The notes below the pieces were generated by a model. It was not told the DNA's origin. It was given only the letters and a program-made list of their open reading frames with translations, and ran no database searches. The translations under genes and the position numbers were made by a program. From positions 2,790,001 to 2,854,000 of the forward strand of contig CP036201.1 of NCBI GenBank assembly GCA_004299845.1: a stretch of DNA of 64,000 nt. The letters run 5' to 3'. This stretch comes from Verrucomicrobia bacterium S94. GTDB lineage: Bacteria; Verrucomicrobiota; Kiritimatiellia; Kiritimatiellales; Pontiellaceae. Shown one piece after another: positions 1 to 64,000 of the stretch; position 1 is the stretch's first letter, and every line of letters begins with the position of its first letter.

Positions 1-1
1 T

Positions 2-121
2 TTCGACCGCTTTATCGACACCGGAAAACCGACCCATGTATTCGGCACCACCGGCGCCGCCGTCAGCTATGTCTGCAAACTCCCGCGCTACTGCAATGCC
101 GACCGGGTCCGTGCAGCCTGA
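2..121 (+). CDS. C-terminal end of an unidentified protein (partial)
   Basis: An open frame enters from the left edge and stops at a TGA at 119-121, giving the last 39 residues of a protein (ending KLPRYCNADRVRAA). Glycine- and threonine-rich residues (VFGTTGAAVSYVC) precede a basic C-terminus with two cysteines. I do not recognise the family. It lies on the same strand as modA, which starts 76 bases later, so it could be the upstream gene of the molybdate operon, but the gap is large enough for a separate promoter. The rest of the gene lies outside the window. Confidence 0.5.
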   Translation, partial: FDRFIDTGKPTHVFGTTGAAVSYVCKLPRYCNADRVRAA

Positions 122-197
122 CGCCGTGGCACACTCCATGCGTCATAACGACTAACGGACTGATTTAAGATCTATTTTGAACAGGAAACCTACAAAC

Positions 198-913
198 ATG
201 AAATTAATACCCACGCTTTTGTTTATTCTGTCGCTCACTGCATCAACGCATGCCGGACTCTCCGTTTTTGCGGCGGCCAGCACCACCGACGCCATGAAAG
301 AACTGGCCGCAGCCTATGAAGAAAACGGCGGGGAAACCGTGCGCTTTAACTTTGCCTCTTCCGGCGCACTTGCCCGGCAGATCGAAGCCGGAGCTCCCGC
401 CGATCTCTTTGTCTCCGCCAACGTCAAATGGATGGACTGGCTGGAAGAGAAATCGGCCGTACAGAACGGCACCCGCTTCAACCTCGCGGCTAATTCGCTG
501 GTCTTAACGGCACCGCCCGTCAGTACCGTCAAATTCGACGGCACAGTGCCCGGCAAAGTGGCCGTCGGCGAACTTAAAAGCGTACCGGCGGGCATGTATG
601 CCAAAGAGGCACTGGAACATCTGGGCTGGTACAGGGAATGGAAGCCGCAGCTGGTGCAGGCTTCCAGTGTCCGCACCGCCCTGCTCTATGTCCAGCGCGG
701 TGAAGTCAGCGCCGGCATCGTCTATGCCACCGATGCCAAAGCTGCCGGCCTTCCGGTCGTCGGCATCTTTCCCCCGAATCACACAGTCCGATTATCTATC
801 CCGCCGCAGCGGTTTCGAAAAATCAGTCCGCTGTAACATTCCTCAATTTCCTGAAATCCGATGAAGCCAAAGGCATTCTGAAGAGCCACGGATTTATAGA
901 AGCAGCAGAATGA
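198..913 (+). pseudogene. modA: Molybdate ABC transporter substrate-binding protein ModA, frameshifted near the C-terminus
   Basis: ModA is the periplasmic protein that captures molybdate (or tungstate) and hands it to ModBC. The start is ATG 198, with AGGAAA about 10 bases upstream, followed by a signal peptide (MKLIPTLLFILSLTASTHA). The mature part has the family pattern LSVFAAASTTDAMKELAAAYE, then FNFASSGALARQIEAGAPADLF. The frame goes wrong near 781-790. Read straight on it gives an unrelated tail ending at 836. One base back it gives SPIIYPAAAVSKNQSAVTF and LKSDEAKGILKSHGF to a TGA at 911-913, which is the expected ModA C-terminus. A single missing base, probably a C in the CACCACAGT context, explains this. 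modB and modC downstream look intact, so a sequencing error is as likely as a true mutation. Confidence 0.85.
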
Positions 914-937
914 ATCCCTTAAATTCAGTCGGGATAC

Positions 938-1011
938 GTTTCACCACAGAGGTCGCAGAAGAACACAGAGCAAGGACCTCCGTGTTCTCTAGCGCAGCAG
1001 GTGGTAATATA
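938..1011. repeat. Palindromic CACAGAG-type repeat between modA and modB
   Basis: The sequence begins GTTTCACCACAGAGG, runs through CAGAAGAACACAGAG, and returns as CTCCGTGTTCTCT to GCAGCAGGTGGT, so the two halves are imperfect inverted copies. The same wording (ACCACAGAG with a GGTG return) occurs inside the SNF2 helicase gene near 38.1 kb and in the divergent element near 40.9 kb. It fills the 99 bases between modA and modB, which normally are closely spaced, and supplies the AGGTGG that probably serves as the modB ribosome-binding site. Confidence 0.6.
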
Positions 1012-1012
1012 C

Positions 1013-1717
1013 ATGTTTAATTTATCCCCATCCGAATGGAGTGCGGTGGGACTTTCGCTGAAAGTCGCCCTGGGCGTTGCCGCAGTCACCGCCGTTCCGG
1101 CCGTGCTCGTGGGCTGGCTGTTTGCTCGGAAGAATTTCCGGGGCAAACTGCTGCTCGAAAGCCTGGTGCATGCGCCGCTGGTCATTCCGCCGGTGGTGAC
1201 CGGTTACCTGCTGCTGGTAACGTTCGGCCGGAACGGTTTTATCGGAAAATGGCTGGCCGATACATTTGATATCCGACTGGTCTTCACCTGGCAGGGCGCG
1301 GTACTGGCCTCGGCCATTGTGGCCTTTCCGCTGGCCGTCCGCTCCGTACGCCTGGCCGTTTCGATGGTCGACCGGCGGCTCGAAGAAGCGGCGCAGACCC
1401 TGGGCTATAACCGTGTGCGCGTTTTTATGAAAATAACACTTCCGCTGGCGTGGCCGGGTATTCTCGGCGGCATCCTGCTCGCCTTTTCCCGCAGCCTGGG
1501 CGAGTTCGGCGCCACAATCACCTTTGCCGGAAATGTGGAAAGCTCAACCCAGACCCTGCCGCTGGCCATTTATTCCGCCCTGCAGGTTCCCGGCGAAGAA
1601 ACACTGGCGATGCGGCTGGTGATTGCCTCGCTGATTCTCTGCTTCGCCTCGCTGCTGATTTCCGAACTTTTAACACACAAAGCCAAACGAAAGATGGGTC
1701 GTGAATCTCGACGTTAA
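1013..1717 (+). CDS. modB: Molybdate ABC transporter permease ModB
   Basis: Inner-membrane permease of the molybdate importer, 234 residues from ATG 1013; an in-frame GTG at 1001 is possible but lies inside the candidate ribosome-binding region (AGGTGG). Several hydrophobic segments alternate with short loops. The cytoplasmic EAA loop that docks on the ATPase is clear (EEAAQTLGYNRVRVF, followed by LPLAWPGILGG and SRSLGEFGATITFAGN). These features match the ModB/CysTW family and the length is normal. Its end overlaps the start of modC by 17 bases, so the two are probably translationally coupled. Confidence 0.93.
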   Translation: MFNLSPSEWSAVGLSLKVALGVAAVTAVPAVLVGWLFARKNFRGKLLLESLVHAPLVIPPVVTGYLLLVTFGRNGFIGKWLADTFDIRLVFTWQGAVLASAIVAFPLAVRSVRLAVSMVDRRLEEAAQTLGYNRVRVFMKITLPLAWPGILGGILLAFSRSLGEFGATITFAGNVESSTQTLPLAIYSALQVPGEETLAMRLVIASLILCFASLLISELLTHKAKRKMGRESRR

Positions 1718-2789
1718 TATCTATTACAGGCAGGGCAGTTTCCTGCTTGATGCCGCATTCAGATGTTTTGAATCTGCCCTGGGTATATTCGGTCATTCGG
1801 GCTGCGGAAAAAGCACCCTGTTCCGCGCCATCGCCGGACTGATCCGGCCTGACGGCGGGCATATTGCGCTCGACGGGGAAACGTTTTTCGATGCCGACCG
1901 CCACCTCTTTATTCCACCGCATCGCCGCGGCATCGGCCTGGTTTTTCAGGATGCGCGGCTGTTTCCGCACTGGTCGGTAGAGCAGAACCTGCGGGCCGGT
2001 GAATGCCTGAAGGAACGGATAAAAAACCGCCCGTTCAACTTTAACGATATTGTGGATCTGCTGAATATCAGACCGCTGATCGAGCGTGAAGTGACCGACC
2101 TTTCCGGCGGTGAAAAACAGCGCATCGCCATCGGCCGCACGCTGCTTTCCAACCCGAAACTGCTCCTGATGGATGAACCGGTCACCGGACTGGATGTATC
2201 GCTGAAAATGCAGATTCTGCCTTTCCTTGCCCGCATTCACACCACCTTGCAGATTCCGACCATTCTGATCAGCCACGATCTCGGCGAAATCCTGCAGCTG
2301 ACCGATCAGCTGCTTTTAATGCGCCGGGGTTCCGTCACCGGATTCGGCAAACTTGACCGGCTGGTGCAGCAGCGGGAAACCCTCCAGGAACTGAAAGGAG
2401 CCGACCTGACCAATCTGATTTCCGCAACGGTGAAAGAGCACCGGACCAAACAGGGAACCACCCATCTGCTTCTTCCGGATGATCCCCGCTATATCCTCGG
2501 TATGGAACTCGATTCCAGGCTCCCGGTAGGAAAGGAAATCAACATCGGCATTGCCGCCAACCAGATTGCTTTGGCGACAGACCGGATCGACGCCATTTCA
2601 ATGCGTAACCAGCTTCCCGGAACCGTCATGAAAATCGTGCATACCGCCGACCGCTCCATCTGTCATATCGAGACGCCGGCCGGAAACCTCTTTGCCGAAA
2701 TCACCCCCGGAACGGTGCAGGATATGCAGCTTACCGAAGGTTCACACATCTGGACCCTTTTCAAAAGTATGGCCATTCAGCGGCTTTGA
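1701..2789 (+). CDS. modC: Molybdate ABC transporter ATP-binding protein ModC
   Basis: Cytoplasmic ATPase that powers ModB, 362 residues, with a GTG start at 1701 inside the end of modB. Walker A GHSGCGKST is at about 31-39, the Q-loop in VFQDARLFPH at about 81-90, the ABC signature LSGGEKQR at 134-141, Walker B LLLMDEP at 154-160 and the H-loop in ISHDLGE. After about residue 285 a TOBE-type molybdate-binding domain follows (NQLPGTVMKIVHTADRSICH), as in full-length ModC. The gene ends the mod operon and converges with the rhodanese gene 46 bases downstream. Confidence 0.95.
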   Translation: MNLDVNIYYRQGSFLLDAAFRCFESALGIFGHSGCGKSTLFRAIAGLIRPDGGHIALDGETFFDADRHLFIPPHRRGIGLVFQDARLFPHWSVEQNLRAGECLKERIKNRPFNFNDIVDLLNIRPLIEREVTDLSGGEKQRIAIGRTLLSNPKLLLMDEPVTGLDVSLKMQILPFLARIHTTLQIPTILISHDLGEILQLTDQLLLMRRGSVTGFGKLDRLVQQRETLQELKGADLTNLISATVKEHRTKQGTTHLLLPDDPRYILGMELDSRLPVGKEINIGIAANQIALATDRIDAISMRNQLPGTVMKIVHTADRSICHIETPAGNLFAEITPGTVQDMQLTEGSHIWTLFKSMAIQRL

Positions 2790-2835
2790 CCCTTCCGTTC
2801 CCCTTTCTCGGTCAATGCGTCATCCGCAGAACCGG

Positions 2836-3123
2836 TTAATCCGCCAGCACCCGGTTACCGCCGACCAGCGAATAAACCTTGTTGTATCCTGCGGATCGAA
2901 AGGCATTGGCGGTATAGTTGGTGCGGACCCCGGCGGCGCAGACAAGCAGAACCGCCTGCTCCTTATCGATAACCGATGGATTGCCCAGCAGATCATTCAT
3001 CGGAATATGCCGATGTCGGCACGGCAGCGGATCCTTCGCCACCTCCTCCGGCTCGCGGATATCAATCACTTCAAAATCAGCTAAATCAATTTCATCAATG
3101 GTGAGTTCAATCGGTTCAGACAT
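2836..3123 (-). CDS. Rhodanese-like domain protein
   Basis: A 95-residue single-domain rhodanese. The N-terminal strand has the family motif FEVIDIREPEE, and the active-site loop is VCAAGVRT with the catalytic cysteine at about residue 62. The C-terminal helix and strand (ANAFRSAGYNKVYSLVGG) are typical. Such proteins carry persulfide sulfur for transfer to small acceptors or proteins, in the cytoplasm since no signal peptide is present. It is a lone minus-strand gene facing modC; the sequence does not show which sulfur pathway it serves. Confidence 0.88.
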   Translation of the reverse strand: MSEPIELTIDEIDLADFEVIDIREPEEVAKDPLPCRHRHIPMNDLLGNPSVIDKEQAVLLVCAAGVRTNYTANAFRSAGYNKVYSLVGGNRVLAD

Positions 3124-3363
3124 AGGGCCTCCGTATCATGTGCAGAATATTTGGAATTGCGCAGCCGTTTCGGTTTTTGCATCGGATGCCCGGGAAGATG
3201 GACCATCAGCGGTTCATTGTCCAGCCATCCGTTTATTTACAGCAACCGGCGGATCGCCTTCAATTTTTCCAGACATTGAAAATCAATCTGCTATATCTTT
3301 CCGGAGTCTGGAGAACAACAGCGTAAAAACCTTCCGCCCTGTCATAGATTTACGGAGTACTGC

Positions 3364-3897
3364 ATGAAAAACCGAAGAACAGCAACACTGGCCCTTGCCG
3401 GTCTGCCGCTGCTGGCCAAGGCCGCAGAAACCAATACCGTTGAAAATATCGAACGCAAAAAAAAGGCGCCGGAAAATTTCCTGAGCGAGGAGACCGCACG
3501 CATTGTGAGTTATACGATTTATGCGGAAGCGCGGGGCGAAGATTATGAAGGCAAACGCGCCGTGGCCTCGGTCATTGCCACACGGGCCCTGCTGCTGCGG
3601 CGCACCATGGCCGAAATCTGCCTGCACGAAAAACAGTTTTCCTGCTGGAACAACATTTACGAAGTGCCCGAATCCTATGTTGCCGGAAACTACAGCAACC
3701 TGAACGACATTGTTGCGCGGGCCGATTCCTACGCACTGGCATGGGAACTCCTTTCCTATAACCGCAAGTGGGACCGGTTCACCCATTTTTACAATCCTTC
3801 GAAAGCCAGCCCCTCCTGGGCATCGAAACTCAAAGGGGTTAAAATGATCGGCAACCATGTTTTCGGTTTCATGGAGCCGAAATTTATGCCCCGATAA
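3364..3897 (+). CDS. SleB-type cell wall hydrolase
   Basis: A 177-residue protein starting at ATG 3364 with GGAG six bases upstream. A short hydrophobic N-terminus (ALAGLPLLAKAAE) suggests export. The core matches the Hydrolase_2 / SleB lytic transglycosylase family: IVSYTIYAEARGED with the likely catalytic glutamate at about residue 55, GKRAVASVIATRAL, KQFSCWN, and the C-terminal THFYNPSKASPSWA. The predicted role is peptidoglycan cleavage in wall remodelling. In spore formers the family acts on spore cortex, but nothing else here suggests sporulation. The next gene begins 14 bases downstream, so they may be co-transcribed. Confidence 0.82.
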   Translation: MKNRRTATLALAGLPLLAKAAETNTVENIERKKKAPENFLSEETARIVSYTIYAEARGEDYEGKRAVASVIATRALLLRRTMAEICLHEKQFSCWNNIYEVPESYVAGNYSNLNDIVARADSYALAWELLSYNRKWDRFTHFYNPSKASPSWASKLKGVKMIGNHVFGFMEPKFMPR

Positions 3898-3911
3898 CTG
3901 CAGGAGAAAAC

Positions 3912-5027
3912 ATGAACCCGCTGAAATTCGCCACGTTCTGCATTATACTGGTTCTGTACGGCCCTGTTGTGCAGGCGGAAAGCCGGACACTGAAACTGAA
4001 TGATTGTGATATTGCGGAAGAACCTTTGCCGGAAACTCCGACCCTGCAAATTATTTGGAAACTTGCCGGAAAACCGGAAGCCTATTCTGTATTTCCAGAA
4101 CATATGGTGCAGACTACCGGCTCTCCATTTGTGGATGCTGCCGGTCATGCCTTTGCAACCCATCGCCCACTGCGCATTTCACCCGACCATATCTGGTTGA
4201 TTATTGCCCAGGGATTCGCTGCTCATATAAACACCCATGCCGATGAGCTGCGCGATCATTTTGTATCTCATTCCGGGAAAAAAGTGCTTCAGGTGAAGCG
4301 GGATGATTTTAAAAAAGGCAGAATGCAGAATCCATGGGAAGAGGTTTTTCCGGAATTCTCCAATCAGATCGGCGAACACATCGGAGAAGACACCCGGCAA
4401 CTGATCACGGCATCGTTCAGCACGACAACGCCAGCCGAACAAGCCGCCTTCGAAATCACCCTGATGAATGCCATGCAGCATTACTTTTCTTATAGTATTT
4501 CCACCTATTGCGGAATCCCGGAAATCATCCTGGAAGGTACAACCGAAGACTGGAAATCCCTACGGGAAAGAGCCGGGAAACTCGCCCAGTATGATCTGGA
4601 ATGGTGGACGGCAGAACTCGATCCGATTCTCGCAGCCTTTGTCGATGCTTCAGAAGGCCGCCTTGATCTTGAATTCTGGAATTCCTTCTATAAAAGACAT
4701 CAGACCAGCGGAAGCTCGTATATTAACGGATGGATTGTGAAGCTATTCCCCTATCTGCGCAGGAAGAATGGAACACTATACCGCAATCCGGTTTTCGATG
4801 AAGATGCCGCGTTGGAACCCATGATAGATGCCGACGACTTTCCTCTCGGTCTGTCCATGGTTCCCTTTGTCTGGAAACACCATAACCGACAATACAACAT
4901 GGAATTTATGGCCGGCTTCATCGGCATTGCCCAGGATCCGGAAACCCAAACCCTGCGACCGGAAATCGGATGGATTATCCGGGATAAACCGACCCAACCG
5001 TTCTGGAAAAAGTGGTTGGGAATCTGA
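3912..5027 (+). CDS. DUF4419 domain protein, exported
   Basis: A 371-residue protein with a signal peptide (MNPLKFATFCIILVLYGPVVQA). The body follows the DUF4419 pattern: SPFVDAAGHAFATHRPLRIS, PDHIWLIIAQGFAAHIN, LRDHFVSHSGKKVLQVKRDD, and later GWIVKLFPYL. DUF4419 has no established biochemical function. It follows the SleB-type hydrolase by 14 bases on the same strand with AGGAGAAA before the start, and converges on the TIGR03790 gene only six bases away. I cannot assign a role beyond a probable periplasmic location. Confidence 0.75.
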   Translation: MNPLKFATFCIILVLYGPVVQAESRTLKLNDCDIAEEPLPETPTLQIIWKLAGKPEAYSVFPEHMVQTTGSPFVDAAGHAFATHRPLRISPDHIWLIIAQGFAAHINTHADELRDHFVSHSGKKVLQVKRDDFKKGRMQNPWEEVFPEFSNQIGEHIGEDTRQLITASFSTTTPAEQAAFEITLMNAMQHYFSYSISTYCGIPEIILEGTTEDWKSLRERAGKLAQYDLEWWTAELDPILAAFVDASEGRLDLEFWNSFYKRHQTSGSSYINGWIVKLFPYLRRKNGTLYRNPVFDEDAALEPMIDADDFPLGLSMVPFVWKHHNRQYNMEFMAGFIGIAQDPETQTLRPEIGWIIRDKPTQPFWKKWLGI

Positions 5028-5032
5028 ACGGA

Positions 5033-6754
5033 TTATCTCGAGGAAAAATTAATCCCGAAGCTGAGCGGCGCACTGGAAACCTCCATGCCGTCAGCATAGA
5101 TCCCGACGGCCCGGACCCGGTTCGGCCCCTCTCCCAACACCCGCTCATCCAGTACAAGCTCGATATCGTCCGCATAGATCTTTTCATCGAGAATCACCTC
5201 GCCGGAAACCAGTCGGATTTTTTCGGGTTTATCCGTGCCGCCGGGCTGTATCCGGATGCCATGCTCATGCTTTGCCAGCCGGCTGATTTCCGGCCGAATA
5301 CGGATGGAACGTCCGGTCCTGTTCACCATGATCGGCTTGTCGACCGTCATATTGTATTCCACCATATGTCTGATGTTGGCGGTGACCCGAAGCTCGTGAT
5401 AACCGTCGCTCAGGTTCAGCATACGCAGGTAGTATGAATTTCGGTCCGACTGCGCCTGAACGATTTTTCCATCCAGAAAAAAGGTATATTCAAACTGCGC
5501 CCCCTGAATCTTTGATTCCACCGCAGCGACATAGGTAAAGTCATTTTTCACCTCATCCGTTCCCAGAATGCGGAGACCGAATGCCGGAGCATAGGGTTTG
5601 GCCAGCGGATCACCCACCAGCAGTATCTGCAGCGGGCAGGCGATGGACTGATAGAAACTTTCAAGCATCGTGCAGCCGGCGGCATAATGTACATAAAAAC
5701 GCGCCGACGGGAATTTGTTGGGATTTGAATAAGGCTCCACCACCGCACCGGCCGAAGCGGTGGCCCCGGCGGCGATCCAGTCGGTACACTTCGACTGCCG
5801 TTTCTGAAATTCCGCGCTCCAGCTTGTCAGGTGTTCTGCCATGGCCCCGTTGGCAAAGGACCCCACAGAAGAAGCATCCACCGTCTCAGCTCCCATGAGG
5901 ATGCCCATTACATTTTTCTGCCCGGCCGGGAAATTGGTGGTTACCGCGGCCTTCATCCCGCGCTGCTGCAGCTCGTTCACCGCCGGATAAAACTGCCAGT
6001 CCCGGCATTTCGAACGGACATCATCGCTCTGCACGAAATAGATCCCCGAACGCACACCGCGATGGTCCGACGCCGCGCCGCGGGCCAGTGCATTCAGCAC
6101 CTCCTGCACCGTATTACCGTTTTCGCCGGTATAGCCCAGCATCATACTCGGCAGCGGCATCCGGTCGCCCAGCCCGCGCTGCAGCCACGCCGCTTCGGGC
6201 GGAACCTGAGCTTCAGGACCCAGCCCTTTTTTCTGCATTCCCAACGACATGGCGTTGAGGTTCAGTTTGATGCGCTCATTGGGACCGGCAAAAAGCTTCG
6301 AAAGGAACTTCCCCTCCTCGACCAGACTCAGACCCGGAATTTTATTGCGCATAAAAGTCAGTCCGCCGACCGACATCTGTTTGCGGTCAGAAGCATCGGT
6401 TTCAATCCGGATCGGAAAATCGCAGGAGTAGATCCAGGCCAGAATCCGGCTTTCAAGTCCGCGCTCTTTAATGACCGCATTCGCCGGGTCCCAGATCAGC
6501 CACTTAAACTGCTCCGGAGTAATCGTGGCCTTTCCGCCATACAGATTTTCCGGAAGATCAAGGTAGATCACATTCCGCCGTGGAATCGGGCGCTGGCTGA
6601 GATAGGTGTTGGCCACTTTCAGAGAAGCCTGCGATTTCCGGTTCACCAGCAGTACGCATTCATGCGGCATCTGCGCCTGTACTGCGGGCAGAAACAGAAG
6701 ACCTGCGCTTATACACAGAATCAGCCGGATTTTTTTCATACCTGTTCCAAACAT
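5033..6754 (-). CDS. TIGR03790 family protein
   Basis: A 573-residue exported protein. The start chosen is ATG 6754, with GGGAG five bases upstream; a GTG at 6760 and an ATG at 6739 are alternatives. After the signal peptide (LILCISAGLLFLPAVQA) comes the family pattern: VLLVNRKSQASLKVANTYLSQ, RNVIYLDLPE, ILAWIYSCDFPIRI, a central VQSDDVRSKCRDWQFYPA and YVHYAAGCTMLESFYQSIA. The family is common in Planctomycetes and Verrucomicrobia-related genomes and has no proven activity. The last 150 residues look like beta-sandwich material. Confidence 0.75.
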   Translation of the reverse strand: MFGTGMKKIRLILCISAGLLFLPAVQAQMPHECVLLVNRKSQASLKVANTYLSQRPIPRRNVIYLDLPENLYGGKATITPEQFKWLIWDPANAVIKERGLESRILAWIYSCDFPIRIETDASDRKQMSVGGLTFMRNKIPGLSLVEEGKFLSKLFAGPNERIKLNLNAMSLGMQKKGLGPEAQVPPEAAWLQRGLGDRMPLPSMMLGYTGENGNTVQEVLNALARGAASDHRGVRSGIYFVQSDDVRSKCRDWQFYPAVNELQQRGMKAAVTTNFPAGQKNVMGILMGAETVDASSVGSFANGAMAEHLTSWSAEFQKRQSKCTDWIAAGATASAGAVVEPYSNPNKFPSARFYVHYAAGCTMLESFYQSIACPLQILLVGDPLAKPYAPAFGLRILGTDEVKNDFTYVAAVESKIQGAQFEYTFFLDGKIVQAQSDRNSYYLRMLNLSDGYHELRVTANIRHMVEYNMTVDKPIMVNRTGRSIRIRPEISRLAKHEHGIRIQPGGTDKPEKIRLVSGEVILDEKIYADDIELVLDERVLGEGPNRVRAVGIYADGMEVSSAPLSFGINFSSR

Positions 6755-6824
6755 AGACACTCCCGTTTAATCCAACACCAGAAAAAGTATGAAGGGCCTG
6801 CCGGACAATTGCAACCCGGGAGCG

Positions 6825-8237
6825 TCACTCGCCGAAAACCTCTCCTTCAAATACCTCAAATCTGCAATCCGTTTTCCAGGCATTCGAAGGCAGTCCGGCC
6901 TTTACGGAAAGATGACTCAGTGTGGTCACCAGATCCCACCCCTGCTCCGGGGCAACCTGCGGCAGAAATACCGCAGCATGCAACCCGCGGTTCAAAACAA
7001 TCCCGTGGCGGCCGATCTCGATATCCTCCCAGGAATCCACCGGTTCCGGCGGGGTAAGCACCGTAATTTCAAGATCAATCTCCGCCAGCTCATCTTCCCG
7101 GATTTTCGGGAACCGCGGATCATGAAATGCGGCATTCACGGCCTGCTCCTTCACCGCATCAACCAGTGGCCGGCGCGGAAAAATTTCGCCGATGCACCCG
7201 CGCAGCTGCCCCTGTTTATGCAGCGTGACGAAAACACCGCGCTTTTCCTGCATGGCCGGAGTCGGGTTCATTTCAAATGGCGGAATATCCGGCCTCAGCT
7301 GTCTCGAAATGGTATGTCGCGCAAAAGCCAGCAATGTGATCTTATCCCTTGCAGAAAGCCCTGAATCCGCCTGTGCCGCATCGGTCTTCCACTGTCCGGA
7401 AACAGCAGCGGACAGATAACTCACACAATGCGACCAGTCGCCGGTCAGATTCCCCGATGTGTCATACGTCAACAGACGGATTACCGCATGGTCCGGAAGC
7501 ATGGCCAGCAGCACGGCGATCGGACTGCTGCCGCAGATGGTGGCCCCGGTTTCCCGAATATACTGCTGAAAGCCCTGCAGATCGTGCGCCTGCATTTTTG
7601 CAAATGCGCCCAGATCCAGCTCCCGCAGATTTTTCTCGATGTCATCCGTAAAAGGCACATAGCCGAAATCCCGGCCGTAGTGAGTAAAATCGGAGCTGAT
7701 CACCAGCAGCGTCTCGTCATTCATCAAGGGCCGCAATTCCGCGGCAATTCGCTTTGCAGCGGTATCGGAAAGCTGACCGCAGACCACCGGAATCAATGAA
7801 AAACCGTCCAGTACCCGCTGCAGCAGCGGCAGTTCAATCTGTACACTGTGCTCATTTTGGTGCGCATAAGGATGCGCCGTGAAGGCTTCATTTTTCCAGA
7901 GTCCGGAAATCGCCTCCCGATCCAGCGGAATCAGCCCCAGCGGCGTTTTTATATGGGCCGCATCCGGAATACTGACCGTATCCTGCAGGGCAACCCGATG
8001 CGACGGCCCCAGAATAATCACGCGCTTAAACCGGCGGCCTCTGAGCAGTTTCACGCCCTGTGCGGCCACCTTCCCGGAATAGCGGTAGCCGGCATGCGGA
8101 AGCAGCAGCGCCATCAGATGTTCCACCGGTTCAGGATTCACGGCATCAAGACAGCGGTCAATCTCCCGGGCAAGCAGCTCCGGATCATCCGCATACCACC
8201 GACCCGCCAGACCGGATTCAAGGACTGTTGTTTTCAT
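6825..8237 (-). CDS. Memo-AMMECR1 fusion (AmmeMemoRadiSam proteins B and A)
   Basis: A 470-residue fusion of two domains usually encoded separately. Residues about 1-275 are Memo-like (AmmeMemoRadiSam B): LLPHAGYRYSG, ILGPSHR, HQNEHSVQIELPLLQ, LVISSDFTHYG and TICGSSPI carry the conserved His and Cys residues. From about 290 an AMMECR1 domain (system A) follows: GVFVTLHKQGQLRGCIG, then NAAFHDPRFPKI and DLEITVLTPPEPV. A GGAGG lies six bases before ATG 8237. The third usual partner, a radical SAM enzyme, is not in this window. The function of the system is not established; a radical-based modification is generally assumed. Confidence 0.88.
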   Translation of the reverse strand: MKTTVLESGLAGRWYADDPELLAREIDRCLDAVNPEPVEHLMALLLPHAGYRYSGKVAAQGVKLLRGRRFKRVIILGPSHRVALQDTVSIPDAAHIKTPLGLIPLDREAISGLWKNEAFTAHPYAHQNEHSVQIELPLLQRVLDGFSLIPVVCGQLSDTAAKRIAAELRPLMNDETLLVISSDFTHYGRDFGYVPFTDDIEKNLRELDLGAFAKMQAHDLQGFQQYIRETGATICGSSPIAVLLAMLPDHAVIRLLTYDTSGNLTGDWSHCVSYLSAAVSGQWKTDAAQADSGLSARDKITLLAFARHTISRQLRPDIPPFEMNPTPAMQEKRGVFVTLHKQGQLRGCIGEIFPRRPLVDAVKEQAVNAAFHDPRFPKIREDELAEIDLEITVLTPPEPVDSWEDIEIGRHGIVLNRGLHAAVFLPQVAPEQGWDLVTTLSHLSVKAGLPSNAWKTDCRFEVFEGEVFGE

Positions 8238-8352
8238 ACCCGACCTCCTTCACCATAACGTTCACGCTACACCCGTCCGAAAAACGGGGCAACGTTCCAA
8301 TCCGAAGAACTTTACATTGAATCCGACGACACATCAATCTATCGTAAACTGC

Positions 8353-9135
8353 ATGCTTGAAAACCCGCTCATCCGATACGCGCTCTATGGCGGAGGAGTC
8401 TACCTGTGTCTGAATCTCTTTGCCGCCGTCATCTCAGACCGGATCCTGTTTCAGCCACAGCCGCCCGGCTATAAACAGTTGCCAAACGAAGTCCGGATTC
8501 CCACCACCGATGGAGAAAGCATCAACGCCGTCTGGCTGCATAATCGCGACGCAGAATACACGCTCTTTTTCAGCCATGGCAACGGAGAGGACCTCAGCGT
8601 AGTTCTGCCGTTCCTTATGGAATACTACGCCGACCATTTTTCCATCCTGGCCTACGACTACCGCGGTTACGGCAGCAGCGACGGAACCCCCTCCTACCGC
8701 AAGGCCAAAGACGATGCAGAAGCGGCCTATCAGTGGCTTGTCAATAAGCAGGCGGTGAAGCCCGCAGATATTATCGCTATCGGCCGTTCACTCGGCGGAG
8801 CCCTGGCGGTTCAGACTGCGGCGCGGCATCCGGTCGGCGGCCTGATCTGTGAATGCTCCTTTGCATCGGCCTTCCGTGTAAAAACCCGGGTCCGGATTCT
8901 GCCGTGGGATAAATTCAACAATGAAAAAGCGATTGCAACGGTGCAGTGCCCCGTTCTCATCATTCACGGACGAGATGACCGTATCGTTCCCTTCAGCCAC
9001 GGACAGAAACTCTACAACGCCGCCCCCGAACCTAAACGCCATTTCTGGATCGACGACGCCCGGCACATGAACTACGCCTACGTCGCCGGAGATGAATACC
9101 TGAAAACGATCCTCTCGTTTGTCGCAGAATTATAA
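8353..9135 (+). CDS. Alpha/beta hydrolase, membrane-anchored (BEM46/ABHD-like)
   Basis: A 260-residue protein from ATG 8353; a TTG at 8317 would add 12 residues of no recognisable character. One hydrophobic segment (YALYGGGVYLCLNLFAAVI) near the N-terminus suggests a membrane anchor. The fold is clear: FFSHGNGED (oxyanion region), YDYRGYGSSDG, nucleophile elbow AIGRSLGGA, acid in IHGRDDRIVPF and histidine in DARHMNYAYV. This is a serine hydrolase with a complete Ser-Asp-His triad. The substrate is unknown; the closest layout is the BEM46/ABHD13 group. Confidence 0.85.
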   Translation: MLENPLIRYALYGGGVYLCLNLFAAVISDRILFQPQPPGYKQLPNEVRIPTTDGESINAVWLHNRDAEYTLFFSHGNGEDLSVVLPFLMEYYADHFSILAYDYRGYGSSDGTPSYRKAKDDAEAAYQWLVNKQAVKPADIIAIGRSLGGALAVQTAARHPVGGLICECSFASAFRVKTRVRILPWDKFNNEKAIATVQCPVLIIHGRDDRIVPFSHGQKLYNAAPEPKRHFWIDDARHMNYAYVAGDEYLKTILSFVAEL

Positions 9136-9173
9136 ATTGAAGCATCGGCGGCGCTTCCGCATCCCCCAACCTG

Positions 9174-9512
9174 TCAACCGGTAACGATACCGAAATAGCG
9201 AACAACCAGTTCGGCGGAACCGGTGTTGATAATTTCATGGGCATCGCCGGGCTCAACCACGACCGTAATACCCGGTGAAAAAACGTATGCAACATCATTC
9301 ACCCGTATTTCGCCGCAGCCGGATTCGCAGGTAAAAATTTCGGCCATATCGCGGTGGATATGACGTTCCGCTTTTTCACCGGGCGGAAAAACGGCCCGGG
9401 AATAATTGGTGAGGCGCGGAACCACGCCGTCTGCCACAATGACCTGCTTCCGTATCTTCGCATTATGCGATACCGGCGTTTCCGGAATTTCACTATGCCT
9501 GATTCGTTTCAT
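9174..9512 (-). CDS. Cupin domain protein
   Basis: A small single-domain cupin (112 residues from ATG 9512). Both cupin motifs are visible: the first as PPGEKAERHIHRDMAEIFTC (H-x-H with downstream E) and the second as EPGDAHEIINTG. These residues bind a metal in the barrel. The frame is open back to a TTG at 9560 beside the upstream lipoprotein stop, but the extra residues look non-coding. The role could be sugar isomerase-like or small-molecule binding; the sequence does not decide. Confidence 0.75.
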   Translation of the reverse strand: MKRIRHSEIPETPVSHNAKIRKQVIVADGVVPRLTNYSRAVFPPGEKAERHIHRDMAEIFTCESGCGEIRVNDVAYVFSPGITVVVEPGDAHEIINTGSAELVVRYFGIVTG

Positions 9513-9556
9513 ACCCCCAGCAGAACATAGTTTCCAACCGCAGAAAAGAGAGAAGC

Positions 9557-10108
9557 TCAATGATGCAGCAGTTCCTCGCCCCGGATACCCGCGTCCGGAT
9601 CGAAGACCATGGTTTTACGATAAACGGTCGTCTCTTCGCCAGGCACTGCCACAAAATCAAAGGGAATGGTTTTCCCGATTTCGCCGGATTCCGAAAAATG
9701 TGATGCCAGATAAATCCCCGTAACCTGATACCGGTTAATGGCGAGCGGCTCGATCTTCACGGTAAAGTTTTCACCGGGCATCCCCGAAACTGCCACCATT
9801 TCGTCGCCCATAAGACATTCGGTTTCTGAAGAATAGCCGACCACCGTTGCACTGCGTTTCACCCGGGCCCATACCGAGGGCTCTACCACAATGGAAAAGT
9901 GGTGGTTTCTGCCATGCGATTCCGGCACACCTTTTTCACGGACCTTTACATAGTGATCCATCCAGAAGGCGATCTGTTCATCTTCCACCGGTTCGATTTT
10001 AACAATCAGCTCATCTGTAACCATACACGGTTTCAGCACCGTCGGTTTCAGATGGCTGCATCCCGCCAAAAGAAAAAGCAGTCCCGCCTTCAGTATCGCG
10101 TTCATCAT
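9557..10108 (-). CDS. Hypothetical lipoprotein, paralogue of the gene at 10313
   Basis: A 183-residue protein with a lipoprotein signal (MMNAILKAGLLFLLAGC), where the cysteine would be lipidated. The C-terminal part (VKIEPLAINRYQVTGIYLAS through IPFDFVAVPGEE) matches the pattern of the lipoprotein at 10313-10870 (VALEPGTHLVAKV, VVGVYVQV, MPFDLVCD). The two are therefore probably diverged paralogues, predicted to be beta-rich and anchored in a membrane facing the periplasm. The function is unknown. Confidence 0.65.
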   Translation of the reverse strand: MMNAILKAGLLFLLAGCSHLKPTVLKPCMVTDELIVKIEPVEDEQIAFWMDHYVKVREKGVPESHGRNHHFSIVVEPSVWARVKRSATVVGYSSETECLMGDEMVAVSGMPGENFTVKIEPLAINRYQVTGIYLASHFSESGEIGKTIPFDFVAVPGEETTVYRKTMVFDPDAGIRGEELLHH

Positions 10109-10140
10109 TCGCCCCGGCTTTTAGTACCTGTTGGTGACTA

Positions 10141-10292
10141 ACACCAAACGTTAAAACTATCCGGTATAAATTTGATCCCTCGCAGAGGCACTGAGGACGC
10201 AGAGAAATTCAGTCATAAACGGCTCCGCGCTCTCTGCGCCTCTGCGCGGAATAACGCTGTCGTTAAGACCGGAATGTTTTAGTAAATGGTAT
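10141..10292. mobile_element. MITE-like palindromic element, copy 1
   Basis: This 152-bp element runs from ACACCAAACGTTAAAAC to GTTTTAGTAAATGGTAT. Its ends are imperfect inverted repeats of about 30 bp; the reverse complement of the right end reads ATACCATTTACTAAAAC and then ATTCCGGT, matching the left end at most positions. The interior also folds back on itself (CGCAGAGGCACTGAGGACGC against GCGCCTCTGCGCGG). It encodes no protein. Near-identical copies lie at 24387 and 33771, with a divergent one at 40818. It sits between two paralogous lipoprotein genes. Confidence 0.8.
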
Positions 10293-10312
10293 AAGTGAAC
10301 AGGAAGGCTTCG

Positions 10313-10870
10313 TTAATCAAGCGGAGTGTCGGTATTGGATGAATTCACCTTTGCCGTAACAGCTGTCGGCACACTGCAGTCATACACTTCATAAACACGT
10401 CCCATATCGCACACCAGGTCAAACGGCATGCTGAAAACCCCGCCGGAATCCGGCACCTGGACATACACCCCTACGACACGGGCGGTGTTCTGCAACTCCG
10501 GAATCACCTTCGCCACAAGATGTGTTCCCGGCTCAAGCGCCACCTTCACCGGGGTGCCATCCAGCAGAAATGTCTCCTGCATCACACCGTCCTTCTCTTC
10601 GGTACCGTCGGACGCACGGAATTTTCCGGGATACCCCTCCACACCGGCCGATCCGATGATCGCCCACTGATCCTTCTGCTTCGGATCCGTCCCCTCCAGC
10701 GCGGCGCGTTCCACCCGAACCTCGTAGGTCCCGATAAGCTGATTCACCCGCAGCAGCAGCTTTTCGTTCCGCATCGCAGTTTTCATGGCGTTCTGTGCAC
10801 GACCGGTTTCCGTGGTCTGGCAGCCGGCAAGGCATACCCCCACCGCCAGCAAGGTCAATATTCTGTTCAT
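10313..10870 (-). CDS. Hypothetical lipoprotein, paralogue of the gene at 9557
   Basis: A 185-residue protein with a clear lipobox (MNRILTLLAVGVCLAGC). The mature region begins QTTETGRAQNAMKTAMRNEKLLL and continues as predicted beta-rich sequence (YEVRVERAALEGTDPKQKDQ). Its C-terminal pattern (VALEPGTHLVAKV, ARVVGVYVQVPDSGG, SMPFDLVCDMGRVYEVYD) parallels the downstream lipoprotein. The MITE-like element copy 1 lies 20 bases past its stop codon. No family with known function was recognised. Confidence 0.65.
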   Translation of the reverse strand: MNRILTLLAVGVCLAGCQTTETGRAQNAMKTAMRNEKLLLRVNQLIGTYEVRVERAALEGTDPKQKDQWAIIGSAGVEGYPGKFRASDGTEEKDGVMQETFLLDGTPVKVALEPGTHLVAKVIPELQNTARVVGVYVQVPDSGGVFSMPFDLVCDMGRVYEVYDCSVPTAVTAKVNSSNTDTPLD

Positions 10871-10965
10871 GATCTGAAAAAATCCTTTTCTTAATTAAAT
10901 CCATATAAATGGTAATAAATTACCACGAATCGGAAAGATAGCTTAAATCATGCCAGTTCTTCTAA

Positions 10966-11670
10966 TCAATGGACCAACTGAAGCAGAATATTTTCCAGCC
11001 ATTGAAGCTTCATTTTCTGCATCATGGGACTTGGATGCGCATTCAGCAGCGGATGTACTGCCGAAGGTACGGCTACCGTTGGAAATGCCGCGATCCGCTC
11101 CATACACGGTTCCGCCAGCGGCAGCAGACCGGGATCCTGCCCCCAGCCCAGCAGTATCGGCGTATTCGTTTTCCGTTGCAGCGAAAATGTACATTCATCC
11201 CTCCGTTCGGCGCAGAAAAGACTGTGCACATGCCCCCCCGCCACGCTGCGAAGCGCCTCGACTTTTTCCAGAAATTTTCCGGATTTAGGATCCCGCAGAT
11301 CGGAAAGATTCAGTACCCGGATATGGCTCCAGCCTTTCGAAACCGCCACACGCATGACCTGATACTGCGTATTGTCCGGCTGCGTCAGCACCAGCTCCTT
11401 ACGCCGTTTTTTTCCGGACTCCGGGTATTCAATCACCCGGTCCGCATACCCCGCTTTTTTCGGTCGGGACGACCCCGGATTCATCATAATCACCACCACA
11501 TCCGGAATCATTTCCGAAATGGCCGACGGCTCATCCTGCGGGACCGTCCCATCCACGATTTCAAGCACACTACGGCACTTCACCTTTTCACCGTTTTTCA
11601 GTCCCAGTTCATAAAAATGGCCGAAACACGTAAAGCGCTTCTTCAATTCAGCCGCATACAGAAATTCCAT
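10966..11670 (-). CDS. DUF1643-like protein
   Basis: A 234-residue protein from ATG 11670, preceded by AAGGA. The recognisable segment is DVVVIMMNPGSSRP, resembling the DUF1643 signature (usually MLNPS-type), followed by QVMRVAVSKGWSHIRVLNLSDLRDP and a C-terminal PILLGWGQDPGLLPLA. DUF1643 proteins often occur near mobile or defence genes, but their activity is not established. An in-frame upstream extension to 11715 looks unlikely to be translated. Confidence 0.65.
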   Translation of the reverse strand: MEFLYAAELKKRFTCFGHFYELGLKNGEKVKCRSVLEIVDGTVPQDEPSAISEMIPDVVVIMMNPGSSRPKKAGYADRVIEYPESGKKRRKELVLTQPDNTQYQVMRVAVSKGWSHIRVLNLSDLRDPKSGKFLEKVEALRSVAGGHVHSLFCAERRDECTFSLQRKTNTPILLGWGQDPGLLPLAEPCMERIAAFPTVAVPSAVHPLLNAHPSPMMQKMKLQWLENILLQLVH

Positions 11671-11801
11671 GAATCCGTCCTTTTGTTTCTTCGCATGCAA
11701 TACAGCAGAACACATTGCGTCATAATTAAGAGCCTATTTTAATCTTTTTGAGCGAAGAGGAACAAACTATCTTTATCACGATAGAAACAGATGGGGTTAA
11801 T

Positions 11802-12716
11802 ATGCACATTGTAATTGATATACTGGCAGTTATTGTCCTGCTCTTTTTTCTGCTGGCGGGATGGCACAAAGGCTTTCTGCTTTCCATTCTCAGTGTGGTC
11901 CGGGTTGTACTGGCCTACGGTGCCGCCTTTTTCGCCGGCCGCTATATCGGAGCCTGGCTCGGCGAAGTGGCTCACAGACCCCGCATTGTCACCATTCCGG
12001 TCGTCGCCGGACTGACCTTCGTCGTTATCACCTTCATCTTCCACGTGGTCATGACGAACCTCCGCGATACCCTCAGAGAAAAAGAGGAGAAAGAAGATTA
12101 CAGCCTTCCATGGTACAACGCACTCAGCGGCGCAGCCATCAACCTCTTCATCGGCCTCTTTTCCATGATTTTCCTCTTCTGGCTGGGCGACATCTTCAGT
12201 GTCGGCACCACCGGAAAACCGATTCCGGGATCCGCACATTCAAAATTCGCCTCCCTCGCCCGGCGCGGAACCTATGAAGCAGTCTATATGATCGGTGCCC
12301 GCAAAGGCCGCGAATCACAGGCCGCCGCAACCGCCCGCGTCATCAGCAACCCCGCTCAGGGCATGCAACACCTCGAAAACGTAATGGCCGCCGACACCAT
12401 CCAGGCCCTTGTGAAAGACCGCCAGTTTGCTGAAGACCTGCTCAGCGGCGATGCCGGACGCATTGAAAGCAATGCCTCGCTGCAGGCACTGTTCAGGGAT
12501 GAAAAAACGCTCGAAGAACTGAAAGCCCTCGGTTTTTTCAGCGGACGCGAAAAAAAATCTGAAATCTGCCAAAGCCTCTCCCGTTTCGGCCGCAACGAAA
12601 AGATCCAGACCAGCCTTCAGAGCCTGAAAGAGCGCGACCTGCTCAGCACCGACAAAATCACCCTGCTCATTCGCGACCCCGAATTTGATATCATTATCGG
12701 AGAACTACTCAAATAG
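11802..12716 (+). CDS. CvpA family membrane protein
   Basis: A 304-residue protein starting at ATG 11802 with GGGG upstream. Four hydrophobic segments lie in the first 160 residues: IDILAVIVLLFFLLAGWHKGF, VVRVVLAYGAAFFAGRYIG, the VTIPVVAGLTFVVITFIFHVV region and INLFIGLFSMIFLFWLG. This is the colicin V production (CvpA) layout. The C-terminal half is soluble and helical. The nearest downstream genes are an envelope lipoprotein operon starting 77 bases later. The role is unproven; CvpA proteins are linked to envelope integrity. Confidence 0.8.
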   Translation: MHIVIDILAVIVLLFFLLAGWHKGFLLSILSVVRVVLAYGAAFFAGRYIGAWLGEVAHRPRIVTIPVVAGLTFVVITFIFHVVMTNLRDTLREKEEKEDYSLPWYNALSGAAINLFIGLFSMIFLFWLGDIFSVGTTGKPIPGSAHSKFASLARRGTYEAVYMIGARKGRESQAAATARVISNPAQGMQHLENVMAADTIQALVKDRQFAEDLLSGDAGRIESNASLQALFRDEKTLEELKALGFFSGREKKSEICQSLSRFGRNEKIQTSLQSLKERDLLSTDKITLLIRDPEFDIIIGELLK

Positions 12717-12793
12717 AAGCAAGGTTGACCTGTTACCCCCTGCAGTATAGGATTTTTCAGAGTTTAAATGTTTTTAACCCAGGAGAGATACCC

Positions 12794-13396
12794 ATGAAGA
12801 GCAGTGTTCTGTTATCCGCCCTCATTCTTTTTTCCGCCGCGGCCCTCACCGGGTGCAAAACCAAAGTCGAACGAATGGCCGCCGACGAACAGATGGATAT
12901 TTCCGGCCGCTGGAACGACACCGATTCCCAGCTCGTTTCCCAGGAAATGATCGCCGATATTGCCAAACGCCCGTGGATCGAAGAATACACCGCGAAAAAC
13001 GGCAGGAAACCGGTCGTGATCGTCGGCACCGTACGCAACCTCAGCTCCGAACACATCGAAACCGCTACCTTTGTGAAAGATCTTGAACGCGAACTGATTA
13101 ACAACGGCCGCGTGACCTTTGTGGCCAATAATACGGAACGGGCCGAACTTCGCGATGAGCGCAAACAGCAGCAGACCTGGTCGCGCGAAGAAACCCAGAA
13201 ACGCCTCGCCGCCGAAACCGGTGCGGACTACATGCTCCAGGGCAGCATCAAAACCATTATCGACTCCGAAGGCAAACGTTCCGTGAAATTCTATCAGGTG
13301 GATATGGAAATGATTCACCTCGAAACCAACGAAAAGGTTTGGATGGGCAGCAAAAAGATCAAGAAATACGTCAAAAAACGCTCGGTTAAATGGTAA
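12794..13396 (+). CDS. lpoB: LpoB-type penicillin-binding protein activator
   Basis: A 200-residue lipoprotein from ATG 12794 with AGGAGAG seven bases upstream. The lipobox is in LILFSAAALTGC. The mature part has the LpoB/COG3417 pattern: ISGRWNDTDSQLVSQEMIAD, KPVVIVGTVRNLSSEHI, FVKDLERELINNGRVTFV, GADYMLQGSIKTI and NEKVWMGSKKIKK. In E. coli LpoB reaches through the wall to activate PBP1b. Here it heads a three-gene set with COG3014 and LPP20 lipoproteins, an arrangement seen in many Gram-negatives. Direct PBP activation in this phylum is inference. Confidence 0.85.
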   Translation: MKSSVLLSALILFSAAALTGCKTKVERMAADEQMDISGRWNDTDSQLVSQEMIADIAKRPWIEEYTAKNGRKPVVIVGTVRNLSSEHIETATFVKDLERELINNGRVTFVANNTERAELRDERKQQQTWSREETQKRLAAETGADYMLQGSIKTIIDSEGKRSVKFYQVDMEMIHLETNEKVWMGSKKIKKYVKKRSVKW

Positions 13397-13404
13397 TCCT
13401 TTTT

Positions 13405-13436
13405 CGGAAAAGCAGTGTTTCGGCACTGCTTTTCCG
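13405..13436. terminator. Perfect 13-bp hairpin between lpoB and the COG3014 gene
   Basis: CGGAAAAGCAGTG and CACTGCTTTTCCG form a perfect 13-bp stem around a TTTCGG loop. It lies just after the lpoB stop and just before the next gene. No T-tract follows, so it may act as an RNA stabiliser or partial attenuator rather than a classic terminator. It also argues against a GTG start at 13415, which lies within the stem. Confidence 0.55.
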
Positions 13437-13447
13437 ATACTGACGCC

Positions 13448-14842
13448 GTGTTCCGTCCTCTGTCCATATTCCTGATCAGTCTCACGCTGCTGAGCGGCTG
13501 TACGTATCTGCGCACCGACAAAGGACACTATGCCGGAACAAAGGCGATGCTGGCGAAGGGCGACTACGCATCCGCCATCAGCAGAATCGAAGCCGCCAAA
13601 GAAAAATTCTACACGCACAAAGACCGGGTGGTCTACTATCTCGACACCGGCATGCTCTACCACTGGAACGGGCAGTACGAAAAGAGCAATGAACAGCTCG
13701 AAAAAGCCGAGCGCGCTATCGAGGCAAACTTCACCAGAAGCATCTCCCGCTCGGCCTCCTCTCTCATTCTCAACGACAACGCGCTTGCCTATGCCGGAGA
13801 GGATTATGAAGATATTTACCTCAACGCATTCAAAGCCCTCAACTATCTTGCCCTCGGCCGGAACGACGAGGCCTTTGTAGAAGTACGGCGCATCAACCTG
13901 AAGCTCGCGCAACTGGAGGATAAATATGACAGGATTGCGCAGAAACTGAACGAAGCCGAAGAAGCACACGAGGCATTCAGACCCGGAAAAAGCTATTTTC
14001 AGGAATCCGCCCTCGGTCGATACCTCAGCATGCTGCTCTACCGCAATGAAGGCCGCTGGGACGACGTCCGGATCGACCTCGATAAAATTTCACAGGGTTG
14101 GAAGCTTCAGCCCGATATCTACACCTTCAGCAAACCCGACTTTTCATTATCCACCGAACAGGTTGATCCGCCGGAAGCCCGTCTCAATGTTATCGCGTTC
14201 AGCGGAATCGGACCGGACAAAAAAGCGAGTTCGTTTTATGTTTATACGGAAGAAAACCTGATCGTTCTTGCCGGCTCCCAGGAGGACTATCTCGGCAAAC
14301 AGAAAATTGAAGATCTCACTGTCATCCCCTGGATGGGCATAACGCCGGGCTACAATTTTAAATTCCAGCTGCCCCGAATGGAGAAACGCCCCTCCCAGGT
14401 AAACCATATCGAAGTTGAAATTGAAGATATCGGCTCTATCCCGCTCCAACGGCTGGAAAGTCTGGAAAACGCGGCCATCGAAACGTTCGGCGTCCGAAAA
14501 CCGCTGATCTATCTGAAGACGCTGACCCGCGCCGTTGTCAAAGGACTTGCCACCCAGGCCGCCACCGAGCAGGCGACCGACAACATGGACAGCGGCCTCG
14601 CCTTCTTCACCCGTCTGGCCGCCACCGCGCTGGTCAACACAACCGAAAATGCCGATCTGCGGCTCTCGCGCTTTTTCCCGGCCGATGCCTCCATCCGGGA
14701 AGTTCACCTGCCGGAGGGCCTCTATAACATCCGGATCAAATACTACGACCATGCCGGCAAACTTCTTTTCACCGATGAAAGAAACGGAGTTTCCATTGAA
14801 GCCGGCAAACTGAATGTGCTTGAATCCGCTTATCTCAACTGA
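13448..14842 (+). CDS. COG3014 family lipoprotein
   Basis: A 464-residue protein read from GTG 13448 (an in-frame GTG at 13415 falls inside a hairpin). It begins with a lipoprotein signal (PLSIFLISLTLLSGC). TPR-like helices follow (AMLAKGDYASAISRIEAAKE, YLDTGMLYHWNGQYEKSNEQ), then a beta-rich second half (ARLNVIAFSGIGPDKKASSF, SQVNHIEVEIEDIGSI) and the C-terminal LPEGLYNIRIKYYDHAGKLL. This matches the uncharacterised COG3014 family, whose genes commonly sit between LpoB-like and LPP20-like lipoprotein genes as here. Confidence 0.8.
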   Translation: MFRPLSIFLISLTLLSGCTYLRTDKGHYAGTKAMLAKGDYASAISRIEAAKEKFYTHKDRVVYYLDTGMLYHWNGQYEKSNEQLEKAERAIEANFTRSISRSASSLILNDNALAYAGEDYEDIYLNAFKALNYLALGRNDEAFVEVRRINLKLAQLEDKYDRIAQKLNEAEEAHEAFRPGKSYFQESALGRYLSMLLYRNEGRWDDVRIDLDKISQGWKLQPDIYTFSKPDFSLSTEQVDPPEARLNVIAFSGIGPDKKASSFYVYTEENLIVLAGSQEDYLGKQKIEDLTVIPWMGITPGYNFKFQLPRMEKRPSQVNHIEVEIEDIGSIPLQRLESLENAAIETFGVRKPLIYLKTLTRAVVKGLATQAATEQATDNMDSGLAFFTRLAATALVNTTENADLRLSRFFPADASIREVHLPEGLYNIRIKYYDHAGKLLFTDERNGVSIEAGKLNVLESAYLN

Positions 14843-14850
14843 GGAGCACC

Positions 14851-15915
14851 ATGAAGCCAAAACCGGGCAGCAGCATTTTTCGGAAAGAAAATACCATGGC
14901 GAAATACAGAACATTCACACCTCAACTGCTTCTCGTTTCTGCACTGCTCCTTGCTGCCGGCTGTATAACCGGAAGCCGTGAACCGGACTGGGTATCCAAC
15001 CCGAAAAACGTCTATCCCGATTCAGAGTATCTGTCCGCCGTCGGAGCCGGTGATACCCGCCGTTCAGCTGAAAATGCGGCAGCGGCCAGTCTTGCCCGGA
15101 TTTTCGAATCACATATTGAATCCGACGAACGCCTGCTGGACCAGACCTTTGAAACACAATCCAGCTTCGACCGCACCACCCGTTTTTCGTCCGACATCAA
15201 TATCCTATCCTCCCAAACCCTTTACAACATCCAGTTTGCCGAGGCCTGGAAAGACAATCTCGGGCGCTACCATGCCGTCGCCTACCTCAACCGACGTGAC
15301 ACCGCCGAAATCTATCGCGATAAAATCAAAGAACAAACCGCCCGCGTTAATTTTCTCCGGGCCAGCGCGGAGCAGACCGGCCAGATCCTGAAAAAATACG
15401 CTACACTGCGTACCGCCAGCCGGCATGCGCTGGAAGCCGATAACCTTCTGCGTCAGCTGCAGGTCATCCACCCGCGTTCTGTGCCGGAGGTCACCCCCTC
15501 ATACTCCCTGAACCAGCTCCGCAAAGCCCTGGCCGACACCGCCAAAGAAATCAAGGTGCAGATCAATGTCAAAGGCGATGAAAAAAACCGGATGAAGGCT
15601 ACACTGCAGGAATTCATTACCCAATACGGCTTTGTGATCGGCAAACCGGCTGTACTGGATATTGAGGCGCATATTGAAGTCGACGATACCGGCGAGCGCG
15701 AACAGGGCCTTATTTTTGTACGCTACGAAATGCTGCTTCAGATTACCGATCCGGCCGGAAACGGCGTCGTCACAGTACGGGACAAAGGGCGCGAAGCCCA
15801 TAAAACCATGGAGCAGGCCCGTACCCGCTCTTTCCGGACACTGGAAAGTTCCATCCGGGCCAACGGTGCACAGCGGCTGGATCTTTATTTCGATTCGCTC
15901 ATTGATCAGCAATAG
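14851..15915 (+). CDS. LPP20 family lipoprotein
   Basis: Third gene of the lipoprotein operon, beginning eight bases after the COG3014 stop. ATG 14851 has a strong GAGGAG five bases upstream. An internal ATG at 14896 would give a more typical 23-residue signal before the lipobox LLLAAGC, so either start is possible. The LPP20 region reads PDWVSNPKNVYPDSEYLSAV and GAGDTRRSAENAAAASLARI. The C-terminal half (IKVQINVKGDEKNRMKATL, GLIFVRYEMLLQITDPAGNG) is a second domain of unknown role. Confidence 0.82.
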   Translation: MKPKPGSSIFRKENTMAKYRTFTPQLLLVSALLLAAGCITGSREPDWVSNPKNVYPDSEYLSAVGAGDTRRSAENAAAASLARIFESHIESDERLLDQTFETQSSFDRTTRFSSDINILSSQTLYNIQFAEAWKDNLGRYHAVAYLNRRDTAEIYRDKIKEQTARVNFLRASAEQTGQILKKYATLRTASRHALEADNLLRQLQVIHPRSVPEVTPSYSLNQLRKALADTAKEIKVQINVKGDEKNRMKATLQEFITQYGFVIGKPAVLDIEAHIEVDDTGEREQGLIFVRYEMLLQITDPAGNGVVTVRDKGREAHKTMEQARTRSFRTLESSIRANGAQRLDLYFDSLIDQQ

Positions 15916-15931
15916 CAGCGCCAGCACCCGG

Positions 15932-17227
15932 TTATGGACGGGGAATTCCACTGCCGGGCATGAGCTGCACATTTTTCACCACTTTCGGAATGAGACCGAT
16001 AGAGGCAAGCATGAAAATAATCAGTCCGGCAAATCCGATCAGGATCGCGTCGTAGTCCGTAAAACTCAGCCCCGCCAGCTTCCATTTTTCAGCCAGTGCA
16101 TGCCATTCAATCAACCGGGAAACAACGAGACCCGAAAGCGCCATCCCCAGGTTGAAAAGCGTCATATTCACCGATGTTGAAAGTGATTTGTTCGTGGCGG
16201 GAATCAGGGCCATCACCTCCGAAGTGGTCGCCACACCGGCCATAGCCCCCACCAGACTGAAAACAAACGTGCATGCGAGTACATGCACAAAAATCGGCCA
16301 GGGCATCAGGTCACGCACCAGCATCGCCAGAATGGTGCCGGCGTAGGCCAGATGGGTAAACAGGAAAACCCGCTTGGTCCCGAAACGGTCAACCGCCCGT
16401 CCGCCCAGCGCACAGCCCGCCACATTGCCGGCCAGAAAAAAGTTTCCGGCCAGCATGATCTGCGCTTCCGTAAAACGGAATACATCTTTCTGCATCAGCC
16501 CGAAAACAATCGGAACCCCTGCGGTAAACAGTGTAATCAGAAAAAGATAGGCATTGAACTGCGGAAAACCGGGAATCCCCGAAACCTCTCTGCAGGCCTG
16601 AATGAACGACTTCTGTTTATGCGCTTCACCGTCCTCCCGCTCCAGCTCCGGAATACGGGCATACGTGAAATAGCGTAAAACATGCGCAACCAGAATCACA
16701 CCGACCAGCGACTGAAATGCCCACATCGCCTGCGTCAGCTTCATCATACCGGCAACCGCCAGCGTGAAGAGAATGTTCACCACCATAAAAGTTACGCGCA
16801 GCCGCCCGAAAAAACGGCCGCGGATCGACGACGGAACGATCGGATTAAGCAGCGCGAACCAGCTGGCCCCCTGCAGGCTCCCGCCGATACAGAACAGCAG
16901 CAGAGACCCGACCACCATCACCATACCGGCCCGCATCCAGCCCGCCGCCAGCATCATGACCAGACTGAGCACAGTCATCACCTGCCCGATCAGCGCCAGT
17001 TTCAGCTTGCCCATGCGGTCCGAAAGAAAGGCAAACGGCAGCAGCAGAAACACACTGAACAGCGACGGCAGCGCAGACAGCGAAGCAAAAGAGGAACTGG
17101 AAAAACCCAGTTTGGTGAAATAGTTCAGGTAAAATCCGTTTTGAAAAAGGAATGCACTCAACATCCCCAGACACTGGGTCGTGATGATGATGCGGAATGC
17201 GCGGGTTCTCCGTTCGTCAGTAATCAT
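15932..17227 (-). CDS. Major facilitator superfamily transporter
   Basis: A 431-residue membrane protein with about 12 hydrophobic segments. The MFS loop signature after the second segment is present as LPFAFLSDRMGKLKLALIG, and the corresponding site in the second half is GGRAVDRFGTKRVFLF. Family features suggest a solute/proton transporter; the substrate cannot be read from sequence. The gene converges with the LPP20 gene and diverges from rsmI. Confidence 0.85.
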   Translation of the reverse strand: MITDERRTRAFRIIITTQCLGMLSAFLFQNGFYLNYFTKLGFSSSSFASLSALPSLFSVFLLLPFAFLSDRMGKLKLALIGQVMTVLSLVMMLAAGWMRAGMVMVVGSLLLFCIGGSLQGASWFALLNPIVPSSIRGRFFGRLRVTFMVVNILFTLAVAGMMKLTQAMWAFQSLVGVILVAHVLRYFTYARIPELEREDGEAHKQKSFIQACREVSGIPGFPQFNAYLFLITLFTAGVPIVFGLMQKDVFRFTEAQIMLAGNFFLAGNVAGCALGGRAVDRFGTKRVFLFTHLAYAGTILAMLVRDLMPWPIFVHVLACTFVFSLVGAMAGVATTSEVMALIPATNKSLSTSVNMTLFNLGMALSGLVVSRLIEWHALAEKWKLAGLSFTDYDAILIGFAGLIIFMLASIGLIPKVVKNVQLMPGSGIPRP

Positions 17228-17371
17228 AGAAATACCGAAATGATTTAAAGGGATAAGAGGTATTGGATTTTGACGGGGAAGTAAACTCCTCCATTAGGCC
17301 AATGCATAGAACCATGTTCAAATTTCAGTTTCCGGTTTCCACTTCGCCTCCTTTCCCCTATTTTCCAGTCC

Positions 17372-18052
17372 ATGGAAGCAGGACTTTATATTGTAGGCAC
17401 CCCGATCGGAAATCTTGGCGATATCTCGTTCCGGGCACTGGAAACGCTGAAAGAAGCCGATCTGATTGTGGCGGAGGATACCCGGCACACCCGCCGGCTG
17501 ACCGACCGCTACGAAATTTCCACTCATATGATGAGCTGCCACAAATTCAACGAACACCAGCGCGCCGAACAGATTATCGAGCGTATACACGGCGGCGGGG
17601 CCGTGGCCATGGTCACGGATTCGGGAATGCCCTGTATTTCAGACCCGGGCTCGCGCGTTATTCTGCTCTGCCGCGAAGCCGGCATTCCCATCACCGCCGT
17701 TCCCGGTCCGGCGGCCGTCACGACCGCCGTCGCCCTCAGCGGATTCGGTGAAAAAGGGTTTATTTTTGCCGGTTTTCTACCGCACAAAAGCGGTGGACGA
17801 AAACGGGACCTGCTCAAATGGGCCGACGCCGATCTGCCGGTGGTACTCTACGAATCGCCCTACCGCCTGATCAAGGTACTGAATGAAATTGAGGAGTATC
17901 TCGGTGCAGACCGCACCGTCTTTGTGGGCCGGGAACTGACTAAAAAATTCGAGGAATGCACCTGCGGCACCCCGCAGGAAATCCGGACAGCGTATGAAAA
18001 ACGAACCGTTAAAGGCGAATGTGTGGTAATCCTCCTGCCTGAAAAACGGTAA
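17372..18052 (+). CDS. rsmI: 16S rRNA 2'-O-ribose C1402 methyltransferase RsmI
   Basis: A 226-residue SAM-dependent methyltransferase of the tetrapyrrole-methylase fold. It has the N-terminal GLYIVGTPIGNLGDISFRAL, the VAEDTRHTRRL motif, ISDPGSRVILLCREAG, VPGPAAVTTAVALSG, FAGFLPHKSGGRK and VLYESPYRL, all hallmarks of RsmI (YraL). RsmI methylates the ribose of C1402 in 16S rRNA, together with RsmH at the base. It is about 60 residues shorter than the E. coli protein, lacking the C-terminal extension, as in many compact homologues. Confidence 0.93.
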   Translation: MEAGLYIVGTPIGNLGDISFRALETLKEADLIVAEDTRHTRRLTDRYEISTHMMSCHKFNEHQRAEQIIERIHGGGAVAMVTDSGMPCISDPGSRVILLCREAGIPITAVPGPAAVTTAVALSGFGEKGFIFAGFLPHKSGGRKRDLLKWADADLPVVLYESPYRLIKVLNEIEEYLGADRTVFVGRELTKKFEECTCGTPQEIRTAYEKRTVKGECVVILLPEKR

Positions 18053-18191
18053 ATCAAAACCGGCCCTTTTAATGCTTTTCATACCGGCACGGCTAGTAAA
18101 AAACGTGATTTCCCAACTATTCACGTTGAACTCGCCAACGACGGTAGATACTATCTGCACGGTTCGGAGATTTATGAGGGGTTAGATACAT

Positions 18192-18722
18192 ATGGGTTCG
18201 GGAACGAATGGCGACAACCTGACAGCGGCATATATTGACCACACGGCGGTAATCCGTGTGGAAGGACGCGGATCCTTTAAAATCAGCCCGCCGATGAAAC
18301 AGTTTATCCATCAGGTGATGGACAAACATTCCGCCGAACGAATTCTGATTGATATGGCCGAATGTACCGGAATGGACAGTACCTTCATGGGCGTCGTGGC
18401 CGGACTCGCCTGTCTGATCAAAAGCAAACCCGAATATCAGTTCAAACTCGTAAACCTTTCCGACAAAAACAAAAAACTGCTCACCACCCTCGGCGTCGAC
18501 CGCGTGGTGGATTATGCGCTCGCCTCCGATACGGTTGAAAACTGCACCATCTGCGGCAATGCGCAAACCCTGGAAGCTGATCCTTCCGACAAACTCGAAG
18601 CCGCAAAAACCACGCTGGAAGCCCACGAAAAACTCGTGGAAATCAATCCCGAAAATCTTCCGAAATTTAAATCCGTCCTCGAATTCCTCGAAGACGATGT
18701 CCGCGCCCTCGGCGGAAAATAG
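18192..18722 (+). CDS. STAS domain protein (anti-sigma factor antagonist-like)
   Basis: A 176-residue cytoplasmic protein. Residues about 10-115 form a STAS domain: TAVIRVEGRGSFKISPPMKQ, ILIDMAECTGMDSTFMGVVA and KNKKLLTTLGVDRVVDY. The serine in GMDST is where SpoIIAA-like proteins are phosphorylated by a partner kinase. A roughly 60-residue C-terminal helical tail follows a CTICG motif, so regulation may differ from minimal antagonists. No anti-sigma kinase gene lies nearby. Confidence 0.8.
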   Translation: MGSGTNGDNLTAAYIDHTAVIRVEGRGSFKISPPMKQFIHQVMDKHSAERILIDMAECTGMDSTFMGVVAGLACLIKSKPEYQFKLVNLSDKNKKLLTTLGVDRVVDYALASDTVENCTICGNAQTLEADPSDKLEAAKTTLEAHEKLVEINPENLPKFKSVLEFLEDDVRALGGK

Positions 18723-18730
18723 TCCTCGCT

Positions 18731-20281
18731 CTAATTTGCTTCAAACTCCACCTGGAAAAACCGATTACTTCCGGTCGCCGGAACCAGCAGTTCCATTTCC
18801 ACCATTCCGTTGGTCACCGTCTGAGCCGTAATTTCCGGCACCGCATTCGTCCAGGTCTGAAGATTTTCCGAAACCAGCAGCCGGGAAGTCCCCTGCACCA
18901 CCGACGACTGCCCATAGGACAACTTCAATGCATCCCGTCCGAACCGGTCTTTGGAGCGCGAATATTCAAGCACCGGATAATCCCCCGTCGTTGCCCACTC
19001 AGAAAACCCGACTAAATCCTCCGCTGTGTCAAGAACACGGAATTGAACCAGTACATCGTCCGCCGGTGCGGTATAGACATCCCCGGGCTGAGAAGCGCGC
19101 AATGTCACAGTTCCGGCCGAAGACGGCAGCGTATACACATGATCCAGCTCGCCGACATACCCCTCGCCGCTATCCACATACAGATACACCGGGAGTCCGC
19201 TGCTCGAATAGGTTCGCACGGTAAAATAACCAGGCACCGCCGCCGAATCGGGAATCGGCTCCACAAAAATATGCTGCACCCGCTCCGCAATCCGAAACGA
19301 CCGGAGCACCGGGGACGCCGGCGCATACACCGCATTGCCGCCCTGCGACGCCACCACCTCTACTGTTCCCGTGCCGGAAAAATACAGGGTGCTGTTGGTC
19401 AGAGCCGCCGGGCCCGACACCGAAAAACTCACCGGCAGCCCGCTGTCCGCCTCCGCCGAAAGTTCCAGCGTCCGGAAATCGAGCTGCTGATGCGGAATCG
19501 GCTCAAACGTGATCGTCTGCAGCTCACCGCTTACTGCCGAACGGTTAATCACCCCTACCGCATCAAGATCAAATCCGGCACTGCCGAACGTTGGATAGGG
19601 ATCAAAGATTGCATAGCCTTCGGAATCGAAACAATTCCCGTCGCCGACAATATCAATCAGCCTGACATAACTGACATGTTCAAAATCGAGAAAACCGATA
19701 TTGTTGGTGAAATCCGCAACAAACTCCGTCGAAAATTCATGTATTCCGGAAGCAATGGTATTGGAGGTCGCAATGAGTTCACTCAGATCAAACGGCGTAC
19801 CGACACCCTGCTTATAGCGACTGGCCAGCCCATAGATCAGGGTTGGATCCACATCACCATACGAATCGACCTTTTCCAGCGTAAGCGAATAATTCGGAAA
19901 GCGCACAAAGTGAATTCCGTCCGAAGATACCTCAACATAGGCCAGTTCCAGAAAAGTTGAACTGATCCCGTTTTCAAAGACGGCAAAATCGGCTCCGTCA
20001 CCATCCGCGATACCCTGCGAAAATGTCAGCGTAATTTCGCCGCCGCTGCCCAGCCCCACGATATCATAGGAATCGCCGACCGCCGCCCCGAGCGCCTTTT
20101 CCGGGGTCTTCCAGGTCGGAGCCAGATTCGTTCCGCAGACGTAATCTGTATACCCGTCTGCCCAGAGCACGAACGAAGAGCTGTTCATCCCAATCCCATC
20201 ATCAGCCGGATAAGTCAGAATCTCCTCCGCATCCACAAACTGAACCCCGCACAGCAATACCGCGAATATCCACTTTTTCAT
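18731..20281 (-). CDS. Surface protein of a B12-riboswitch operon
   Basis: A 516-residue exported protein (signal MKKWIFAVLLCGVQFVDAEE) and the last gene of the riboswitch operon, two bases after the TonB receptor stop. Residues about 20-250 form one domain with ILTYPADDGIGMNSSSFVLW, GSGGEITLTFSQGIADGDGA and DFAVFENGISSTFLELAYVE. I recall this type beside cobalamin-linked TonB genes in other Gram-negatives, but it has no proven function. Two Ig-like repeats follow (SAEADSGLPVSFSVSGPA and TYSSSGLPVYLYVDSG), then a C-terminal domain (FFQVEFEAN end). It is probably a cell-surface ligand-binding partner of the receptor. Confidence 0.7.
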   Translation of the reverse strand: MKKWIFAVLLCGVQFVDAEEILTYPADDGIGMNSSSFVLWADGYTDYVCGTNLAPTWKTPEKALGAAVGDSYDIVGLGSGGEITLTFSQGIADGDGADFAVFENGISSTFLELAYVEVSSDGIHFVRFPNYSLTLEKVDSYGDVDPTLIYGLASRYKQGVGTPFDLSELIATSNTIASGIHEFSTEFVADFTNNIGFLDFEHVSYVRLIDIVGDGNCFDSEGYAIFDPYPTFGSAGFDLDAVGVINRSAVSGELQTITFEPIPHQQLDFRTLELSAEADSGLPVSFSVSGPAALTNSTLYFSGTGTVEVVASQGGNAVYAPASPVLRSFRIAERVQHIFVEPIPDSAAVPGYFTVRTYSSSGLPVYLYVDSGEGYVGELDHVYTLPSSAGTVTLRASQPGDVYTAPADDVLVQFRVLDTAEDLVGFSEWATTGDYPVLEYSRSKDRFGRDALKLSYGQSSVVQGTSRLLVSENLQTWTNAVPEITAQTVTNGMVEMELLVPATGSNRFFQVEFEAN

Positions 20282-20283
20282 CC

Positions 20284-22305
20284 TTAAAACTCCATCATCA
20301 TTGAACAGCGGAAGCTGCGGCCGGCCCCCGGATAATACACGCCGCCGTATGCCGAAGTGGCATAGATTTCATCCAGCAGATTGTCCATACCGATATGCAG
20401 CCGGACATGCGGGCTCATTCGGATGTCGGCCTGCAGACCAAGCAGGCCGTAGGCATCCATTTTCGCAGCCGCATTCGCCTCATCGTTTCCCTGATACTGC
20501 GCAGCCACATAGGACCAGGTCAGCGTCAGCCGCAGCCGCTCCACCGGATCAACCCAGCCGGAGACGACCCCGTGATACGGCGGCACAAGCGGAACCGTAT
20601 TCCCCTCATATTCCCCATCGTCGAGTTTTGCCTCCTGAACCGTCCAGCGGGTATTCGCTCCGTACCACCCGCGATCCAGCGCCACTTCAAATTCCGTTCC
20701 CAGACGCTTCGTTCTGCCCAGATTCCGGTTCAGTTGCTGCACCTGGTCATAAACAATTTCATTATCCATAAACAACGCATAGGCCGACCACTGAAACCGC
20801 CACTGCTCATCCGCCCACCGGGCTCCCGTCACATACTGATCGCCCTCCTCCGGATCAAGTGCGGTATTCAGCGGCTCACTGAGCTCAAATTCATTATAGG
20901 CCGCGGCTTCATCAAGCGTAGGATAACGATAACTTCGGTCATAGCGGATCCAACCCTCAAGGTTCCGGTTAAATTTCCGGGTCAGGGAAAGCGTTGCGGC
21001 CCACCCCTCCTTTTTCACGGTTTCATCATAGGAGGTCAACGGATCGAGATCCGGATCAGGATTGTAGTCCGGATTCGGAATCTGCCCCCGGTTGGTATCA
21101 ATGTAGGGCAGAATCTGACTGTCTATATAATCATCAAAATCATTATCGGTCGCCGCATGTTCATAACGCGCACCGCCTCCGAGAATCCAGCGATCGCGCA
21201 GTGTTTTCTGAGCAAAGACATACGGCTGAAGCGTTACCCGGCGGAAAGTCCCCTCCGAACTGGCATAATCGGGATCCGCCTGCAGATCGTTGGTATGATC
21301 CAGCGTATCGTACGACGCATCGATCCCGGTCAGTACAAAATGGTCGTTTCCTCCCAGTTTAATCCTCGGCCCCAGAGAAAATCCATATTGCAGATCATCC
21401 GCCGACCTTCCCGGCAGCTGCCATTCACCCTCTCTGCGGCCGGCCCCGAACGCCATTCGCGCTTCACCCCAGTTTCTGGACGTTTTCCAGATCAGTGAGG
21501 CCTGATGCTCAAGCGATTCCGAATATTCATCCCCGGAATAAAACGACTGCGTCGGATCCTCCATCATCTGCTCGTAGAGCAGCGGGCCGGGATACTGCTG
21601 ATGGCTGTCCGTTTGCGACACCCGCAGCGAAACCATATCCGAATCGTTGACATACCAGGCCAGACTGCCGGTCAGCGTGGTCGCCCGCGACAGCGAATTC
21701 GAACGGAAACCATCGGATTCGTACGTATCGATCCCGACATAATAATCAAGCGGCCCCGCCGTTCCGCCGTGACCGATGTAGCCGCCGAGATAGCCGAACT
21801 CTCCCATCGTACCGCGCACCTGCGTTCCTGTATCCGCCCCGCGTTTGGTGGTAATACTGATAACCCCCGCCAACGCATTATCGCCATAAAGCACATTCTG
21901 CCCGCCGCGGATCACCTCAATCCGCTCGATATTCATCACCGGCAGACTCGCCCAGCCGGCCACGCCCATATCCGGACGGTTCATTTTATGCCCGTCCACC
22001 AGAATCAGCGTCCGCAGATGCGAATTCTCACCGAACCCGCGCATGGCAATCTGCCCGTCGTTCACATTGCCCGACGTACTGCGGATCAGAATATTGGCCT
22101 CATTCCGCAGAAGATCCGGCACGGAAACCGCACCGGATCCCTCAATGGTCTCCCGGTCAATCACCGTCACATCCGACGCCGTGTCCACCGGAACCAGGGC
22201 CAGTTCATCCTGCTGCCAGGCATAGACCGCAATCTTCTCCTCAGCCTCCGCAAACACGGAAACCGGAAGAATCAGCAGAACTATGCACAGCAGCCGGATA
22301 CGCAT
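20284..22305 (-). CDS. TonB-dependent receptor, probable cobalamin (BtuB-like) transporter
   Basis: A 673-residue outer-membrane receptor with a signal peptide (MRIRLLCIVLLILPVSVFAE). The plug domain follows: VTVIDRETIEGSGAVSVPDL, GFGENSHLRTLILVDGHKMN, VMNIERIEVIRGGQNVLYGD and LAGVISITTKRG. The beta-barrel ends in an aromatic residue (SFRCSMMMEF), as needed for barrel insertion. The cobalamin riboswitch upstream makes vitamin B12 or a related corrinoid the most likely substrate. No ExbB/ExbD/TonB or BtuCDF genes are in the window. Confidence 0.85.
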   Translation of the reverse strand: MRIRLLCIVLLILPVSVFAEAEEKIAVYAWQQDELALVPVDTASDVTVIDRETIEGSGAVSVPDLLRNEANILIRSTSGNVNDGQIAMRGFGENSHLRTLILVDGHKMNRPDMGVAGWASLPVMNIERIEVIRGGQNVLYGDNALAGVISITTKRGADTGTQVRGTMGEFGYLGGYIGHGGTAGPLDYYVGIDTYESDGFRSNSLSRATTLTGSLAWYVNDSDMVSLRVSQTDSHQQYPGPLLYEQMMEDPTQSFYSGDEYSESLEHQASLIWKTSRNWGEARMAFGAGRREGEWQLPGRSADDLQYGFSLGPRIKLGGNDHFVLTGIDASYDTLDHTNDLQADPDYASSEGTFRRVTLQPYVFAQKTLRDRWILGGGARYEHAATDNDFDDYIDSQILPYIDTNRGQIPNPDYNPDPDLDPLTSYDETVKKEGWAATLSLTRKFNRNLEGWIRYDRSYRYPTLDEAAAYNEFELSEPLNTALDPEEGDQYVTGARWADEQWRFQWSAYALFMDNEIVYDQVQQLNRNLGRTKRLGTEFEVALDRGWYGANTRWTVQEAKLDDGEYEGNTVPLVPPYHGVVSGWVDPVERLRLTLTWSYVAAQYQGNDEANAAAKMDAYGLLGLQADIRMSPHVRLHIGMDNLLDEIYATSAYGGVYYPGAGRSFRCSMMMEF

Positions 22306-22317
22306 GCTTTCGCCACC

Positions 22318-23328
22318 TCAACCGCGGAAAAAATATTTCCGGCGACGACGGAACCACACCAGCCCGCCGGCCCCCGCAACCATCAGCACCACCGAACTCG
22401 GTTCCGGAATGACAATCGAGGAAAGCGAACTTTCATAAGCCCCCCAGTCGGTCGAAATGACATGAATGGTATCGTCTTCATCAACCACAAATTTGCCCAT
22501 GAAATCCGCACCGGATGTGGAGGCAATGTCATGGGTTTTCAGACCCGTCGCAATATCATAACTGGCCATTTCCTGACCGAATCCGGTGGTAATCACCATT
22601 TCACCGGTGGAAAGAAAATCAATACTGCTTCCTGTCACATTAACCACCGTAGTTGCATCCGAAAGATCCAGTCCGCCCGCAGACACATCGGCTGCATCAA
22701 AACGTACCACACCGTCACCGGTCTGCGCGGCATAATACAGATTGCCGTTCTCATCAAAGGTCAACCCGCCCGAAACATCACCGACATCGGCAATCTCCGT
22801 TACCGAACTTCCATCCAGACGATAGATACGCGTTCCGGAAGTCGTACCGGAAACCGGACTTCCGTTGGTAACCACCCCGAGATTCGCCGAAAAATAATAA
22901 CTGCCGTTATAAACCGCCGCATCATAAACGGCATAAGTCGCTTCCCCCAACTGCGTGCCGCTGGTAAGAACCGGAGTTAAACCGCTGCCGTCAACACTTC
23001 CGATATTGGAAGGATACGGAGAGGCATAGGATAAGGTCTGCGAAATATGCAGCGATGAACCGACCATACCGAACGCCGTAATGTCAGCCGCACTCCCCAC
23101 GTTCGCCAGAACCCCGGACGTTCCGCTCCCGAGATCATACGTACGCACCGTATCAAAATTACCGAAATACAACGTATCGCCCCCCAGTGCCATACCACTG
23201 TAAGTCGTGAAGGTCCCCCCCGAATTCATCAGTTCTGTAATCGACTGAGCCGGATGAGCCACAATCGGCGAAGCAAACAGACGGCCTGCACATAAAAGCG
23301 CGGCCGACAGCATTATAATTTTTTTCAT
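22318..23328 (-). CDS. PEP-CTERM protein, predicted beta-propeller, first gene of the B12 operon
   Basis: A 336-residue exported protein (signal MKKIIMLSAALLCAGRLFAS) with GGAG upstream of ATG 23328. The C-terminus is a PEP-CTERM sorting tag: VIPEPSSVVLMVAGAGGLVW, then a basic RRRRK. The body is a series of short beta repeats (GDTLYFGNFDTVRTYDLGSG, FDENGNLYYAAQTGDGVVRF, LSTGEMVITTGFGQEMASYD) like a propeller. It is the first gene after the riboswitch. By position and fold it may play the role of BtuG, the Bacteroides B12-binding propeller, but homology to BtuG is not shown here. Confidence 0.72.
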   Translation of the reverse strand: MKKIIMLSAALLCAGRLFASPIVAHPAQSITELMNSGGTFTTYSGMALGGDTLYFGNFDTVRTYDLGSGTSGVLANVGSAADITAFGMVGSSLHISQTLSYASPYPSNIGSVDGSGLTPVLTSGTQLGEATYAVYDAAVYNGSYYFSANLGVVTNGSPVSGTTSGTRIYRLDGSSVTEIADVGDVSGGLTFDENGNLYYAAQTGDGVVRFDAADVSAGGLDLSDATTVVNVTGSSIDFLSTGEMVITTGFGQEMASYDIATGLKTHDIASTSGADFMGKFVVDEDDTIHVISTDWGAYESSLSSIVIPEPSSVVLMVAGAGGLVWFRRRRKYFFRG

Positions 23329-23397
23329 TTCATCTCCTTATTCGCCCATAAATCGCGGGCAGGTTATCTGTTTTAAATAATACACTTCCGCCGGCAC

Positions 23398-23424
23398 AAA
23401 AAAACGCCCGGGCACCGCCGGACG
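23398..23424 (-). terminator. Intrinsic terminator of the cobalamin riboswitch
   Basis: On the minus strand CGTCCGG and CCGGGCG pair around a CGGTGC loop, and seven Ts follow. It lies between the aptamer and the first gene start (23328), so it is the likely expression platform, where B12 binding favours termination. Confidence 0.75.
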
Positions 23425-23467
23425 TCTGATCCATTGGGCCTCCTTTAATGCGAAAGAGTCCAACATC

Positions 23468-23583
23468 TTGAAGGCCTGAAAGTTCTGGCTTCGGGTATCC
23501 CCGTTACAGTTGCGCTACAGCGCCGGAATTTCACCGGACTTCCATCAGGTTCTTCACAATGAGCCGGAAACCTAAGGCCCGAA
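23468..23583 (-). promoter_or_regulatory. Cobalamin riboswitch aptamer
   Basis: Read on the minus strand the region has the conserved elements in order: GGCCTT closing stem (23574-23579), TGATGGAAGTCCGGTGAAAT (around 23537), a GCGCAACTGTAA box (23504-23515) in place of the usual GCCACTG, and GAAGCCAGAAC (23482-23492), closing with AGGCCTT. This order and wording are those of the cobalamin riboswitch family. It is followed by an intrinsic terminator and the PEP-CTERM / TonB receptor / surface protein operon. Confidence 0.88.
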
Positions 23584-23697
23584 GCCCCCCCTGTCAAAAT
23601 CAAACCGAACCCCGAACTGACAAATCGGAAAAATCAGCAAGATCAAACTATTTTTAAATGGATTGGAAAACTGAAGGAAGGAAACCGGAAACCAAAA

Positions 23698-23715
23698 ACC
23701 TAAAACTTAAAACCT
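23698..23715. repeat. CTAAAACTTAAAACC-type low-complexity repeat
   Basis: The tract around 23690-23730 repeats AACCTAAAACTTAAAACC words. The 18-base core at these coordinates is identical, in reverse complement, to 48243-48260 inside hsdM, where it is translated. It lies downstream of the histidine phosphatase gene, in the non-coding interval shared with the riboswitch region. Confidence 0.6.
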
Positions 23716-23753
23716 AAAACCTAACACCCCTTTTAAAGTTTTCAATTCACATT

Positions 23754-24329
23754 TCAGATTTCATTCAGCTTCCGCCAGCCCGCCGTCTCAATATACGGCA
23801 GACTCCGGTGACGCCCCGCACCCAGATTAAGAAACGCCGTCTGCAGCAGCATCAGCGGATCGCCATGCGAAACCAGCACAATGGTCTTTCCCGCAAACTG
23901 CTTTTCCAGCGACTCCACCACCGCCCACATCCGCCGCTGCACCGCAACCGAGCTCTCCGCCCCATGATACACCTGCGCCGGATCAAAAACATCCTGCTTC
24001 CAGGCCCGGGAATAATGTTCATGACGCTTCCCCTCCCAATCCCCGAAAAACCGCTCCCGCAGCCGCACATCAAAAACAATCTCCCCGCACCCCAGCTCCG
24101 CCCGGATAATCTCCGCCGTCTCCCGCGCACGCCGGAAATCCGAAGAAAAAATCAGCGTCTCCGCATCAAAATCCGACGCCGCCACACTCGCCCGCACCTG
24201 ACGCCGCCCCTCCTCCGTCAAACCATACTCCACCGTCCCCACCGCCGGATCACTGACAATAATGCCCTCCACATTCGCCCGGCTCTGCCCATGACGAAAT
24301 CCATAATAGATATTTTTCAACGCGTCCAT
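23754..24329 (-). CDS. Histidine phosphatase family protein
   Basis: A 191-residue cytoplasmic enzyme. The phosphate-accepting histidine is in GFRHGQSRAN (about residue 13). A second arginine is in SSDFRRARETAEII, the acidic residue in RLRERFFGDWEG, and the second histidine in VLVSHGDPLML. This is the phosphoglycerate mutase-like clan. It could act on a cobalamin precursor (CobC-like), attractive beside the B12 operon, but also on sugar phosphates or proteins. The riboswitch operon is in the same direction but downstream of a separate control region. Confidence 0.85.
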   Translation of the reverse strand: MDALKNIYYGFRHGQSRANVEGIIVSDPAVGTVEYGLTEEGRRQVRASVAASDFDAETLIFSSDFRRARETAEIIRAELGCGEIVFDVRLRERFFGDWEGKRHEHYSRAWKQDVFDPAQVYHGAESSVAVQRRMWAVVESLEKQFAGKTIVLVSHGDPLMLLQTAFLNLGAGRHRSLPYIETAGWRKLNEI

Positions 24330-24386
24330 GCACAGACTATGGCCAAATCCCCAATAATCAGCAACTCTTCCACGAATCAGGAAGTC

Positions 24387-24539
24387 ATACCAAACGTTAA
24401 AACGATCCGGTATAAATTTGATCCCTCGCAGAGACGCTGAGGACGCAGAGAAATTCAGTCATAAAGGTTGAGTTATGACACAGTTGCTCTGCGCGGAATA
24501 ACGCGGTCGTTAAGACCGGAATGTTTTAGTAAATGGTAT
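24387..24539. mobile_element. MITE-like palindromic element, copy 2
   Basis: A 153-bp copy of the element, starting ATACCAAACGTTAAAACGAT and ending GTTTTAGTAAATGGTAT. The centre differs from copies 1 and 3 (GGTTGAGTTATGACACAGTT). Its right end supplies the first base of the TGA stop of the adjacent minus-strand gene, so it probably truncated that gene. Confidence 0.8.
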
Positions 24540-24787
24540 CAGATCTTCGCTACGGATTTTCCGCTCGACGTATTCAACAACTCAAGCTTCAGCAACCCAA
24601 CATAATTGCCCGGTTCAATCAAGCCCCGAGCCTTCGTATTCGCAATACAGCTTGGCCGGATCATCCCCGGCTTCTCCTTCAGCGCATAATCCTCGGATAG
24701 CACCTCATATTCGTACCGGCCATTCTCTTCGAGCACATCGACCCGGTCGCCCGTGCACGCCCCGTTCCTGCTTTTTCTTAGAACCAT
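24539..24787 (-). pseudogene. Truncated gene of the helicase operon (possible DUF2357-like fragment)
   Basis: An 82-residue reading frame that begins 17 bases after the helicase stop and ends exactly at the edge of a MITE-like element, whose last T forms the TGA. The peptide (YEYEVLSEDYALKEKPGMIR, then NTKARGLIEPGNYVGLLKLE, ending SVAKI) looks like the start of a larger protein. It faintly recalls DUF2357 (McrC-like restriction partner) proteins, a weak match made from memory. If so, it is the remnant of a fourth component of this operon. Confidence 0.5.
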
Positions 24788-24804
24788 GCAGTTTCGGCAA
24801 AAAA

Positions 24805-27800
24805 TTATGGTCGAGCTTCCTCAAATAGAGCGGCAGGCATAAAGTGCTCCAACTCCCAAATCATGCTAATCGGGCGATCGCCCTCATAGGAGAGCAGCTT
24901 GGAAGCTGGTCCGAGAAAAATAAACGGAGCCGCCTCGCCTTCCACTTGTTTTTCAACGCGTCCAAAAAATAAAATCGTATAGCCTCGTTCCTTGAAGTGA
25001 ATATAGTTCTGTCCGGTCGATGAGATCTGGGTCGCCGTAGATTGACTCTCCCAATGCATCTGGTTACGACTGATCGGATAATCTTTGTAAAGTGTCGTCG
25101 GAGAGAAATCCTGCTCGACCTTTCTAAAAGTTACAAGGTGAGCATAAACCTTGAGTTCTTTATTGTGATAGACGCCGACTCCCATGGGCCCCGGTTTTTC
25201 TATGCTGTTTAACCGAAGCGCTGCCTTTATCTCATGCGAACCATAGGCGGCATGCAGTTTGAGGTCACAAGAGAACGGAAGGTCGATATCAAAAAACGGA
25301 TACGGCTGATTCCTGCGGCGCCACTCCGAAATTTCAGCAGCATCCTGGACTACAGTTACGTTGCGGCTCCACTTTTCCAAAGAATCCGAAAAATTTCTAA
25401 CCCCAACGTTTCCGCCTTTTTGTCCCCAGAACAAATAATGAAGCGATGTGCCGGAACAACCATATTTCTCTTCCGTCTCGCAGGCGACCCTGTTCTCCGC
25501 GATGTCCTCTACCATCTCAAGAAGCTTCGGATCCGATCTCAGAACCAAACGAGTGAGAGCCTTCCTAGCCACGACCAGATCAGGATCTTTTGGTGCTGGC
25601 AATCCTTTGGCAACGGCTTTCCACTCTGACCAGCTTTTCTTTTTCAATACGGCAATCGGCGACAGGCCCGTTTCATCAATAAAATTACCAAATGTGAGGG
25701 GCTTGTAATAATGGCAATCCCACGTCTGAATGGTCTCCGGAATAAAATTTTTCAGATCACTCAGCACCGTCTTGATCTTCTTCAGAATTCGTTCGCGGGC
25801 AATACGCTCGAGAATGATACTGCAACCCGCCGGTAAATTTGGGAAATCGTTTTCTATTTCACGATCGATTCGTTGCCTATTTCGAGAAAGAAGTGCGGTG
25901 AATTTTGTATCCAATCGGTATTTCCGATGCGTTTGCCCCACGAAATCGAGAACGGTTAAACAGTCCTTGCCAGGAGCATGGCGCAAACCCCGACCTAACT
26001 GTTGAAGAAATACGGTTAAACTCTCCGTTGGTCTCAAAAACAAAGCCATGTTCAACTCGGGAACATCCACGCCTTCACTCAAAACATCGACCGCAAACAG
26101 AAAGGATAAATCACCCTCTCTTAAAGAGCGCATACGTTGAGCACGTTCTTCTCTTCCCGTATCCCCTAGGATCACCGCCGAAGCAATTCCTGCATCATTA
26201 AAGCACTTTGCCATATAATGAGCATGCTTCCGGCCCGCGCAGAACCCAACGCCTTTGACCCCGCTCAAATCAGGCTGATACTTATGAATCGCTTGTAAAA
26301 TCAGATCCACACGTTCCTTGGCACGAAAATCATCACCAGTATAAATATTTTCCAGCTCTCGTTTATCATACCTCCCGTTCCGCCAAAACCGTTCTTCATC
26401 CAAATCAATATTATCGGTGACCCCAAAATAGTGAAATGGACAGAGAAGTTTTTCTTCCAAAGCTTCGGGCAATCTGATTTCAGCGGAAAACCTGCCATCA
26501 AAATCGGGAAGAATTAAGGATCCATCCATTCGTTCAGGGGTCGCCGTAAGCCCAAGTAATATGTTCGGTTTTAAATGATCAAAAATCGGACGATAACTCG
26601 AAGCAACCCCGTGATGCGCTTCATCAACGATAACAAACCGGAAATAATCATCACCAAACTTCAGCCACGGTTTCCTCGATTTTAAACTCTGCACTGACGC
26701 AAAAACATGCTCCCACTCCGTTGGCTCTATCCCATCAACGAGAAGTTCTCCAAAATTCTGATCTCTGAGTACCGTTCTAAAGCAGGCCAGAGCCTGCTCG
26801 AGAATTTCCTTCCGATGAACCACAAATAAAAGACGCTCTTTCCGTCCTGTTTGCTCGCAGTACCGCTTATAGTCCAACGCTGAAACTACAGTTTTCCCAG
26901 TCCCTGTCGCCGCGACAACAAGGTTCCGCATCGAGCCATTTTGACGCGCCGCCGCCAGTGCCTCCAGGATTCGTTCCTGAAATGGACGAGGCGTAATCTC
27001 CGCAAAGAATTGTGGCCCGCCAGTGGCTCGCTGTTTAAAGCGGTTAATCGCACTTCTAAATCGATCGAAATCCTGTTTTCCCGCAAAAGGTTCAAATTCA
27101 GGGCTCTCCCAATACGCAGAAAAATCCGCGACGAAGCGTTCGAGAATATGCGGCATATCTTGCGCGGTAACTTTAACTGTCCACTCTAAACCTTGAGTCA
27201 TCGCAGAATGCGACATATTAGCCGACCCGATATAAGCCGTAGAAAACCCACTATTCCGCACAAAATGATATGCCTTCGCGTGCAGTCGAGTGCCCCCCGT
27301 ATCGTATGAAACTTTTATACTGATGTTATCTTGCTCCGACAACCACTCCAAAGCCACCGGATCGCTGGCTCCCATATAACTCGTTGAAATAATGCGGACA
27401 GGAATATTCTCTTTAGCGAGACGCTCGAACGCCGGCATCAGAAGCCGGAGCCCTGACCACTTGATAAACGAGATTAAAATATCAACCCGATCGGCAGTTA
27501 GCATTTCGGCACGAAGTTCGTGCTCCAAAGGAGGATCCATTCCCTGCCCCGTTAACAGAGCACTTGTCGAAAGGGGTGTTTTCGGGCGCGTAAATGCAAC
27601 CGGAGAACTTTTGACCTCCGTCAACAGATTCTTATCATCAGCAAGAACCGCATGCCGTTGCACATAATCAAGCCCATCAGTTGCCGATAACAACTCAAGT
27701 AATCGATTGATAATATCAACGCGCTGATTTTTTTTTGCCACGCGCAAGGCTTTACCGAGAACCTGCCCCACGAACTGCGCATAAACTTGCGGAGCTTCTT

Positions 27801-27909
27801 CATCATCAATCTTCCGCAATACAGGTTTTAAATCCGGATGGGCATCAAGCAACTCACGCAGCTCTTCATCCAAAACCTGCTCATAAATTCCCAACGCCAA
27901 ATTATGCAT
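24805..27909 (-). CDS. PLD-DEAH helicase with C-terminal DUF3427
   Basis: A 1034-residue protein from ATG 27909 (GAGG nine bases upstream; a TTG at 27915 is less likely). The N-terminal third has a phospholipase D-type nuclease motif, RLHAKAYHF followed by IGSANMS (the HxK...N set). A superfamily 2 helicase follows: NLVVAATGTGKTVVSAL, IVDEAHHGVASSYRP, LLGLTATPERMDG and the motif VI region QQLGRGLRHAPGKDCLTVLD. The last roughly 350 residues are DUF3427. Its start overlaps the NUDIX stop by 8 bases. HNH and NUDIX genes upstream point to defence or DNA repair. Confidence 0.85.
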   Translation of the reverse strand: MHNLALGIYEQVLDEELRELLDAHPDLKPVLRKIDDEEAPQVYAQFVGQVLGKALRVAKKNQRVDIINRLLELLSATDGLDYVQRHAVLADDKNLLTEVKSSPVAFTRPKTPLSTSALLTGQGMDPPLEHELRAEMLTADRVDILISFIKWSGLRLLMPAFERLAKENIPVRIISTSYMGASDPVALEWLSEQDNISIKVSYDTGGTRLHAKAYHFVRNSGFSTAYIGSANMSHSAMTQGLEWTVKVTAQDMPHILERFVADFSAYWESPEFEPFAGKQDFDRFRSAINRFKQRATGGPQFFAEITPRPFQERILEALAAARQNGSMRNLVVAATGTGKTVVSALDYKRYCEQTGRKERLLFVVHRKEILEQALACFRTVLRDQNFGELLVDGIEPTEWEHVFASVQSLKSRKPWLKFGDDYFRFVIVDEAHHGVASSYRPIFDHLKPNILLGLTATPERMDGSLILPDFDGRFSAEIRLPEALEEKLLCPFHYFGVTDNIDLDEERFWRNGRYDKRELENIYTGDDFRAKERVDLILQAIHKYQPDLSGVKGVGFCAGRKHAHYMAKCFNDAGIASAVILGDTGREERAQRMRSLREGDLSFLFAVDVLSEGVDVPELNMALFLRPTESLTVFLQQLGRGLRHAPGKDCLTVLDFVGQTHRKYRLDTKFTALLSRNRQRIDREIENDFPNLPAGCSIILERIARERILKKIKTVLSDLKNFIPETIQTWDCHYYKPLTFGNFIDETGLSPIAVLKKKSWSEWKAVAKGLPAPKDPDLVVARKALTRLVLRSDPKLLEMVEDIAENRVACETEEKYGCSGTSLHYLFWGQKGGNVGVRNFSDSLEKWSRNVTVVQDAAEISEWRRRNQPYPFFDIDLPFSCDLKLHAAYGSHEIKAALRLNSIEKPGPMGVGVYHNKELKVYAHLVTFRKVEQDFSPTTLYKDYPISRNQMHWESQSTATQISSTGQNYIHFKERGYTILFFGRVEKQVEGEAAPFIFLGPASKLLSYEGDRPISMIWELEHFMPAALFEEARP

Positions 27910-28312
27910 AAACAAGAACCTCTTTAACTAAGTGTTCAACAATTGGAATATCCGCCGGCGCCCATTTCAGCAGAGTCCACTCAGATGGGACGACCCACTT
28001 TGAATCTATGTGCTCTGTAAGCGAAATTAATGGCCGCTCAACGCACTCATGAAGAAACGGAGTTAACCGAATGGTTCCAAAATCATACTCATGAGTTGAA
28101 TCAGGAAGACGTTTTAATTCTCCAACGGTCCACGAAAGCTCCTCTCGTATCTCTCGCCGCAATGCATCTTCTGCATTTTCACCCGGCTCCACTTTTCCAC
28201 CGGGAAATTCCCAGAGCAACGACTGACTCTTCCCGACAGGCCTTTGCGCGGCAAAAAACAACCCTTTCCGATCAGCTAACACAAGACAAACTACATGGAT
28301 CAACTTTTTCAT
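27902..28312 (-). CDS. NUDIX hydrolase (MutT-like)
   Basis: A 136-residue NUDIX protein. The Nudix box is complete: GGKVEPGENAEDALRREIRE followed by ELSW. It also has LFFAAQRPVGKSQSLLWEFP, typical of MutT/8-oxo-dGTP-type (deoxy)nucleoside triphosphate pyrophosphohydrolases. It is co-transcribed: 13 bases after the HNH gene and overlapping the helicase start. It may sanitise nucleotides or produce or destroy a nucleotide signal for the neighbouring nucleases. Confidence 0.88.
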   Translation of the reverse strand: MKKLIHVVCLVLADRKGLFFAAQRPVGKSQSLLWEFPGGKVEPGENAEDALRREIREELSWTVGELKRLPDSTHEYDFGTIRLTPFLHECVERPLISLTEHIDSKWVVPSEWTLLKWAPADIPIVEHLVKEVLVYA

Positions 28313-28325
28313 CTTTCTGCAACCG

Positions 28326-29186
28326 TTATGCCACCAACTTCTCCCGATGTTGTTCTAAACAACCCTGATCGGGACAAAAGCGTTTGGGTTTCCTCAACGG
28401 CTTTCCCTCAAAAGCTGAAAACTGCGTTTTAAATGCCTCGTTGGTGTAAAACTCCTTCAACACCGGACTGAAGATCATACGGTAATCTTCATCGAATGAA
28501 ATTAGGTGTTTGTCGAAGGCGGCATCATAGGTCGCCGATAAACACAAACCATTGTCTGGATTCATTCTAACTTTTTCATCTTCAGCCCAGCCAACGATAT
28601 GACTCGCACGCAAAACTTCAGGAACATTCAAACCGGTAATGCAACACTCGTGATTATATTGCTCCAAAATCATTTTGCGGAAAAATCGCTGTCCGATCCG
28701 GGTCTTTACTTCACGTACGGCGTCTTTTCCCGCTTTGGTGTTCAAATCCAGATCCAGATCAGCAACCAACAGTTCTGCAGAATCAATGTCTTGCTCAGCC
28801 AGCTTCTCTCTGATCTCGCCCGGATTTTTCCGCCCATCTCGATAAATTTCCCACATTTTCTGTTCGTACAGATAGATCACTAAAAATTCGCGGTAACTTC
28901 TTAAAGCAGCGGAACAAAAATTCTGTTTCCAATAACTGGAGGGCTCCTCCCCATTAAAAATTCCATGTTGCCCGAGTTTCTGATGCTCCAGAACCAACTG
29001 ATATAAGCTTTGAATATGTGCTGCAGATGAAATTTCCCAAACACTACTGGCGTTCAATTCTTTCGGAGCCTTCCGCCCGAGAATAGAATCTAAAAGGTCG
29101 ATCGCCCGAATATACGACGATGCCCGATTACTCCCTTCGGCATTTTGCTCCTTAATGAAAACTGAAAACAAATCCCTGAAATTCAC
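28326..29186 (-). CDS. HNH endonuclease
   Basis: A 286-residue protein from GTG 29186 (AGGGG seven bases upstream; TTG 29192 is an alternative). The C-terminal part is an HNH_2-type nuclease: ECCITGLNVPEVLRASHIVG, then NPDNGLCLSATYDAAFDKHL. The helical N-terminal half probably recognises DNA or a partner. It is the first gene of the HNH / NUDIX / PLD-helicase operon, so it may be the cutting effector. Confidence 0.87.
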   Translation of the reverse strand: MNFRDLFSVFIKEQNAEGSNRASSYIRAIDLLDSILGRKAPKELNASSVWEISSAAHIQSLYQLVLEHQKLGQHGIFNGEEPSSYWKQNFCSAALRSYREFLVIYLYEQKMWEIYRDGRKNPGEIREKLAEQDIDSAELLVADLDLDLNTKAGKDAVREVKTRIGQRFFRKMILEQYNHECCITGLNVPEVLRASHIVGWAEDEKVRMNPDNGLCLSATYDAAFDKHLISFDEDYRMIFSPVLKEFYTNEAFKTQFSAFEGKPLRKPKRFCPDQGCLEQHREKLVA

Positions 29187-29234
29187 TGCCAACCCCTAAG
29201 GCTATGTTTAAGCAGCTTAGAGAAGCTCATCCCA

Positions 29235-29253
29235 ATTTCCAAGGTTTGGAAAT
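29235..29253. promoter_or_regulatory. Inverted repeat upstream of the HNH operon
   Basis: ATTTCCAA and TTGGAAAT form a perfect 8-bp inverted repeat with a GGT centre, about 50 bases before the HNH start. It could be an operator for this operon. A loosely similar TTTTCCAACC...GGGAAAA occurs near 31805, so a dispersed repeat is the alternative. The rest of 29187-29455 shows nothing else clear. Confidence 0.35.
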
Positions 29254-29455
29254 ACTTTCTTTTGCGATGAATCAACACTGCTTCAATCGGAGCAAAAAAA
29301 TTCCTGCAAATCAGCAATGTTATGCATTTACTGCTGACCAGGTGCCGCCCGAACCCCATTTTTAATTCACTTCGTTCGATAAGATATCCCCCTGCGAATC
29401 ATCTTCTGCCCAATCTCGTTTTAGTACCTCTTGCGCATCTTTGTGACTAAACATT

Positions 29456-29671
29456 CTATAGTTGATTCCTGATTTCCTTGACGACACGTCGATAATATTG
29501 AGCCATATTGCGGGCTTCGGAGGCGTCACACACCTCAAGAATGTAGTCCTCGACATAACCGGATTCATGATATTCAGCCGTGCGCTCGTAATCCTCGGCA
29601 CGGCATGTAAGCCCATCGATGATTTGACCCCAGTCATCCACTTCCAACGCAATAGTCACTTTCTTTTTCAT
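29456..29671 (-). CDS. Small conserved-looking hypothetical protein
   Basis: A 71-residue protein from ATG 29671. The acidic, helical sequence VTIALEVDDWGQIIDGLTCR, EDYERTAEYHESGYVEDY and DASEARNMAQYYRRVVKEIR resembles small proteins of unknown function I have seen in many bacteria. It has no signal or membrane segment. It is separate from the HNH operon (270 bases away) and from the membrane protein upstream. Confidence 0.55.
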   Translation of the reverse strand: MKKKVTIALEVDDWGQIIDGLTCRAEDYERTAEYHESGYVEDYILEVCDASEARNMAQYYRRVVKEIRNQL

Positions 29672-30026
29672 CCGCACAGTTCTAGCGCAGATGGAAATGT
29701 CGGTCTACAGACTAGAAGTCTAATATTCCATTATTTTTCCAATTCGTATGGATATGAAAAAAGGGCCCTTGACAACACCCTTCATGCAAAATCAAAGAGG
29801 ATCTGAGAGTACCTAACTCTGTGGCTTATCGCTCACGTTTGGTCCATCGACAATTGCTGCCGCACTATTGACCGACTTGACCAACTGAAGTATTCGGTGG
29901 ATTCATCACGGCCATTGGAGGACATCGAAAACGGCCCTGTAAGAAATAGTTGTTATGACATCCGGAGCGCAATCTTGCTTCCGGAAACCGAAATCCAGTT
30001 AAACAAAGTCATCAACAGACATCAGT
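29672..30026. other. Intergenic region without a recognised gene
   Basis: A short imperfect inverted repeat (CCGGAGCGCAA...TTGCTTCCGG, near 29962-29983) is the only structure seen; it could end transcription of the membrane protein gene on the minus strand. I see no tRNA or reading frame that looks coding. Confidence 0.4.
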
Positions 30027-31553
30027 CTATGCAATGCCTTGTTCATCCAAATCTTGCTCATCAGTCATAAATGGGTTTGTAATCATAAAGATGGAACGAG
30101 CGAGGAGATACCAGACGAATACAGGTCCCAAAGCGGCTCCCCAGATAATCCGGGAACTCAGAGATATACCGGATTCCCCTAATACACGCGTCATGGCCTG
30201 AGTAAGCTGATCTTTGGTTATTCGGCGTCTAAGATAAGCCACAGTGAAGGGCCAGAGACTTGATGCTGTTTTAGCGGCAACGCCACCCGACGCCACATGG
30301 AGAGCATCAAATTCGGGTAACTGGTCAACTAAACGATCAAAGTTATCCTCTGTCACTTTTTCAAGTTCAGCTTCTGAATAGGTCGAAAAATCCACCATGG
30401 GATGATCACCAAAATATTCCTGCATTTCATGTGTGGTAAGAATTGGAATATCAGGATATCGCATCAAGGCATGCTCTATCAGCGAAGGATCAGCTGCTGC
30501 CTTTAGCGACACCGCTATTTCCTGCCCCGATTCAAGATTAGTAAAAACAATATCTGACCCGGGAAAAGTTCGATCCTCATGTAGCGCCGCAACAATTACA
30601 TCACCATCAAAATTTTCCCTGTGTTCAATTAGCTGTTCAAACATCTCGCCTTTAACAAGATTTACATCACCAGCCAATTGATCTGGCGTACGTCCCTCAA
30701 AATAAGCCTGTATCTCCTCCACGGAAGCATCACCCAGCTGTTTAGAATAGGCCCGACGAATGGAATCGAGGAAAACATCCCCAAGCGGTCCATTCAACTG
30801 ATCCGTATTTCCGCTAACCAACGTAGCCATAGCAGCAAAAGAAAACACCTCACCACGAATAGCTGGATCATAAACCGCTATCTCACCCATAAGCCAAGAT
30901 TTGAGCCGACCTCCTACCAAACGAATATTCTTCGGATCACCAAGCTTCTTAATGAATTTCATTTGAAATTTGATCAACTTTTTGAACCTAGCAATTAAAC
31001 GTCCTAACGCTCCCTGTGGGATCCGGAAACTACCCGCCCGTTGCACCTCTTCAAACCCTGTCCAGAAAAGCAGACCAACAAAGTTCGTAACGATTAGCTC
31101 AGACATGACCGTTACCGCAAAAGCTCCAGGAATCAGTGATAACAGAGCAAAGGCTCCATTAAGCAGCATGCGAAATATGTAAAGAATAATCACCGCAGTT
31201 CCTGCCAGAAGCCCAAAATACTTCCAGATATCGTTAACATCCTTGATCCGGATTCCAACATGTCTGGCCACGGAGAAAGCCATCCACGCCTCCAGAGCCA
31301 TCGACACAAAAACACCGATCCCGAGCTTTCCCGGAAGTCCTGCAAGAACTGCATTTGCGATAGAAACTTGAGTAATAGTGGCAAGGATCTGACGCTCTGT
31401 ATCGCTTTGAACCTGAAAAACCTTTTTGAACGGTTCGAATACAAAATCTCGAATAGATGCCGTTTCGAATAAGCGCTGAACAAGAGCTTTATTTTGGGAA
31501 AGCCACTCTTTGGCAACATCCGTATCTCGATATCTCTCGATACGTTTTTTCAT
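30027..31553 (-). CDS. Membrane protein with possible nuclease-like domain
   Basis: A 508-residue protein from ATG 31553 (AGGTG just upstream; a TTG at 31586 would add 11 residues). Hydrophobic stretches near the N-terminal third (ILATITQVSIANAVLAGLPG, YFGLLAGTAVIILYIFRMLL, FALLSLIPGAFAVTVMSELI) and one at the C-terminus (ALGPVFVWYLLARSIFMI) suggest membrane insertion. Residues about 310-380 (NLVKGEMFEQLIEHRENFDG, then FPGSDIVFTNLESGQ and IAVSLKAA) have the acidic-x-Lys spacing of a PD-(D/E)xK nuclease fold, but this is a weak visual match. I do not recognise the family. Its neighbours suggest a defence or toxin context. Confidence 0.5.
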   Translation of the reverse strand: MKKRIERYRDTDVAKEWLSQNKALVQRLFETASIRDFVFEPFKKVFQVQSDTERQILATITQVSIANAVLAGLPGKLGIGVFVSMALEAWMAFSVARHVGIRIKDVNDIWKYFGLLAGTAVIILYIFRMLLNGAFALLSLIPGAFAVTVMSELIVTNFVGLLFWTGFEEVQRAGSFRIPQGALGRLIARFKKLIKFQMKFIKKLGDPKNIRLVGGRLKSWLMGEIAVYDPAIRGEVFSFAAMATLVSGNTDQLNGPLGDVFLDSIRRAYSKQLGDASVEEIQAYFEGRTPDQLAGDVNLVKGEMFEQLIEHRENFDGDVIVAALHEDRTFPGSDIVFTNLESGQEIAVSLKAAADPSLIEHALMRYPDIPILTTHEMQEYFGDHPMVDFSTYSEAELEKVTEDNFDRLVDQLPEFDALHVASGGVAAKTASSLWPFTVAYLRRRITKDQLTQAMTRVLGESGISLSSRIIWGAALGPVFVWYLLARSIFMITNPFMTDEQDLDEQGIA

Positions 31554-32053
31554 GTCACCTGATACTTTTTGATGAATGCTTTCCAATTCACAGCAACCCC
31601 GACAAATGCCCTTTACTCACAAAGCATATAAGGTCATTGGCGAACGACACAATTAAATACTAACTTTTAGAGCCTACCCGCAAATCTAAGCCTCTCCGCC
31701 TTTTCCACCCTTCCCCCGCGCCCCCATCCCTATAACCCGGCAGAACGGCCCCGCTCGAATGACGGCGTTTCACGGCAAACTCTGCAGCTTTGCGAAAATC
31801 GTTTTCCAACCTTTATGGGAAAAGAAAATGAAGCTTTTTACAGGGCCGGGGTCCCTCCCTGCAGTCCGGTTGAATGATGTTGCGCACGCGCGCCCGATGG
31901 GGCATCGGGCCTACAGTCATGGGAAAAACCGTTCTGCAGGCCACGGATGTGACCCAAACAGAATTCCCGGTATCGAAACGATGCAGAATGCCCCTAAATT
32001 AAACATGATACCAGCCGGTAAGTGCCGCTGTTCCGGCGATTTCGGGGTTTGGT

Positions 32054-32075
32054 CGTACCGCAGGCGGCTCGCCTG
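32054..32075. repeat. GTACCGCAGGCG palindromic repeat
   Basis: GTACCGCAGGCGGCTCGCCT followed by GC is an imperfect palindrome. The same unit, with TCC instead of GCT in the middle, occurs in reverse orientation at 54492-54514 inside the DUF5107 gene, where it is translated. Confidence 0.55.
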
Positions 32076-32103
32076 CTGATCCATCGGATGGTCTGAAAGA
32101 AAC

Positions 32104-32121
32104 GGCGCTCTGGACAGGATT
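32104..32121. repeat. Partial duplicate of the tRNA-Arg 3' end (possible att remnant)
   Basis: The 18 bases GGCGCTCTGGACAGGATT are identical to 32216-32233, the 3' end of the tRNA-Arg gene, 112 bases away in the same orientation. Direct copies of a tRNA end are typical of integration sites of genomic islands, but no integrase gene is in the window. Confidence 0.5.
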
Positions 32122-32214
32122 GTTTCACCCCTGCGGACTTTCGCAAGCTCAAGTTTCACTTCGCTTCGCTTGTGTCGAACCGTCGGTTCGAATCTGACAT
32201 ATCACCATAAAAAA

Positions 32215-32291
<77 letters not shown>

Positions 32292-32558
32292 GCATGAGAA
32301 AGGGTCGGCAATATATTCCAACATCTGAAAAAAGAGCAAGCCGTTTACCGACAAATTACAGCCCGGGAGCCATCGGGCAGACTGTTCATCAAACGATCAA
32401 CGTTTCTTTTTCCTTACGTACGGTCAGCCCCCTCCCCTTCGCCCCTCTGAACATTTAAATTTGCAGCCAATGATCCGATCAAAAGGAGCACCTAATTTCC
32501 TGGAACGTATAAAAAATACGGCATCCAGGTATCAACAGCAATCCGCCACCCACACGAC

Positions 32559-32575
32559 ACCTGCAATTTGCAGGT
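32559..32575. promoter_or_regulatory. Perfect inverted repeat upstream of the toxin-antitoxin pair
   Basis: ACCTGCAA T TTGCAGGT is a perfect 8-bp inverted repeat about 40 bases before the small antitoxin-like gene. Its position fits an operator for autoregulation, common in toxin-antitoxin operons, but binding is inferred only. Confidence 0.4.
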
Positions 32576-32615
32576 AAATGGAGAATCGACAAATCAGCAC
32601 CGAAGGCATACAAAT

Positions 32616-32858
32616 ATGAACAGTCAATGGATCGAAAAAATGACCAAGAAAACCAATATTTCCAGTAAAGAACTGAGTGCCTGCGCGAAAGCGGCATCCA
32701 CCGAAGCGATACGCAAGGCCAAAGCAAACGACGTATCATACACCGTGCAGGAAGGTCGCAGTATTGTTCAGCATCGCTCGGATGGCACAAAACGTGTTGT
32801 AGGCACACTTCCGAAGGCCTACGTAAAACCCGCAGAAAAACGCTACCGCGTTTCCTGA
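32616..32858 (+). CDS. Small putative antitoxin
   Basis: An 80-residue basic protein (ISSKELSACAKAASTEAIRK, then SYTVQEGRSIVQHRSDGTKR) immediately before the zeta-like kinase, two bases apart. It starts at ATG 32616; a TTG at 32568 overlaps a palindrome and is less likely. Its size, position and spacing fit the antitoxin of a two-gene module, but it is not the classic epsilon antitoxin. Confidence 0.6.
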   Translation: MNSQWIEKMTKKTNISSKELSACAKAASTEAIRKAKANDVSYTVQEGRSIVQHRSDGTKRVVGTLPKAYVKPAEKRYRVS

Positions 32859-32860
32859 CC

Positions 32861-33439
32861 ATGCAGCGCCTGCGCATCTTTGCCGGCCCGAACGGTTCGG
32901 GAAAATCTACCCTTTATAGAAAGCTGGAGGGCCAGTTTAATCTCGGACACTACCTCAATCCCGATGAACTGCATTTGCAGGTGTCTGAATCCCGAATGCT
33001 GGATTTAAACCAGCTTGGTATTTCCTGTCAGAATCGAAGCTGGGAAGCCTTCTGGAAAAAACATGGTCTGGCCTCCAAGGCACCCCGGCTTAAAAACAGC
33101 CGAATCGATAAAAATACCCTTCGCTTCTCCAAAGATCCAAAATCCTACGAGTCCGCTATCCTGGCCGACTTTCTGCGCCATCAGCTGCTTAAAACCGGCG
33201 AGACGTTTTCCTTTGAAACCGTCTTCTCCCATCCATCAAAAATGGATTTTATGAAAAAGGCCGCAGATGCCGAATACCGGACCTATCTGTATTTTGCTGC
33301 GGTCAGCTCGCCTGAAATCAGCGTGGACCGGGTCCGGCAGCGGGTTATGCTCGGCGGACACGATGTTCCTGAGGATCGCATTCGCTCGCGCTACATACGG
33401 ACACTGGAAAAATACGTTCTCGATAAACTTAAAGATTAA
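32861..33439 (+). CDS. Zeta-type toxin / P-loop kinase
   Basis: A 192-residue protein with a Walker A motif at the very start (RIFAGPNGSGKSTLYRKL), a conserved LNPDE, and FSFETVFSHPSKMDF, the pattern of zeta toxins and their chromosomal relatives. The C-terminal part has a VDRVRQRVMLGGHDVPEDRI segment. Classic zeta toxins phosphorylate UDP-N-acetylglucosamine and block wall synthesis; that activity is inferred from the family. It is coupled to the small gene upstream. The two lie between tRNA-Arg and tRNA-Lys, a common island position. Confidence 0.8.
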   Translation: MQRLRIFAGPNGSGKSTLYRKLEGQFNLGHYLNPDELHLQVSESRMLDLNQLGISCQNRSWEAFWKKHGLASKAPRLKNSRIDKNTLRFSKDPKSYESAILADFLRHQLLKTGETFSFETVFSHPSKMDFMKKAADAEYRTYLYFAAVSSPEISVDRVRQRVMLGGHDVPEDRIRSRYIRTLEKYVLDKLKD

Positions 33440-33469
33440 AACGCCTTTTCTTTGCCCATTTCCTGCAGA

Positions 33470-33491
33470 CCGCTCCCGGAATCCGGAGCGG
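33470..33491. terminator. Hairpin downstream of the zeta-like gene
   Basis: CCGCTCC and GGAGCGG pair around CGGAATCC, about 30 bases after the toxin stop codon and before tRNA-Lys. No T-tract follows, so efficiency is uncertain. Confidence 0.4.
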
Positions 33492-33563
33492 AAAGTGCAT
33501 AAAATTGAAAAAACGGATTGCGCGAAGCGTGTGCAGTGATTAGATTGCACGGCTTTTACGGAT

Positions 33564-33639
<76 letters not shown>

Positions 33640-33644
33640 TTTTA

Positions 33645-33675
33645 AAACCCTCATAATGAACGATTATGAGGGTTT
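33645..33675 (+). terminator. tRNA-Lys terminator
   Basis: AAACCCTCATAAT and ATTATGAGGGTTT form a 13-bp stem around a five-base loop, with TCTTTC after it. It is repeated identically at 33992-34022 in the duplicated unit. Confidence 0.75.
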
Positions 33676-33757
33676 CTTTCTGCTCACACTTCATCTACGG
33701 AAAAATCTCCGCCTCAACCGTGCAGTTTCGGGCGGTGTAGCGATCGCTTACCCGAAG

Positions 33758-33986
<229 letters not shown>

Positions 33987-33991
33987 TTTTA

Positions 33992-34022
33992 AAACCCTCA
34001 TAATGAACGATTATGAGGGTTT
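33992..34022 (+). terminator. Duplicated tRNA-Lys terminator
   Basis: Identical to the hairpin at 33645-33675, carried along in the tandem duplication. It follows the interrupted tRNA-Lys copy. Confidence 0.7.
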
Positions 34023-34159
34023 CTTTCTGCTCACACTTCATCTACGGAAAAATCTCCGCCTCAACCGTGCAGTTTCGGGCGGTGTAGCGATCGCTTACCC
34101 GAAGGGAAGCGATGGGCATCTGAGCCGGAAATGAAAGCCCATGCTTCGACGCATTTGAA

Positions 34160-34480
34160 TCAGGGTGCCGTGGTGAGTTTGAGTCCTATAATTCCGGAAA
34201 GGATCAGCATCATACTGAGCAGACGGCCGAGATTGACCGGTTCTTTGAAGAGAACAATGCCGAGCAGAACGACGCCGACGGCCCCGATGCCCACCCAGAT
34301 GCTGTAGGCGGTTCCGACGGGCAGTGTTTTTAATGCAATACCGAGCAGCCAGATACTGACGGCCATCGAAACAATCGTCCAGACCGACGGCCACAACCGG
34401 GTGAACCCATTGGAATATTTTAAGCCAACGGCCCAGCCCGACTCAAATAAACCGGCAATAATCAGTATAATCCATGCCAT
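34160..34480 (-). CDS. sugE: SMR-family exporter SugE/Gdx
   Basis: A 106-residue, four-helix membrane protein from ATG 34480 with AGGAGAAA eight bases upstream. It begins [20 protein letters not shown], with the essential glutamate at position 13, then [14 protein letters not shown] and [20 protein letters not shown]. The GLKYS and LPVGTAY words place it with the SugE/Gdx guanidinium exporters rather than EmrE multidrug pumps, although quaternary ammonium export is possible. I looked for a guanidine riboswitch upstream and did not see a convincing one. Confidence 0.88.
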
Positions 34481-34545
34481 AATGATTTCTCCTGAAGTTC
34501 CAGGCAACAAGATTGCGTTTCTCATTCATGACCCACCAAAGAAGA

Positions 34546-34575
34546 GGCGTTTACCTCTTTCTTCAGGTAAACGCC
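34546..34575. promoter_or_regulatory. Perfect 11-bp hairpin upstream of sugE
   Basis: GGCGTTTACCT and AGGTAAACGCC pair around CTTTCTTC, about 65 bases upstream of the sugE start and so probably in its leader. It could be an attenuator or an operator; on the minus strand a short T-rich stretch (TCTTCTTTGG) follows it. It does not show the ACGR loops of the guanidine-II riboswitch. Confidence 0.4.
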
Positions 34576-34693
34576 GTTAACCGCACCGTTTTTCCGTACA
34601 GCGAAGCGGGAAAATCAGCGTTCCCCCGCCTCTGCTTCTCCGGGATGGAGTCATACATCCTATTCTACCCCGAACAGGATTCCAATGGAATAT

Positions 34694-35773
34694 TTAATCG
34701 CTCTCCACTGCCGGCACATTTTTCACCACCCGGAAACCGGTGTGGCAGAGGCTGGTGTCGGGGCTGGTTTTCATCCGGGCGGCGGGCCGGTAGCCGGAAC
34801 AGTAGGCATCGCTGCAGAGAAAGGAACCCCCGCGGGTCACTTTTTTGGGCATATGGGGTTCCTGCGGGTCGTAACTGATGAGCGGACCTTTCGGATTTTC
34901 AACCACGCCTTTCCGGGCATCCATTCGGTAGGCATCCACATGATACCAGTCGGCCGTCCATTCCCAGACATTCCCGGCCATATCATACAGGCCATAGTCA
35001 TTGGGCGGAAAGGCGGTGACGGGCGAAGTGGCATAATATCCGTCTTTTTTATAATTACGGTTCGGGAAAGGCCCTTCCCAGATATTGATTTTGGGTTTCC
35101 CTTCGGTGACGGGTTCGTTGCCCCATGTATTCTGCCACTGCTCATGACCGCCGCGCGCGGCATATTCAAACTGGGCTTCGGTCGGCAGACTCATGCCTTT
35201 CCAGCGGGCGTAGGCTTCGGCGTCGTACCAGGAAACATGCACTACCGGATGATCCATAATCTTTTCGATGGAGCTGCCGGGACCCTGCGGATGCTTCCAG
35301 TCGGCCCCTTCTTTCCATTCCCACCAGACCAGCGGATTGTTCAGATCAACCGGATAGCCCGGCGGACGGAAAACCATCGATGCCGGGACCATTGCCGATT
35401 CCGGCGGCGGCGGTGTTCCGGGCGGAAGATTCTTCATAATTTCGGCCAGATCCGGCTTTTTTTCGGCGGTGGTGATATAGCCTGTGGCATCCACGAATTC
35501 CTTAAACTCGGCATTGGTGACCGGGGTGCGTTTGATCCAGAAACCGTCCAGCCGCACTTTATGCAGCGGCAGCTCATCCGGACGACCGAACTCGCCGTCC
35601 CAGCCCATTGTAAATTCTCCGCCGGGAATCCATACCATGCCTTCGGGAGCTTCAGGGGCAGCAGTGCCGAAACGTGACGGCAAAACACTGCAGCAGCTTT
35701 TATTTGTATCCTGTCCGGCGGAAAAACCGGTTAACATTGTGGCCAGGGCCAGCCCTGAAATCATTTTTGTCAT
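34694..35773 (-). CDS. Formylglycine-generating enzyme (sulfatase-activating)
   Basis: A 359-residue exported protein from ATG 35773 (GAGG eight bases upstream). The FGE-sulfatase domain starts MVWIPGGEFTMGWDG and continues with the TPVTNAEFKEFVDATGY segment, HPVVHVSWYDAEAYARWKG, RLPTE-like SLPTEAQFEYAARGGHE and DMAGNVWEWTADWY. The active-site segment GGSFLCSDAYCSGYRPAARM carries the two cysteines that coordinate copper in true FGE. It therefore probably converts sulfatase Cys to formylglycine, here in the periplasm. No sulfatase gene is in the window, so it would act on enzymes encoded elsewhere. Confidence 0.88.
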   Translation of the reverse strand: MTKMISGLALATMLTGFSAGQDTNKSCCSVLPSRFGTAAPEAPEGMVWIPGGEFTMGWDGEFGRPDELPLHKVRLDGFWIKRTPVTNAEFKEFVDATGYITTAEKKPDLAEIMKNLPPGTPPPPESAMVPASMVFRPPGYPVDLNNPLVWWEWKEGADWKHPQGPGSSIEKIMDHPVVHVSWYDAEAYARWKGMSLPTEAQFEYAARGGHEQWQNTWGNEPVTEGKPKINIWEGPFPNRNYKKDGYYATSPVTAFPPNDYGLYDMAGNVWEWTADWYHVDAYRMDARKGVVENPKGPLISYDPQEPHMPKKVTRGGSFLCSDAYCSGYRPAARMKTSPDTSLCHTGFRVVKNVPAVESD

Positions 35774-35919
35774 AATCATAACCTCATTCAGTAGACGCAG
35801 CAGCGCGCCTGTTTCATACGGCTTATTGAGACAAAATACGAACAAGGCCATTCAAAATAAAAACAAAAAAGCCGCCCGCATCCGCGGACGGCTCCGTTTT
35901 CCTCTGGAAAAGGAAAAAT

Positions 35920-36102
35920 TTATTCGTGCGAAATCGCATCCACCGGGCAGCCTTCTTCGGCTTCCAGCGCGGCGGCTTCGAGTTCACCGGAAACATCGTC
36001 AACCTTGACGGTGGAATGGTCATCCACTTCAAAAACCTCCGGGCAGGTTTCTTCGCATGCCCCGCATGCAATACACGTATCGGCATCTACTTTGAATTTC
36101 AT
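35920..36102 (-). CDS. Single-cluster 4Fe-4S ferredoxin
   Basis: A 60-residue ferredoxin from ATG 36102 with GGATGAG upstream. One cluster is bound by CIACGACEETCPE plus the distant cysteine in EGCPVDAI, the C-x2-C-x2-C...C-P layout of Thermotoga/Desulfovibrio-type monocluster ferredoxins. It is acidic and soluble and acts as an electron carrier. It is a single gene with its own spacing, between FGE and the nuclease. Confidence 0.92.
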   Translation of the reverse strand: MKFKVDADTCIACGACEETCPEVFEVDDHSTVKVDDVSGELEAAALEAEEGCPVDAISHE

Positions 36103-36194
36103 AGTCTCATCCTGGTTAGTGTGTTTAATCCGTAAAACAATAACGGTTTTCCACACCGGGTCAAAACGGAAGCCCCCCGCCCGGTTCTTTAGAC

Positions 36195-37190
36195 TTAATT
36201 CGTTTTGCCTTTCAACTGATACCGCAGTGCGGGACGGATCCAGGGCCAGAGCCGGCCGGCAGCATCGGTTTCAAGCTCGATCTGTTCCTCTTCGGAGAGT
36301 TCCGGGAAAAAATTGAGCCCGGTCAGGGTTTCAATTTCATCAATACTGACCAGCCGTTTGCGAATGCGCGTGTAGGGCGGACAGTCCTTTTCAACCAGAA
36401 ACGCCAGCGCCCGCAGTTCGCCGTCACGTTCATCGACCACGATTTTATAATAAGCCGCCGGAATACTGACGCCGGAATCAAGCTTTTCCACCGGCTTCTG
36501 AAACACGGGTCCGGTAATGACCCAGACTTCGGAAAAATAGCGCCCGTATTTTTTCGCCATCAGCATTTCCAGATCCTTCCAGAGCCCGCGGTTTACCTCC
36601 GGCGTCTGCGGAATCACGTTGCTCATCAGGAACGTCTCTTTCTGGGCGTCCGGACCGTAGCGCGTGGCAATGCCGTAGTTCGGGGCCATGTGGCCCCGGT
36701 CATAACCCGACCGCGTGTAATCGTTATGATGCACCCCGGCCTTGGTCCGCGGATCCACCTTAAATCCGGAAGGCCGTTTTCCGGAGTTCAGTTTCGGCAC
36801 ATCAAAAAGACGGTAACAGACCCAAAGCGGATTTTTCAGCGATTCGCTGTAACCGGCCACATAACCGCGGTTCTGCAGCACTTTCACCCGCCCGATCAGC
36901 TTGAATCCTTCCTGCTTCGGATATCCGCCATAAACCCAGTCTCCGCGCACATTTCCAGGAACCGGTATTTCCACATCCTTTCCGATCAGCGCCAGCGAAT
37001 CCCAGCCGTCCATCGTTTTAAATCCCGTCGACATCAAGGCCCGGTGCAGCTGCGGCGCTTTTTCGTAGACCGGGAAACGGATCGACCACGGCAGGTGAAA
37101 ATAAATCACGGACACCAGCAGATAGAGCAGCGCTGTCGTCAGCGCGACCCTCATGCGTCGAGAACTGAAAAATAGATGCCTGAAAATCAT
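36195..37190 (-). CDS. DNA/RNA non-specific endonuclease (NucA-like, DRGH)
   Basis: A 331-residue protein from ATG 37190. An N-terminal hydrophobic segment (VALTTALLYLLVSVIYFHL) implies membrane anchoring or export. The nuclease core has the family motif YDRGHMAPNYGIATRYG, followed by SNVIPQTPEVNRGLWKDLE, where the DRGH histidine is the base and the N the metal ligand. SEVWVITGPVFQ and IPAAYYKIVV follow. The frame is open upstream to 37418, but that part overlaps a CTTCAAAC repeat tract and is not protein-like. Confidence 0.88.
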   Translation of the reverse strand: MIFRHLFFSSRRMRVALTTALLYLLVSVIYFHLPWSIRFPVYEKAPQLHRALMSTGFKTMDGWDSLALIGKDVEIPVPGNVRGDWVYGGYPKQEGFKLIGRVKVLQNRGYVAGYSESLKNPLWVCYRLFDVPKLNSGKRPSGFKVDPRTKAGVHHNDYTRSGYDRGHMAPNYGIATRYGPDAQKETFLMSNVIPQTPEVNRGLWKDLEMLMAKKYGRYFSEVWVITGPVFQKPVEKLDSGVSIPAAYYKIVVDERDGELRALAFLVEKDCPPYTRIRKRLVSIDEIETLTGLNFFPELSEEEQIELETDAAGRLWPWIRPALRYQLKGKTN

Positions 37191-37317
37191 GGTTCCGTTT
37201 TTACACGCAAACGGTCGCTTGGTGCAAGTCAGGCAGTTTGGTGTTTGAAGTTTGGAGGAAAAGCAGGTTTTGTATTCCACTTCAAACGCCAAACAACCAA
37301 CTTCAAACTGATTCATC

Positions 37318-40300
37318 ATGCACGTACCTTTTACACAGAAAATTCTTAAAGACTGGGCCGGAGAGGCCACCTTCCGCAAAGGCATGACCCTTTTTGAAAA
37401 AGGCAAAGTCGACAGCATTGAATACGATCATCCCTTCGTCAGCGGCCAGCTCGCCATAGGCATACGCGGCATGCGCAGCAGGTTCGAAGTGCTGAAAGAC
37501 GGTTTTGTGGAAAACCACTGCCCCTGCCGCGACAACCGCGAGGAGGGCAAAATATGCGCGCATCTCGTCGCTCTCGGCCTGGAGGCCATCCGCCTCTATT
37601 CCGATCCGCACCGCGTCGACAAAATGGAAGAGGAAAAACGCCGCGCTGAACGGCTGGCCTCGTTCGACGACTCGGCATATCACACCCGCGACCCCAACGG
37701 CACCCCGGCCGAGCTCCGCATCATCCTGAAACAGAGCTGGCGCGAATATCTGGCGGAGCAGAAAGTACCGATGCGCTGCGCCGTCGAAATCAGAGACAAG
37801 GTGATTCCGCTCAACGAAGTCCCGAAAAAGCATCCCCTCGCCTTGAGCAAAGCCGACGACAACCTCCTCTTTGTTATCGAGGATATCTGCGAAGGCCCCG
37901 CCAAAGCGAAATTTGACGCCACCCTCTCCGATTTCATCAATATCCTTGAGCTGTGTGACGGCAAACCGATTTACGAAGGTGGTGTTGAAGGCTATCTGAT
38001 GACCGGCGACGGCTCCGTTTCCACCTCCCTGAAAATGGCCCTCGACGAACTCAGCGGCGAACTCGTCCTGAATATTTGCACCACAGAGCACACAGAGAAT
38101 CACGGAGAAATGTCCTCCGCACACTCTGCGTCCTCCGGTGAAACGGGTACATTTATTGTGAGTGGCGGCAGTGGCTGGATATTGAAAGACGATGTTTTCC
38201 AGCGGCTGGAAAAGGTGCTGCCCGGCCCGATGCGCGCCATCTATGACGGCGAAGTCCGCATTCCGCGCGAAGCTGTTCCGGGATTCATGAAAAACGAACT
38301 GCCCGCACTAAGCAGCATGATCGAAATCGAAAGCAGCATCACTCCCGACATGCTTTCGCTCGCTCCGGCCAAACCCCGTTTCCGGCTGGTGATTGACGGA
38401 CAGGAACATACGCTTTCGGCCACGCTCTATGCGGAATACAACGGCGTCCGGCTTGTTGCCGGGAAAGAGGATGCCAAAGGCCATTTTTCCATTCCGTCCT
38501 CCGACGACCTGCTTGGTTTCGAAGTCCGCAATCCCGAGGCCGAGGAAAAGGCGCTGGAAACGGTCACTGCACTGGGATTCCGCGGCAGACGTGGCGATAT
38601 GCTGATGCAGATTCGCGGCAGCCGCGAAGTCCTCAATTTTCTCGGCGGCGCCCTGCCCCAGCTCAAGCGAAAGGGCTGGCGCATTGATCTCGAAGGGGAA
38701 ATCGCTGCCTTCATGGACGACATCGAATCAACCGTGCCGGTGGTGCATATCAGCAACTCCTCCGGCAACGGTTTTTTTGAAGTCGGGTATAATTTTGAAA
38801 CCGACGGCGGCGTGAGCCTCGATGAAGCCGAAATCCAGCGTGCCATCAATATGGGCGAAGCGTTTGTTAGAAAAAAAGGCCGTACGGTACTGCTCGATAT
38901 TGACGCTATTGAAACCGCGCGCGACGTCTTCTCTGACTGTGCAGTGGGCTCCGGCGATCAGCCCGGCACCTTTAAAATGAACGATATTCATGCCGCATAC
39001 GTGCAGTCGTCGCTGCTTTCGCTCGACGGCATCGACATCGAAAGCACACCGGAATGGATGAGTAAGGCCGAGGCGCAGAACCGCGATACCAAAGTGGAAC
39101 CGGTCGCGCTCGGTCCGAAGCTTGAAAATACGCTGCGCGATTATCAGAAAGAGGGCGTCTACTGGCTGCGTTTTCTGGAACGTTCCGGTTTTGCCGGTAT
39201 TCTGGCTGATGAAATGGGGCTGGGTAAAACACTGCAGACACTGACCTGGCTGTCGCTTGAACGGGAAAATGAAAAGGCCCGCAATCACCCCGCCCTGATC
39301 ATCTGCCCCACCAGTCTGGTCGACAACTGGGCGGATGAAGCGGAAAAGTTCGTTCCCCATATGCGGGTTCAGAAAATGCACGGTCCGGATCGGCACACTT
39401 ATTTCCCGACCCTTGAAAACCGGGATCTGATTATCACCTCCTATGCCCTGATCCGCCGCGATCTCGACGAATATCTGAAACATACCTTTGCCGTCGTTGT
39501 GCTCGACGAAGCGCAGCATATTAAAAACCGGACCACGCAGAACGCCACCGCAGTGAAAAAAGTGGCGGCACATCATAAGCTGGTACTGACCGGCACACCG
39601 ATTGAAAACAGCGTGACCGATCTATGGTCCATTATGGATTTTCTAATGCCGGGCTATCTCGGCAGCCACAAAGCCTTCCGCGAAAACTATGAACTGCCCA
39701 TCCAGAACGGCGGACCCGATGCCGAACTGGCGCAGATCCGCCTGCGCCGGAAACTGCACCCCTTCCTCCTGCGCCGCCTGAAAAAAGATGTCGCCAAAGA
39801 TCTGCCGGATAAAATTCAGCGCGTGGCCCACTGCACCCTCAGCGGCGACCAGGCGAAAGTCTATAAACAGCTGGCCGAAAGTGCGAAAAAGGAAATCACC
39901 GGTCTGGTCGATGCGCAGGGCTTCAATAAATCGCGGATGCAGATTCTCAAAATTCTGTTGCAGCTCCGTCAGACCTGCTGCCACCTCGACCTGCTGAAAC
40001 TGCCGGGCATTTCCAGCGAATTCCCCTCCGCCAAACTGGAACTCTTTTTTGAACTGGTCAACGAAGCCATGGATGCCGGACACCGTATTCTCGTGTTCAG
40101 TCAGTTTACCTCCATGCTCTCCATCATCCGCGAAGAGCTGAAAACCCGGGCGCTGAAATACTGCTATCTCGACGGATCCACCAAAGACCGGCAGGACCGG
40201 GTGAAACAGTTTAATTCCGATAAATCGATCCCCCTCTTCCTGATCAGTCTGAAAGCCGGCGGCAGCGGACTCAACCTTACCGGTGCTGATATGGTCATCC

Positions 40301-40536
40301 ACTTCGACCCGTGGTGGAACCCGGCGGTGGAAGACCAGGCCACCGACCGCGCACACCGGATCGGCCAGAAAAACACTGTCTACTCCATCAAACTCATCAC
40401 CAAAGGAACGGTGGAGGAAAAAGTCCTGCAGATGCAGCAGAAGAAAAAGAGCGTCATCGATGCCACACTCGAAAAAGATGCCGATATGGCCCAGGCGCTC
40501 ACCTGGAACGACGTCCAGGAACTACTGTCCGTATAG
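37318..40536 (+). CDS. SWIM zinc-finger SNF2 family helicase
   Basis: A 1072-residue DNA-dependent ATPase. A SWIM zinc finger (CPC at 68-70, C80-x-H82) lies near the N-terminus. The SNF2 motor occupies the last 480 residues: ILADEMGLGKTLQTL, VVLDEAQHIKN, LVLTGTPIENSVTDLWSI, then helicase C LLQLRQTCCHLDL, RILVFSQFTSML, ISLKAGGSGLNLTGADMVIH and DRAHRIGQKN. Such proteins remodel protein-DNA complexes. Residues about 252-277 are an extra segment (CTTEHTENHGEMSSAHSASS) encoded by a palindromic CACAGAG repeat. No ribosome-binding site is clear. Confidence 0.92.
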   Translation: MHVPFTQKILKDWAGEATFRKGMTLFEKGKVDSIEYDHPFVSGQLAIGIRGMRSRFEVLKDGFVENHCPCRDNREEGKICAHLVALGLEAIRLYSDPHRVDKMEEEKRRAERLASFDDSAYHTRDPNGTPAELRIILKQSWREYLAEQKVPMRCAVEIRDKVIPLNEVPKKHPLALSKADDNLLFVIEDICEGPAKAKFDATLSDFINILELCDGKPIYEGGVEGYLMTGDGSVSTSLKMALDELSGELVLNICTTEHTENHGEMSSAHSASSGETGTFIVSGGSGWILKDDVFQRLEKVLPGPMRAIYDGEVRIPREAVPGFMKNELPALSSMIEIESSITPDMLSLAPAKPRFRLVIDGQEHTLSATLYAEYNGVRLVAGKEDAKGHFSIPSSDDLLGFEVRNPEAEEKALETVTALGFRGRRGDMLMQIRGSREVLNFLGGALPQLKRKGWRIDLEGEIAAFMDDIESTVPVVHISNSSGNGFFEVGYNFETDGGVSLDEAEIQRAINMGEAFVRKKGRTVLLDIDAIETARDVFSDCAVGSGDQPGTFKMNDIHAAYVQSSLLSLDGIDIESTPEWMSKAEAQNRDTKVEPVALGPKLENTLRDYQKEGVYWLRFLERSGFAGILADEMGLGKTLQTLTWLSLERENEKARNHPALIICPTSLVDNWADEAEKFVPHMRVQKMHGPDRHTYFPTLENRDLIITSYALIRRDLDEYLKHTFAVVVLDEAQHIKNRTTQNATAVKKVAAHHKLVLTGTPIENSVTDLWSIMDFLMPGYLGSHKAFRENYELPIQNGGPDAELAQIRLRRKLHPFLLRRLKKDVAKDLPDKIQRVAHCTLSGDQAKVYKQLAESAKKEITGLVDAQGFNKSRMQILKILLQLRQTCCHLDLLKLPGISSEFPSAKLELFFELVNEAMDAGHRILVFSQFTSMLSIIREELKTRALKYCYLDGSTKDRQDRVKQFNSDKSIPLFLISLKAGGSGLNLTGADMVIHFDPWWNPAVEDQATDRAHRIGQKNTVYSIKLITKGTVEEKVLQMQQKKKSVIDATLEKDADMAQALTWNDVQELLSV
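38074..38148. repeat. Palindromic CACAGAG repeat inside the SNF2 gene
   Basis: The gene contains TTGCACCACAGAGCACACAG, then CACGGAG, a short spacer, and CTCCGCACACTCTGCGTCCT to CGGTGAAAC. These are imperfect inverted halves of the same repeat type found at 938-1011. The insertion keeps the reading frame and adds about 25 residues in a region between two recognisable parts of the helicase. Confidence 0.6.
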
Positions 40537-40691
40537 CCCGTAGCCGCCGGGCAGAGCGGCCCCGGCCTTCAGTCACTCTATCTGCCGGACGGCCTTACCG
40601 GGCGGAATTTCACCGGAGGCGGAAGTTGCCTGTAAAAATAGGTTGCCTTCAGCACCGGTTTTCCCGATATTCCCCGCTCTCGGAAACACAT

Positions 40692-40768
40692 CGGAGTGTA
40701 GCGCAGTCTGGTAGCGCGGTTGCTTTGGGAGCAATAGGTCGGGGGTTCGAATCCCTCCACTCCGACCA
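40692..40768 (+). tRNA. tRNA-Pro (TGG)
   Basis: Acceptor CGGAGTG pairs with CACTCCG before A and an encoded CCA. The anticodon arm is TTGCT TTGGGAG AGCAA-type with anticodon TGG, and the T-arm reads GGGGG TTCGAAT CCCTC. Length 77, all arms present. A strong terminator follows. Confidence 0.95.
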
Positions 40769-40772
40769 TTTT

Positions 40773-40801
40773 AAGGTCAGCTGAAAAGCTGACCTTTTTT
40801 T
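40773..40801 (+). terminator. tRNA-Pro intrinsic terminator
   Basis: AAGGTCAGCT and AGCTGACCTT form a 10-bp stem around GAAA, running directly into a T-tract. A textbook intrinsic terminator. Confidence 0.9.
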
Positions 40802-40817
40802 ATGCAGCGATCACCTG

Positions 40818-40968
40818 ATACCCTGTTTGATTACTTCTCGGTATAAACCTCGTAGTCCAGAATCACCAAAGTTTCACCCCGAAGGATACAGAGGAACACA
40901 AAGGAAGGATTCTGTCCTCCAGCGGAGCGGGTGGTAAAAATATACCAGGATGTTTTAGCAAGTGGTAT
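40818..40968. mobile_element. Divergent MITE-like element, copy 4
   Basis: The 151-bp segment starts ATACCCTGTTTGATTACTTC and CGGTATAAAC, and ends CAGGATGTTTTAGCAAGTGGTAT-type, matching copies 1-3 at both ends (ATACC, CGGTATAAA; ATGTTTTAG, GTGGTAT) and in length. The interior is different: a TTTCACC...GGGTGGTAAAA palindrome of the CACAGAG type, linking the two repeat families. It lies 13 bases past the hsdR stop. Confidence 0.6.
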
Positions 40969-40980
40969 GAGACGTCATCT

Positions 40981-43900
40981 TCAGGCCGCAAGCCCCTTGA
41001 TCAGGAGATCCATGAGCACCCTGCAAAATGCGGCGGCTTTATGCTCATCCTCAAGGACCTGATTGGCGAGGTTACCGTGGATGTCCATGCTGTCGATCAC
41101 TGCCGACTCCATGGCCGTCGGCAGATCGCCCAGCATGGCCTGATCGGGGGCGTTGTTTTTTAGCTGTTCCATCACCGCGCCATTCTCACGCACCTTGTCG
41201 GCGATAGTGTTGGCATAGTTGAGTACATCGTTACTGGTGAACTCACCCGCAAAGAGGTCATTCAGCCGCGCAATGATGACCGACAGGAATTCAAGGTCTT
41301 CATCCTTGAAGCGCCCGCTTCCGACGGCCGTCATTCCCGTGAGGCGGTGATCCTCGTCTGTTTCCTCATGAAGCTGCAGACTGCGGGTGGCCTGCTTGCT
41401 GAGACGGTAATGCGTCATGGTAAGGTCCGACAGGTCCACCGGGATGGTTTCATCGCGGTCTTCCCGCAGCAGCGGCTGCAGGTGGTAGGCGAAGAGCGAC
41501 AGCTTTTCCAGCTCGTCGTCGTCATAATCCACCAGCTGCGACATAAACTCATAGAACCGAACAAATGACCCCAAGTCCTTCTTGAAGAGGTCCAGCTCAC
41601 TCTTGTCGAGCTTAAGCCGCCTGATCCGGTCCTCGGCATTCTTTACTGCAATTTGGTCGTTACGGGCTTCGGCCTCCTGCTTTTCCCGCTCGGCCTCAAC
41701 CTGGGCCATGAGTATCGGAACATACTTCGCCTGCCAGCGCTCCACGGCGGGCTTGCAGTGCGCTGTCAGCGCATCCTGTCCCTGCTTCTCGTCATAGAAC
41801 GAGTCTGCAAAAGCTTCCACCTCGTGCCACTCATAAATACGCTGTTCGCCCAGTTTATCAAACAGGTCATAGATCAGATTCGGGTCGGAGACGTTCGCCA
41901 GTTCTGCCGTTTTGTAGTAGGGGCGGAAGGCATCGAGGATGTCGTCGGGATCATTCACAAAGTCCAGCACAAAGGTCTGCTTACCGTGGCAGGTGCGGTT
42001 CAGGCGGGAGAGGGTCTGAACGCAGTCCACGCCCTTAAGCTTCTTGTCCACATACATCGCGCAAAGCTTCGGCTGATCAAATCCCGTCTGGAACTTGTTC
42101 GCCACCAGCATCACCTGATACTCATCCGTATCAAACGCCTTGCGCATGTCGCGCCCCTTCAGGCCGGGATTCATGTTCCGCTCGTTGAAAGGCTCAGGGC
42201 TGGACTCAGGATCATTTACCTCGCCCGAAAAGGCGACCATTGCCTGAATGTCCTTAATGTCCTGCTCGGCAATAATCCGGTCGAACGCCAGCTTATAGCG
42301 CACCGCCTCCTTGCGGCTCCCCGTCACCACCATCGCCTTCGCCTTGCCGTTGAGTAAAGGCGCAACGCACTCGCGGAAGTGCTCAATAATGATTTCCACC
42401 TTGCGGGTGATGTTGGTCGGGTGCAGGCGCAGCCATTGGCCGATGCGGATCGATGCCCGCTTGCGCTCCACCTCGCTGTCGGCTTCGGGTGTCTGCTGCG
42501 CCAGCTTCAGGGCCATATCGTAGGTCGTATAGTTTTTCAGCACATCGAGAATAAACTTTTCCTCAATCGCCTGACGCATCGTATAGACATGGAACGCCTG
42601 CGGAATGTTTTCATCAGACGGCGGGAGATCGGGATTCGGGCAGCGGCCGAACAGCTCGATGGTCTTTGCCTTCGGGGTGGCCGTGAATGCAAAGAAGCTC
42701 AGGTTATCCGCCTTGCCCCGCGAAGCCATTGCAGCCGCCAGCAGATCCTCGGAGGTCACCTCGGCGTCATCATCCCACTGCTCGGCATTCAGCACCGCAC
42801 GCAGCTGGCGCGCCGTCTGTCCGCTCTGGGAACTGTGCGCTTCATCGGCAATCACCGCATACTTGCGTCCCTTCAGCGTCACCCGTTCGCGAATCGCTTC
42901 CAGCACAAACGGGAAGGTCTGGATCGTCACAATAATGATCGGCGTCGCGGCTTCCAGCGCATTCGCCAATTGCTCCGACTTTGAGCCTTCGCCTTCTTCC
43001 CGATTGATTCTGCACACCACGCCCTCGGCATGGTCAAACTGATAGATCGTTTCCTGCAGCTGATTGTCCAGCACCGTGCGGTCCGTCACCACGATCACCG
43101 AATTGAAGACCTTTTGATCATCACGGTAGAGCGAGGCCAGCTGATGGGCCGTCCAGGCAATCGAGTTTGATTTCCCTGAACCTGCACTGTGCTGCACCAG
43201 ATATTTCTGCCCCGCGCCTTCTGTCCGTGCGCTGTCGATCAGGCGATTGACCACATCCCACTGATGATAGCGCGGAAAGATCATTGTTTCCTGAATATAT
43301 TTTCGGCCCCGTCCGTCTTCCTTCTGTTCCTGCTGCAGATGGATAAACCGCCCCAGAATCTTCAGCCAGTTGTCGGGCGCAAAGACCTCTTCCCAGAGAT
43401 ACTTCGTCGCATACCCGCCTTCGGGGGAATAATGTTGCCCGCGCTGCCATCCGCTCCGCCCTTGTTGAATGGAAGAAAGAAGGTGGATTTTCCCGCCAGC
43501 TTGGTGGTCATCTGCACTTCAAACTGACTCACCGCAAAGTGAACCAACGCGCCGCGCTTAAAGGTCAGCAGCGGTTCAGGCTTCCCGTTTTTGCCTTTCG
43601 GATTGCGGTCGTTTTTATACTGCCAGACGGCGCGGTCCACCGACTGTTTAAACTCCGACTTCAGCTCAAGGGTGGCGACAGGGATTCCGTTCACAAACAA
43701 CGCAAGGTCGAGACGTCCGGTGTAATCGTTCGGCGAATAGTTCAGCTCAGGCACCACGCGCAGACGGTTCGCCGCATAACGCGCCATCGTTTCGGGGTTC
43801 AGGTCATGGTCGGGCTTAAATTGACACAGGCGGAATTTTACACCCCGATCCTTGATCGTATTGCGCAGCACATGCAGCGTGCCCTTTCTGTCGAGCTGAC

Positions 43901-44120
43901 GCGCCACCGACCGGAGCAGTCCTTCGTTTACCCCCTTGGGATTCATGGCACAGAATTTCGCCCATTGTTCGGGCTGCGTCTCGCTCAGGTAGGCAACAAG
44001 GTCTTCGGTGTAGAGCGCATGCTTTTGATCATAGCTCGACGACTCGCCCAGCTTCCAGCCATTGGAAACCAGATGATTGATGATGTCCTGTTGAAAAACC
44101 TGTTCTTTTGCGTTCTGCAT
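40981..44120 (-). pseudogene. hsdR: Type I restriction enzyme subunit HsdR, frameshifted
   Basis: Two frames together give a full HsdR: residues from ATG 44120 to about 43425, then the rest to 40981. The N-terminal part has the PD-(D/E)xK nuclease (GRLDLALFVNGIPVATLELKSE). The C-terminal part has the translocase: VQHSAGSGKSNSIAWTAHQL, VIADEAHSSQSGQ, FFAFTATPKAKT and the QTGFDQPKL / SRLNRT motif region. The break is in a run of five G (43423-43427 on the plus strand): six would restore IIPPEGGYATKYLWEEV. If real, the locus keeps modification but loses restriction; an uncorrected homopolymer is equally possible. Confidence 0.88.
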
Positions 44121-44325
44121 GATTCTATTCCTGTTTTCGATCGTCGTTGTTCATTTTTATTGAACAAAACGGATGCGCTGAATATCCCCATATTTTAAGC
44201 CGTTTTTCTGTTCATTTTTCTTCTTGCCTGAATTGACATCCAAAAATTTTCATATAAATTGCCTTCATGAGTTGGCGTGAGACCTGCCCGGTCTCAATAC
44301 CCTTCCTTCCCGGAAGCCCCCAACT

Positions 44326-45081
44326 CTATTTTTTTTGCCTGTTTTTCCTGATGATATAATCGTTGTTCCCATCCCACTGCAAACGAACGAAGCCATGCAA
44401 TGATCGGATTTCAAATTCTGCATGAAGTTGGAATACGCTTAGCATCTTGTAATAACGAAGAAAACGGTCATCACCTGAATTATATTTCCCCATCACATAT
44501 GCAGCCATATCTGCCAACTGCAGTCCGCCAATAGTATTTGAAACCCCCATCAGCGGGCATTTTCGCATTCGCGTATTTTCTTTCATTCCTGCCAGATAAT
44601 TGACTACAGCGACCGCAATTCCTTCTTGAGCGCTCACCCTTTGATCAAAAACAAGCTGGCATCGCTTTCCCTTGGGGATGGCCGAATTGATGCGAACGCA
44701 AAGCTCTTTAAATGGGCGGGAAAGCTTTTTCGGATCGGGCGCAAGCAGAGGTGGCTTTTTGTCTCCATAAACCGAAATACTGATCAGTTTCAGTCCGGGC
44801 GCATGCAGGGGAACCCATGCAAACACCTCGTGGGCGATGGCCAGGTTTTTCGAGAACCCATGCTTTTCCTGCATTTTAAAACTGCTATTTGACAGCAGGG
44901 AGGTTCCCTTTAATTCTCGCGTCATATCGCGGGCGTGCTCAATTCCATAATATTTTTTTCGCAGGTGGAATAACTGGCGGTTCAATTTCTCAAAAATATC
45001 TTCGGGTCCAACAATAGCCGCAAGCACACCGAGATGCTCATCTTCATTTTTTTGCCAGCTTTCATCGACGTAACACCACAT
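44326..45081 (-). CDS. DUF3800 domain protein
   Basis: A 251-residue protein starting MWCYVDESWQKNEDEHLG, with the DUF3800 hallmark YVDES at the N-terminus and IGGLQLADMAAYVMGKY near the C-terminus. The acidic residues suggest an RNase H-like metal site, though activity is unproven. It lies between the small membrane protein (16 bases upstream) and hsdR, within the restriction-modification locus. DUF3800 genes are frequent passengers of defence islands. Confidence 0.83.
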   Translation of the reverse strand: MWCYVDESWQKNEDEHLGVLAAIVGPEDIFEKLNRQLFHLRKKYYGIEHARDMTRELKGTSLLSNSSFKMQEKHGFSKNLAIAHEVFAWVPLHAPGLKLISISVYGDKKPPLLAPDPKKLSRPFKELCVRINSAIPKGKRCQLVFDQRVSAQEGIAVAVVNYLAGMKENTRMRKCPLMGVSNTIGGLQLADMAAYVMGKYNSGDDRFLRYYKMLSVFQLHAEFEIRSLHGFVRLQWDGNNDYIIRKNRQKK

Positions 45082-45097
45082 ATCAGCCCCATATATA

Positions 45098-45565
45098 TCA
45101 GTTTAGTCCTGCCGATATTCGTTTTAAAACGAATGTCGCGAACAGCAAAGAGGATGAAGAGATAACTGCCAGCCCAATTGCGGACAAAAACAGACCTCCC
45201 ACCCACGCCAAACTTAAGTCATCACGAAATATCCACGCGACGAGCACACTTAAAACAGAAACGGAACACCATCCAATGCCAATATTTCGGCGATATTCTA
45301 ACCGCCAAAAATCAGGCCAATCATACAGGGCCTTATTGCTGCCATCCTTCGGCTCGGTCATTTTAAAAGCCAGAAAAATAGAGCTCCCACAGAGCGAAAT
45401 CGGGAGAACAGGCATCCAAGTGGTTACGTCATCATGTTCCAGCAGGTTTGCTCCAACGTAAACCAGCCACAAATCCTTCCAAACAAAAAGGCAAGCTATC
45501 AGAGCAAGCAAGAGAAGCTCTGGAGAAACTAATAATATCCGAAGAATCTCTAAAGACTTTCTCAT
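45098..45565 (-). CDS. Small four-helix membrane protein in the type I RM locus
   Basis: A 155-residue protein with four hydrophobic stretches: LVSPELLLLALIACLFVWKD, WMPVLPISLCGSSIFLAF, GIGWCSVSVLSVLVAWIF and WVGGLFLSAIGLAVISSSSL. It overlaps the upstream gene by four bases (ATGA), indicating coupled translation. The family was not recognised. Membrane partners of cytoplasmic defence proteins often act as effectors, so this could be one, but that is speculation from position. Confidence 0.6.
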   Translation of the reverse strand: MRKSLEILRILLVSPELLLLALIACLFVWKDLWLVYVGANLLEHDDVTTWMPVLPISLCGSSIFLAFKMTEPKDGSNKALYDWPDFWRLEYRRNIGIGWCSVSVLSVLVAWIFRDDLSLAWVGGLFLSAIGLAVISSSSLLFATFVLKRISAGLN

Positions 45566-46464
45566 TCGCCATGCTCCATATGCCGATCCGCCTCGATCCG
45601 GTCAAAAATTGCACAAGCCTCATCGAATAGGTCCACTGGGTCGGGATCGCGATCAAAGGCAAAGTTACGGTTGGTTTCAGAGGTCTTAATCGTAACCCTT
45701 TCCCGCCCCTCCTGGTAACCCTGAACCAGCCCCTCACCGTAGCCGTCCGCTGCCATAAGAATTGCGGCATCACCAATTGGCAGGGGTTCCGGAGGAAGAT
45801 ATGGCACAGTGTTTATTTGGCTCACAACTTTCTGCACATGCATTGGAAGATCAGTGTTCAGCGGGGCATCATCGCCAGCTTGTTCCCGAACCAACATACT
45901 ATCAGAATTTCGACTATCTACATAGTCCTTCAAAGATTTCCACAATGGCCCGAAGAGCGGGTTGGGCGGATTTACTTTGGCGTTAATTTTATAGATGCCC
46001 TTCAGTTTGCTGAGTTTTTCTGCAAACGTCCGCAAATCGGAGATCAGGTTTACCGTGCAATCCACAAAGAAATCATCGTAAGTATTTGAGATAATATGGG
46101 AGAAACGATAGCCAAACTGATGTTCTTTTATGTGGTTGGGGTGGGTCGTAAAAATAATTCCAGAATACTTCGGAATGTAGATAAACGTGCTCGACGCAAT
46201 CCGAAGGTTCGGCTCCATCTGTATCGCTTCCTTCTTTGCATCTGGATCGGCAATAACGACCTCTCCCTCCGGATGAAATTTGCTTAACTTGGCAAAGACA
46301 AAATCAATCTCACGAATATGGTACCTCTGTGCATCAAAAAAAGACCAGCCCTTCCCCCACCACTCAATAGGCTTCGGATTCAATATCGCCTGAATAATTT
46401 TCTCAGAATCAAGTTGTCCGCCTTTTGCTACGCGCCCCATGTAATATGTAACCATACTGCCCAT
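45562..46464 (-). CDS. Unknown protein in the type I RM locus (DUF4747-like?)
   Basis: A 300-residue soluble protein from ATG 46464 (AAGGACT upstream), beginning one base after hsdS. Visible blocks are IIQAILNPKPIEWWGKGWSF, HIREIDFVFAKLSKFHPEGE and SSTFIYIPKYSGIIFTTHPN, which faintly resemble DUF4747 proteins; the assignment is weak. It overlaps the membrane protein gene. It belongs to a three-gene insert between hsdS and hsdR. Confidence 0.55.
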   Translation of the reverse strand: MGSMVTYYMGRVAKGGQLDSEKIIQAILNPKPIEWWGKGWSFFDAQRYHIREIDFVFAKLSKFHPEGEVVIADPDAKKEAIQMEPNLRIASSTFIYIPKYSGIIFTTHPNHIKEHQFGYRFSHIISNTYDDFFVDCTVNLISDLRTFAEKLSKLKGIYKINAKVNPPNPLFGPLWKSLKDYVDSRNSDSMLVREQAGDDAPLNTDLPMHVQKVVSQINTVPYLPPEPLPIGDAAILMAADGYGEGLVQGYQEGRERVTIKTSETNRNFAFDRDPDPVDLFDEACAIFDRIEADRHMEHGE

Positions 46465-46465
46465 A

Positions 46466-47887
46466 TTAGTCCTTACTCCCCGTCCGATATTCCGCTTGCG
46501 CCTCCGCAGCCAGCAGGGCTGGCTCCCCGTCCATATCATATTCGCAGTTCACGCATTCCGCCTCGTCCCGCACATCAATCTTGCCCGTCACCGCCGCCGA
46601 GATCAGGGCGGTGCGCCGTTCCTTCATTAGCTCAATGGCCTGCTTTGCTTTTGCACCAAGACGATCAAGCTTTGACGTCTCAGCTTTGATAAACTCCATA
46701 ATGGCATCCTGCTCATAACGAGGGGGAACAGGAACCTTTACATATTGAACCTCACTGCAGTTTAGATGGGGATGCATGCCTCCTGTGCGGATCGAGTAAA
46801 GCTTTGAATAGCCATAATGCGACTGAAGAACCTCTGACAGGAATCCCCCAGAAATAACACCTTTTCTCGGAGCGAGAATTATTAAGGCATGACAGTTGTA
46901 ACCTTCTTCGTTATTGGAGACCAAACCGACATCACCCGTTCCTGCACCAGTTTGAACAATTAACACATCACCCTCGCGCAGGATGGATTTAGAATGAGCA
47001 TTACTCCATTCCTTGCGAACAAAGTATGCATCGTCAAAGTTAACCACTCCTTTTTTGATGTGAGTTGCCTGAATGTAAGGGACGCCATTCTCAAAAAGAA
47101 TCCCTCTTGTCGGGCCGACATAACCATTTGTGATTTTGGTAGTAGATCTTGAAATCGTTCGTATATCCCAATGCTCTGGAATCTCGCCGAGCCATTCGAT
47201 GCCTGAGTCTTTCATGGGGACGTTGGGGTTTAGGCCTTTGGTGACGGCGTGGGAGATGACGGCCTGACGCTTTTCCTTGAGCAGCTCGATCATCCGCTCC
47301 TGCTTCCCGATCATCCGGTCGATCTTCTCCGTCTCCCGATCCAGAAACGATGCGATGGCCCGTTGTTCGGAAAGTAATTCTGGCCATGTAATCACACACG
47401 ACTCGATTTGCTCGGAGCTTATGTTTAATTGAGCCGTTCCGGTTGCCGACAGAAAGACCTGCTCCTTGTATTCTCTGGACTGAATAATATACCACAAGAA
47501 ATCAGCATCAATGGTATGCACAAAAAAGCGACCGACTCGCTGATTCAAAGCACAGGGAAGATCAAATTTTTGAACTCGTGCGATATTTTCAATACTTCCA
47601 GACATACCCAAAACAATATCTTTGTCATTAAGGTAGAACTCTGGCCGAATGAGCTTATCAGAAACTCTCACAGGTGAATCTAAGTTTAGTAAGCCCTTAG
47701 AAAGGTTGTTCATTCGGACAATGGGTATGCCGCTACTCGTTGAAAAATCTTTCGACTGAAATGCAAAGCCTGCTTGCAGATTAGCTGTACGTTTAATTGC
47801 ACCAATGACCCAGCCTTCAGGCACTTTATCTAGCCACTCAACCCCAGAAGGTTTGTATTCCAAGTATGGTTTATAGCGAACGCTCAC
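46466..47887 (-). CDS. hsdS: Type I restriction-modification specificity subunit HsdS
   Basis: A 473-residue DNA-recognition subunit with two target-recognition halves. The first begins [20 protein letters not shown], and the second [20 protein letters not shown]. Each is followed by a conserved coiled-coil spacer ([20 protein letters not shown] and [20 protein letters not shown]) that sets the distance between half-sites. The start overlaps the hsdM stop by four bases. The target sequence cannot be read from the protein. Confidence 0.93.
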
Positions 47888-49860
47888 GAATGCACCTCCC
47901 GCAGCAAATCCATGATTTCTGCGGTAACGGCGTCGAGGTCGGCGTCGATTTCTTCGAGCGGGCGCGGCGGGGTGTATTCGTAGAAGTGGCGATTGAAGGG
48001 GATCTCATAGCCGACGATGCCGACCCGTCCGTCTTTTTCATCCTTCTTGCTTTCATCGATCCACGCGTTCGGCACATGCGGCAGGACTTCGCGCTCAAAG
48101 TAGGTTTGGATATCTTCGGAGAGCGGGACGTTTTCGTTGTCGCGCAGGTCGGGGTTCGGTTCGGGGTTGCCCTTGGCGTCGGTGCAGATTTCGGCTTCGT
48201 CGTCGTGTTCCCCAAGGTGTTTGAGCAACAGTTTTAAGTTTGAGGTTTTAAGTTTTAGGTCTGACGGACGGAGTGCCTTTTTCAGGTCTTTGGCGAACGC
48301 GTCGCGGGATAGATAGGCCTTTTTGAGGCTTTCCAAGGCCTGGAGGACGGCCTGCTGCAGATCGGCGTCCCATTTGTTCCACGCTTTGTCGGCCTGCAGG
48401 GCGTCGAGGCGGTCGGCGTTGTGCGGCTCAATGCGCAGCTGCAGGGGGCGTTCGACGGTGATGCGGCGATAGCCAAAGTCGGTGGTGTTGAAAATCTTAC
48501 AGACCTTGGAGGTCTCGTTGCTGCCATAGAGGCGGACGATTTCTTCAATCTGCTTTTCGCTGATCGCCTTGCGCTTTGAGCCGAGCGATTTGCGCATGGG
48601 TTCGTGCATGTCTGTCGCATTGATCAGCTGCACCTTGCCTTTGCGTTCGGCGGGCTTGTGGTTGGAGAGCACCCAGATATAGGTGGCGATGCCGGTGTTG
48701 TAAAACATGTCGGTCGGCAGGGCGATGATGGCTTCGACCAAATCCCGTTCCAGCAGATAGCGTCGAATCTCGGACTCACCGCTGCCTGCACCGCCTGTGA
48801 ACAGCGGAGAGCCGTTCAGGATGATGCCGATGCGTGAACCGCCTTTCTTGGGGTCGCGCATTTTGGAAACGAGATGCAGCAGGAAGAGCAGCGAACCGTC
48901 GGACACGCGGGGCGTACCGGGTCCGAAGCGCCCGCCGTAACCCTTGATCTTCTGTTCATCCTTCACGACCTTTTCGATCTTTTTCCAGTCCACGCCGAAA
49001 GGCGGATTGGAGAGCATGTAGTCGAAGGTTTCGGCATAGAGCTTGTCGTCGGACAGCGTGTTGCCCAGCTTGATGTTTTTGACGTCCTGCTCTTTGACCA
49101 GCATGTCGCCTTTGCAGATGGCATAGGATTCGGGGTTGAGTTCCTGCCCGAAGCCGACCAGCCGCGCCTGCGGGTTGAGTTCGTGCAGATATTCCATGCC
49201 GGCGGAGAGGAAGCCGCCCGTTCCTGCGGTGGGGTCGTAGATCGAGCGCACCACGCCCGGTTTCGTCAGTACGTCGTCATCGCCTGCAAATACCAGCGAG
49301 GTGGTGAGGCGGACAATATCGCGGGGAGTGAAGTGTTCCCCTGCGGTTTCGTTGGAGGATTCCGCAAAGCGGCGGATCAGCTCCTCAAAGATCAGGCCCA
49401 TTTCATAGTTCGGCACGCTGGCGGGCGACAGGTCGATATTGGCAAACTTATTGGCCACCACATAAAGCAGGTTGGCTTCGTCGAGCTTTTCAATGAACTC
49501 CGAAAAACGGAAGTGCTCAAAGATTTCCCGCGATGCAGGGCTGAACGACTGCACATAGGTTTCCAGATTGTCCAGCACCTGGGTTTCGCCCAGTGTACTC
49601 AAATCCATCGGGGACGTGTTGTAGAAGCTCAGCCCCGCCTTATTCAGCAGAATCTTGTCCGCCGCGTCGGGACTCATCTTCGCGCATTTTTCAACCTGCT
49701 CCAGCACCTTGGCCTTCGTCGGTTCCAGCACGCACTCTAAACGCCTCAGCAGCGTGAACGGCAGAATGATCCGCCCATACTGACTCTGTTTAAACTCTCC
49801 CCGCAGCAGATCCGCCACCGACCAGATAAACGCCGGCATCTTCGAAAACTTGGTATCCAT
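47884..49860 (-). CDS. hsdM: Type I restriction-modification methyltransferase HsdM
   Basis: A 658-residue N6-adenine methyltransferase. An N-terminal helical domain ([20 protein letters not shown]) precedes the catalytic domain: [17 protein letters not shown], the SAM motif [18 protein letters not shown] and the catalytic NPPFG with its surrounding [17 protein letters not shown]. The C-terminal part (about 530-560) carries a short repeat-like [19 protein letters not shown]. The protein is longer than typical HsdM. It heads the RM operon, with ATG 49860; the putative promoter region is 49861-50127. Confidence 0.93.
48243..48260. repeat. CTAAAACTTAAAACC-type repeat translated within hsdM
   Basis: AGGTTTTAAGTTTTAGGT is the reverse complement of 23698-23715, an intergenic tract. 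In hsdM it lies at about residues 534-540 and helps encode the [13 protein letters not shown] stretch. The surrounding bases (GTTTTAAGTTTGAGG) continue the same words, showing a repeat of at least 30 bases absorbed into the frame. Confidence 0.6.
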
Positions 49861-49925
49861 ACTCTAAAATCCCATCATGATAAATTCACAAACATCTTAT
49901 AAGGATTCCAAAGCGGCATCAAGCC

Positions 49926-49960
49926 AAGCGGAAAAAATAGCGGAAAAAAATAGCGGAAAT
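49926..49960. repeat. Short tandem repeat upstream of hsdM
   Basis: AGCGGAAAAAAT, AGCGGAAAAAAAT and AGCGGAAAT lie in tandem, 66-100 bases upstream of hsdM. They could affect hsdM promoter spacing. The remaining part of 49861-50127 holds a GC-rich inverted pair (CGGGAGCGA...TCGCTCCTG) and a GTGCGGAA...CCGCAC hairpin, but no gene. Confidence 0.4.
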
Positions 49961-50127
49961 CAGGCGGCATCACGCATCAGGCGGAAACAGCGTACCCCTC
50001 CTCCAGCGGGGGGTTCCATGCCTGGCGGGAGCGAACGAATGCTCTATGTGCGGAAGTTTATTTTCCCCGCACAAAGCCTCTTTTCAACGCTCGCTCCTGC
50101 TCCCGTTTTTTTCCGGGTGTGGCGAGA

Positions 50128-53100
50128 TTAAAAAAGCACAAAGATGACATCCATCTCACCGAACCGGATGGTCTGCCCATAGATACTCCGGATATCAATC
50201 TGAAGATAGCGGCCGGTTTCCTCTTGTTTGAAGCCGATCTTCTGCGTTTTCTTTCGGTCTTCCTCGTTCAGCGTCATGACCGTGGAATCATTCGTCAGCA
50301 GAACCGAGGTAAGCTGTTCCGGATCATTGCCCATTCTGATGGAAATTTCTTTCAGATTGGTGTCGGTGAGCGAAACGCCTTGTAATTTGGTGGCTTTACC
50401 CAGATCAATCGTAATGAAACCTGAGCCATCAAATTTTCCGTTCCAGTATGTTCCGTGATCCCCGTCGATCGCTTCATAATGCGAGTTGTTCCACTGATGA
50501 CTCACCCCCTTCATGGATGCCCCGAGGTTTGCCAGCATGGAGGAATTGCTCGAATATTCCAGCGCATCCGAAAGGGCCTTCAGGTCCAATTCAGTAGAAG
50601 GAGCAAAGGCGTCGCTGTTCATATAACCGAGTATGGAACTCAGCAACTGTTTTGCCGCGGGATCCTTATCCTGCAGCCCAATCAGATCCGCCATACAGAA
50701 CAGCATTTTTCCCGGTCCGACTTTGTATTCCATCATAAAACCGAGCCGTCGGTTTTCATTCCAGTCATCGATCGGCTGAACAATCATTCCGCCCTTTGGC
50801 AGGTTCTGCATCACCAGCCCATAGGAGTTCTTTAGAATATATTCCCAGTTCCATGTCGTGTGGTTTTTCGTCGGGAAATTCCGGAAGACAGGATGATCGT
50901 CATCAATCAACGTACCCAGCGTAACCCGGTCTTTATTATGCGAGAACAGAAACAGATTCCAATATACCGGCTCAAAACTTGTGCGTGGATGAGCCAGGCT
51001 GAACTCATTCGGCATAAACAGAACCGATTTTCCAGCCTTAAGCGCGGCCTCCAGTTCTGCATCCACCTTCCGGCAGACCACCACATGACCGGGATCCGTA
51101 TCCGGCTCGTCTTCGCAAACCATAAAGTTCCAATCATTGGAAATTTCCGTATCTTTCAGGCGCAGTATCAGCGAATAAACCGCCGGAGCCTGCAGCTCAT
51201 TCAACGCGGTCCTGATTGAGCCTATTTTATTGCGCCCGCCGGTTATTTCCAGTCCCTGGAAAACACCGGACTTCAGCACGCTTCCGGCGGCATCCCGAAT
51301 TTCCCAAATCAGCGTCTGATTCTCCAAAGACTCTTCACCGAAATAGGCGTAGACCACCGGCACATCGAGTTGATCTGAATTTTTATAGACATAGGAGCGC
51401 ATCCGCGCCAGCGGCACACTCCAGTTCCAATGTCTGGAAAACTCTTCTTTGGTCAAATATCCCTTCTCCTCCAGAAAAGCATCCAGATAGCCGACCAGCG
51501 AAGTCCCCTGCCCGGTAAAATCGGAAATACCCAGCAACTGCGTTCCGGCAACCCCCTCGGATGCCAGTGCCGCTTCGCAATCTTCTTTATAGCAAAGGGC
51601 CTGCAGTTTTCCGGAGGCATACAGGAAATCCTTCCATTGCGGCAGCACACCGTTTTCTTCAGCCTGCTCCTGAAAAATTTCAAAATTTTTCGGTTTCAGC
51701 GGACCGGTATATTTTTTCATTTCATCAAAATTCGGATAGGCACACCACTGCCCCGGTTCATGCTGAATGAACGGATTTTTATGCGGCGAATGGTAGCCCT
51801 TTCCTTTCCATCCTCCCGGGCCGCGCGGAAATGCGACACAGGTGAATTCATCCTCTTCCGTCTGAATGGTATTGGCCGCTCCGGTATGCAGCATACGCGA
51901 GTCAAAGGCCTTCATTTTCCGGGTCAGTTCTGTAAGAAACGGCTTATTGTTACCGGTGCGCCACGGCTCATTGCCATGCGTAAAAAAACAGAACGACGGA
52001 TGATTTCCATATTCATCAATGATCCGTTTTCCCTCTTCTTCCACCCAGTTCCCAAACGCGGGATTGGAAGGATCTCCCCAGATATGAATTTCCGGCATCA
52101 GATACATCCCCAGTTCATCAGCCGCCTCAAATGCGGCTTCCGGCGGACACCAGGAATGGAATCGAACATGATTAATACCCGACGCCTTCATGGTTCCAAA
52201 ATGGTCCAGCCAACTCTCCTTGTCCATCGGCGGATATCCGGTTTTCGGGAAAATACAGCAGTCCAGCGTTCCGCGCATGAAGGTTTCATGACCGTTTATC
52301 AGAAATTTTGTTCCCGCGGCTTCAATATTCCGGATGCCCACCTTCAACGCTTCCGTTTCGACTCCCCACTTTGTTTTCAGATCCACCTTCAAATCATGCA
52401 GCACCGGATGAAACTCGCTCCAGAGTTCCGCATCCTTTTCAAACTGAACCTGAGTGGTATAGGTCGTCATTCCCGGGGTCAGATTTAATTTTTCCGCATC
52501 CTTTCCCACTCGAACAGCCACGCTCTGAGCGGAACCGGTATCATTCATAATCGATACGTTAATATCGGCCGTACGGGTTTTATAGTCCGTGGTCACATGC
52601 ACCTTTTTCATATAAACCGGACTCCGCCAATCCAGCCGGAGCCTGCCGATCATCCCGTTCCATGCACCCTGCGTTTCATCCGAAACACTATGTGCACGAC
52701 TCCCCACCGGAAGCAGCAGGGTATTATTGATCGTAATGACCAGATTATGGTCTCCGGCCGGAATATCGCGCCCCAGATTATAAACATGAGGAACCCCAAG
52801 CGAATTATTCGAGCCGACCTTTTTCCCATCCAGCCAGACGGTCGATTCCCAATGCGGACGCTCCAGCGTCAGAATCAGATCTCTTCCTTTTGCAGCCCCC
52901 TTCTCCACCGTCAGGGTTTTCTGATACCAGGCATCACCGATAAACCGGCGTTCCGGCTGCAGAAAAAACGGCACCTTGATATTTCCGGGCACCCGGTATT
53001 GATCATATTTTTCTGTAAACCAGAGGTGCTGTCCGGAAACCCCCATCCATTCGGTATCGACGCTGACCGGACTTCCGAAACCTGCATTCTGCAATGCATC

Positions 53101-53352
53101 CGGCAGATTTATTTTTTCAGGAAACCCCGTCTGATTAAACCACTGCTCCTGTTCACCCACCGGATACTTTTCATCGTCCAGTCGGATCGTCCAGGTACCC
53201 GACAAATCAGCTCCGTTTTCCCCCACGGCCGCTTCGGCATTTCCTTTTGCGACCGGCGGGATATATGCGGGTGCATACTCCGGTTTCCTGAATCCGTCGG
53301 AAGCGAGAGCTCCCACCATCACAAGCAGCCCGGTAATCGTTGTTTTTTTCAT
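50128..53352 (-). CDS. Glycoside hydrolase family 2-type enzyme with C-terminal discoidin-like domain
   Basis: A 1074-residue exported enzyme. After the signal peptide come a GH2 sugar-binding domain (LSGTWTIRLDDEKYPVGEQE, WYQKTLTVEKGA, LERPHWESTVWLDGKKVG), an Ig-like domain, and a TIM barrel from about residue 340. The acid/base motif is FFTHGNEPW near 465 (GH2 NE). The expected nucleophile Glu is not obvious: the equivalent strand reads LGISDFTGQGTS. The last 150 residues resemble an F5/8 type C (discoidin) carbohydrate-binding domain. The substrate is unknown. It closes the glycan locus, 184 bases from the DUF5107 gene. Confidence 0.82.
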   Translation of the reverse strand: MKKTTITGLLVMVGALASDGFRKPEYAPAYIPPVAKGNAEAAVGENGADLSGTWTIRLDDEKYPVGEQEQWFNQTGFPEKINLPDALQNAGFGSPVSVDTEWMGVSGQHLWFTEKYDQYRVPGNIKVPFFLQPERRFIGDAWYQKTLTVEKGAAKGRDLILTLERPHWESTVWLDGKKVGSNNSLGVPHVYNLGRDIPAGDHNLVITINNTLLLPVGSRAHSVSDETQGAWNGMIGRLRLDWRSPVYMKKVHVTTDYKTRTADINVSIMNDTGSAQSVAVRVGKDAEKLNLTPGMTTYTTQVQFEKDAELWSEFHPVLHDLKVDLKTKWGVETEALKVGIRNIEAAGTKFLINGHETFMRGTLDCCIFPKTGYPPMDKESWLDHFGTMKASGINHVRFHSWCPPEAAFEAADELGMYLMPEIHIWGDPSNPAFGNWVEEEGKRIIDEYGNHPSFCFFTHGNEPWRTGNNKPFLTELTRKMKAFDSRMLHTGAANTIQTEEDEFTCVAFPRGPGGWKGKGYHSPHKNPFIQHEPGQWCAYPNFDEMKKYTGPLKPKNFEIFQEQAEENGVLPQWKDFLYASGKLQALCYKEDCEAALASEGVAGTQLLGISDFTGQGTSLVGYLDAFLEEKGYLTKEEFSRHWNWSVPLARMRSYVYKNSDQLDVPVVYAYFGEESLENQTLIWEIRDAAGSVLKSGVFQGLEITGGRNKIGSIRTALNELQAPAVYSLILRLKDTEISNDWNFMVCEDEPDTDPGHVVVCRKVDAELEAALKAGKSVLFMPNEFSLAHPRTSFEPVYWNLFLFSHNKDRVTLGTLIDDDHPVFRNFPTKNHTTWNWEYILKNSYGLVMQNLPKGGMIVQPIDDWNENRRLGFMMEYKVGPGKMLFCMADLIGLQDKDPAAKQLLSSILGYMNSDAFAPSTELDLKALSDALEYSSNSSMLANLGASMKGVSHQWNNSHYEAIDGDHGTYWNGKFDGSGFITIDLGKATKLQGVSLTDTNLKEISIRMGNDPEQLTSVLLTNDSTVMTLNEEDRKKTQKIGFKQEETGRYLQIDIRSIYGQTIRFGEMDVIFVLF

Positions 53353-53536
53353 CTTAAATTCTCCAGAATTTCTTAATCCGCATGTTTCGTTTCTATCGTT
53401 TCCATCCTAAATCAATCGACTTCCTGATCACCTTAAACGGCGCCGTCAGACGGACGATTAACTGAATCCGGCATAAGCATTCATCGCCCCGCCGTTATCC
53501 GATATAAACAAGCCCCGTGTTTTTTCCCGCAGCCCG

Positions 53537-56500
53537 TTAACAAACCGTTTTTTCGTCAGCAATACGCTCCAGCCCCTGATCCGCCAGCGAAATCAGATGC
53601 TTCATTTCCGCCTGCCGGGTCTGATCCAGATCATCTTCAAAGACCAGCAGCAGCGGCAATGACGTTGCAAAATAATCGATCGTTGCGGACTTGCTCATTT
53701 CACGTTCCGCGAATGTCTTTAGATCGGCAAACAAAGCTTCCGCCTCCTGAATCCGCCCGAGTTCCACCAGTGACAGACCGCGATAATAGGAGAGCTCGGA
53801 ATGCTCCGTCACCGCCATGGACTGGAAATCGCCCGCTTCATTTGCACTGGCCTCGAACTGATCCACCGCTTCCGCCTCACGACCGAGAGCACGCAGCGCT
53901 TTCCCCTTCCAGTAGTTCACATCCGCTTTGGCCTGCAGCAGATGATAGGCTTCGCCCAGATTTTCCGGGGGCTGCATCGCCCGCTCAAAATGTTCAAGCG
54001 CCTCTTCCGCATTCCCGCGTTCAAGCGCCGACCGCCCGAGAAGCAGTCGTGCGGTTGTATACTGTTTCAGCACTTTGCCCTCGCCGCCTTCCCAGGGATG
54101 GAACCGACGGTTTAAAACAAGATCCAGTGCCTTTTCCGGCTGCCCCGTCGCATTGAACAGCTCCGCCAAAGCCACCGAACAGTCGTCCCGTTCGTCCACC
54201 AGGGCACGGTTTGCCTGCAACGTGTTCAGGCGCTCTTCCGCCGAATCACCCAGCTTTGCACGAAGCTGATCAAACTCAGCAAAAATGCGTGCGTCCGACG
54301 GAGCCAGCTCCAGTGCCCGAAGATAAGCCGTCCGCGCCGCTTCGCCGTCATTACGAACGTTCCAGTACGCAATACCGAGGTTGCGATACGCCGTCGCAAA
54401 ACCCTCGATCTTTTCCCAGCAGGCTATCGCATCTTCATACCGTTTTTTATCAAAATAATAATTTCCCAGCCCGTAAGCCGCGTTGCGGTCGGGCAGGCGG
54501 GACGCCTGCGGTACGGTTTCTGCATCACTTCCATGCGTCACGGCCCACTCCAGCGTCAGCTGATCCTGCAGCCGTGACGGGAACATATAGTCCGGCGACA
54601 ACGCACGCGCTTTTTCCAAGGTCTGGAAATCGTTCTTCAACCGGGCCAGCGCATAGTGCGTCAGCTGCGATGTTGAAAGCGGGTTCGGTACCGCTACGTG
54701 CTGAACGTCATGAGCATGATGCAGTTCCAGCACCTGAATGGCTTCGTCCACAAAACCGGCATCGGCATAATCATACGCCACATCCAGCACCGTCTGTGCA
54801 TCGTTGCGGGTTTTCGCAAGGAAACCGGCAATATCGCCGGAAGCATGCCGCGCCCAGTGATCGAGCGGATCGGTTTTGAGCAGCGCTTTCAGCTCTCGGG
54901 AACCATCCTTCCCGAGCTTATTCATAGCCAATGCTTTCAGCACCAGCGCTTTATTGTTCTGCCGGTTGGTATCGAGCGACGCCTCGCAATGCTCCAATGC
55001 TTTGAAAAATTCACCTTTTTTACAATCGAGCATCGCCAGTTCATAATAAGCCGCCGCGCGCCATTCATAGTTCCAGGTTGATTTATAAAAAGCGGCATAA
55101 GCCTCTTTTTCCAACCCCTGGAAACGACGGACCAATCCAAGATAGTAGTGCGCCTCGCCGGTGTATGGATTCGGATGACGGCGGGTCAGCCGTTTGATGG
55201 CCGTTTCAAAATAAGTCGCCGCTTCGTTCAGCAAGCCCTGATTCAGCTTCCGGCGGCCGTAGGCTATATTCGTGCGCACATCCGCCGGATCGCGGCGCAG
55301 AATTTCATCCCAGTAGATTTCCGGATAGCGCGTTGGATGCCGGTTCTGTTCCAGATGCTCCGCCGTCAGGTAAAGTTCCTCCACCGTCTGGATCTCCTCC
55401 GGCATCGGCGGTTCTGTGGCTACATCACGTTTACGCTGCTGCTCATCCACCTCAACCGGCCGATAGGCAATAAAACCTTCCACCGAAAGTTCCAGGGATT
55501 GGAAATCATCTCCAACGAATTTGAAAGCCGGCCGATGCCAGGGCTGATCCGGCGACAGATCAACAGTTTCTTCCAGCAGCACCGTTTCCCCGGCACGCAG
55601 CACAATCCGGGCGCCATCTATCCTGCGGGAAGCCACCGCACCGAGGTCCAGCGAACCGTCCCCATTCCGCACCAGACGCACAGCCGCATCCTTTGTGGCA
55701 TTCTGCACCGGGCCGATCTTTTTATAGGGCCACCAATATTGCGAAAAGGTCTTGGTTTCGTACGGCATCAGATAGGTAAAATCCGGTTGGTTGTCGGTAT
55801 AGACTCCGGCCATCAGCTCAACATACGGCGCCGCCCGGCCGGGCGGGCCGATACGATCCGTCAGCTCCCGATCCCACGCCCAGCCGAATTCCTCGTTCCC
55901 CCACGTCCACTGTTTTTTCCCGGGGGAAATATGCTTATTGGCCACATGAATGAATCCGCCCTGTGCATCATAATCGTAACCGCCGAAAAAATCGAAATCC
56001 GTATCGCACACCATATAGCTGGTCGGCACCGGAATATTTTTATACCAGCTCAGATCATTGGCTCCCGGACGACAGGCATAATCGACACCGTAATAATCGT
56101 TCTCCGCAATCGGAAAAGAACTCTGCGCCCGCACAGCGTGATCAGCCACATAATGCACGTCGGGCGGGAAGAAACTCTGATAGTTATCGTGCACTTCGGC
56201 CGCCACATTCGCCCACCACAGAAACGTCTGCATGAACGGCGTACGATTATAAATCCGCGCTTTCAGCTCAATCAATGCGCTGTCCGACTGAATCCGGATA
56301 CCATGCATTCCTTTCATTCGGTTGAGCGGATCGTGTTCCGACATCCAGACCGTACGCGCGCCGCACGCTTCTTCTTCAATTTCCACATCCGTCGGCATGT
56401 AGGTGCCGGGGCGATGATGCTGCGGCCAGTTGAATTCCACGCCCCCGGAAAGCCACGGCCCGGCGAGCCCCACGAGCGCCGGCTTGATTTCCTCCTGCCG

Positions 56501-56785
56501 GTAAAAGAAATCGTAGTCGTTATTCACCTTGTCCTGCCCCAGAAAAATACGCCCGCCGATTTCCGGCAGCATCACCAGACGGACATAATTATTTTCCAGA
56601 TGAACCGCATCATATTTCTGCGGTTCCGGTTCATCAAAAACCTTATCGACGAACGGCACCGGATAGACCTTGCCGCACGACCCCTGATACACCCGCTTTT
56701 CGAAAAACAGCGGATTCTTTTCCGGTTCTCCCAATCCGTACGTCAGGAGCGTTAGTGTTTCCCGTTTAGCTGATATTTTACTCAT
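53537..56785 (-). CDS. DUF5107 and TPR protein
   Basis: A 1082-residue protein. The N-terminal DUF5107 half contains YVRLVMLPEIGGRIFLGQDK, GPWLSGGVEFNWPQHHRPGT, NRTPFMQTFLWWANVAAEVH and ETKTFSQYWWPYKKIGPV. This fold is like aldose mutarotase/galactose-binding enzymes and occurs widely in glycan-degrading Bacteroidetes and Planctomycetes. From about 480 TPR repeats run to the C-terminus (EAHYYLGLVRRFQGLEKEAY, NALAYRNLG-type helices). A short repeat-encoded VPQASRLPDRN segment lies near 758-768. No signal peptide. It overlaps the GH95 stop by four bases. Confidence 0.82.
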   Translation of the reverse strand: MSKISAKRETLTLLTYGLGEPEKNPLFFEKRVYQGSCGKVYPVPFVDKVFDEPEPQKYDAVHLENNYVRLVMLPEIGGRIFLGQDKVNNDYDFFYRQEEIKPALVGLAGPWLSGGVEFNWPQHHRPGTYMPTDVEIEEEACGARTVWMSEHDPLNRMKGMHGIRIQSDSALIELKARIYNRTPFMQTFLWWANVAAEVHDNYQSFFPPDVHYVADHAVRAQSSFPIAENDYYGVDYACRPGANDLSWYKNIPVPTSYMVCDTDFDFFGGYDYDAQGGFIHVANKHISPGKKQWTWGNEEFGWAWDRELTDRIGPPGRAAPYVELMAGVYTDNQPDFTYLMPYETKTFSQYWWPYKKIGPVQNATKDAAVRLVRNGDGSLDLGAVASRRIDGARIVLRAGETVLLEETVDLSPDQPWHRPAFKFVGDDFQSLELSVEGFIAYRPVEVDEQQRKRDVATEPPMPEEIQTVEELYLTAEHLEQNRHPTRYPEIYWDEILRRDPADVRTNIAYGRRKLNQGLLNEAATYFETAIKRLTRRHPNPYTGEAHYYLGLVRRFQGLEKEAYAAFYKSTWNYEWRAAAYYELAMLDCKKGEFFKALEHCEASLDTNRQNNKALVLKALAMNKLGKDGSRELKALLKTDPLDHWARHASGDIAGFLAKTRNDAQTVLDVAYDYADAGFVDEAIQVLELHHAHDVQHVAVPNPLSTSQLTHYALARLKNDFQTLEKARALSPDYMFPSRLQDQLTLEWAVTHGSDAETVPQASRLPDRNAAYGLGNYYFDKKRYEDAIACWEKIEGFATAYRNLGIAYWNVRNDGEAARTAYLRALELAPSDARIFAEFDQLRAKLGDSAEERLNTLQANRALVDERDDCSVALAELFNATGQPEKALDLVLNRRFHPWEGGEGKVLKQYTTARLLLGRSALERGNAEEALEHFERAMQPPENLGEAYHLLQAKADVNYWKGKALRALGREAEAVDQFEASANEAGDFQSMAVTEHSELSYYRGLSLVELGRIQEAEALFADLKTFAEREMSKSATIDYFATSLPLLLVFEDDLDQTRQAEMKHLISLADQGLERIADEKTVC
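54492..54514. repeat. GTACCGCAGGCG repeat translated within the DUF5107 gene
   Basis: On the minus strand GTACCGCAGGCGTCCCGCCT, followed by GCC, encodes VPQASRLP at about residues 758-765. The same palindrome lies at 32054-32075 in non-coding DNA. It is in frame, within a TPR region. Confidence 0.55.
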
Positions 56786-59292
56786 TTCTTTTTCCGTTTT
56801 TCTACGAACTTTTCTATGAACTGACGATCGCCCTCTTCAGCGGTCAGTGCCGGCGTATTCACCGGATAATCATTCATCTTTTTTTCCAGCATAATGTTCA
56901 GGTGAACCGGCTGACCTTTTTTCAAAAAGATCTTCCTCGCCATGTTTTCACCGATTGACGGTTTCAGCTCGGCCTTGCCTTTAATCGTTTTAATCCCCTG
57001 CCGCACCACCAGCGTAACCCACTGATCCTTCTGCGAAGTTATCGAAACCGAGACCTGTTTTTTATTCAGATCCCATTGCAGCACATTTACCTTCGCCTGC
57101 GTGCGGGTCAGAATCCCTTCAATGGATCCGGACGGAAGTTCAGGCAACCAGGCGGGCAGCAGTTCAATCACCCCGGGATTGGAATAGACCAGCGCCTCGG
57201 AAAGCAGCCCCGGCAACCCGCAGAGCACATCCGTATTCGGACACCACCCGGGATTGTGTCTGGTAACCAGATTCGGCTGAATAAAGTCGTAGCGCATCAG
57301 CCGGTTGAGATTCAGTTGGAACAGTTGAGGATATTTAGTCCGCGCCGCGCAAAGCGCACGGATGGCAAAGTTGTGCCCGGACCAGTCCTGCGGCAGCCTT
57401 TTTTCCAGCGCCACGCGCATGGCTTTCATCATTTTCGGATTCTTTTCCCAGCTCAGCTCATGCGCCGGCCAGACCGGATAACTGTGCGACATATGACGGT
57501 GATCATAGTGTTCCACATAACCGGGGTAGGTCCATTCCTGAAAACCGCCCTCGTCATTCACGAGATATGGGGGAAATTTTTCCAGCATTGCTTTAAGCTG
57601 TTTTATGCGTTCGGGTTTGATGCCCAGATTTTCATACGCTTCGATGGTATTCGAAATCATCTGCTTTGCCGCCGCAATATCCTGAACGGCATTAATCGTT
57701 TGCTGCGGAAGATGTTCAGGAGAATAGGATGGCACAAACATCAGCTTTCCGTTTTCGTCGAACTCAGTCAGAAAATCTTCATAGAACAGAACGCTTTTCT
57801 CCATCAGGGGCAACACGTGTTCCTGCAGAAACGCAGTGTTCCCCGAGACCAGATAATATTCATATAATGGATAAATCAGCCAGGCCGCGCCGGCGGTCCA
57901 GCAGTGCCCCGGCCACTTCCCGAAATGCGTGTGATAATTTTCGCGCCCGGCCGTCCGGGCTCCCGACAGGATACCCCGGCAGCCGTAAATATTTTCGGCA
58001 TTCACTTCCCAGCTCGGTGCAATTTCTTCGATCAGATTCAGATAGGCCTTAAGTGCTTCCGGCATTGCGCAGGTATTTGCGCCGGACATCTGCTGATTGA
58101 TATTGGTGTCCAGCGTCCAGTCGCCCGACCAGGCCGGCTTATGTGAGCCGTTCCATATTCCCGTCAACGGCGGCGGATAGTTTCCGCTCGAAGACAACAG
58201 TGCATAGCGTCCCATATTGAACATCTTTTGAAGCAGTGCCGGGATAATCTCTTTCGACTCAGACTGCTTCTGAATCAGTTCTTCGGAAGAAAGATAACGA
58301 TCATCCGATTGATCGATATGCAGCGCCACCCGCTTCATCGCGGCACCATGCAGTTTTACATGCCGGGCCAGCAGCGTTTCATAATCCTTAGACAGTCCGG
58401 AGAGCTCAGTCTGCATCGCCGGGATTTCGGATACTGAAAAATCATCCAGATCCGTGATGCGTGTCAGAAGCAGAATGCGCCTGGCTTTCAGACACCGGAC
58501 TTTATCGCCGGGCGTTTCAACCGTTCCACCCTCACAGATAATCCGCGTGGTTCCTTCATAGCCCCGCTCGGTCTTTTTATATTTACAGCGTGCCGTCAGC
58601 CATTGTTCTGAATAATCCGTCGCAATTCGGGCCATATGGTCCTGCAGCCCCTGCCACTGATCCACCAGCTTGAGATCCATACTGACCGGACTTCCATCCG
58701 GAGATTCAAACAACTGCACAATCACATTATCCGCGCGGGAAACAAAGGTCCTGTTGATCCACCGGCCTTTTTTATTTTTATAACGAACCGTTGCTTCACC
58801 CGTCATAAAATCGACCGTGCGCAGATAATCGGAAACAGCACCGGCATCCTCCCGCGTAATGTGCATGGTATAGGCCGGATGGTAGGAGGGGGTCAGTACA
58901 ATCTCCGGATGTCCGTTCTCTGCCATGACTTCCCGCCAATACAAAAGTGCCTGGCTGTTTTTTCCTGCTTTCATCATCCGGCGCACTTTCGGCAGTGCGC
59001 TGGAAATTTCCGGGGTGATTGGACGGGCATCAAACAAGGGCCGAAACAACCGCTCCTGATTGAAAACAACCTTCTCGTCATAAGGCTGTCCAAGAATCGA
59101 GGCTCCCATCACTCCATTCCCCGTCACAATACCGCTGTCCCAGCGCGTTCCGGGCTTCGTACTGCACATCCCGGGCAGGTTCACAACGGCCTTGCGCTGC
59201 TCCAGCGGCAACGGTTCCACATCCAACGCGAAAGCATTGCCTGCAGTTAAAATCAAAGCGAACAGCAAACATTTCAGTCTGTTATTTTTCAT
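56782..59292 (-). CDS. Glycoside hydrolase family 95-type alpha-L-fucosidase/galactosidase
   Basis: An 836-residue exported enzyme (signal MKNNRLKCLLFALILTAGNAFA). It has GH95 landmarks: MGASILGQPYDEKVVFNQER, GIWNGSHKPAWSGDWTLDTN followed by INQQMSG (the catalytic Asn pair region), WTAGAAWLIYPLYEYYLVSG and FVPSYSPEHLPQ, whose glutamate matches the catalytic acid. GH95 enzymes include 1,2-alpha-L-fucosidases and alpha-L-galactosidases; the exact linkage is not readable here. It is co-transcribed with a sugar transporter (17 bases) and DUF5107 (4-base overlap). Confidence 0.87.
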   Translation of the reverse strand: MKNNRLKCLLFALILTAGNAFALDVEPLPLEQRKAVVNLPGMCSTKPGTRWDSGIVTGNGVMGASILGQPYDEKVVFNQERLFRPLFDARPITPEISSALPKVRRMMKAGKNSQALLYWREVMAENGHPEIVLTPSYHPAYTMHITREDAGAVSDYLRTVDFMTGEATVRYKNKKGRWINRTFVSRADNVIVQLFESPDGSPVSMDLKLVDQWQGLQDHMARIATDYSEQWLTARCKYKKTERGYEGTTRIICEGGTVETPGDKVRCLKARRILLLTRITDLDDFSVSEIPAMQTELSGLSKDYETLLARHVKLHGAAMKRVALHIDQSDDRYLSSEELIQKQSESKEIIPALLQKMFNMGRYALLSSSGNYPPPLTGIWNGSHKPAWSGDWTLDTNINQQMSGANTCAMPEALKAYLNLIEEIAPSWEVNAENIYGCRGILSGARTAGRENYHTHFGKWPGHCWTAGAAWLIYPLYEYYLVSGNTAFLQEHVLPLMEKSVLFYEDFLTEFDENGKLMFVPSYSPEHLPQQTINAVQDIAAAKQMISNTIEAYENLGIKPERIKQLKAMLEKFPPYLVNDEGGFQEWTYPGYVEHYDHRHMSHSYPVWPAHELSWEKNPKMMKAMRVALEKRLPQDWSGHNFAIRALCAARTKYPQLFQLNLNRLMRYDFIQPNLVTRHNPGWCPNTDVLCGLPGLLSEALVYSNPGVIELLPAWLPELPSGSIEGILTRTQAKVNVLQWDLNKKQVSVSITSQKDQWVTLVVRQGIKTIKGKAELKPSIGENMARKIFLKKGQPVHLNIMLEKKMNDYPVNTPALTAEEGDRQFIEKFVEKRKKK

Positions 59293-59309
59293 TACAACCC
59301 TGCCTTCAG

Positions 59310-60708
59310 TTAATCCACCAGCTCGCGTTCAATCGCTTCGAGCGATTTCCCTCTTGTTTCCGGCACCCGCAATTTGATCACCACAAAACCAAGCAGACAG
59401 ATCACGCCATACAGCCAGAACGTGCCAGCCGCACCGAGTGCCACATTGATCGGTTTAAACGTCACGGTCAGTCCGAAACAGGCAATCCAAAGCGCAGACA
59501 CACACAGGCTCATTGCCGCCCCGCGAATACGGTTCGGAAAAATTTCAGAAAGCAGCACCCAGGTAATCGGTGCCAGCGTCATGGCATAACAGGCAATCGC
59601 GGCCAGCACCACGATCAATACAACGGGACCTTTCAATGCGAAAAAGTAGCAGGTGCCGAGAATCACATACGTCACCATCAGCCCCCCGGATCCCAGCAGC
59701 ATCAGCGGGCGGCGGCCCCAGCGGTCCACCGTTTTAATCGCCACAAACGTGAAAACCAGATTCACGATCCCGGTGATCACGATGTTGAACATCATGCCGC
59801 TGACATCATAACCGGCGGCTTCGAAGATTTCCTGAGCATAATTGAAAATCACATTAATGCCGCACCACTGCTGGAACATGGCGATAAAGATTCCAAGCCC
59901 GAGAATTTTAAGCACCCTGGGACGCAGCAGCTCTTTATAGGAAACCTTTCGGTATTCCCCTTCAAGGGTTGCGTTAATATCGCTTACTTCAACGTCGGCA
60001 TAATCCGGTCCGCCGATTTTCACTAAAATGCTGTGCGCCTGTTCAGAGCGGGCCTGCTTCAACAGCCAGCGCGGAGATTCGGGAACAATCAACGCCATCA
60101 CAAAAAAGAGACCGGCCGGAACCGTTTCCGCCGCAAACATCCAGCGCCAGCCGTATTGCCCGTTCCAGGAATTAAGCATCTCAACGGCCGTCGCATGGTC
60201 CCCCACCGGATCGGCCTTATAAATCAGCAGATTGATGATCTGCGCTGCGAGCACCCCGATGACAATCGTCAGCTGATTAACCGACACAAACCGGCCGCGC
60301 ATTTCCGAAGGAGATATCTCGGCAATATACATCGGCGAAACATTCGATGCCAAACCAATACCAATGCCCCAATGATGCGGGCAAAGATAAAACTGTTGTA
60401 ACTTTGCGAAAGTGCAGTCCAGACCGCAGACGCCGTAAACAGCACCGCCGCCACGACCAGCACTTTTTTCCGCCCGATCCGGTCGGTAATTCCGCCGGAC
60501 AGCAGCGCACCCCCAGACATCCTGCCAGTGCCGAACTCATCGCCCACCCGGCTTTCCAGGCCTGTTCCGCTCCGGTCAGTCCGAAAAAAGCTTCATAAAA
60601 CGGTTTGGCCCCGCCAATGACCACCCAGTCATAACCGAACAGCAGCCCACCCATCGCCGCCACCAGACTGATCATCCAGATATATTTCAGATTATACTTC
60701 GTTATCAT
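59310..60708 (-). pseudogene. Sugar porter family MFS transporter, with two frameshifts
   Basis: Three frame segments together give one sugar porter. It starts at ATG 60708 with AAGGGA eight bases upstream: MITKYNLKYIWMISLVAAMG and GLLFGYDWVVIGGA. Next is SGGITDRIGRKKVLVVAAVL, and last ASNVSPMYIAEISPSEMRGR, VPESPRWLLKQARSEQA, FQQWCGINVIFNYAQE and KTVDRWGRRPLMLLGSGG. One G is missing at the C-run 60510-60514 (plus strand), where six are expected, and another at 60367-60370. Substrate: probably a monosaccharide from the GH95/GH2 enzymes. Confidence 0.88.
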
Positions 60709-60833
60709 ACACGTCCCTTGCACCATCTGCCACGTCGATGCTCAAACCAATCGATCATATCCTGTAAATTTAATACATAGCTGATCCTCTCTTTTTTAAT
60801 GGATTATCTTATTACACATGCTACCTTATCCAT

Positions 60834-61754
60834 ATGCCTGATTATGTTAGAATAGCCGAAGGGTTTCCTCATCAGCGTCTCGTGGTCATCCCAACCAATG
60901 TACTGCAACGATGTAACTCTCTTCCTCTAGTGAAACTGTTATACATTACTCATCTCGGGACATATCCTTATGCTCCTGGTCATTACGTCCATAGAGACGG
61001 AACAGAACAGATCATAATGATCTACTGTCTGAAAGGTAGCGGAACCGTGAAGATGGATAATACTATCCTCAATCTTCAAAAAGGTCATGTTGTATTCATA
61101 CCTTCAGACACCCCTCATGTTTACTACAGTGATGAGAGCAGCCCTTGGTCGATTTTCTGGATTCACTTTTCCGGTGCACAAAAGGATCTCGCGCTGAACA
61201 GTCTGAATTTCAGCAGACAGAATCCTCTGCTGTTTGTTCCTGACACCACACTGATGCAGAATGCATTTGAAGACATTTACGCCTGTCTGAATTATCACTA
61301 TTCTGATGCCGGGCTGCTGGCCATGACCAGTGCATTCATACACCTCTTAAGTCTTATAAAACTGCACTACGGAGCTCCCAAAAAAGATAAGCAGGCGATC
61401 GAGGACCGCGTAATGGGTACCATCGATTTTATGCAGGCCCACCTGGATATGCAGCTCACTCTCAAAGAATTGGCGGACCGGGCGGGATTATCTGTTCCCC
61501 ATTACAGCAAACTCTTCCGGCAGCGAACCAGTCAGTCACCTGTAGCATACTTTATTCAGCTGAAAATTAAGAAAGCCTGCGAACTTCTGCACGAAACCGC
61601 CGAGCCCATCCACCGAATCGGACTTCAGCTTGGATATGAAGACCCTTACTTCTTCAGCCGCCAGTTTAAAAAAATTCAGGGGATCTCCCCCTCGGAATTT
61701 CGCAAACTGACCGGCCGATCAAACCGGCCTGCAGGAAACCGGACCGACTCGTAA
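60834..61754 (+). CDS. AraC-family transcriptional regulator
   Basis: A 306-residue regulator divergent from the glycan operon, with 125 bases between its start and the transporter start. The N-terminal sugar-sensing cupin-like domain has PGHYVHRDGTEQIIMIYCLK, GSGTVKMDNTILNLQKGHVV and FIPSDTPHVYYS. The C-terminal double helix-turn-helix is clear: LTLKELADRAGLSVPHYSKL, FRQRTSQSPVAYFIQLKIKK and HRIGLQLGYEDPYFFSRQFK. It probably activates the MFS/GH95/DUF5107/GH2 operon in response to the released sugar. Confidence 0.92.
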   Translation: MPDYVRIAEGFPHQRLVVIPTNVLQRCNSLPLVKLLYITHLGTYPYAPGHYVHRDGTEQIIMIYCLKGSGTVKMDNTILNLQKGHVVFIPSDTPHVYYSDESSPWSIFWIHFSGAQKDLALNSLNFSRQNPLLFVPDTTLMQNAFEDIYACLNYHYSDAGLLAMTSAFIHLLSLIKLHYGAPKKDKQAIEDRVMGTIDFMQAHLDMQLTLKELADRAGLSVPHYSKLFRQRTSQSPVAYFIQLKIKKACELLHETAEPIHRIGLQLGYEDPYFFSRQFKKIQGISPSEFRKLTGRSNRPAGNRTDS

Positions 61755-62139
61755 GGAACAGCAGATCAGAGTTTAGCGGCCGTGTACCCGGCCAACCGCA
61801 ACAAAACAGCTATGTTGAAAATTTTAACGGGAAAAGCTGCAGAATGCATACTGAAAAATGAAGACTGATTTGCTGATATCCGTAACACTCGGGTAATCAG
61901 TCGGAAACTGAAAAAATGACAGCAGTCAGGTGCGGCGCATCGTTCTCAGAGAGTCTCCCTTTACGACAGGGGATGCGTTGCATTCAGCGCCTCCCCTGAC
62001 CCGGTATTTTATTAAATGTTTCCCGAAGGTACCTGTAAAAAAGCCCAGGAGCTGCAGCAGCTCCTGAGCAAGTTTCACCCCCTGGAAAAATCGATGGTTC
62101 CAAAAACTCGATTCTCCAGGAGTTTATTGAATCGCCGGA
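61755..62139. other. Intergenic region between araC-like and degP-like genes
   Basis: The only clear structure is CAGGAGCTG CAG CAGCTCCTG, a perfect 9-bp hairpin at 62046-62066, which may end transcription from either convergent gene. No T-tract follows. No coding frame or RNA gene was seen. Confidence 0.45.
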
Positions 62140-63546
62140 TTAATCATCCAGATTCACCACCACGAAACGGGAAACCCGGCCGTCGGTAATCAGGAAGAGA
62201 ATGCGATGGCCTTCATTCTCCGAAACGGCTTTCCGGAAAGCCCGGACCGAATCGATCGGCTTGCGGTTCACCGTGGTAATCACCTGTCCCGGCTGCAGTC
62301 CGGCATTCCAGGCGGCACTGCCCCGTTCGACCTCGGTAATAATGACTCCTTCGATACCTTCGTATCCCATACGGCGGGCCGTATCGCCCTCCATACTTTC
62401 AACCGAAATGCCCAGTTTATTGAAGGTATCGTTTTGCTGAGCGACCACTCCGGAATCATCGCTTTCCATCTCTTTCGTGACCGCTGAAATGTTGATGTAT
62501 TTCCCATCACGGAAAATCTTCAGTTCAATTTTTGTATTCGGCGGCGTGTTGGCTACGCGGTTACGGAACGCATGAAGTTTTCTCACCGGCTTACCGTTCA
62601 TTTCAACCACAATATCCCCGCCTTTAATACCGGCCTCCTCAGCGGCGGAATCCTCTACGACCTGATTGATCAGCACGCCGCCTTTCTGGTCCAGCCCGAA
62701 GGTCGCGGCAAGGTCCTCATCCACCTCCTGCAGATAAACACCAAGCACGCTGCGTGAAACCCGGCCGTATTTAATCAGCTGCTCCTTGATATTGACGGCC
62801 TGATTGATCGGAATGGCAAAACCGATGCCCATATAGCCGCCGCTCCGGGTATAGATCGCGGTATTAATGCCGACCACTTCACCGTCAATATTCAGCAGCG
62901 GCCCTCCGGAATTCCCCGGATTGATCGCGGCATCGGTCTGAATAAAGTCGCCGTATTCCGCAATCCCGGTTTCATCGCGCCCTTTGGCGCTGACAATACC
63001 GGCGGTAATCGTCTGCGAAAGTCCGAAAGGGTTGCCTGCGGCAATCACCCATTCACCCACGCGAAGCGCATCGGAATCGCCCAGCGGAACCACCGGCAGC
63101 TCTTCATGTCCATCAATCTTAATCAGCGCAACTTCGGTTTTGGGATCCGTACCGATCAGCTTGGCTTCAAACTCACGCCCGTCGCCCAGCGTGACCGTGA
63201 TTTTATCGGCATTGTTCACCACATGGTTGTTGGTCAGAATATAACCGTCTTTGGAAATAATAAATCCGGACCCCTGACCGCGCTGCTGATACTCGCGTGT
63301 TTCCGGCTCACTCGGATACCCCCAGTAGCCACGCCCGAAAAATTCCTCCAGCGGATGCCGGTATCTGGTCGGCACTTCGACCGTCGTTTCGACATCAATA
63401 AAAACAACGGCGGGCAGAGCCTCCTGAGCTACCTCGGCGAACGCATCGCCCGTCTGTTTTAATGCCGCCTTTCCGGCAACGGCCGGCTCAATGCCCAGCA
63501 ATGCAACAGCCGCAAAACCGGCTGTAAGATATTTCACAACACGCAT
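62140..63546 (-). CDS. degP: Do-family periplasmic serine protease (DegP/HtrA)
   Basis: A 468-residue exported protease from ATG 63546, with AAGGAG seven bases upstream. The signal is followed by the trypsin-like domain. The catalytic histidine is in LTNNHVVN, the aspartate in GTDPKTEVALIKIDG, and the serine in AINPGNSGGPLLN. Two PDZ domains follow (GVYLQEVDEDLAATFGL with GGVLINQVVEDSAAEEAGIK, and GVIITEVERGSAAWNAGLQP). DegP degrades or refolds misfolded envelope proteins. In-frame upstream sequence to 63615 is not needed. Confidence 0.95.
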   Translation of the reverse strand: MRVVKYLTAGFAAVALLGIEPAVAGKAALKQTGDAFAEVAQEALPAVVFIDVETTVEVPTRYRHPLEEFFGRGYWGYPSEPETREYQQRGQGSGFIISKDGYILTNNHVVNNADKITVTLGDGREFEAKLIGTDPKTEVALIKIDGHEELPVVPLGDSDALRVGEWVIAAGNPFGLSQTITAGIVSAKGRDETGIAEYGDFIQTDAAINPGNSGGPLLNIDGEVVGINTAIYTRSGGYMGIGFAIPINQAVNIKEQLIKYGRVSRSVLGVYLQEVDEDLAATFGLDQKGGVLINQVVEDSAAEEAGIKGGDIVVEMNGKPVRKLHAFRNRVANTPPNTKIELKIFRDGKYINISAVTKEMESDDSGVVAQQNDTFNKLGISVESMEGDTARRMGYEGIEGVIITEVERGSAAWNAGLQPGQVITTVNRKPIDSVRAFRKAVSENEGHRILFLITDGRVSRFVVVNLDD

Positions 63547-63657
63547 TCTATACTCCTTGTTGTTCATCGTTTTTGAAGACGGAGTTTTAGAGAGCGGGCT
63601 AATCGATTTGTTCAAAGAAAGCTGTCCGGTTTTTCCGGGGTCTGGAAAAGCGGAACC

Positions 63658-64000
63658 TCAGTGCCAGCTGAAAATAACATCATTGGTATTTCCGGTCGCA
63701 TCGTACAGACCGGTGGAAACCGCCGCCGTTTTTCGACCCGCGGTGGCCCCCATGATATCCACGGTTCCGTCATAATCGGTATCGAGTACCACCTGATACG
63801 GCACGCCCCACGGATCAAGAAAAACGCCGACCGGTTCTCCCTGTGGTTCGAGGAAAACAATCTTTGCCGGATTCAACACTTCATCTTTTCCGGTGATGAC
63901 AGTGATGATCGTCGCACTGTCTGTATAATCCTCCAGACCCTGGCACGAATCCGGTGCAGGCAGTTTCCCATATTTATTAAAGTAGGCCATTATACCGGTT
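63658..64000 (-). CDS. Pseudopilin-like protein, C-terminal part (partial)
   Basis: The frame is open to the right edge of the window, so the N-terminus is missing. The visible 110+ residues (MAYFNKYGKLPAPDSCQGLE, then VFLDPWGVPYQVVLDTDYDG) match the C-terminal domain of type II secretion pseudopilins of the GspG/PulG group, where IxxYxxxYGKLP follows the long helix and DPWGxPY is conserved. The start is outside the window. Function: part of a secretion or type IV pilus-like filament. Confidence 0.7.
   Translation of the reverse strand, partial: TGIMAYFNKYGKLPAPDSCQGLEDYTDSATIITVITGKDEVLNPAKIVFLEPQGEPVGVFLDPWGVPYQVVLDTDYDGTVDIMGATAGRKTAAVSTGLYDATGNTNDVIFSWH

Follow-up and report, generated by a model that had tools for sequence, protein, structure and literature searches.

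A MITE-like element adjoining the stop codon of a McrC-type gene remnant in Verrucomicrobia bacterium S94

Genes and gene remnants at the locus

We analyzed a 64,000-nucleotide stretch of the genome of Verrucomicrobia bacterium S94 (assembly GCA_004299845.1, contig CP036201.1, forward-strand positions 2,790,001 to 2,854,000), hereafter called the window. Between a histidine phosphatase gene and a helicase gene, both on the minus strand, it contains a MITE-like element and an 82-codon open frame whose TGA directly follows the element (Table 1). No RNA family was detected at the gathering threshold within positions 23600-25400.

Table 1. Coordinates of the features discussed, numbered from the first nucleotide of the window.
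Feature	Position	Strand	Remarks
Histidine phosphatase gene (PF00300)	23754..24329	-	neighbor on the far side of the element
Phosphatase upstream flank	24330..24384	-	like the same place in G009 to within ~1 nt of the duplication
Target-site duplication, left copy	24385..24387	.	TCA
MITE-like element	24388..24538	+	151 bp; ends TACC...GGTA; imperfect terminal inverted repeats of ~26 bp (length by eye)
21-bp scar, end of an IS110-family element	24466..24486	+	same junction in copy L036
Target-site duplication, right copy	24539..24541	.	TCA; on the minus strand, the TGA stop of the 82-codon frame
82-codon open frame	24539..24787	-	ends ...SVAKI; TGA at 24541-24539; apparent chimera of two remnants, not a gene
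Remnant, N-terminal part of a DUF2357 / PD-(D/E)XK (McrC-type) gene	24548..24760	-	71 codons
Putative remnant, C-terminal end of an McrB-like gene	24771..24803	-	33 nt; frame other than that of the DUF2357 remnant; LPKLHGSKKK
PLD-helicase-DUF3427 gene (PADLOC mREase_IV)	24805..27915	-	uninterrupted

An intact homologue of the open frame was sought and its length compared with that of the frame. A total of 71 codons match the start of a protein of ~750 residues; in four relatives the identity is 56-68%. Matches to the frame were obtained in 12 of 288 genomes of the class, which are an even draw from a larger group. Besides S94 itself, these comprise ten with open frames of 751-805 codons and one with a frame of 255, and none of these 11 contains a homologue ending at the same residue as the 82-codon frame. 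The suggestion of the preliminary description that the 82-residue product looks like the start of a larger protein is therefore borne out. The intact homologue in one relative (G022) contains PF09823 (DUF2357, E 5e-40) and the signature of a nuclease, PF04411 (PD-(D/E)XK, E 7e-28). Both domains are absent from the fragment, which gives no match to any Pfam or PADLOC family at E 0.001 and does not include the nuclease half.

The homology to the DUF2357 protein begins at 24760, ~25 codons into the intact open frame, and stops at 24548, that is, the fragment is cut at both ends. A search of the S94 genome with the other 653 aa of the G022 protein gave no match; this search was run without an internal positive control, the N-terminal part having been found here by other searches. 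The DUF2357 protein has no match in PADLOC, even at E 10, and on plasmids 11 records have DUF2357 matches, all below 60% identity and none covering 80% of the query. The fragment is a McrC-type remnant and not a member of that group, and a restriction-type function would not be expected of a 71-codon scrap that has neither nuclease half nor partner.

At its start, the 82-codon frame has ~9 residues that lie outside the DUF2357 homology and overlap a match to an McrB-like protein in another frame. In three relatives (G022, G005 and G010), a gene for such a protein is located upstream of the DUF2357 gene with one gene between them, namely DUF3800 in G010 and, in G022 and G005, an ORF that we take to be REP-type transposase-like; in a fourth (G035), the DUF2357 gene is at a contig end. 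The term McrB-like is our assumption from the place of the gene: its PADLOC name is PDC-M26A, and Pfam gives only AAA_22 and nSTAND3 below the cut-offs for the G022 protein and nothing for that of G005. In S94, only the 33-nt scrap remains in the place of an adjacent partner, beginning at most 2 nt from the helicase stop. Its LPKLHGSKKK is identical in G005 and G010, with a match of 10-11 residues and E values of 0.02-0.1 alone. Weak on its own, the match combined with an order and position as in the intact loci points to an McrB-like remnant. The ATG of the 82-codon frame falls inside this scrap, so the frame would be a chance chimera. When the McrB-like protein of G005 was searched against the S94 genome at E 0.001, no match was obtained, and the same search finds it in G040 and G022. 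In G022, a stretch of 39 residues from the McrB-like C-terminus (77% identity; G022:C2:1795305-1795421) also occurs on the 3' side of the intact DUF2357 gene, ~0.8-0.9 kb past its end, which would fit an McrB-like/DUF2357 pair prone to partial duplication and loss.

The helicase gene encodes ResIII, Helicase_C, PLD and DUF3427 domains, and its C-terminal end is like that of an 82%-identical homologue in G015, the only full-length match among those listed by E-value for 39 relatives. The DNA after the helicase stop differs in G015, where by eye it looks like the tail of a methyltransferase gene, and G015 has no DUF2357 match. In the four relatives whose loci were read, the DUF2357 gene is not beside the helicase gene; it follows the McrB-like gene in three and sits at a contig end in one. 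The preliminary description had regarded the 82-codon frame as the last gene of a helicase operon that the element could have disabled. The first idea does not agree with these gene orders, and with the helicase uninterrupted and ending like its G015 homologue, nothing seen suggests the second.

In G017, a tRNA-Arg gene lies directly before the phosphatase gene; here it is found at 32215-32291, and the helicase, NUDIX and HNH genes lie between. In addition, window positions 24333-32209 have no match in a 19-kb stretch of G040 that aligns at both sides. Together, these observations place the remnant at the phosphatase-side edge of an ~8-kb stretch which those relatives lack at this place. The same stretch contains, besides the helicase, a 519-residue protein (30027-31586) matching the PADLOC candidate defence family PDC-M72B (E 6e-21), and its NUDIX gene corresponds to PADLOC PDC-S07. 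At its edge, ~90 bp beyond the tRNA-Arg gene, there is a ~20-bp copy of the 3' end of this tRNA (32102-32121), possibly an attachment-site repeat of an integrated island. In G040 (L081, 15056-15132), the tRNA-Arg gene is located between the phosphatase and tRNA-Lys genes, and its orientation relative to the phosphatase is the reverse of the one shared by the window and G017.

The element family and its target site

The repeat at 24387-24539 was confirmed, and the window holds three copies in all. In the S94 genome, the family gives 43 BLAST matches and has at least ~39 copies, four copies having been found as two pieces each and 40 of 63 candidates having been scored; 0.00 chance matches to its core motif are expected (100 shuffles). 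The terminal inverted repeats read ATACCAAACGTTAAAAC... vs ATACCATTTACTAAAACATTCCGG..., and the length ranges from 135 to 153 bp over 30 copies. The family is thus multicopy, and the element carries no transposase of its own. Four copies of ~1.4 kb, opened from repeat ends in the same genome, have an IS110-type gene inside the MITE, and no transposase of a non-IS110 kind bounded by the MITE ends was recognised among these four. A non-systematic literature search did not recognise any account of this family.

The 3-mers immediately outside TACC...GGTA are the same on both sides in 31 of 36 copies, and nearly all of them are TNA (TTA, TAA, TCA, TGA); when left and right flanks of different copies are compared, the agreement is only 24%. 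This count covers 36 of the ~39 copies, with L040, L042 and L043 omitted (an end absent or altered, or missed by the script), and the anchors were taken from alignment positions, except for four placed by hand (L008, L012, L019 and L034). Among five extra copies with both ends, read by eye, L082-L085 match and L086, which has a mutated end, does not. It follows from the identical TNA 3-mers that the family makes a target-site duplication of fixed length, 3 bp, at TNA. We assume that this duplication resembles that of IS5-family groups such as IS1031.

The copy studied here has TCA at both sides, a match expected by chance at ~1/64 in random DNA and ~1/4 between two TNA sites. The TGA at 24541-24539 is duplicated target DNA, so the in-frame stop codon predates the insertion and was most likely already present when the MITE landed. 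If the ends are defined from the other copies, the element supplies none of the three bases of this stop codon. The preliminary description, in which the last T of the element forms the TGA and the gene ends exactly there, is correct in that the element directly adjoins the TGA; the T at 24539, however, belongs to the duplicated TCA and not to the element.

Whenever an element duplicates TNA, its target reads as a stop codon on one of the two strands (TAA and TGA directly, TTA and TCA when reversed), and the finding of an element that ends a gene at its stop therefore needs no causal reading. For annotation, this means that a duplication can simply preserve a stop codon which was there before. 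Two of 30 MITE copies (L023 and L031) terminate at the stop codon of a selected ORF. With ORFs of at least 70 or at least 100 codons, 21 or 25 copies fall outside ORFs, and the TNA sites there predict 1.83 or 1.55 such cases; this comparison gives no sign of a preference of the family for real stop codons (p 0.56 and 0.46). The choice of ORFs was greedy and classed the present copy as inside an ORF, supposedly via a long antisense frame. A cruder control without a gene filter pointed to an excess (6 of 30 copies vs 5.4% of TNA sites ending a frame of at least 100 codons) but was set aside and not relied on, since selection eliminates insertions that fall within genes.

Another copy in the window (33771-33922) was found at the junction of a 188-bp direct duplication (33577-34111, 100% identical) that covers most of a tRNA-Lys gene. 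It lies inside the second tRNA-Lys copy and interrupts that tRNA, with TTA on both sides; the intact tRNA-Lys has TCA at this place.

Within its core, the element differs from the other copies in a stretch of 21 bp, which matches the end of an IS110-family element exactly. Much of the IS110 is still present in L036, and nearly complete IS110 elements occupy other core positions in L082-L085; the transposase domains PF01548 and PF02371 were detected in L082 and L085, the two copies that were domain-tested. By eye, the IS110 directly follows C(A/T)GAG in all five junctions read (L036 and L082-L085); L037-L039 do not have that end. Most likely, the window copy is a MITE that once held an IS110 element, nearly all of which has since been lost. 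With somewhat more doubt than confidence, we suggest that the MITE family may be a dispersed landing pad for IS110, which would enter after C(A/T)GAG, probably by means of a guide RNA, and then decay or be lost, the scar in the window recording one such visit. If true, the targeting of repeats by IS110 would extend to a transposable MITE, and MITE ends could possibly carry IS110 to new places.

Order of events

Between the duplication and the phosphatase ATG, the 55-nt flank resembles the phosphatase upstream region of G009, and none of 300 shuffles scored as well, by a narrow margin (43.9 vs a maximum of 43.0). For the other relatives, the numbers of shuffles as good (of 300) were four for G001, 12 for G017, 172 for G005 and 253 for G040; thus, of the five relatives compared, among nine with the phosphatase gene, G005 and G040 give no support. 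We also considered this flank as part of an intact DUF2357 gene or of the DNA downstream of one. Against four intact genes, each with 500 nt beyond, it scored 28.9-35.9 vs shuffle means of 29.4-30.4 and maxima of 36.2-40.3, and this candidate was rejected. When the G009-like flank was followed past the stop codon, scores as good came from 50 of 500 shuffles and from 44 of 500 randomly chosen places, and the last two codons of the frame (K and I) could be either diverged gene sequence or flank.

The account that we prefer, and hold to be quite probable, is that the 82-codon frame is what decay has left of an McrBC-like gene pair (of type IV restriction type), that the TGA was already in the joined DNA and that the MITE landed later. 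Deletions would have taken nearly all of the McrB-like gene, the intergenic DNA and ~25 codons from the start of the McrC-like gene, and a deletion would also have taken everything in the latter after codon ~95. What was left would have been joined to the phosphatase upstream flank, with the frame by then running into the TGA. The MITE, which inserts at TNA with duplication, would later have landed on this TCA/TGA, and through the duplication the gene side would have retained its stop codon, the frame being unchanged by the insertion. We infer this order of events, including deletions before insertion, from the flanks: the same TCA on both sides indicates a clean insertion into DNA already joined. 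The preferred order leaves one coincidence without explanation, that is, the deletion junction lies at most ~20 bp from the MITE. No genome carrying the empty site was encountered.

That coincidence would be accounted for if two MITEs in direct orientation, one in the gene or next to it and one next to the phosphatase gene, had recombined and deleted the DNA between them, making the present copy a hybrid. In favor of this, a chance agreement is seen in 24% of pairings of two TNA sites. The recombination is the costlier course, since it needs this ~1/4 chance match and an earlier stop in the gene as well: the gene-side TCA would already have been an in-frame TGA, and the gene dead before the event. 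Moreover, the deletion on the McrB side needs a separate event anyway. We consider such a hybrid unlikely.

The preliminary description proposed that the element truncated the gene, and its fuller form would be that the MITE entered an intact gene, supplied the stop and truncated it, the DNA beyond being lost later. The homologues are really longer and the frame stops right at the element, as this proposal would have it. However, the TGA is duplicated target older than the insertion, with TCA on both flanks, and an intact gene would have had to hold an in-frame TGA at that target. None of the three stop bases comes from the element with its ends as in the other copies, and a deletion after the insertion is costlier because the far-side TCA would then be there by chance (~1/64). 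Truncation by the MITE is accordingly very improbable. A reading of the 82-codon frame as a short functional gene naturally ending at this TGA is scarcely credible: an ATG is present in an open frame of 93 codons, but this ATG lies within the out-of-frame McrB-like remnant, no other match among the 288 genomes ends near residue 82, and Pfam and PADLOC place the product in no family at the threshold given above.

Under the preferred account of decay followed by insertion, the locus would be the trace of an McrBC-like system that this lineage has lost. Overall, we see here ordinary genome decay with an instructive coincidence, and the MITE is most likely not the cause of the truncation.

Comparison with known systems

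The insertion sequences that enter REP sequences include IS110-family members. Entry of insertion sequences into repeated extragenic (REP) sequences is described in one report (PMC1525189), and, like the elements described there, the IS110-type element here sits in several copies of a repeat. Unlike them, its target is a MITE core and not a REP, and the window copy keeps only the 21-bp end.

According to PMC11090510, McrC consists of DUF2357 fused to a PD-(D/E)xK nuclease, and the DUF2357 and nuclease architecture of the G022 homologue is like this McrC of McrBC-type type IV restriction systems. Also as in McrBC, the gene is downstream of an AAA-type gene in three of the four relatives' loci read. 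In S94, unlike McrC, only 71 codons are left, without nuclease half or partner.

Bacterial MITEs, as characterized in a review (PMC2229807), have terminal inverted repeats and target-site duplications. The window element is like them in these respects: it is 151 bp long, multicopy and transposase-free, with imperfect inverted repeats of ~26 bp and a 3-bp duplication.

Follow-up and report, generated by a model that had tools for sequence, protein, structure and literature searches.

In-frame copies of a dispersed palindromic repeat in a SNF2 helicase gene and other genes of Pontiella-related bacteria

Palindromic repeats lying in frame within genes are said to have first been seen as something peculiar to Rickettsia, and isolated cases among REPs followed. 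In a review citing Ogata 2000 and 2002 (PMC10969869), Rickettsia palindromic elements (RPEs) are presented as mobile palindromic repeats found in frame in many unrelated genes, where they add tens of tolerated residues. Intragenic REPs have already been described in Opitutus terrae, another Verrucomicrobiota genome, and Di Nocera and colleagues report one case comparable to the loops treated below, the recB gene of two Xanthomonas, in which REPs lie at about the same site; CGTC REPs, like the family described here, are without a known transposase (PMC3733652).

Here we describe a dispersed repeat family, referred to by its CACAGAG motif, one copy of which lies in frame inside a SNF2 helicase gene. 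Intragenic palindromes as such are already known; the family itself appears to be new. The literature searched gave nothing relevant on the CACAGAG repeat or on repeats of Pontiella, and Rfam returned no match at the repeat. The likeness to RPEs drawn in the preliminary description holds for the apparent mode of action, with in-frame insertion into diverse genes (eight in all, each with an intact ORF) of a hydrophilic segment that seems to be tolerated. It does not extend to the host, which belongs to another phylum, nor to structure: RPEs measure ~150 bp against ~72 nt for the CACAGAG element, whose ends consist of a 3' GCGNAGC mini-hairpin plus GGTGGTAA. By analogy, the element would work as RPEs and intragenic REPs do, and we claim membership in neither group. 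With the GTAG/CGTC REPs it shares the character of a short dispersed stem-loop within ORFs of PVC bacteria. Assignment to that group was nevertheless rejected on both tag and length: at the 3' end of 118 copies, GTAG was found once, CTAC twice and CGTC/GACG never, the 5' region of the same copies gave scattered hits in at most 13, and units of ~65-80 nt are about twice as long as the 20-40 bp stem-loops of those REPs. The CACAGAG element further differs from them in carrying a side mini-hairpin and in a same-loop pattern that covers three genes and several repeat families.

The window, a stretch of 64,000 nucleotides, covers positions 2790001-2854000 of the single 4.1 Mb contig of a genome labelled G000, whose closest named relatives are Pontiella (Kiritimatiellota). 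Its features are listed in Table 1 together with the copies in other genes. The preliminary description had placed a palindromic repeat in frame inside the helicase at 38074-38148 (ATTTGCACCACAGAGCACACAGAGAATCACGGAGAAATGTCCTCCGCACACTCTGCGTCCTCCGGTGAAACGGGT, translated in frame as ICTTEHTENHGEMSSAHSASSGETG), and this placement is borne out by an exact arm match: ACCACAGAGNNCACAGAG occurs exactly at 38080 and with two mismatches at 943 in the window, and the whole genome holds five exact matches and 22 with at most two mismatches, against none for the reversed control pattern. The similar repeat it had noted in non-coding DNA at 938-1011 is equally real, with boundaries at 939-1009, and is better preserved. 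Its estimate of about 25 added residues is right for the element, since 38077-38148 codes for 24 residues, but slightly exceeds the net gain, which, measured against empty orthologues, is 16 residues (48 nt) in G000 and 17-25 elsewhere.

Table 1. Positions and supporting evidence of the helicase gene, its insert and the other copies discussed in the text.
Feature	Position	Strand	Genome	Basis
SNF2 helicase gene, 1072 aa, host of insert	37318..40536	+	G000	ORF; Pfam SNF2-rel_dom, Helicase_C, SNF2_assoc
Decayed copy of the palindromic repeat, read in frame as residues 254-277 (C254-G277), CTTEHTENHGEMSSAHSASSGETG	38077..38148	+	G000	Orthologue comparison
5' arm consensus ACCACAGAGCACACAGAG	38080..38097	+	G000	Exact match
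Better preserved intergenic copy, TTTCACCACAGAG...CTCTAGCGCAGCAGGTGGTAA, 3' motif AGCGCAGCAGGTGGTAA	939..1009	+	G000	Fold z -3.30
Third copy, ends AGCGGAGCGGGTGGTAAAAA	~40870..40945	+	G000	Located through its 3' end
Copy in NifK/N-like nitrogenase gene	2784082 in G000 (~6 kb before window)		G000 and G027	Frame-blind survey
Copy in tRNA-modification radical-SAM MnmL/YtqA			G015	Frame-blind survey
Copy in CusA/CzcA-type pump			G014	Frame-blind survey
Copy in BioH-like hydrolase			G014	Frame-blind survey
Copy in methylase			G008	ORF alone; name read from sequence
Copy in protein without assigned family			G006	ORF alone
Copy in VWA-domain protein			G005	Later, frame-biased peptide search; name read from sequence

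We consider it very likely that the segment derives from a mobile hairpin repeat, non-coding and dispersed, of which one copy was inserted in frame into a loop of the helicase and tolerated there. That a naturally variable, low-complexity loop should merely resemble the repeat by chance is hardly credible: the length of this loop does vary across the order, yet the 16-base arm match is exact where the genome-wide control yields none, a better preserved copy occupies the same place in the G027 helicase, and the same repeat is found in other genes, for which clean empty sites exist. In an AlphaFold model of residues 1-600, the sole stretch of very low confidence (pLDDT < 50) is 258-275, which bridges the predicted beta strands 249-255 and 278-282; predicted disorder is confined to the insert. 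The insert site is a surface loop, a beta hairpin in the part of the protein assigned to the SNF2-associated region. The G000 helicase copy is now only weakly palindromic (fold z -1.06), whereas better kept copies range from -2.06 to -4.9, among them the G027 insert (-2.06), the intergenic copy of Table 1 and the P. sulfatireligans insert (-4.60; peptide KHEGTKDTKLSDLCALSEAGVE).

A typical copy of the family, TTTCACCACAGAGGACACAGAGGAACACAGAGGAA...CTCTGTGTTCTCCGTGTCCTCTAGCGAAGCGGGTGGTAAAA, forms a hairpin of ~65-80 nt with strand-specific ends. Copies normally lie between genes. The family is dispersed: the signature AGCGNAGCGGGTGKTAA occurs in 20 of the 28 genomes of the genus, with 43 copies in G005 and controls near zero, and exact matches elsewhere in the phylum are patchy (19 of 288 genomes). 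The third copy in the window lies downstream of the helicase gene and of a tRNA at 40692-40765, nested within a larger dispersed repeat, GGTATAAACC...AGTGGTATGA; some further copies are also nested inside larger dispersed repeats. The 3' arm carries a conserved side motif, AGC-GNA-GC, in which the GNA loop (N being any base) is present in 108 of 114 elements and the two G-C pairs are kept in 105 of 114; the search pattern had left the loop free, and the copies are mutually related, so that these counts are not independent. This motif agrees with the sequence rule of d(GCGNAGC), two G-C pairs closing a GNA loop, which is an ultra-stable DNA mini-hairpin of known structure (PMC4686876). Pairing of the motif in the cell is predicted from its sequence; its stem is nearly invariant, and covariation therefore cannot prove it. 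In G054, G030 and G179, palindromes of 60-290 bp begin and end with the GCGAAGC motif, which suggests that it forms the terminus of a mobile unit. These both-end motifs recall the terminal inverted repeats of MITEs, as do the palindromic ends of the element, and the family further resembles MITEs in being non-autonomous, dispersed and partly nested. No transposase was found for the family, and its signature was present at none of the 34 Y1-transposase loci examined in the genus, a subset of all such loci.

The alignment of homologues proposed in the preliminary description shows the gain to be lineage-specific. The segment is missing from at least 14 orthologues of the same genus, comprising most Pontiella helicases, and is present in G000 and G027; conservation of the segment in genomes that lack the repeat, which would have spoken against a mobile origin, was not seen. 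In the slice compared, empty orthologues measure 111 bases, against 159 in G000, 162 in G027, 177 in G001, 171 in G015 and 180 in G022. The G027 helicase, 90% identical to that of G000 as a protein, carries the better kept copy TTTACCACGGAGGACACAGAGGAACACAGAGG...CTCCAGCGAAGCGGGTGGTAAG, and the best explanation for this pair is an insertion in an ancestor that the two genomes share. The reading frame is kept in both, which could be taken to mean that the peptide, or a hairpin in the mRNA, has been recruited for a function such as regulation or partner binding, and a hydrophilic, charged peptide could indeed serve as a linker. Such recruitment seems to us very improbable: the insert itself is poorly conserved between the two genomes despite the identity of the whole protein, its hairpin has decayed in G000, the loop is modelled with low confidence, and many unrelated proteins carry the insert.

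The same helicase loop holds a related palindrome with a different inner part in G001, G015 and G022 (in G022, AACACGAAGGCACAAAGGACAC...CTTAGTGATCTTTGTGCCTT) but the same 3' end, AGCGNAGCGGGTGTT. In a helicase tree computed after removal of the insert region, the empty G009 is the sister of G001 (98/97) and the empty G004 that of G015 (100/100). Because the filled G001 and G015 thus pair with empty sisters, at least four insertions at this one loop are the simplest count. A single insertion in an ancestral Pontiella, followed by precise loss in most species and by sequence divergence in the rest, would account for the shared loop and the common 3' end AGCGNAGCGGGTG. We regard it as improbable, since the scattered carriers (G000 with G027; G001; G015; G022) would demand many clean losses, the inner arms (CACAGAG versus CACTAAG) and the 5' phase differ among the inserts, and unrelated repeats occupy one loop in MnmL and in CusA as well. 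As a separate observation, the C-terminus of the helicase (residues 1023-1071) occurs once more, ~75% identical, near the gene in G015, L053 ~7544-7690 corresponding to L030 39-185.

The repeat was also located in coding frames, in seven genes other than the helicase. A frame-blind survey gave 120 signature matches, three of which were chance hits inside genes, and identified internal in-frame copies in seven genes including the helicase; the eighth, encoding a VWA-domain protein, came from the later peptide search (Table 1). Empty sites were judged from within-genus orthologues instead of PDB alignments, in which the similarity of NifK/N begins past the insert and the loop of CusA varies. On this basis, the NifK/N-like site has gained 25 codons in G000 and G027 only (300 versus 225 bases), the MnmL site 25 codons (75 bases) in G015 and the CusA-like site 24 codons in G014 (276 versus 204 bases), all three with clean empty sites, and in the BioH-like hydrolase of G014 ~22 residues are unmatched. 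The methylase fragment of G008 gave no match to NCBIfam models. Several long ORFs over copies, among them those at L146, L233, L156, L236, L243 and L412 (MutY), were rejected as intragenic cases, being antisense or upstream of the true start.

All seven survey genes use one and the same frame of the element, TTEDTEEHRG...SSEAGGK, ending AGC GAA GCG GGT GGT AAA (SEAGGK). Among 118 elements, the three forward frames are open in 88, 55 and 34 copies and the three reverse frames in 60, 29 and 79, so that the frame in use represents 88 of 345 open element frames; seven of seven by chance would have a probability of 0.255^7, or ~7e-5, assuming that the frame is drawn in proportion to openness. A bias of this kind is the pattern expected if the hydrophilic frame alone is tolerated.

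In other species, the loops of the helicase, MnmL and CusA genes appear to have received inserts in independent events, and some of these inserts are different repeats. In G015 the MnmL loop contains the CACAGAG element; in G002 it has a palindrome, GGGGTCAGTCC...GGACTGACCCC, in G007 and G013 a palindrome of GCCGCGAAGGAACGCAGAGAACACAAA type and in G021 ACAGGCTGGAAGCCTGT, the last two being candidate repeat families. Together, G015, G002, G007 and G021 make up a single clade (93/94). The CusA-like loop holds the CACAGAG element in G014 and other repetitive sequence, candidate dispersed repeats, in G031 and G042. A likeness to RAYT/TIRYT repeats concerns the different repeat GGGGTCAGTCC, which in L135, L312 and L316 lies in inverted orientation on the two sides of Y1 (RAYT-type) transposase genes of the genus; because of this placement, at least one of the loop-filling families is plausibly RAYT-mobilised. 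The CACAGAG family itself lay at none of the Y1 loci examined. What stands out most in these results is that different repeats have reused loops in three genes. It might be imagined that certain loops are exchange sites, at which, after a first palindrome, later families preferentially insert into it or replace it by hairpin-targeted turnover; we hold this to be rather unlikely, but if true, mobile non-coding repeats would swap protein segments wholesale. In the C-terminal linker of the G015 MnmL (L223), we also observed tandem LETGNLK repeats, another type of repetitive intragenic insert.

The helicase segment is best read as selfish DNA that the protein tolerates in the form of a disordered linker. 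A hairpin repeat of ~65-80 nt would insert into the helicase loop with a length and phase that leave the gene open, possibly via a single-stranded hairpin step, at which the conserved 3' mini-hairpin hints. The repeat would bring the protein no benefit, and selection would purge gene-breaking copies, leaving as survivors those that present the hydrophilic frame in permissive loops, where the hairpin would decay after insertion while the frame persists. In these free-living anaerobes, nature has run the experiment a second time, in a genus with many sequenced species where filled sites can be set against clean empty ones and where core enzymes are among the hosts. Independent filling by several families makes it possible to ask which loops tolerate sudden insertions of 20-25 residues, and in which frame, along a natural route from mobile non-coding DNA to new protein sequence, and the conserved GNA mini-hairpin is a concrete starting point for asking how the repeat may be mobilised.

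Other repeats were observed in the same genome. A dispersed repeat of ~160 bp, ATACCAAACGTTAAAAC...AATGGTATAAG, with an internal CGCAGAG palindrome, has near-identical copies in the window at 10138-10296, 24387-24542 and 33768-33926. One of them is flanked by identical 188-base direct repeats (33577-33764 and 33924-34111), which overlap a tRNA at 33564-33636, and this duplication may have arisen together with the insertion of the 160 bp repeat. At 2946008 and 2948601 of G000 (L016 and L018), 2.6 kb apart, near-identical CACAGAG-like stretches (ACCACAGAACACACTGAGGCACAGAG) are found, possibly within repeat-rich coding sequence.
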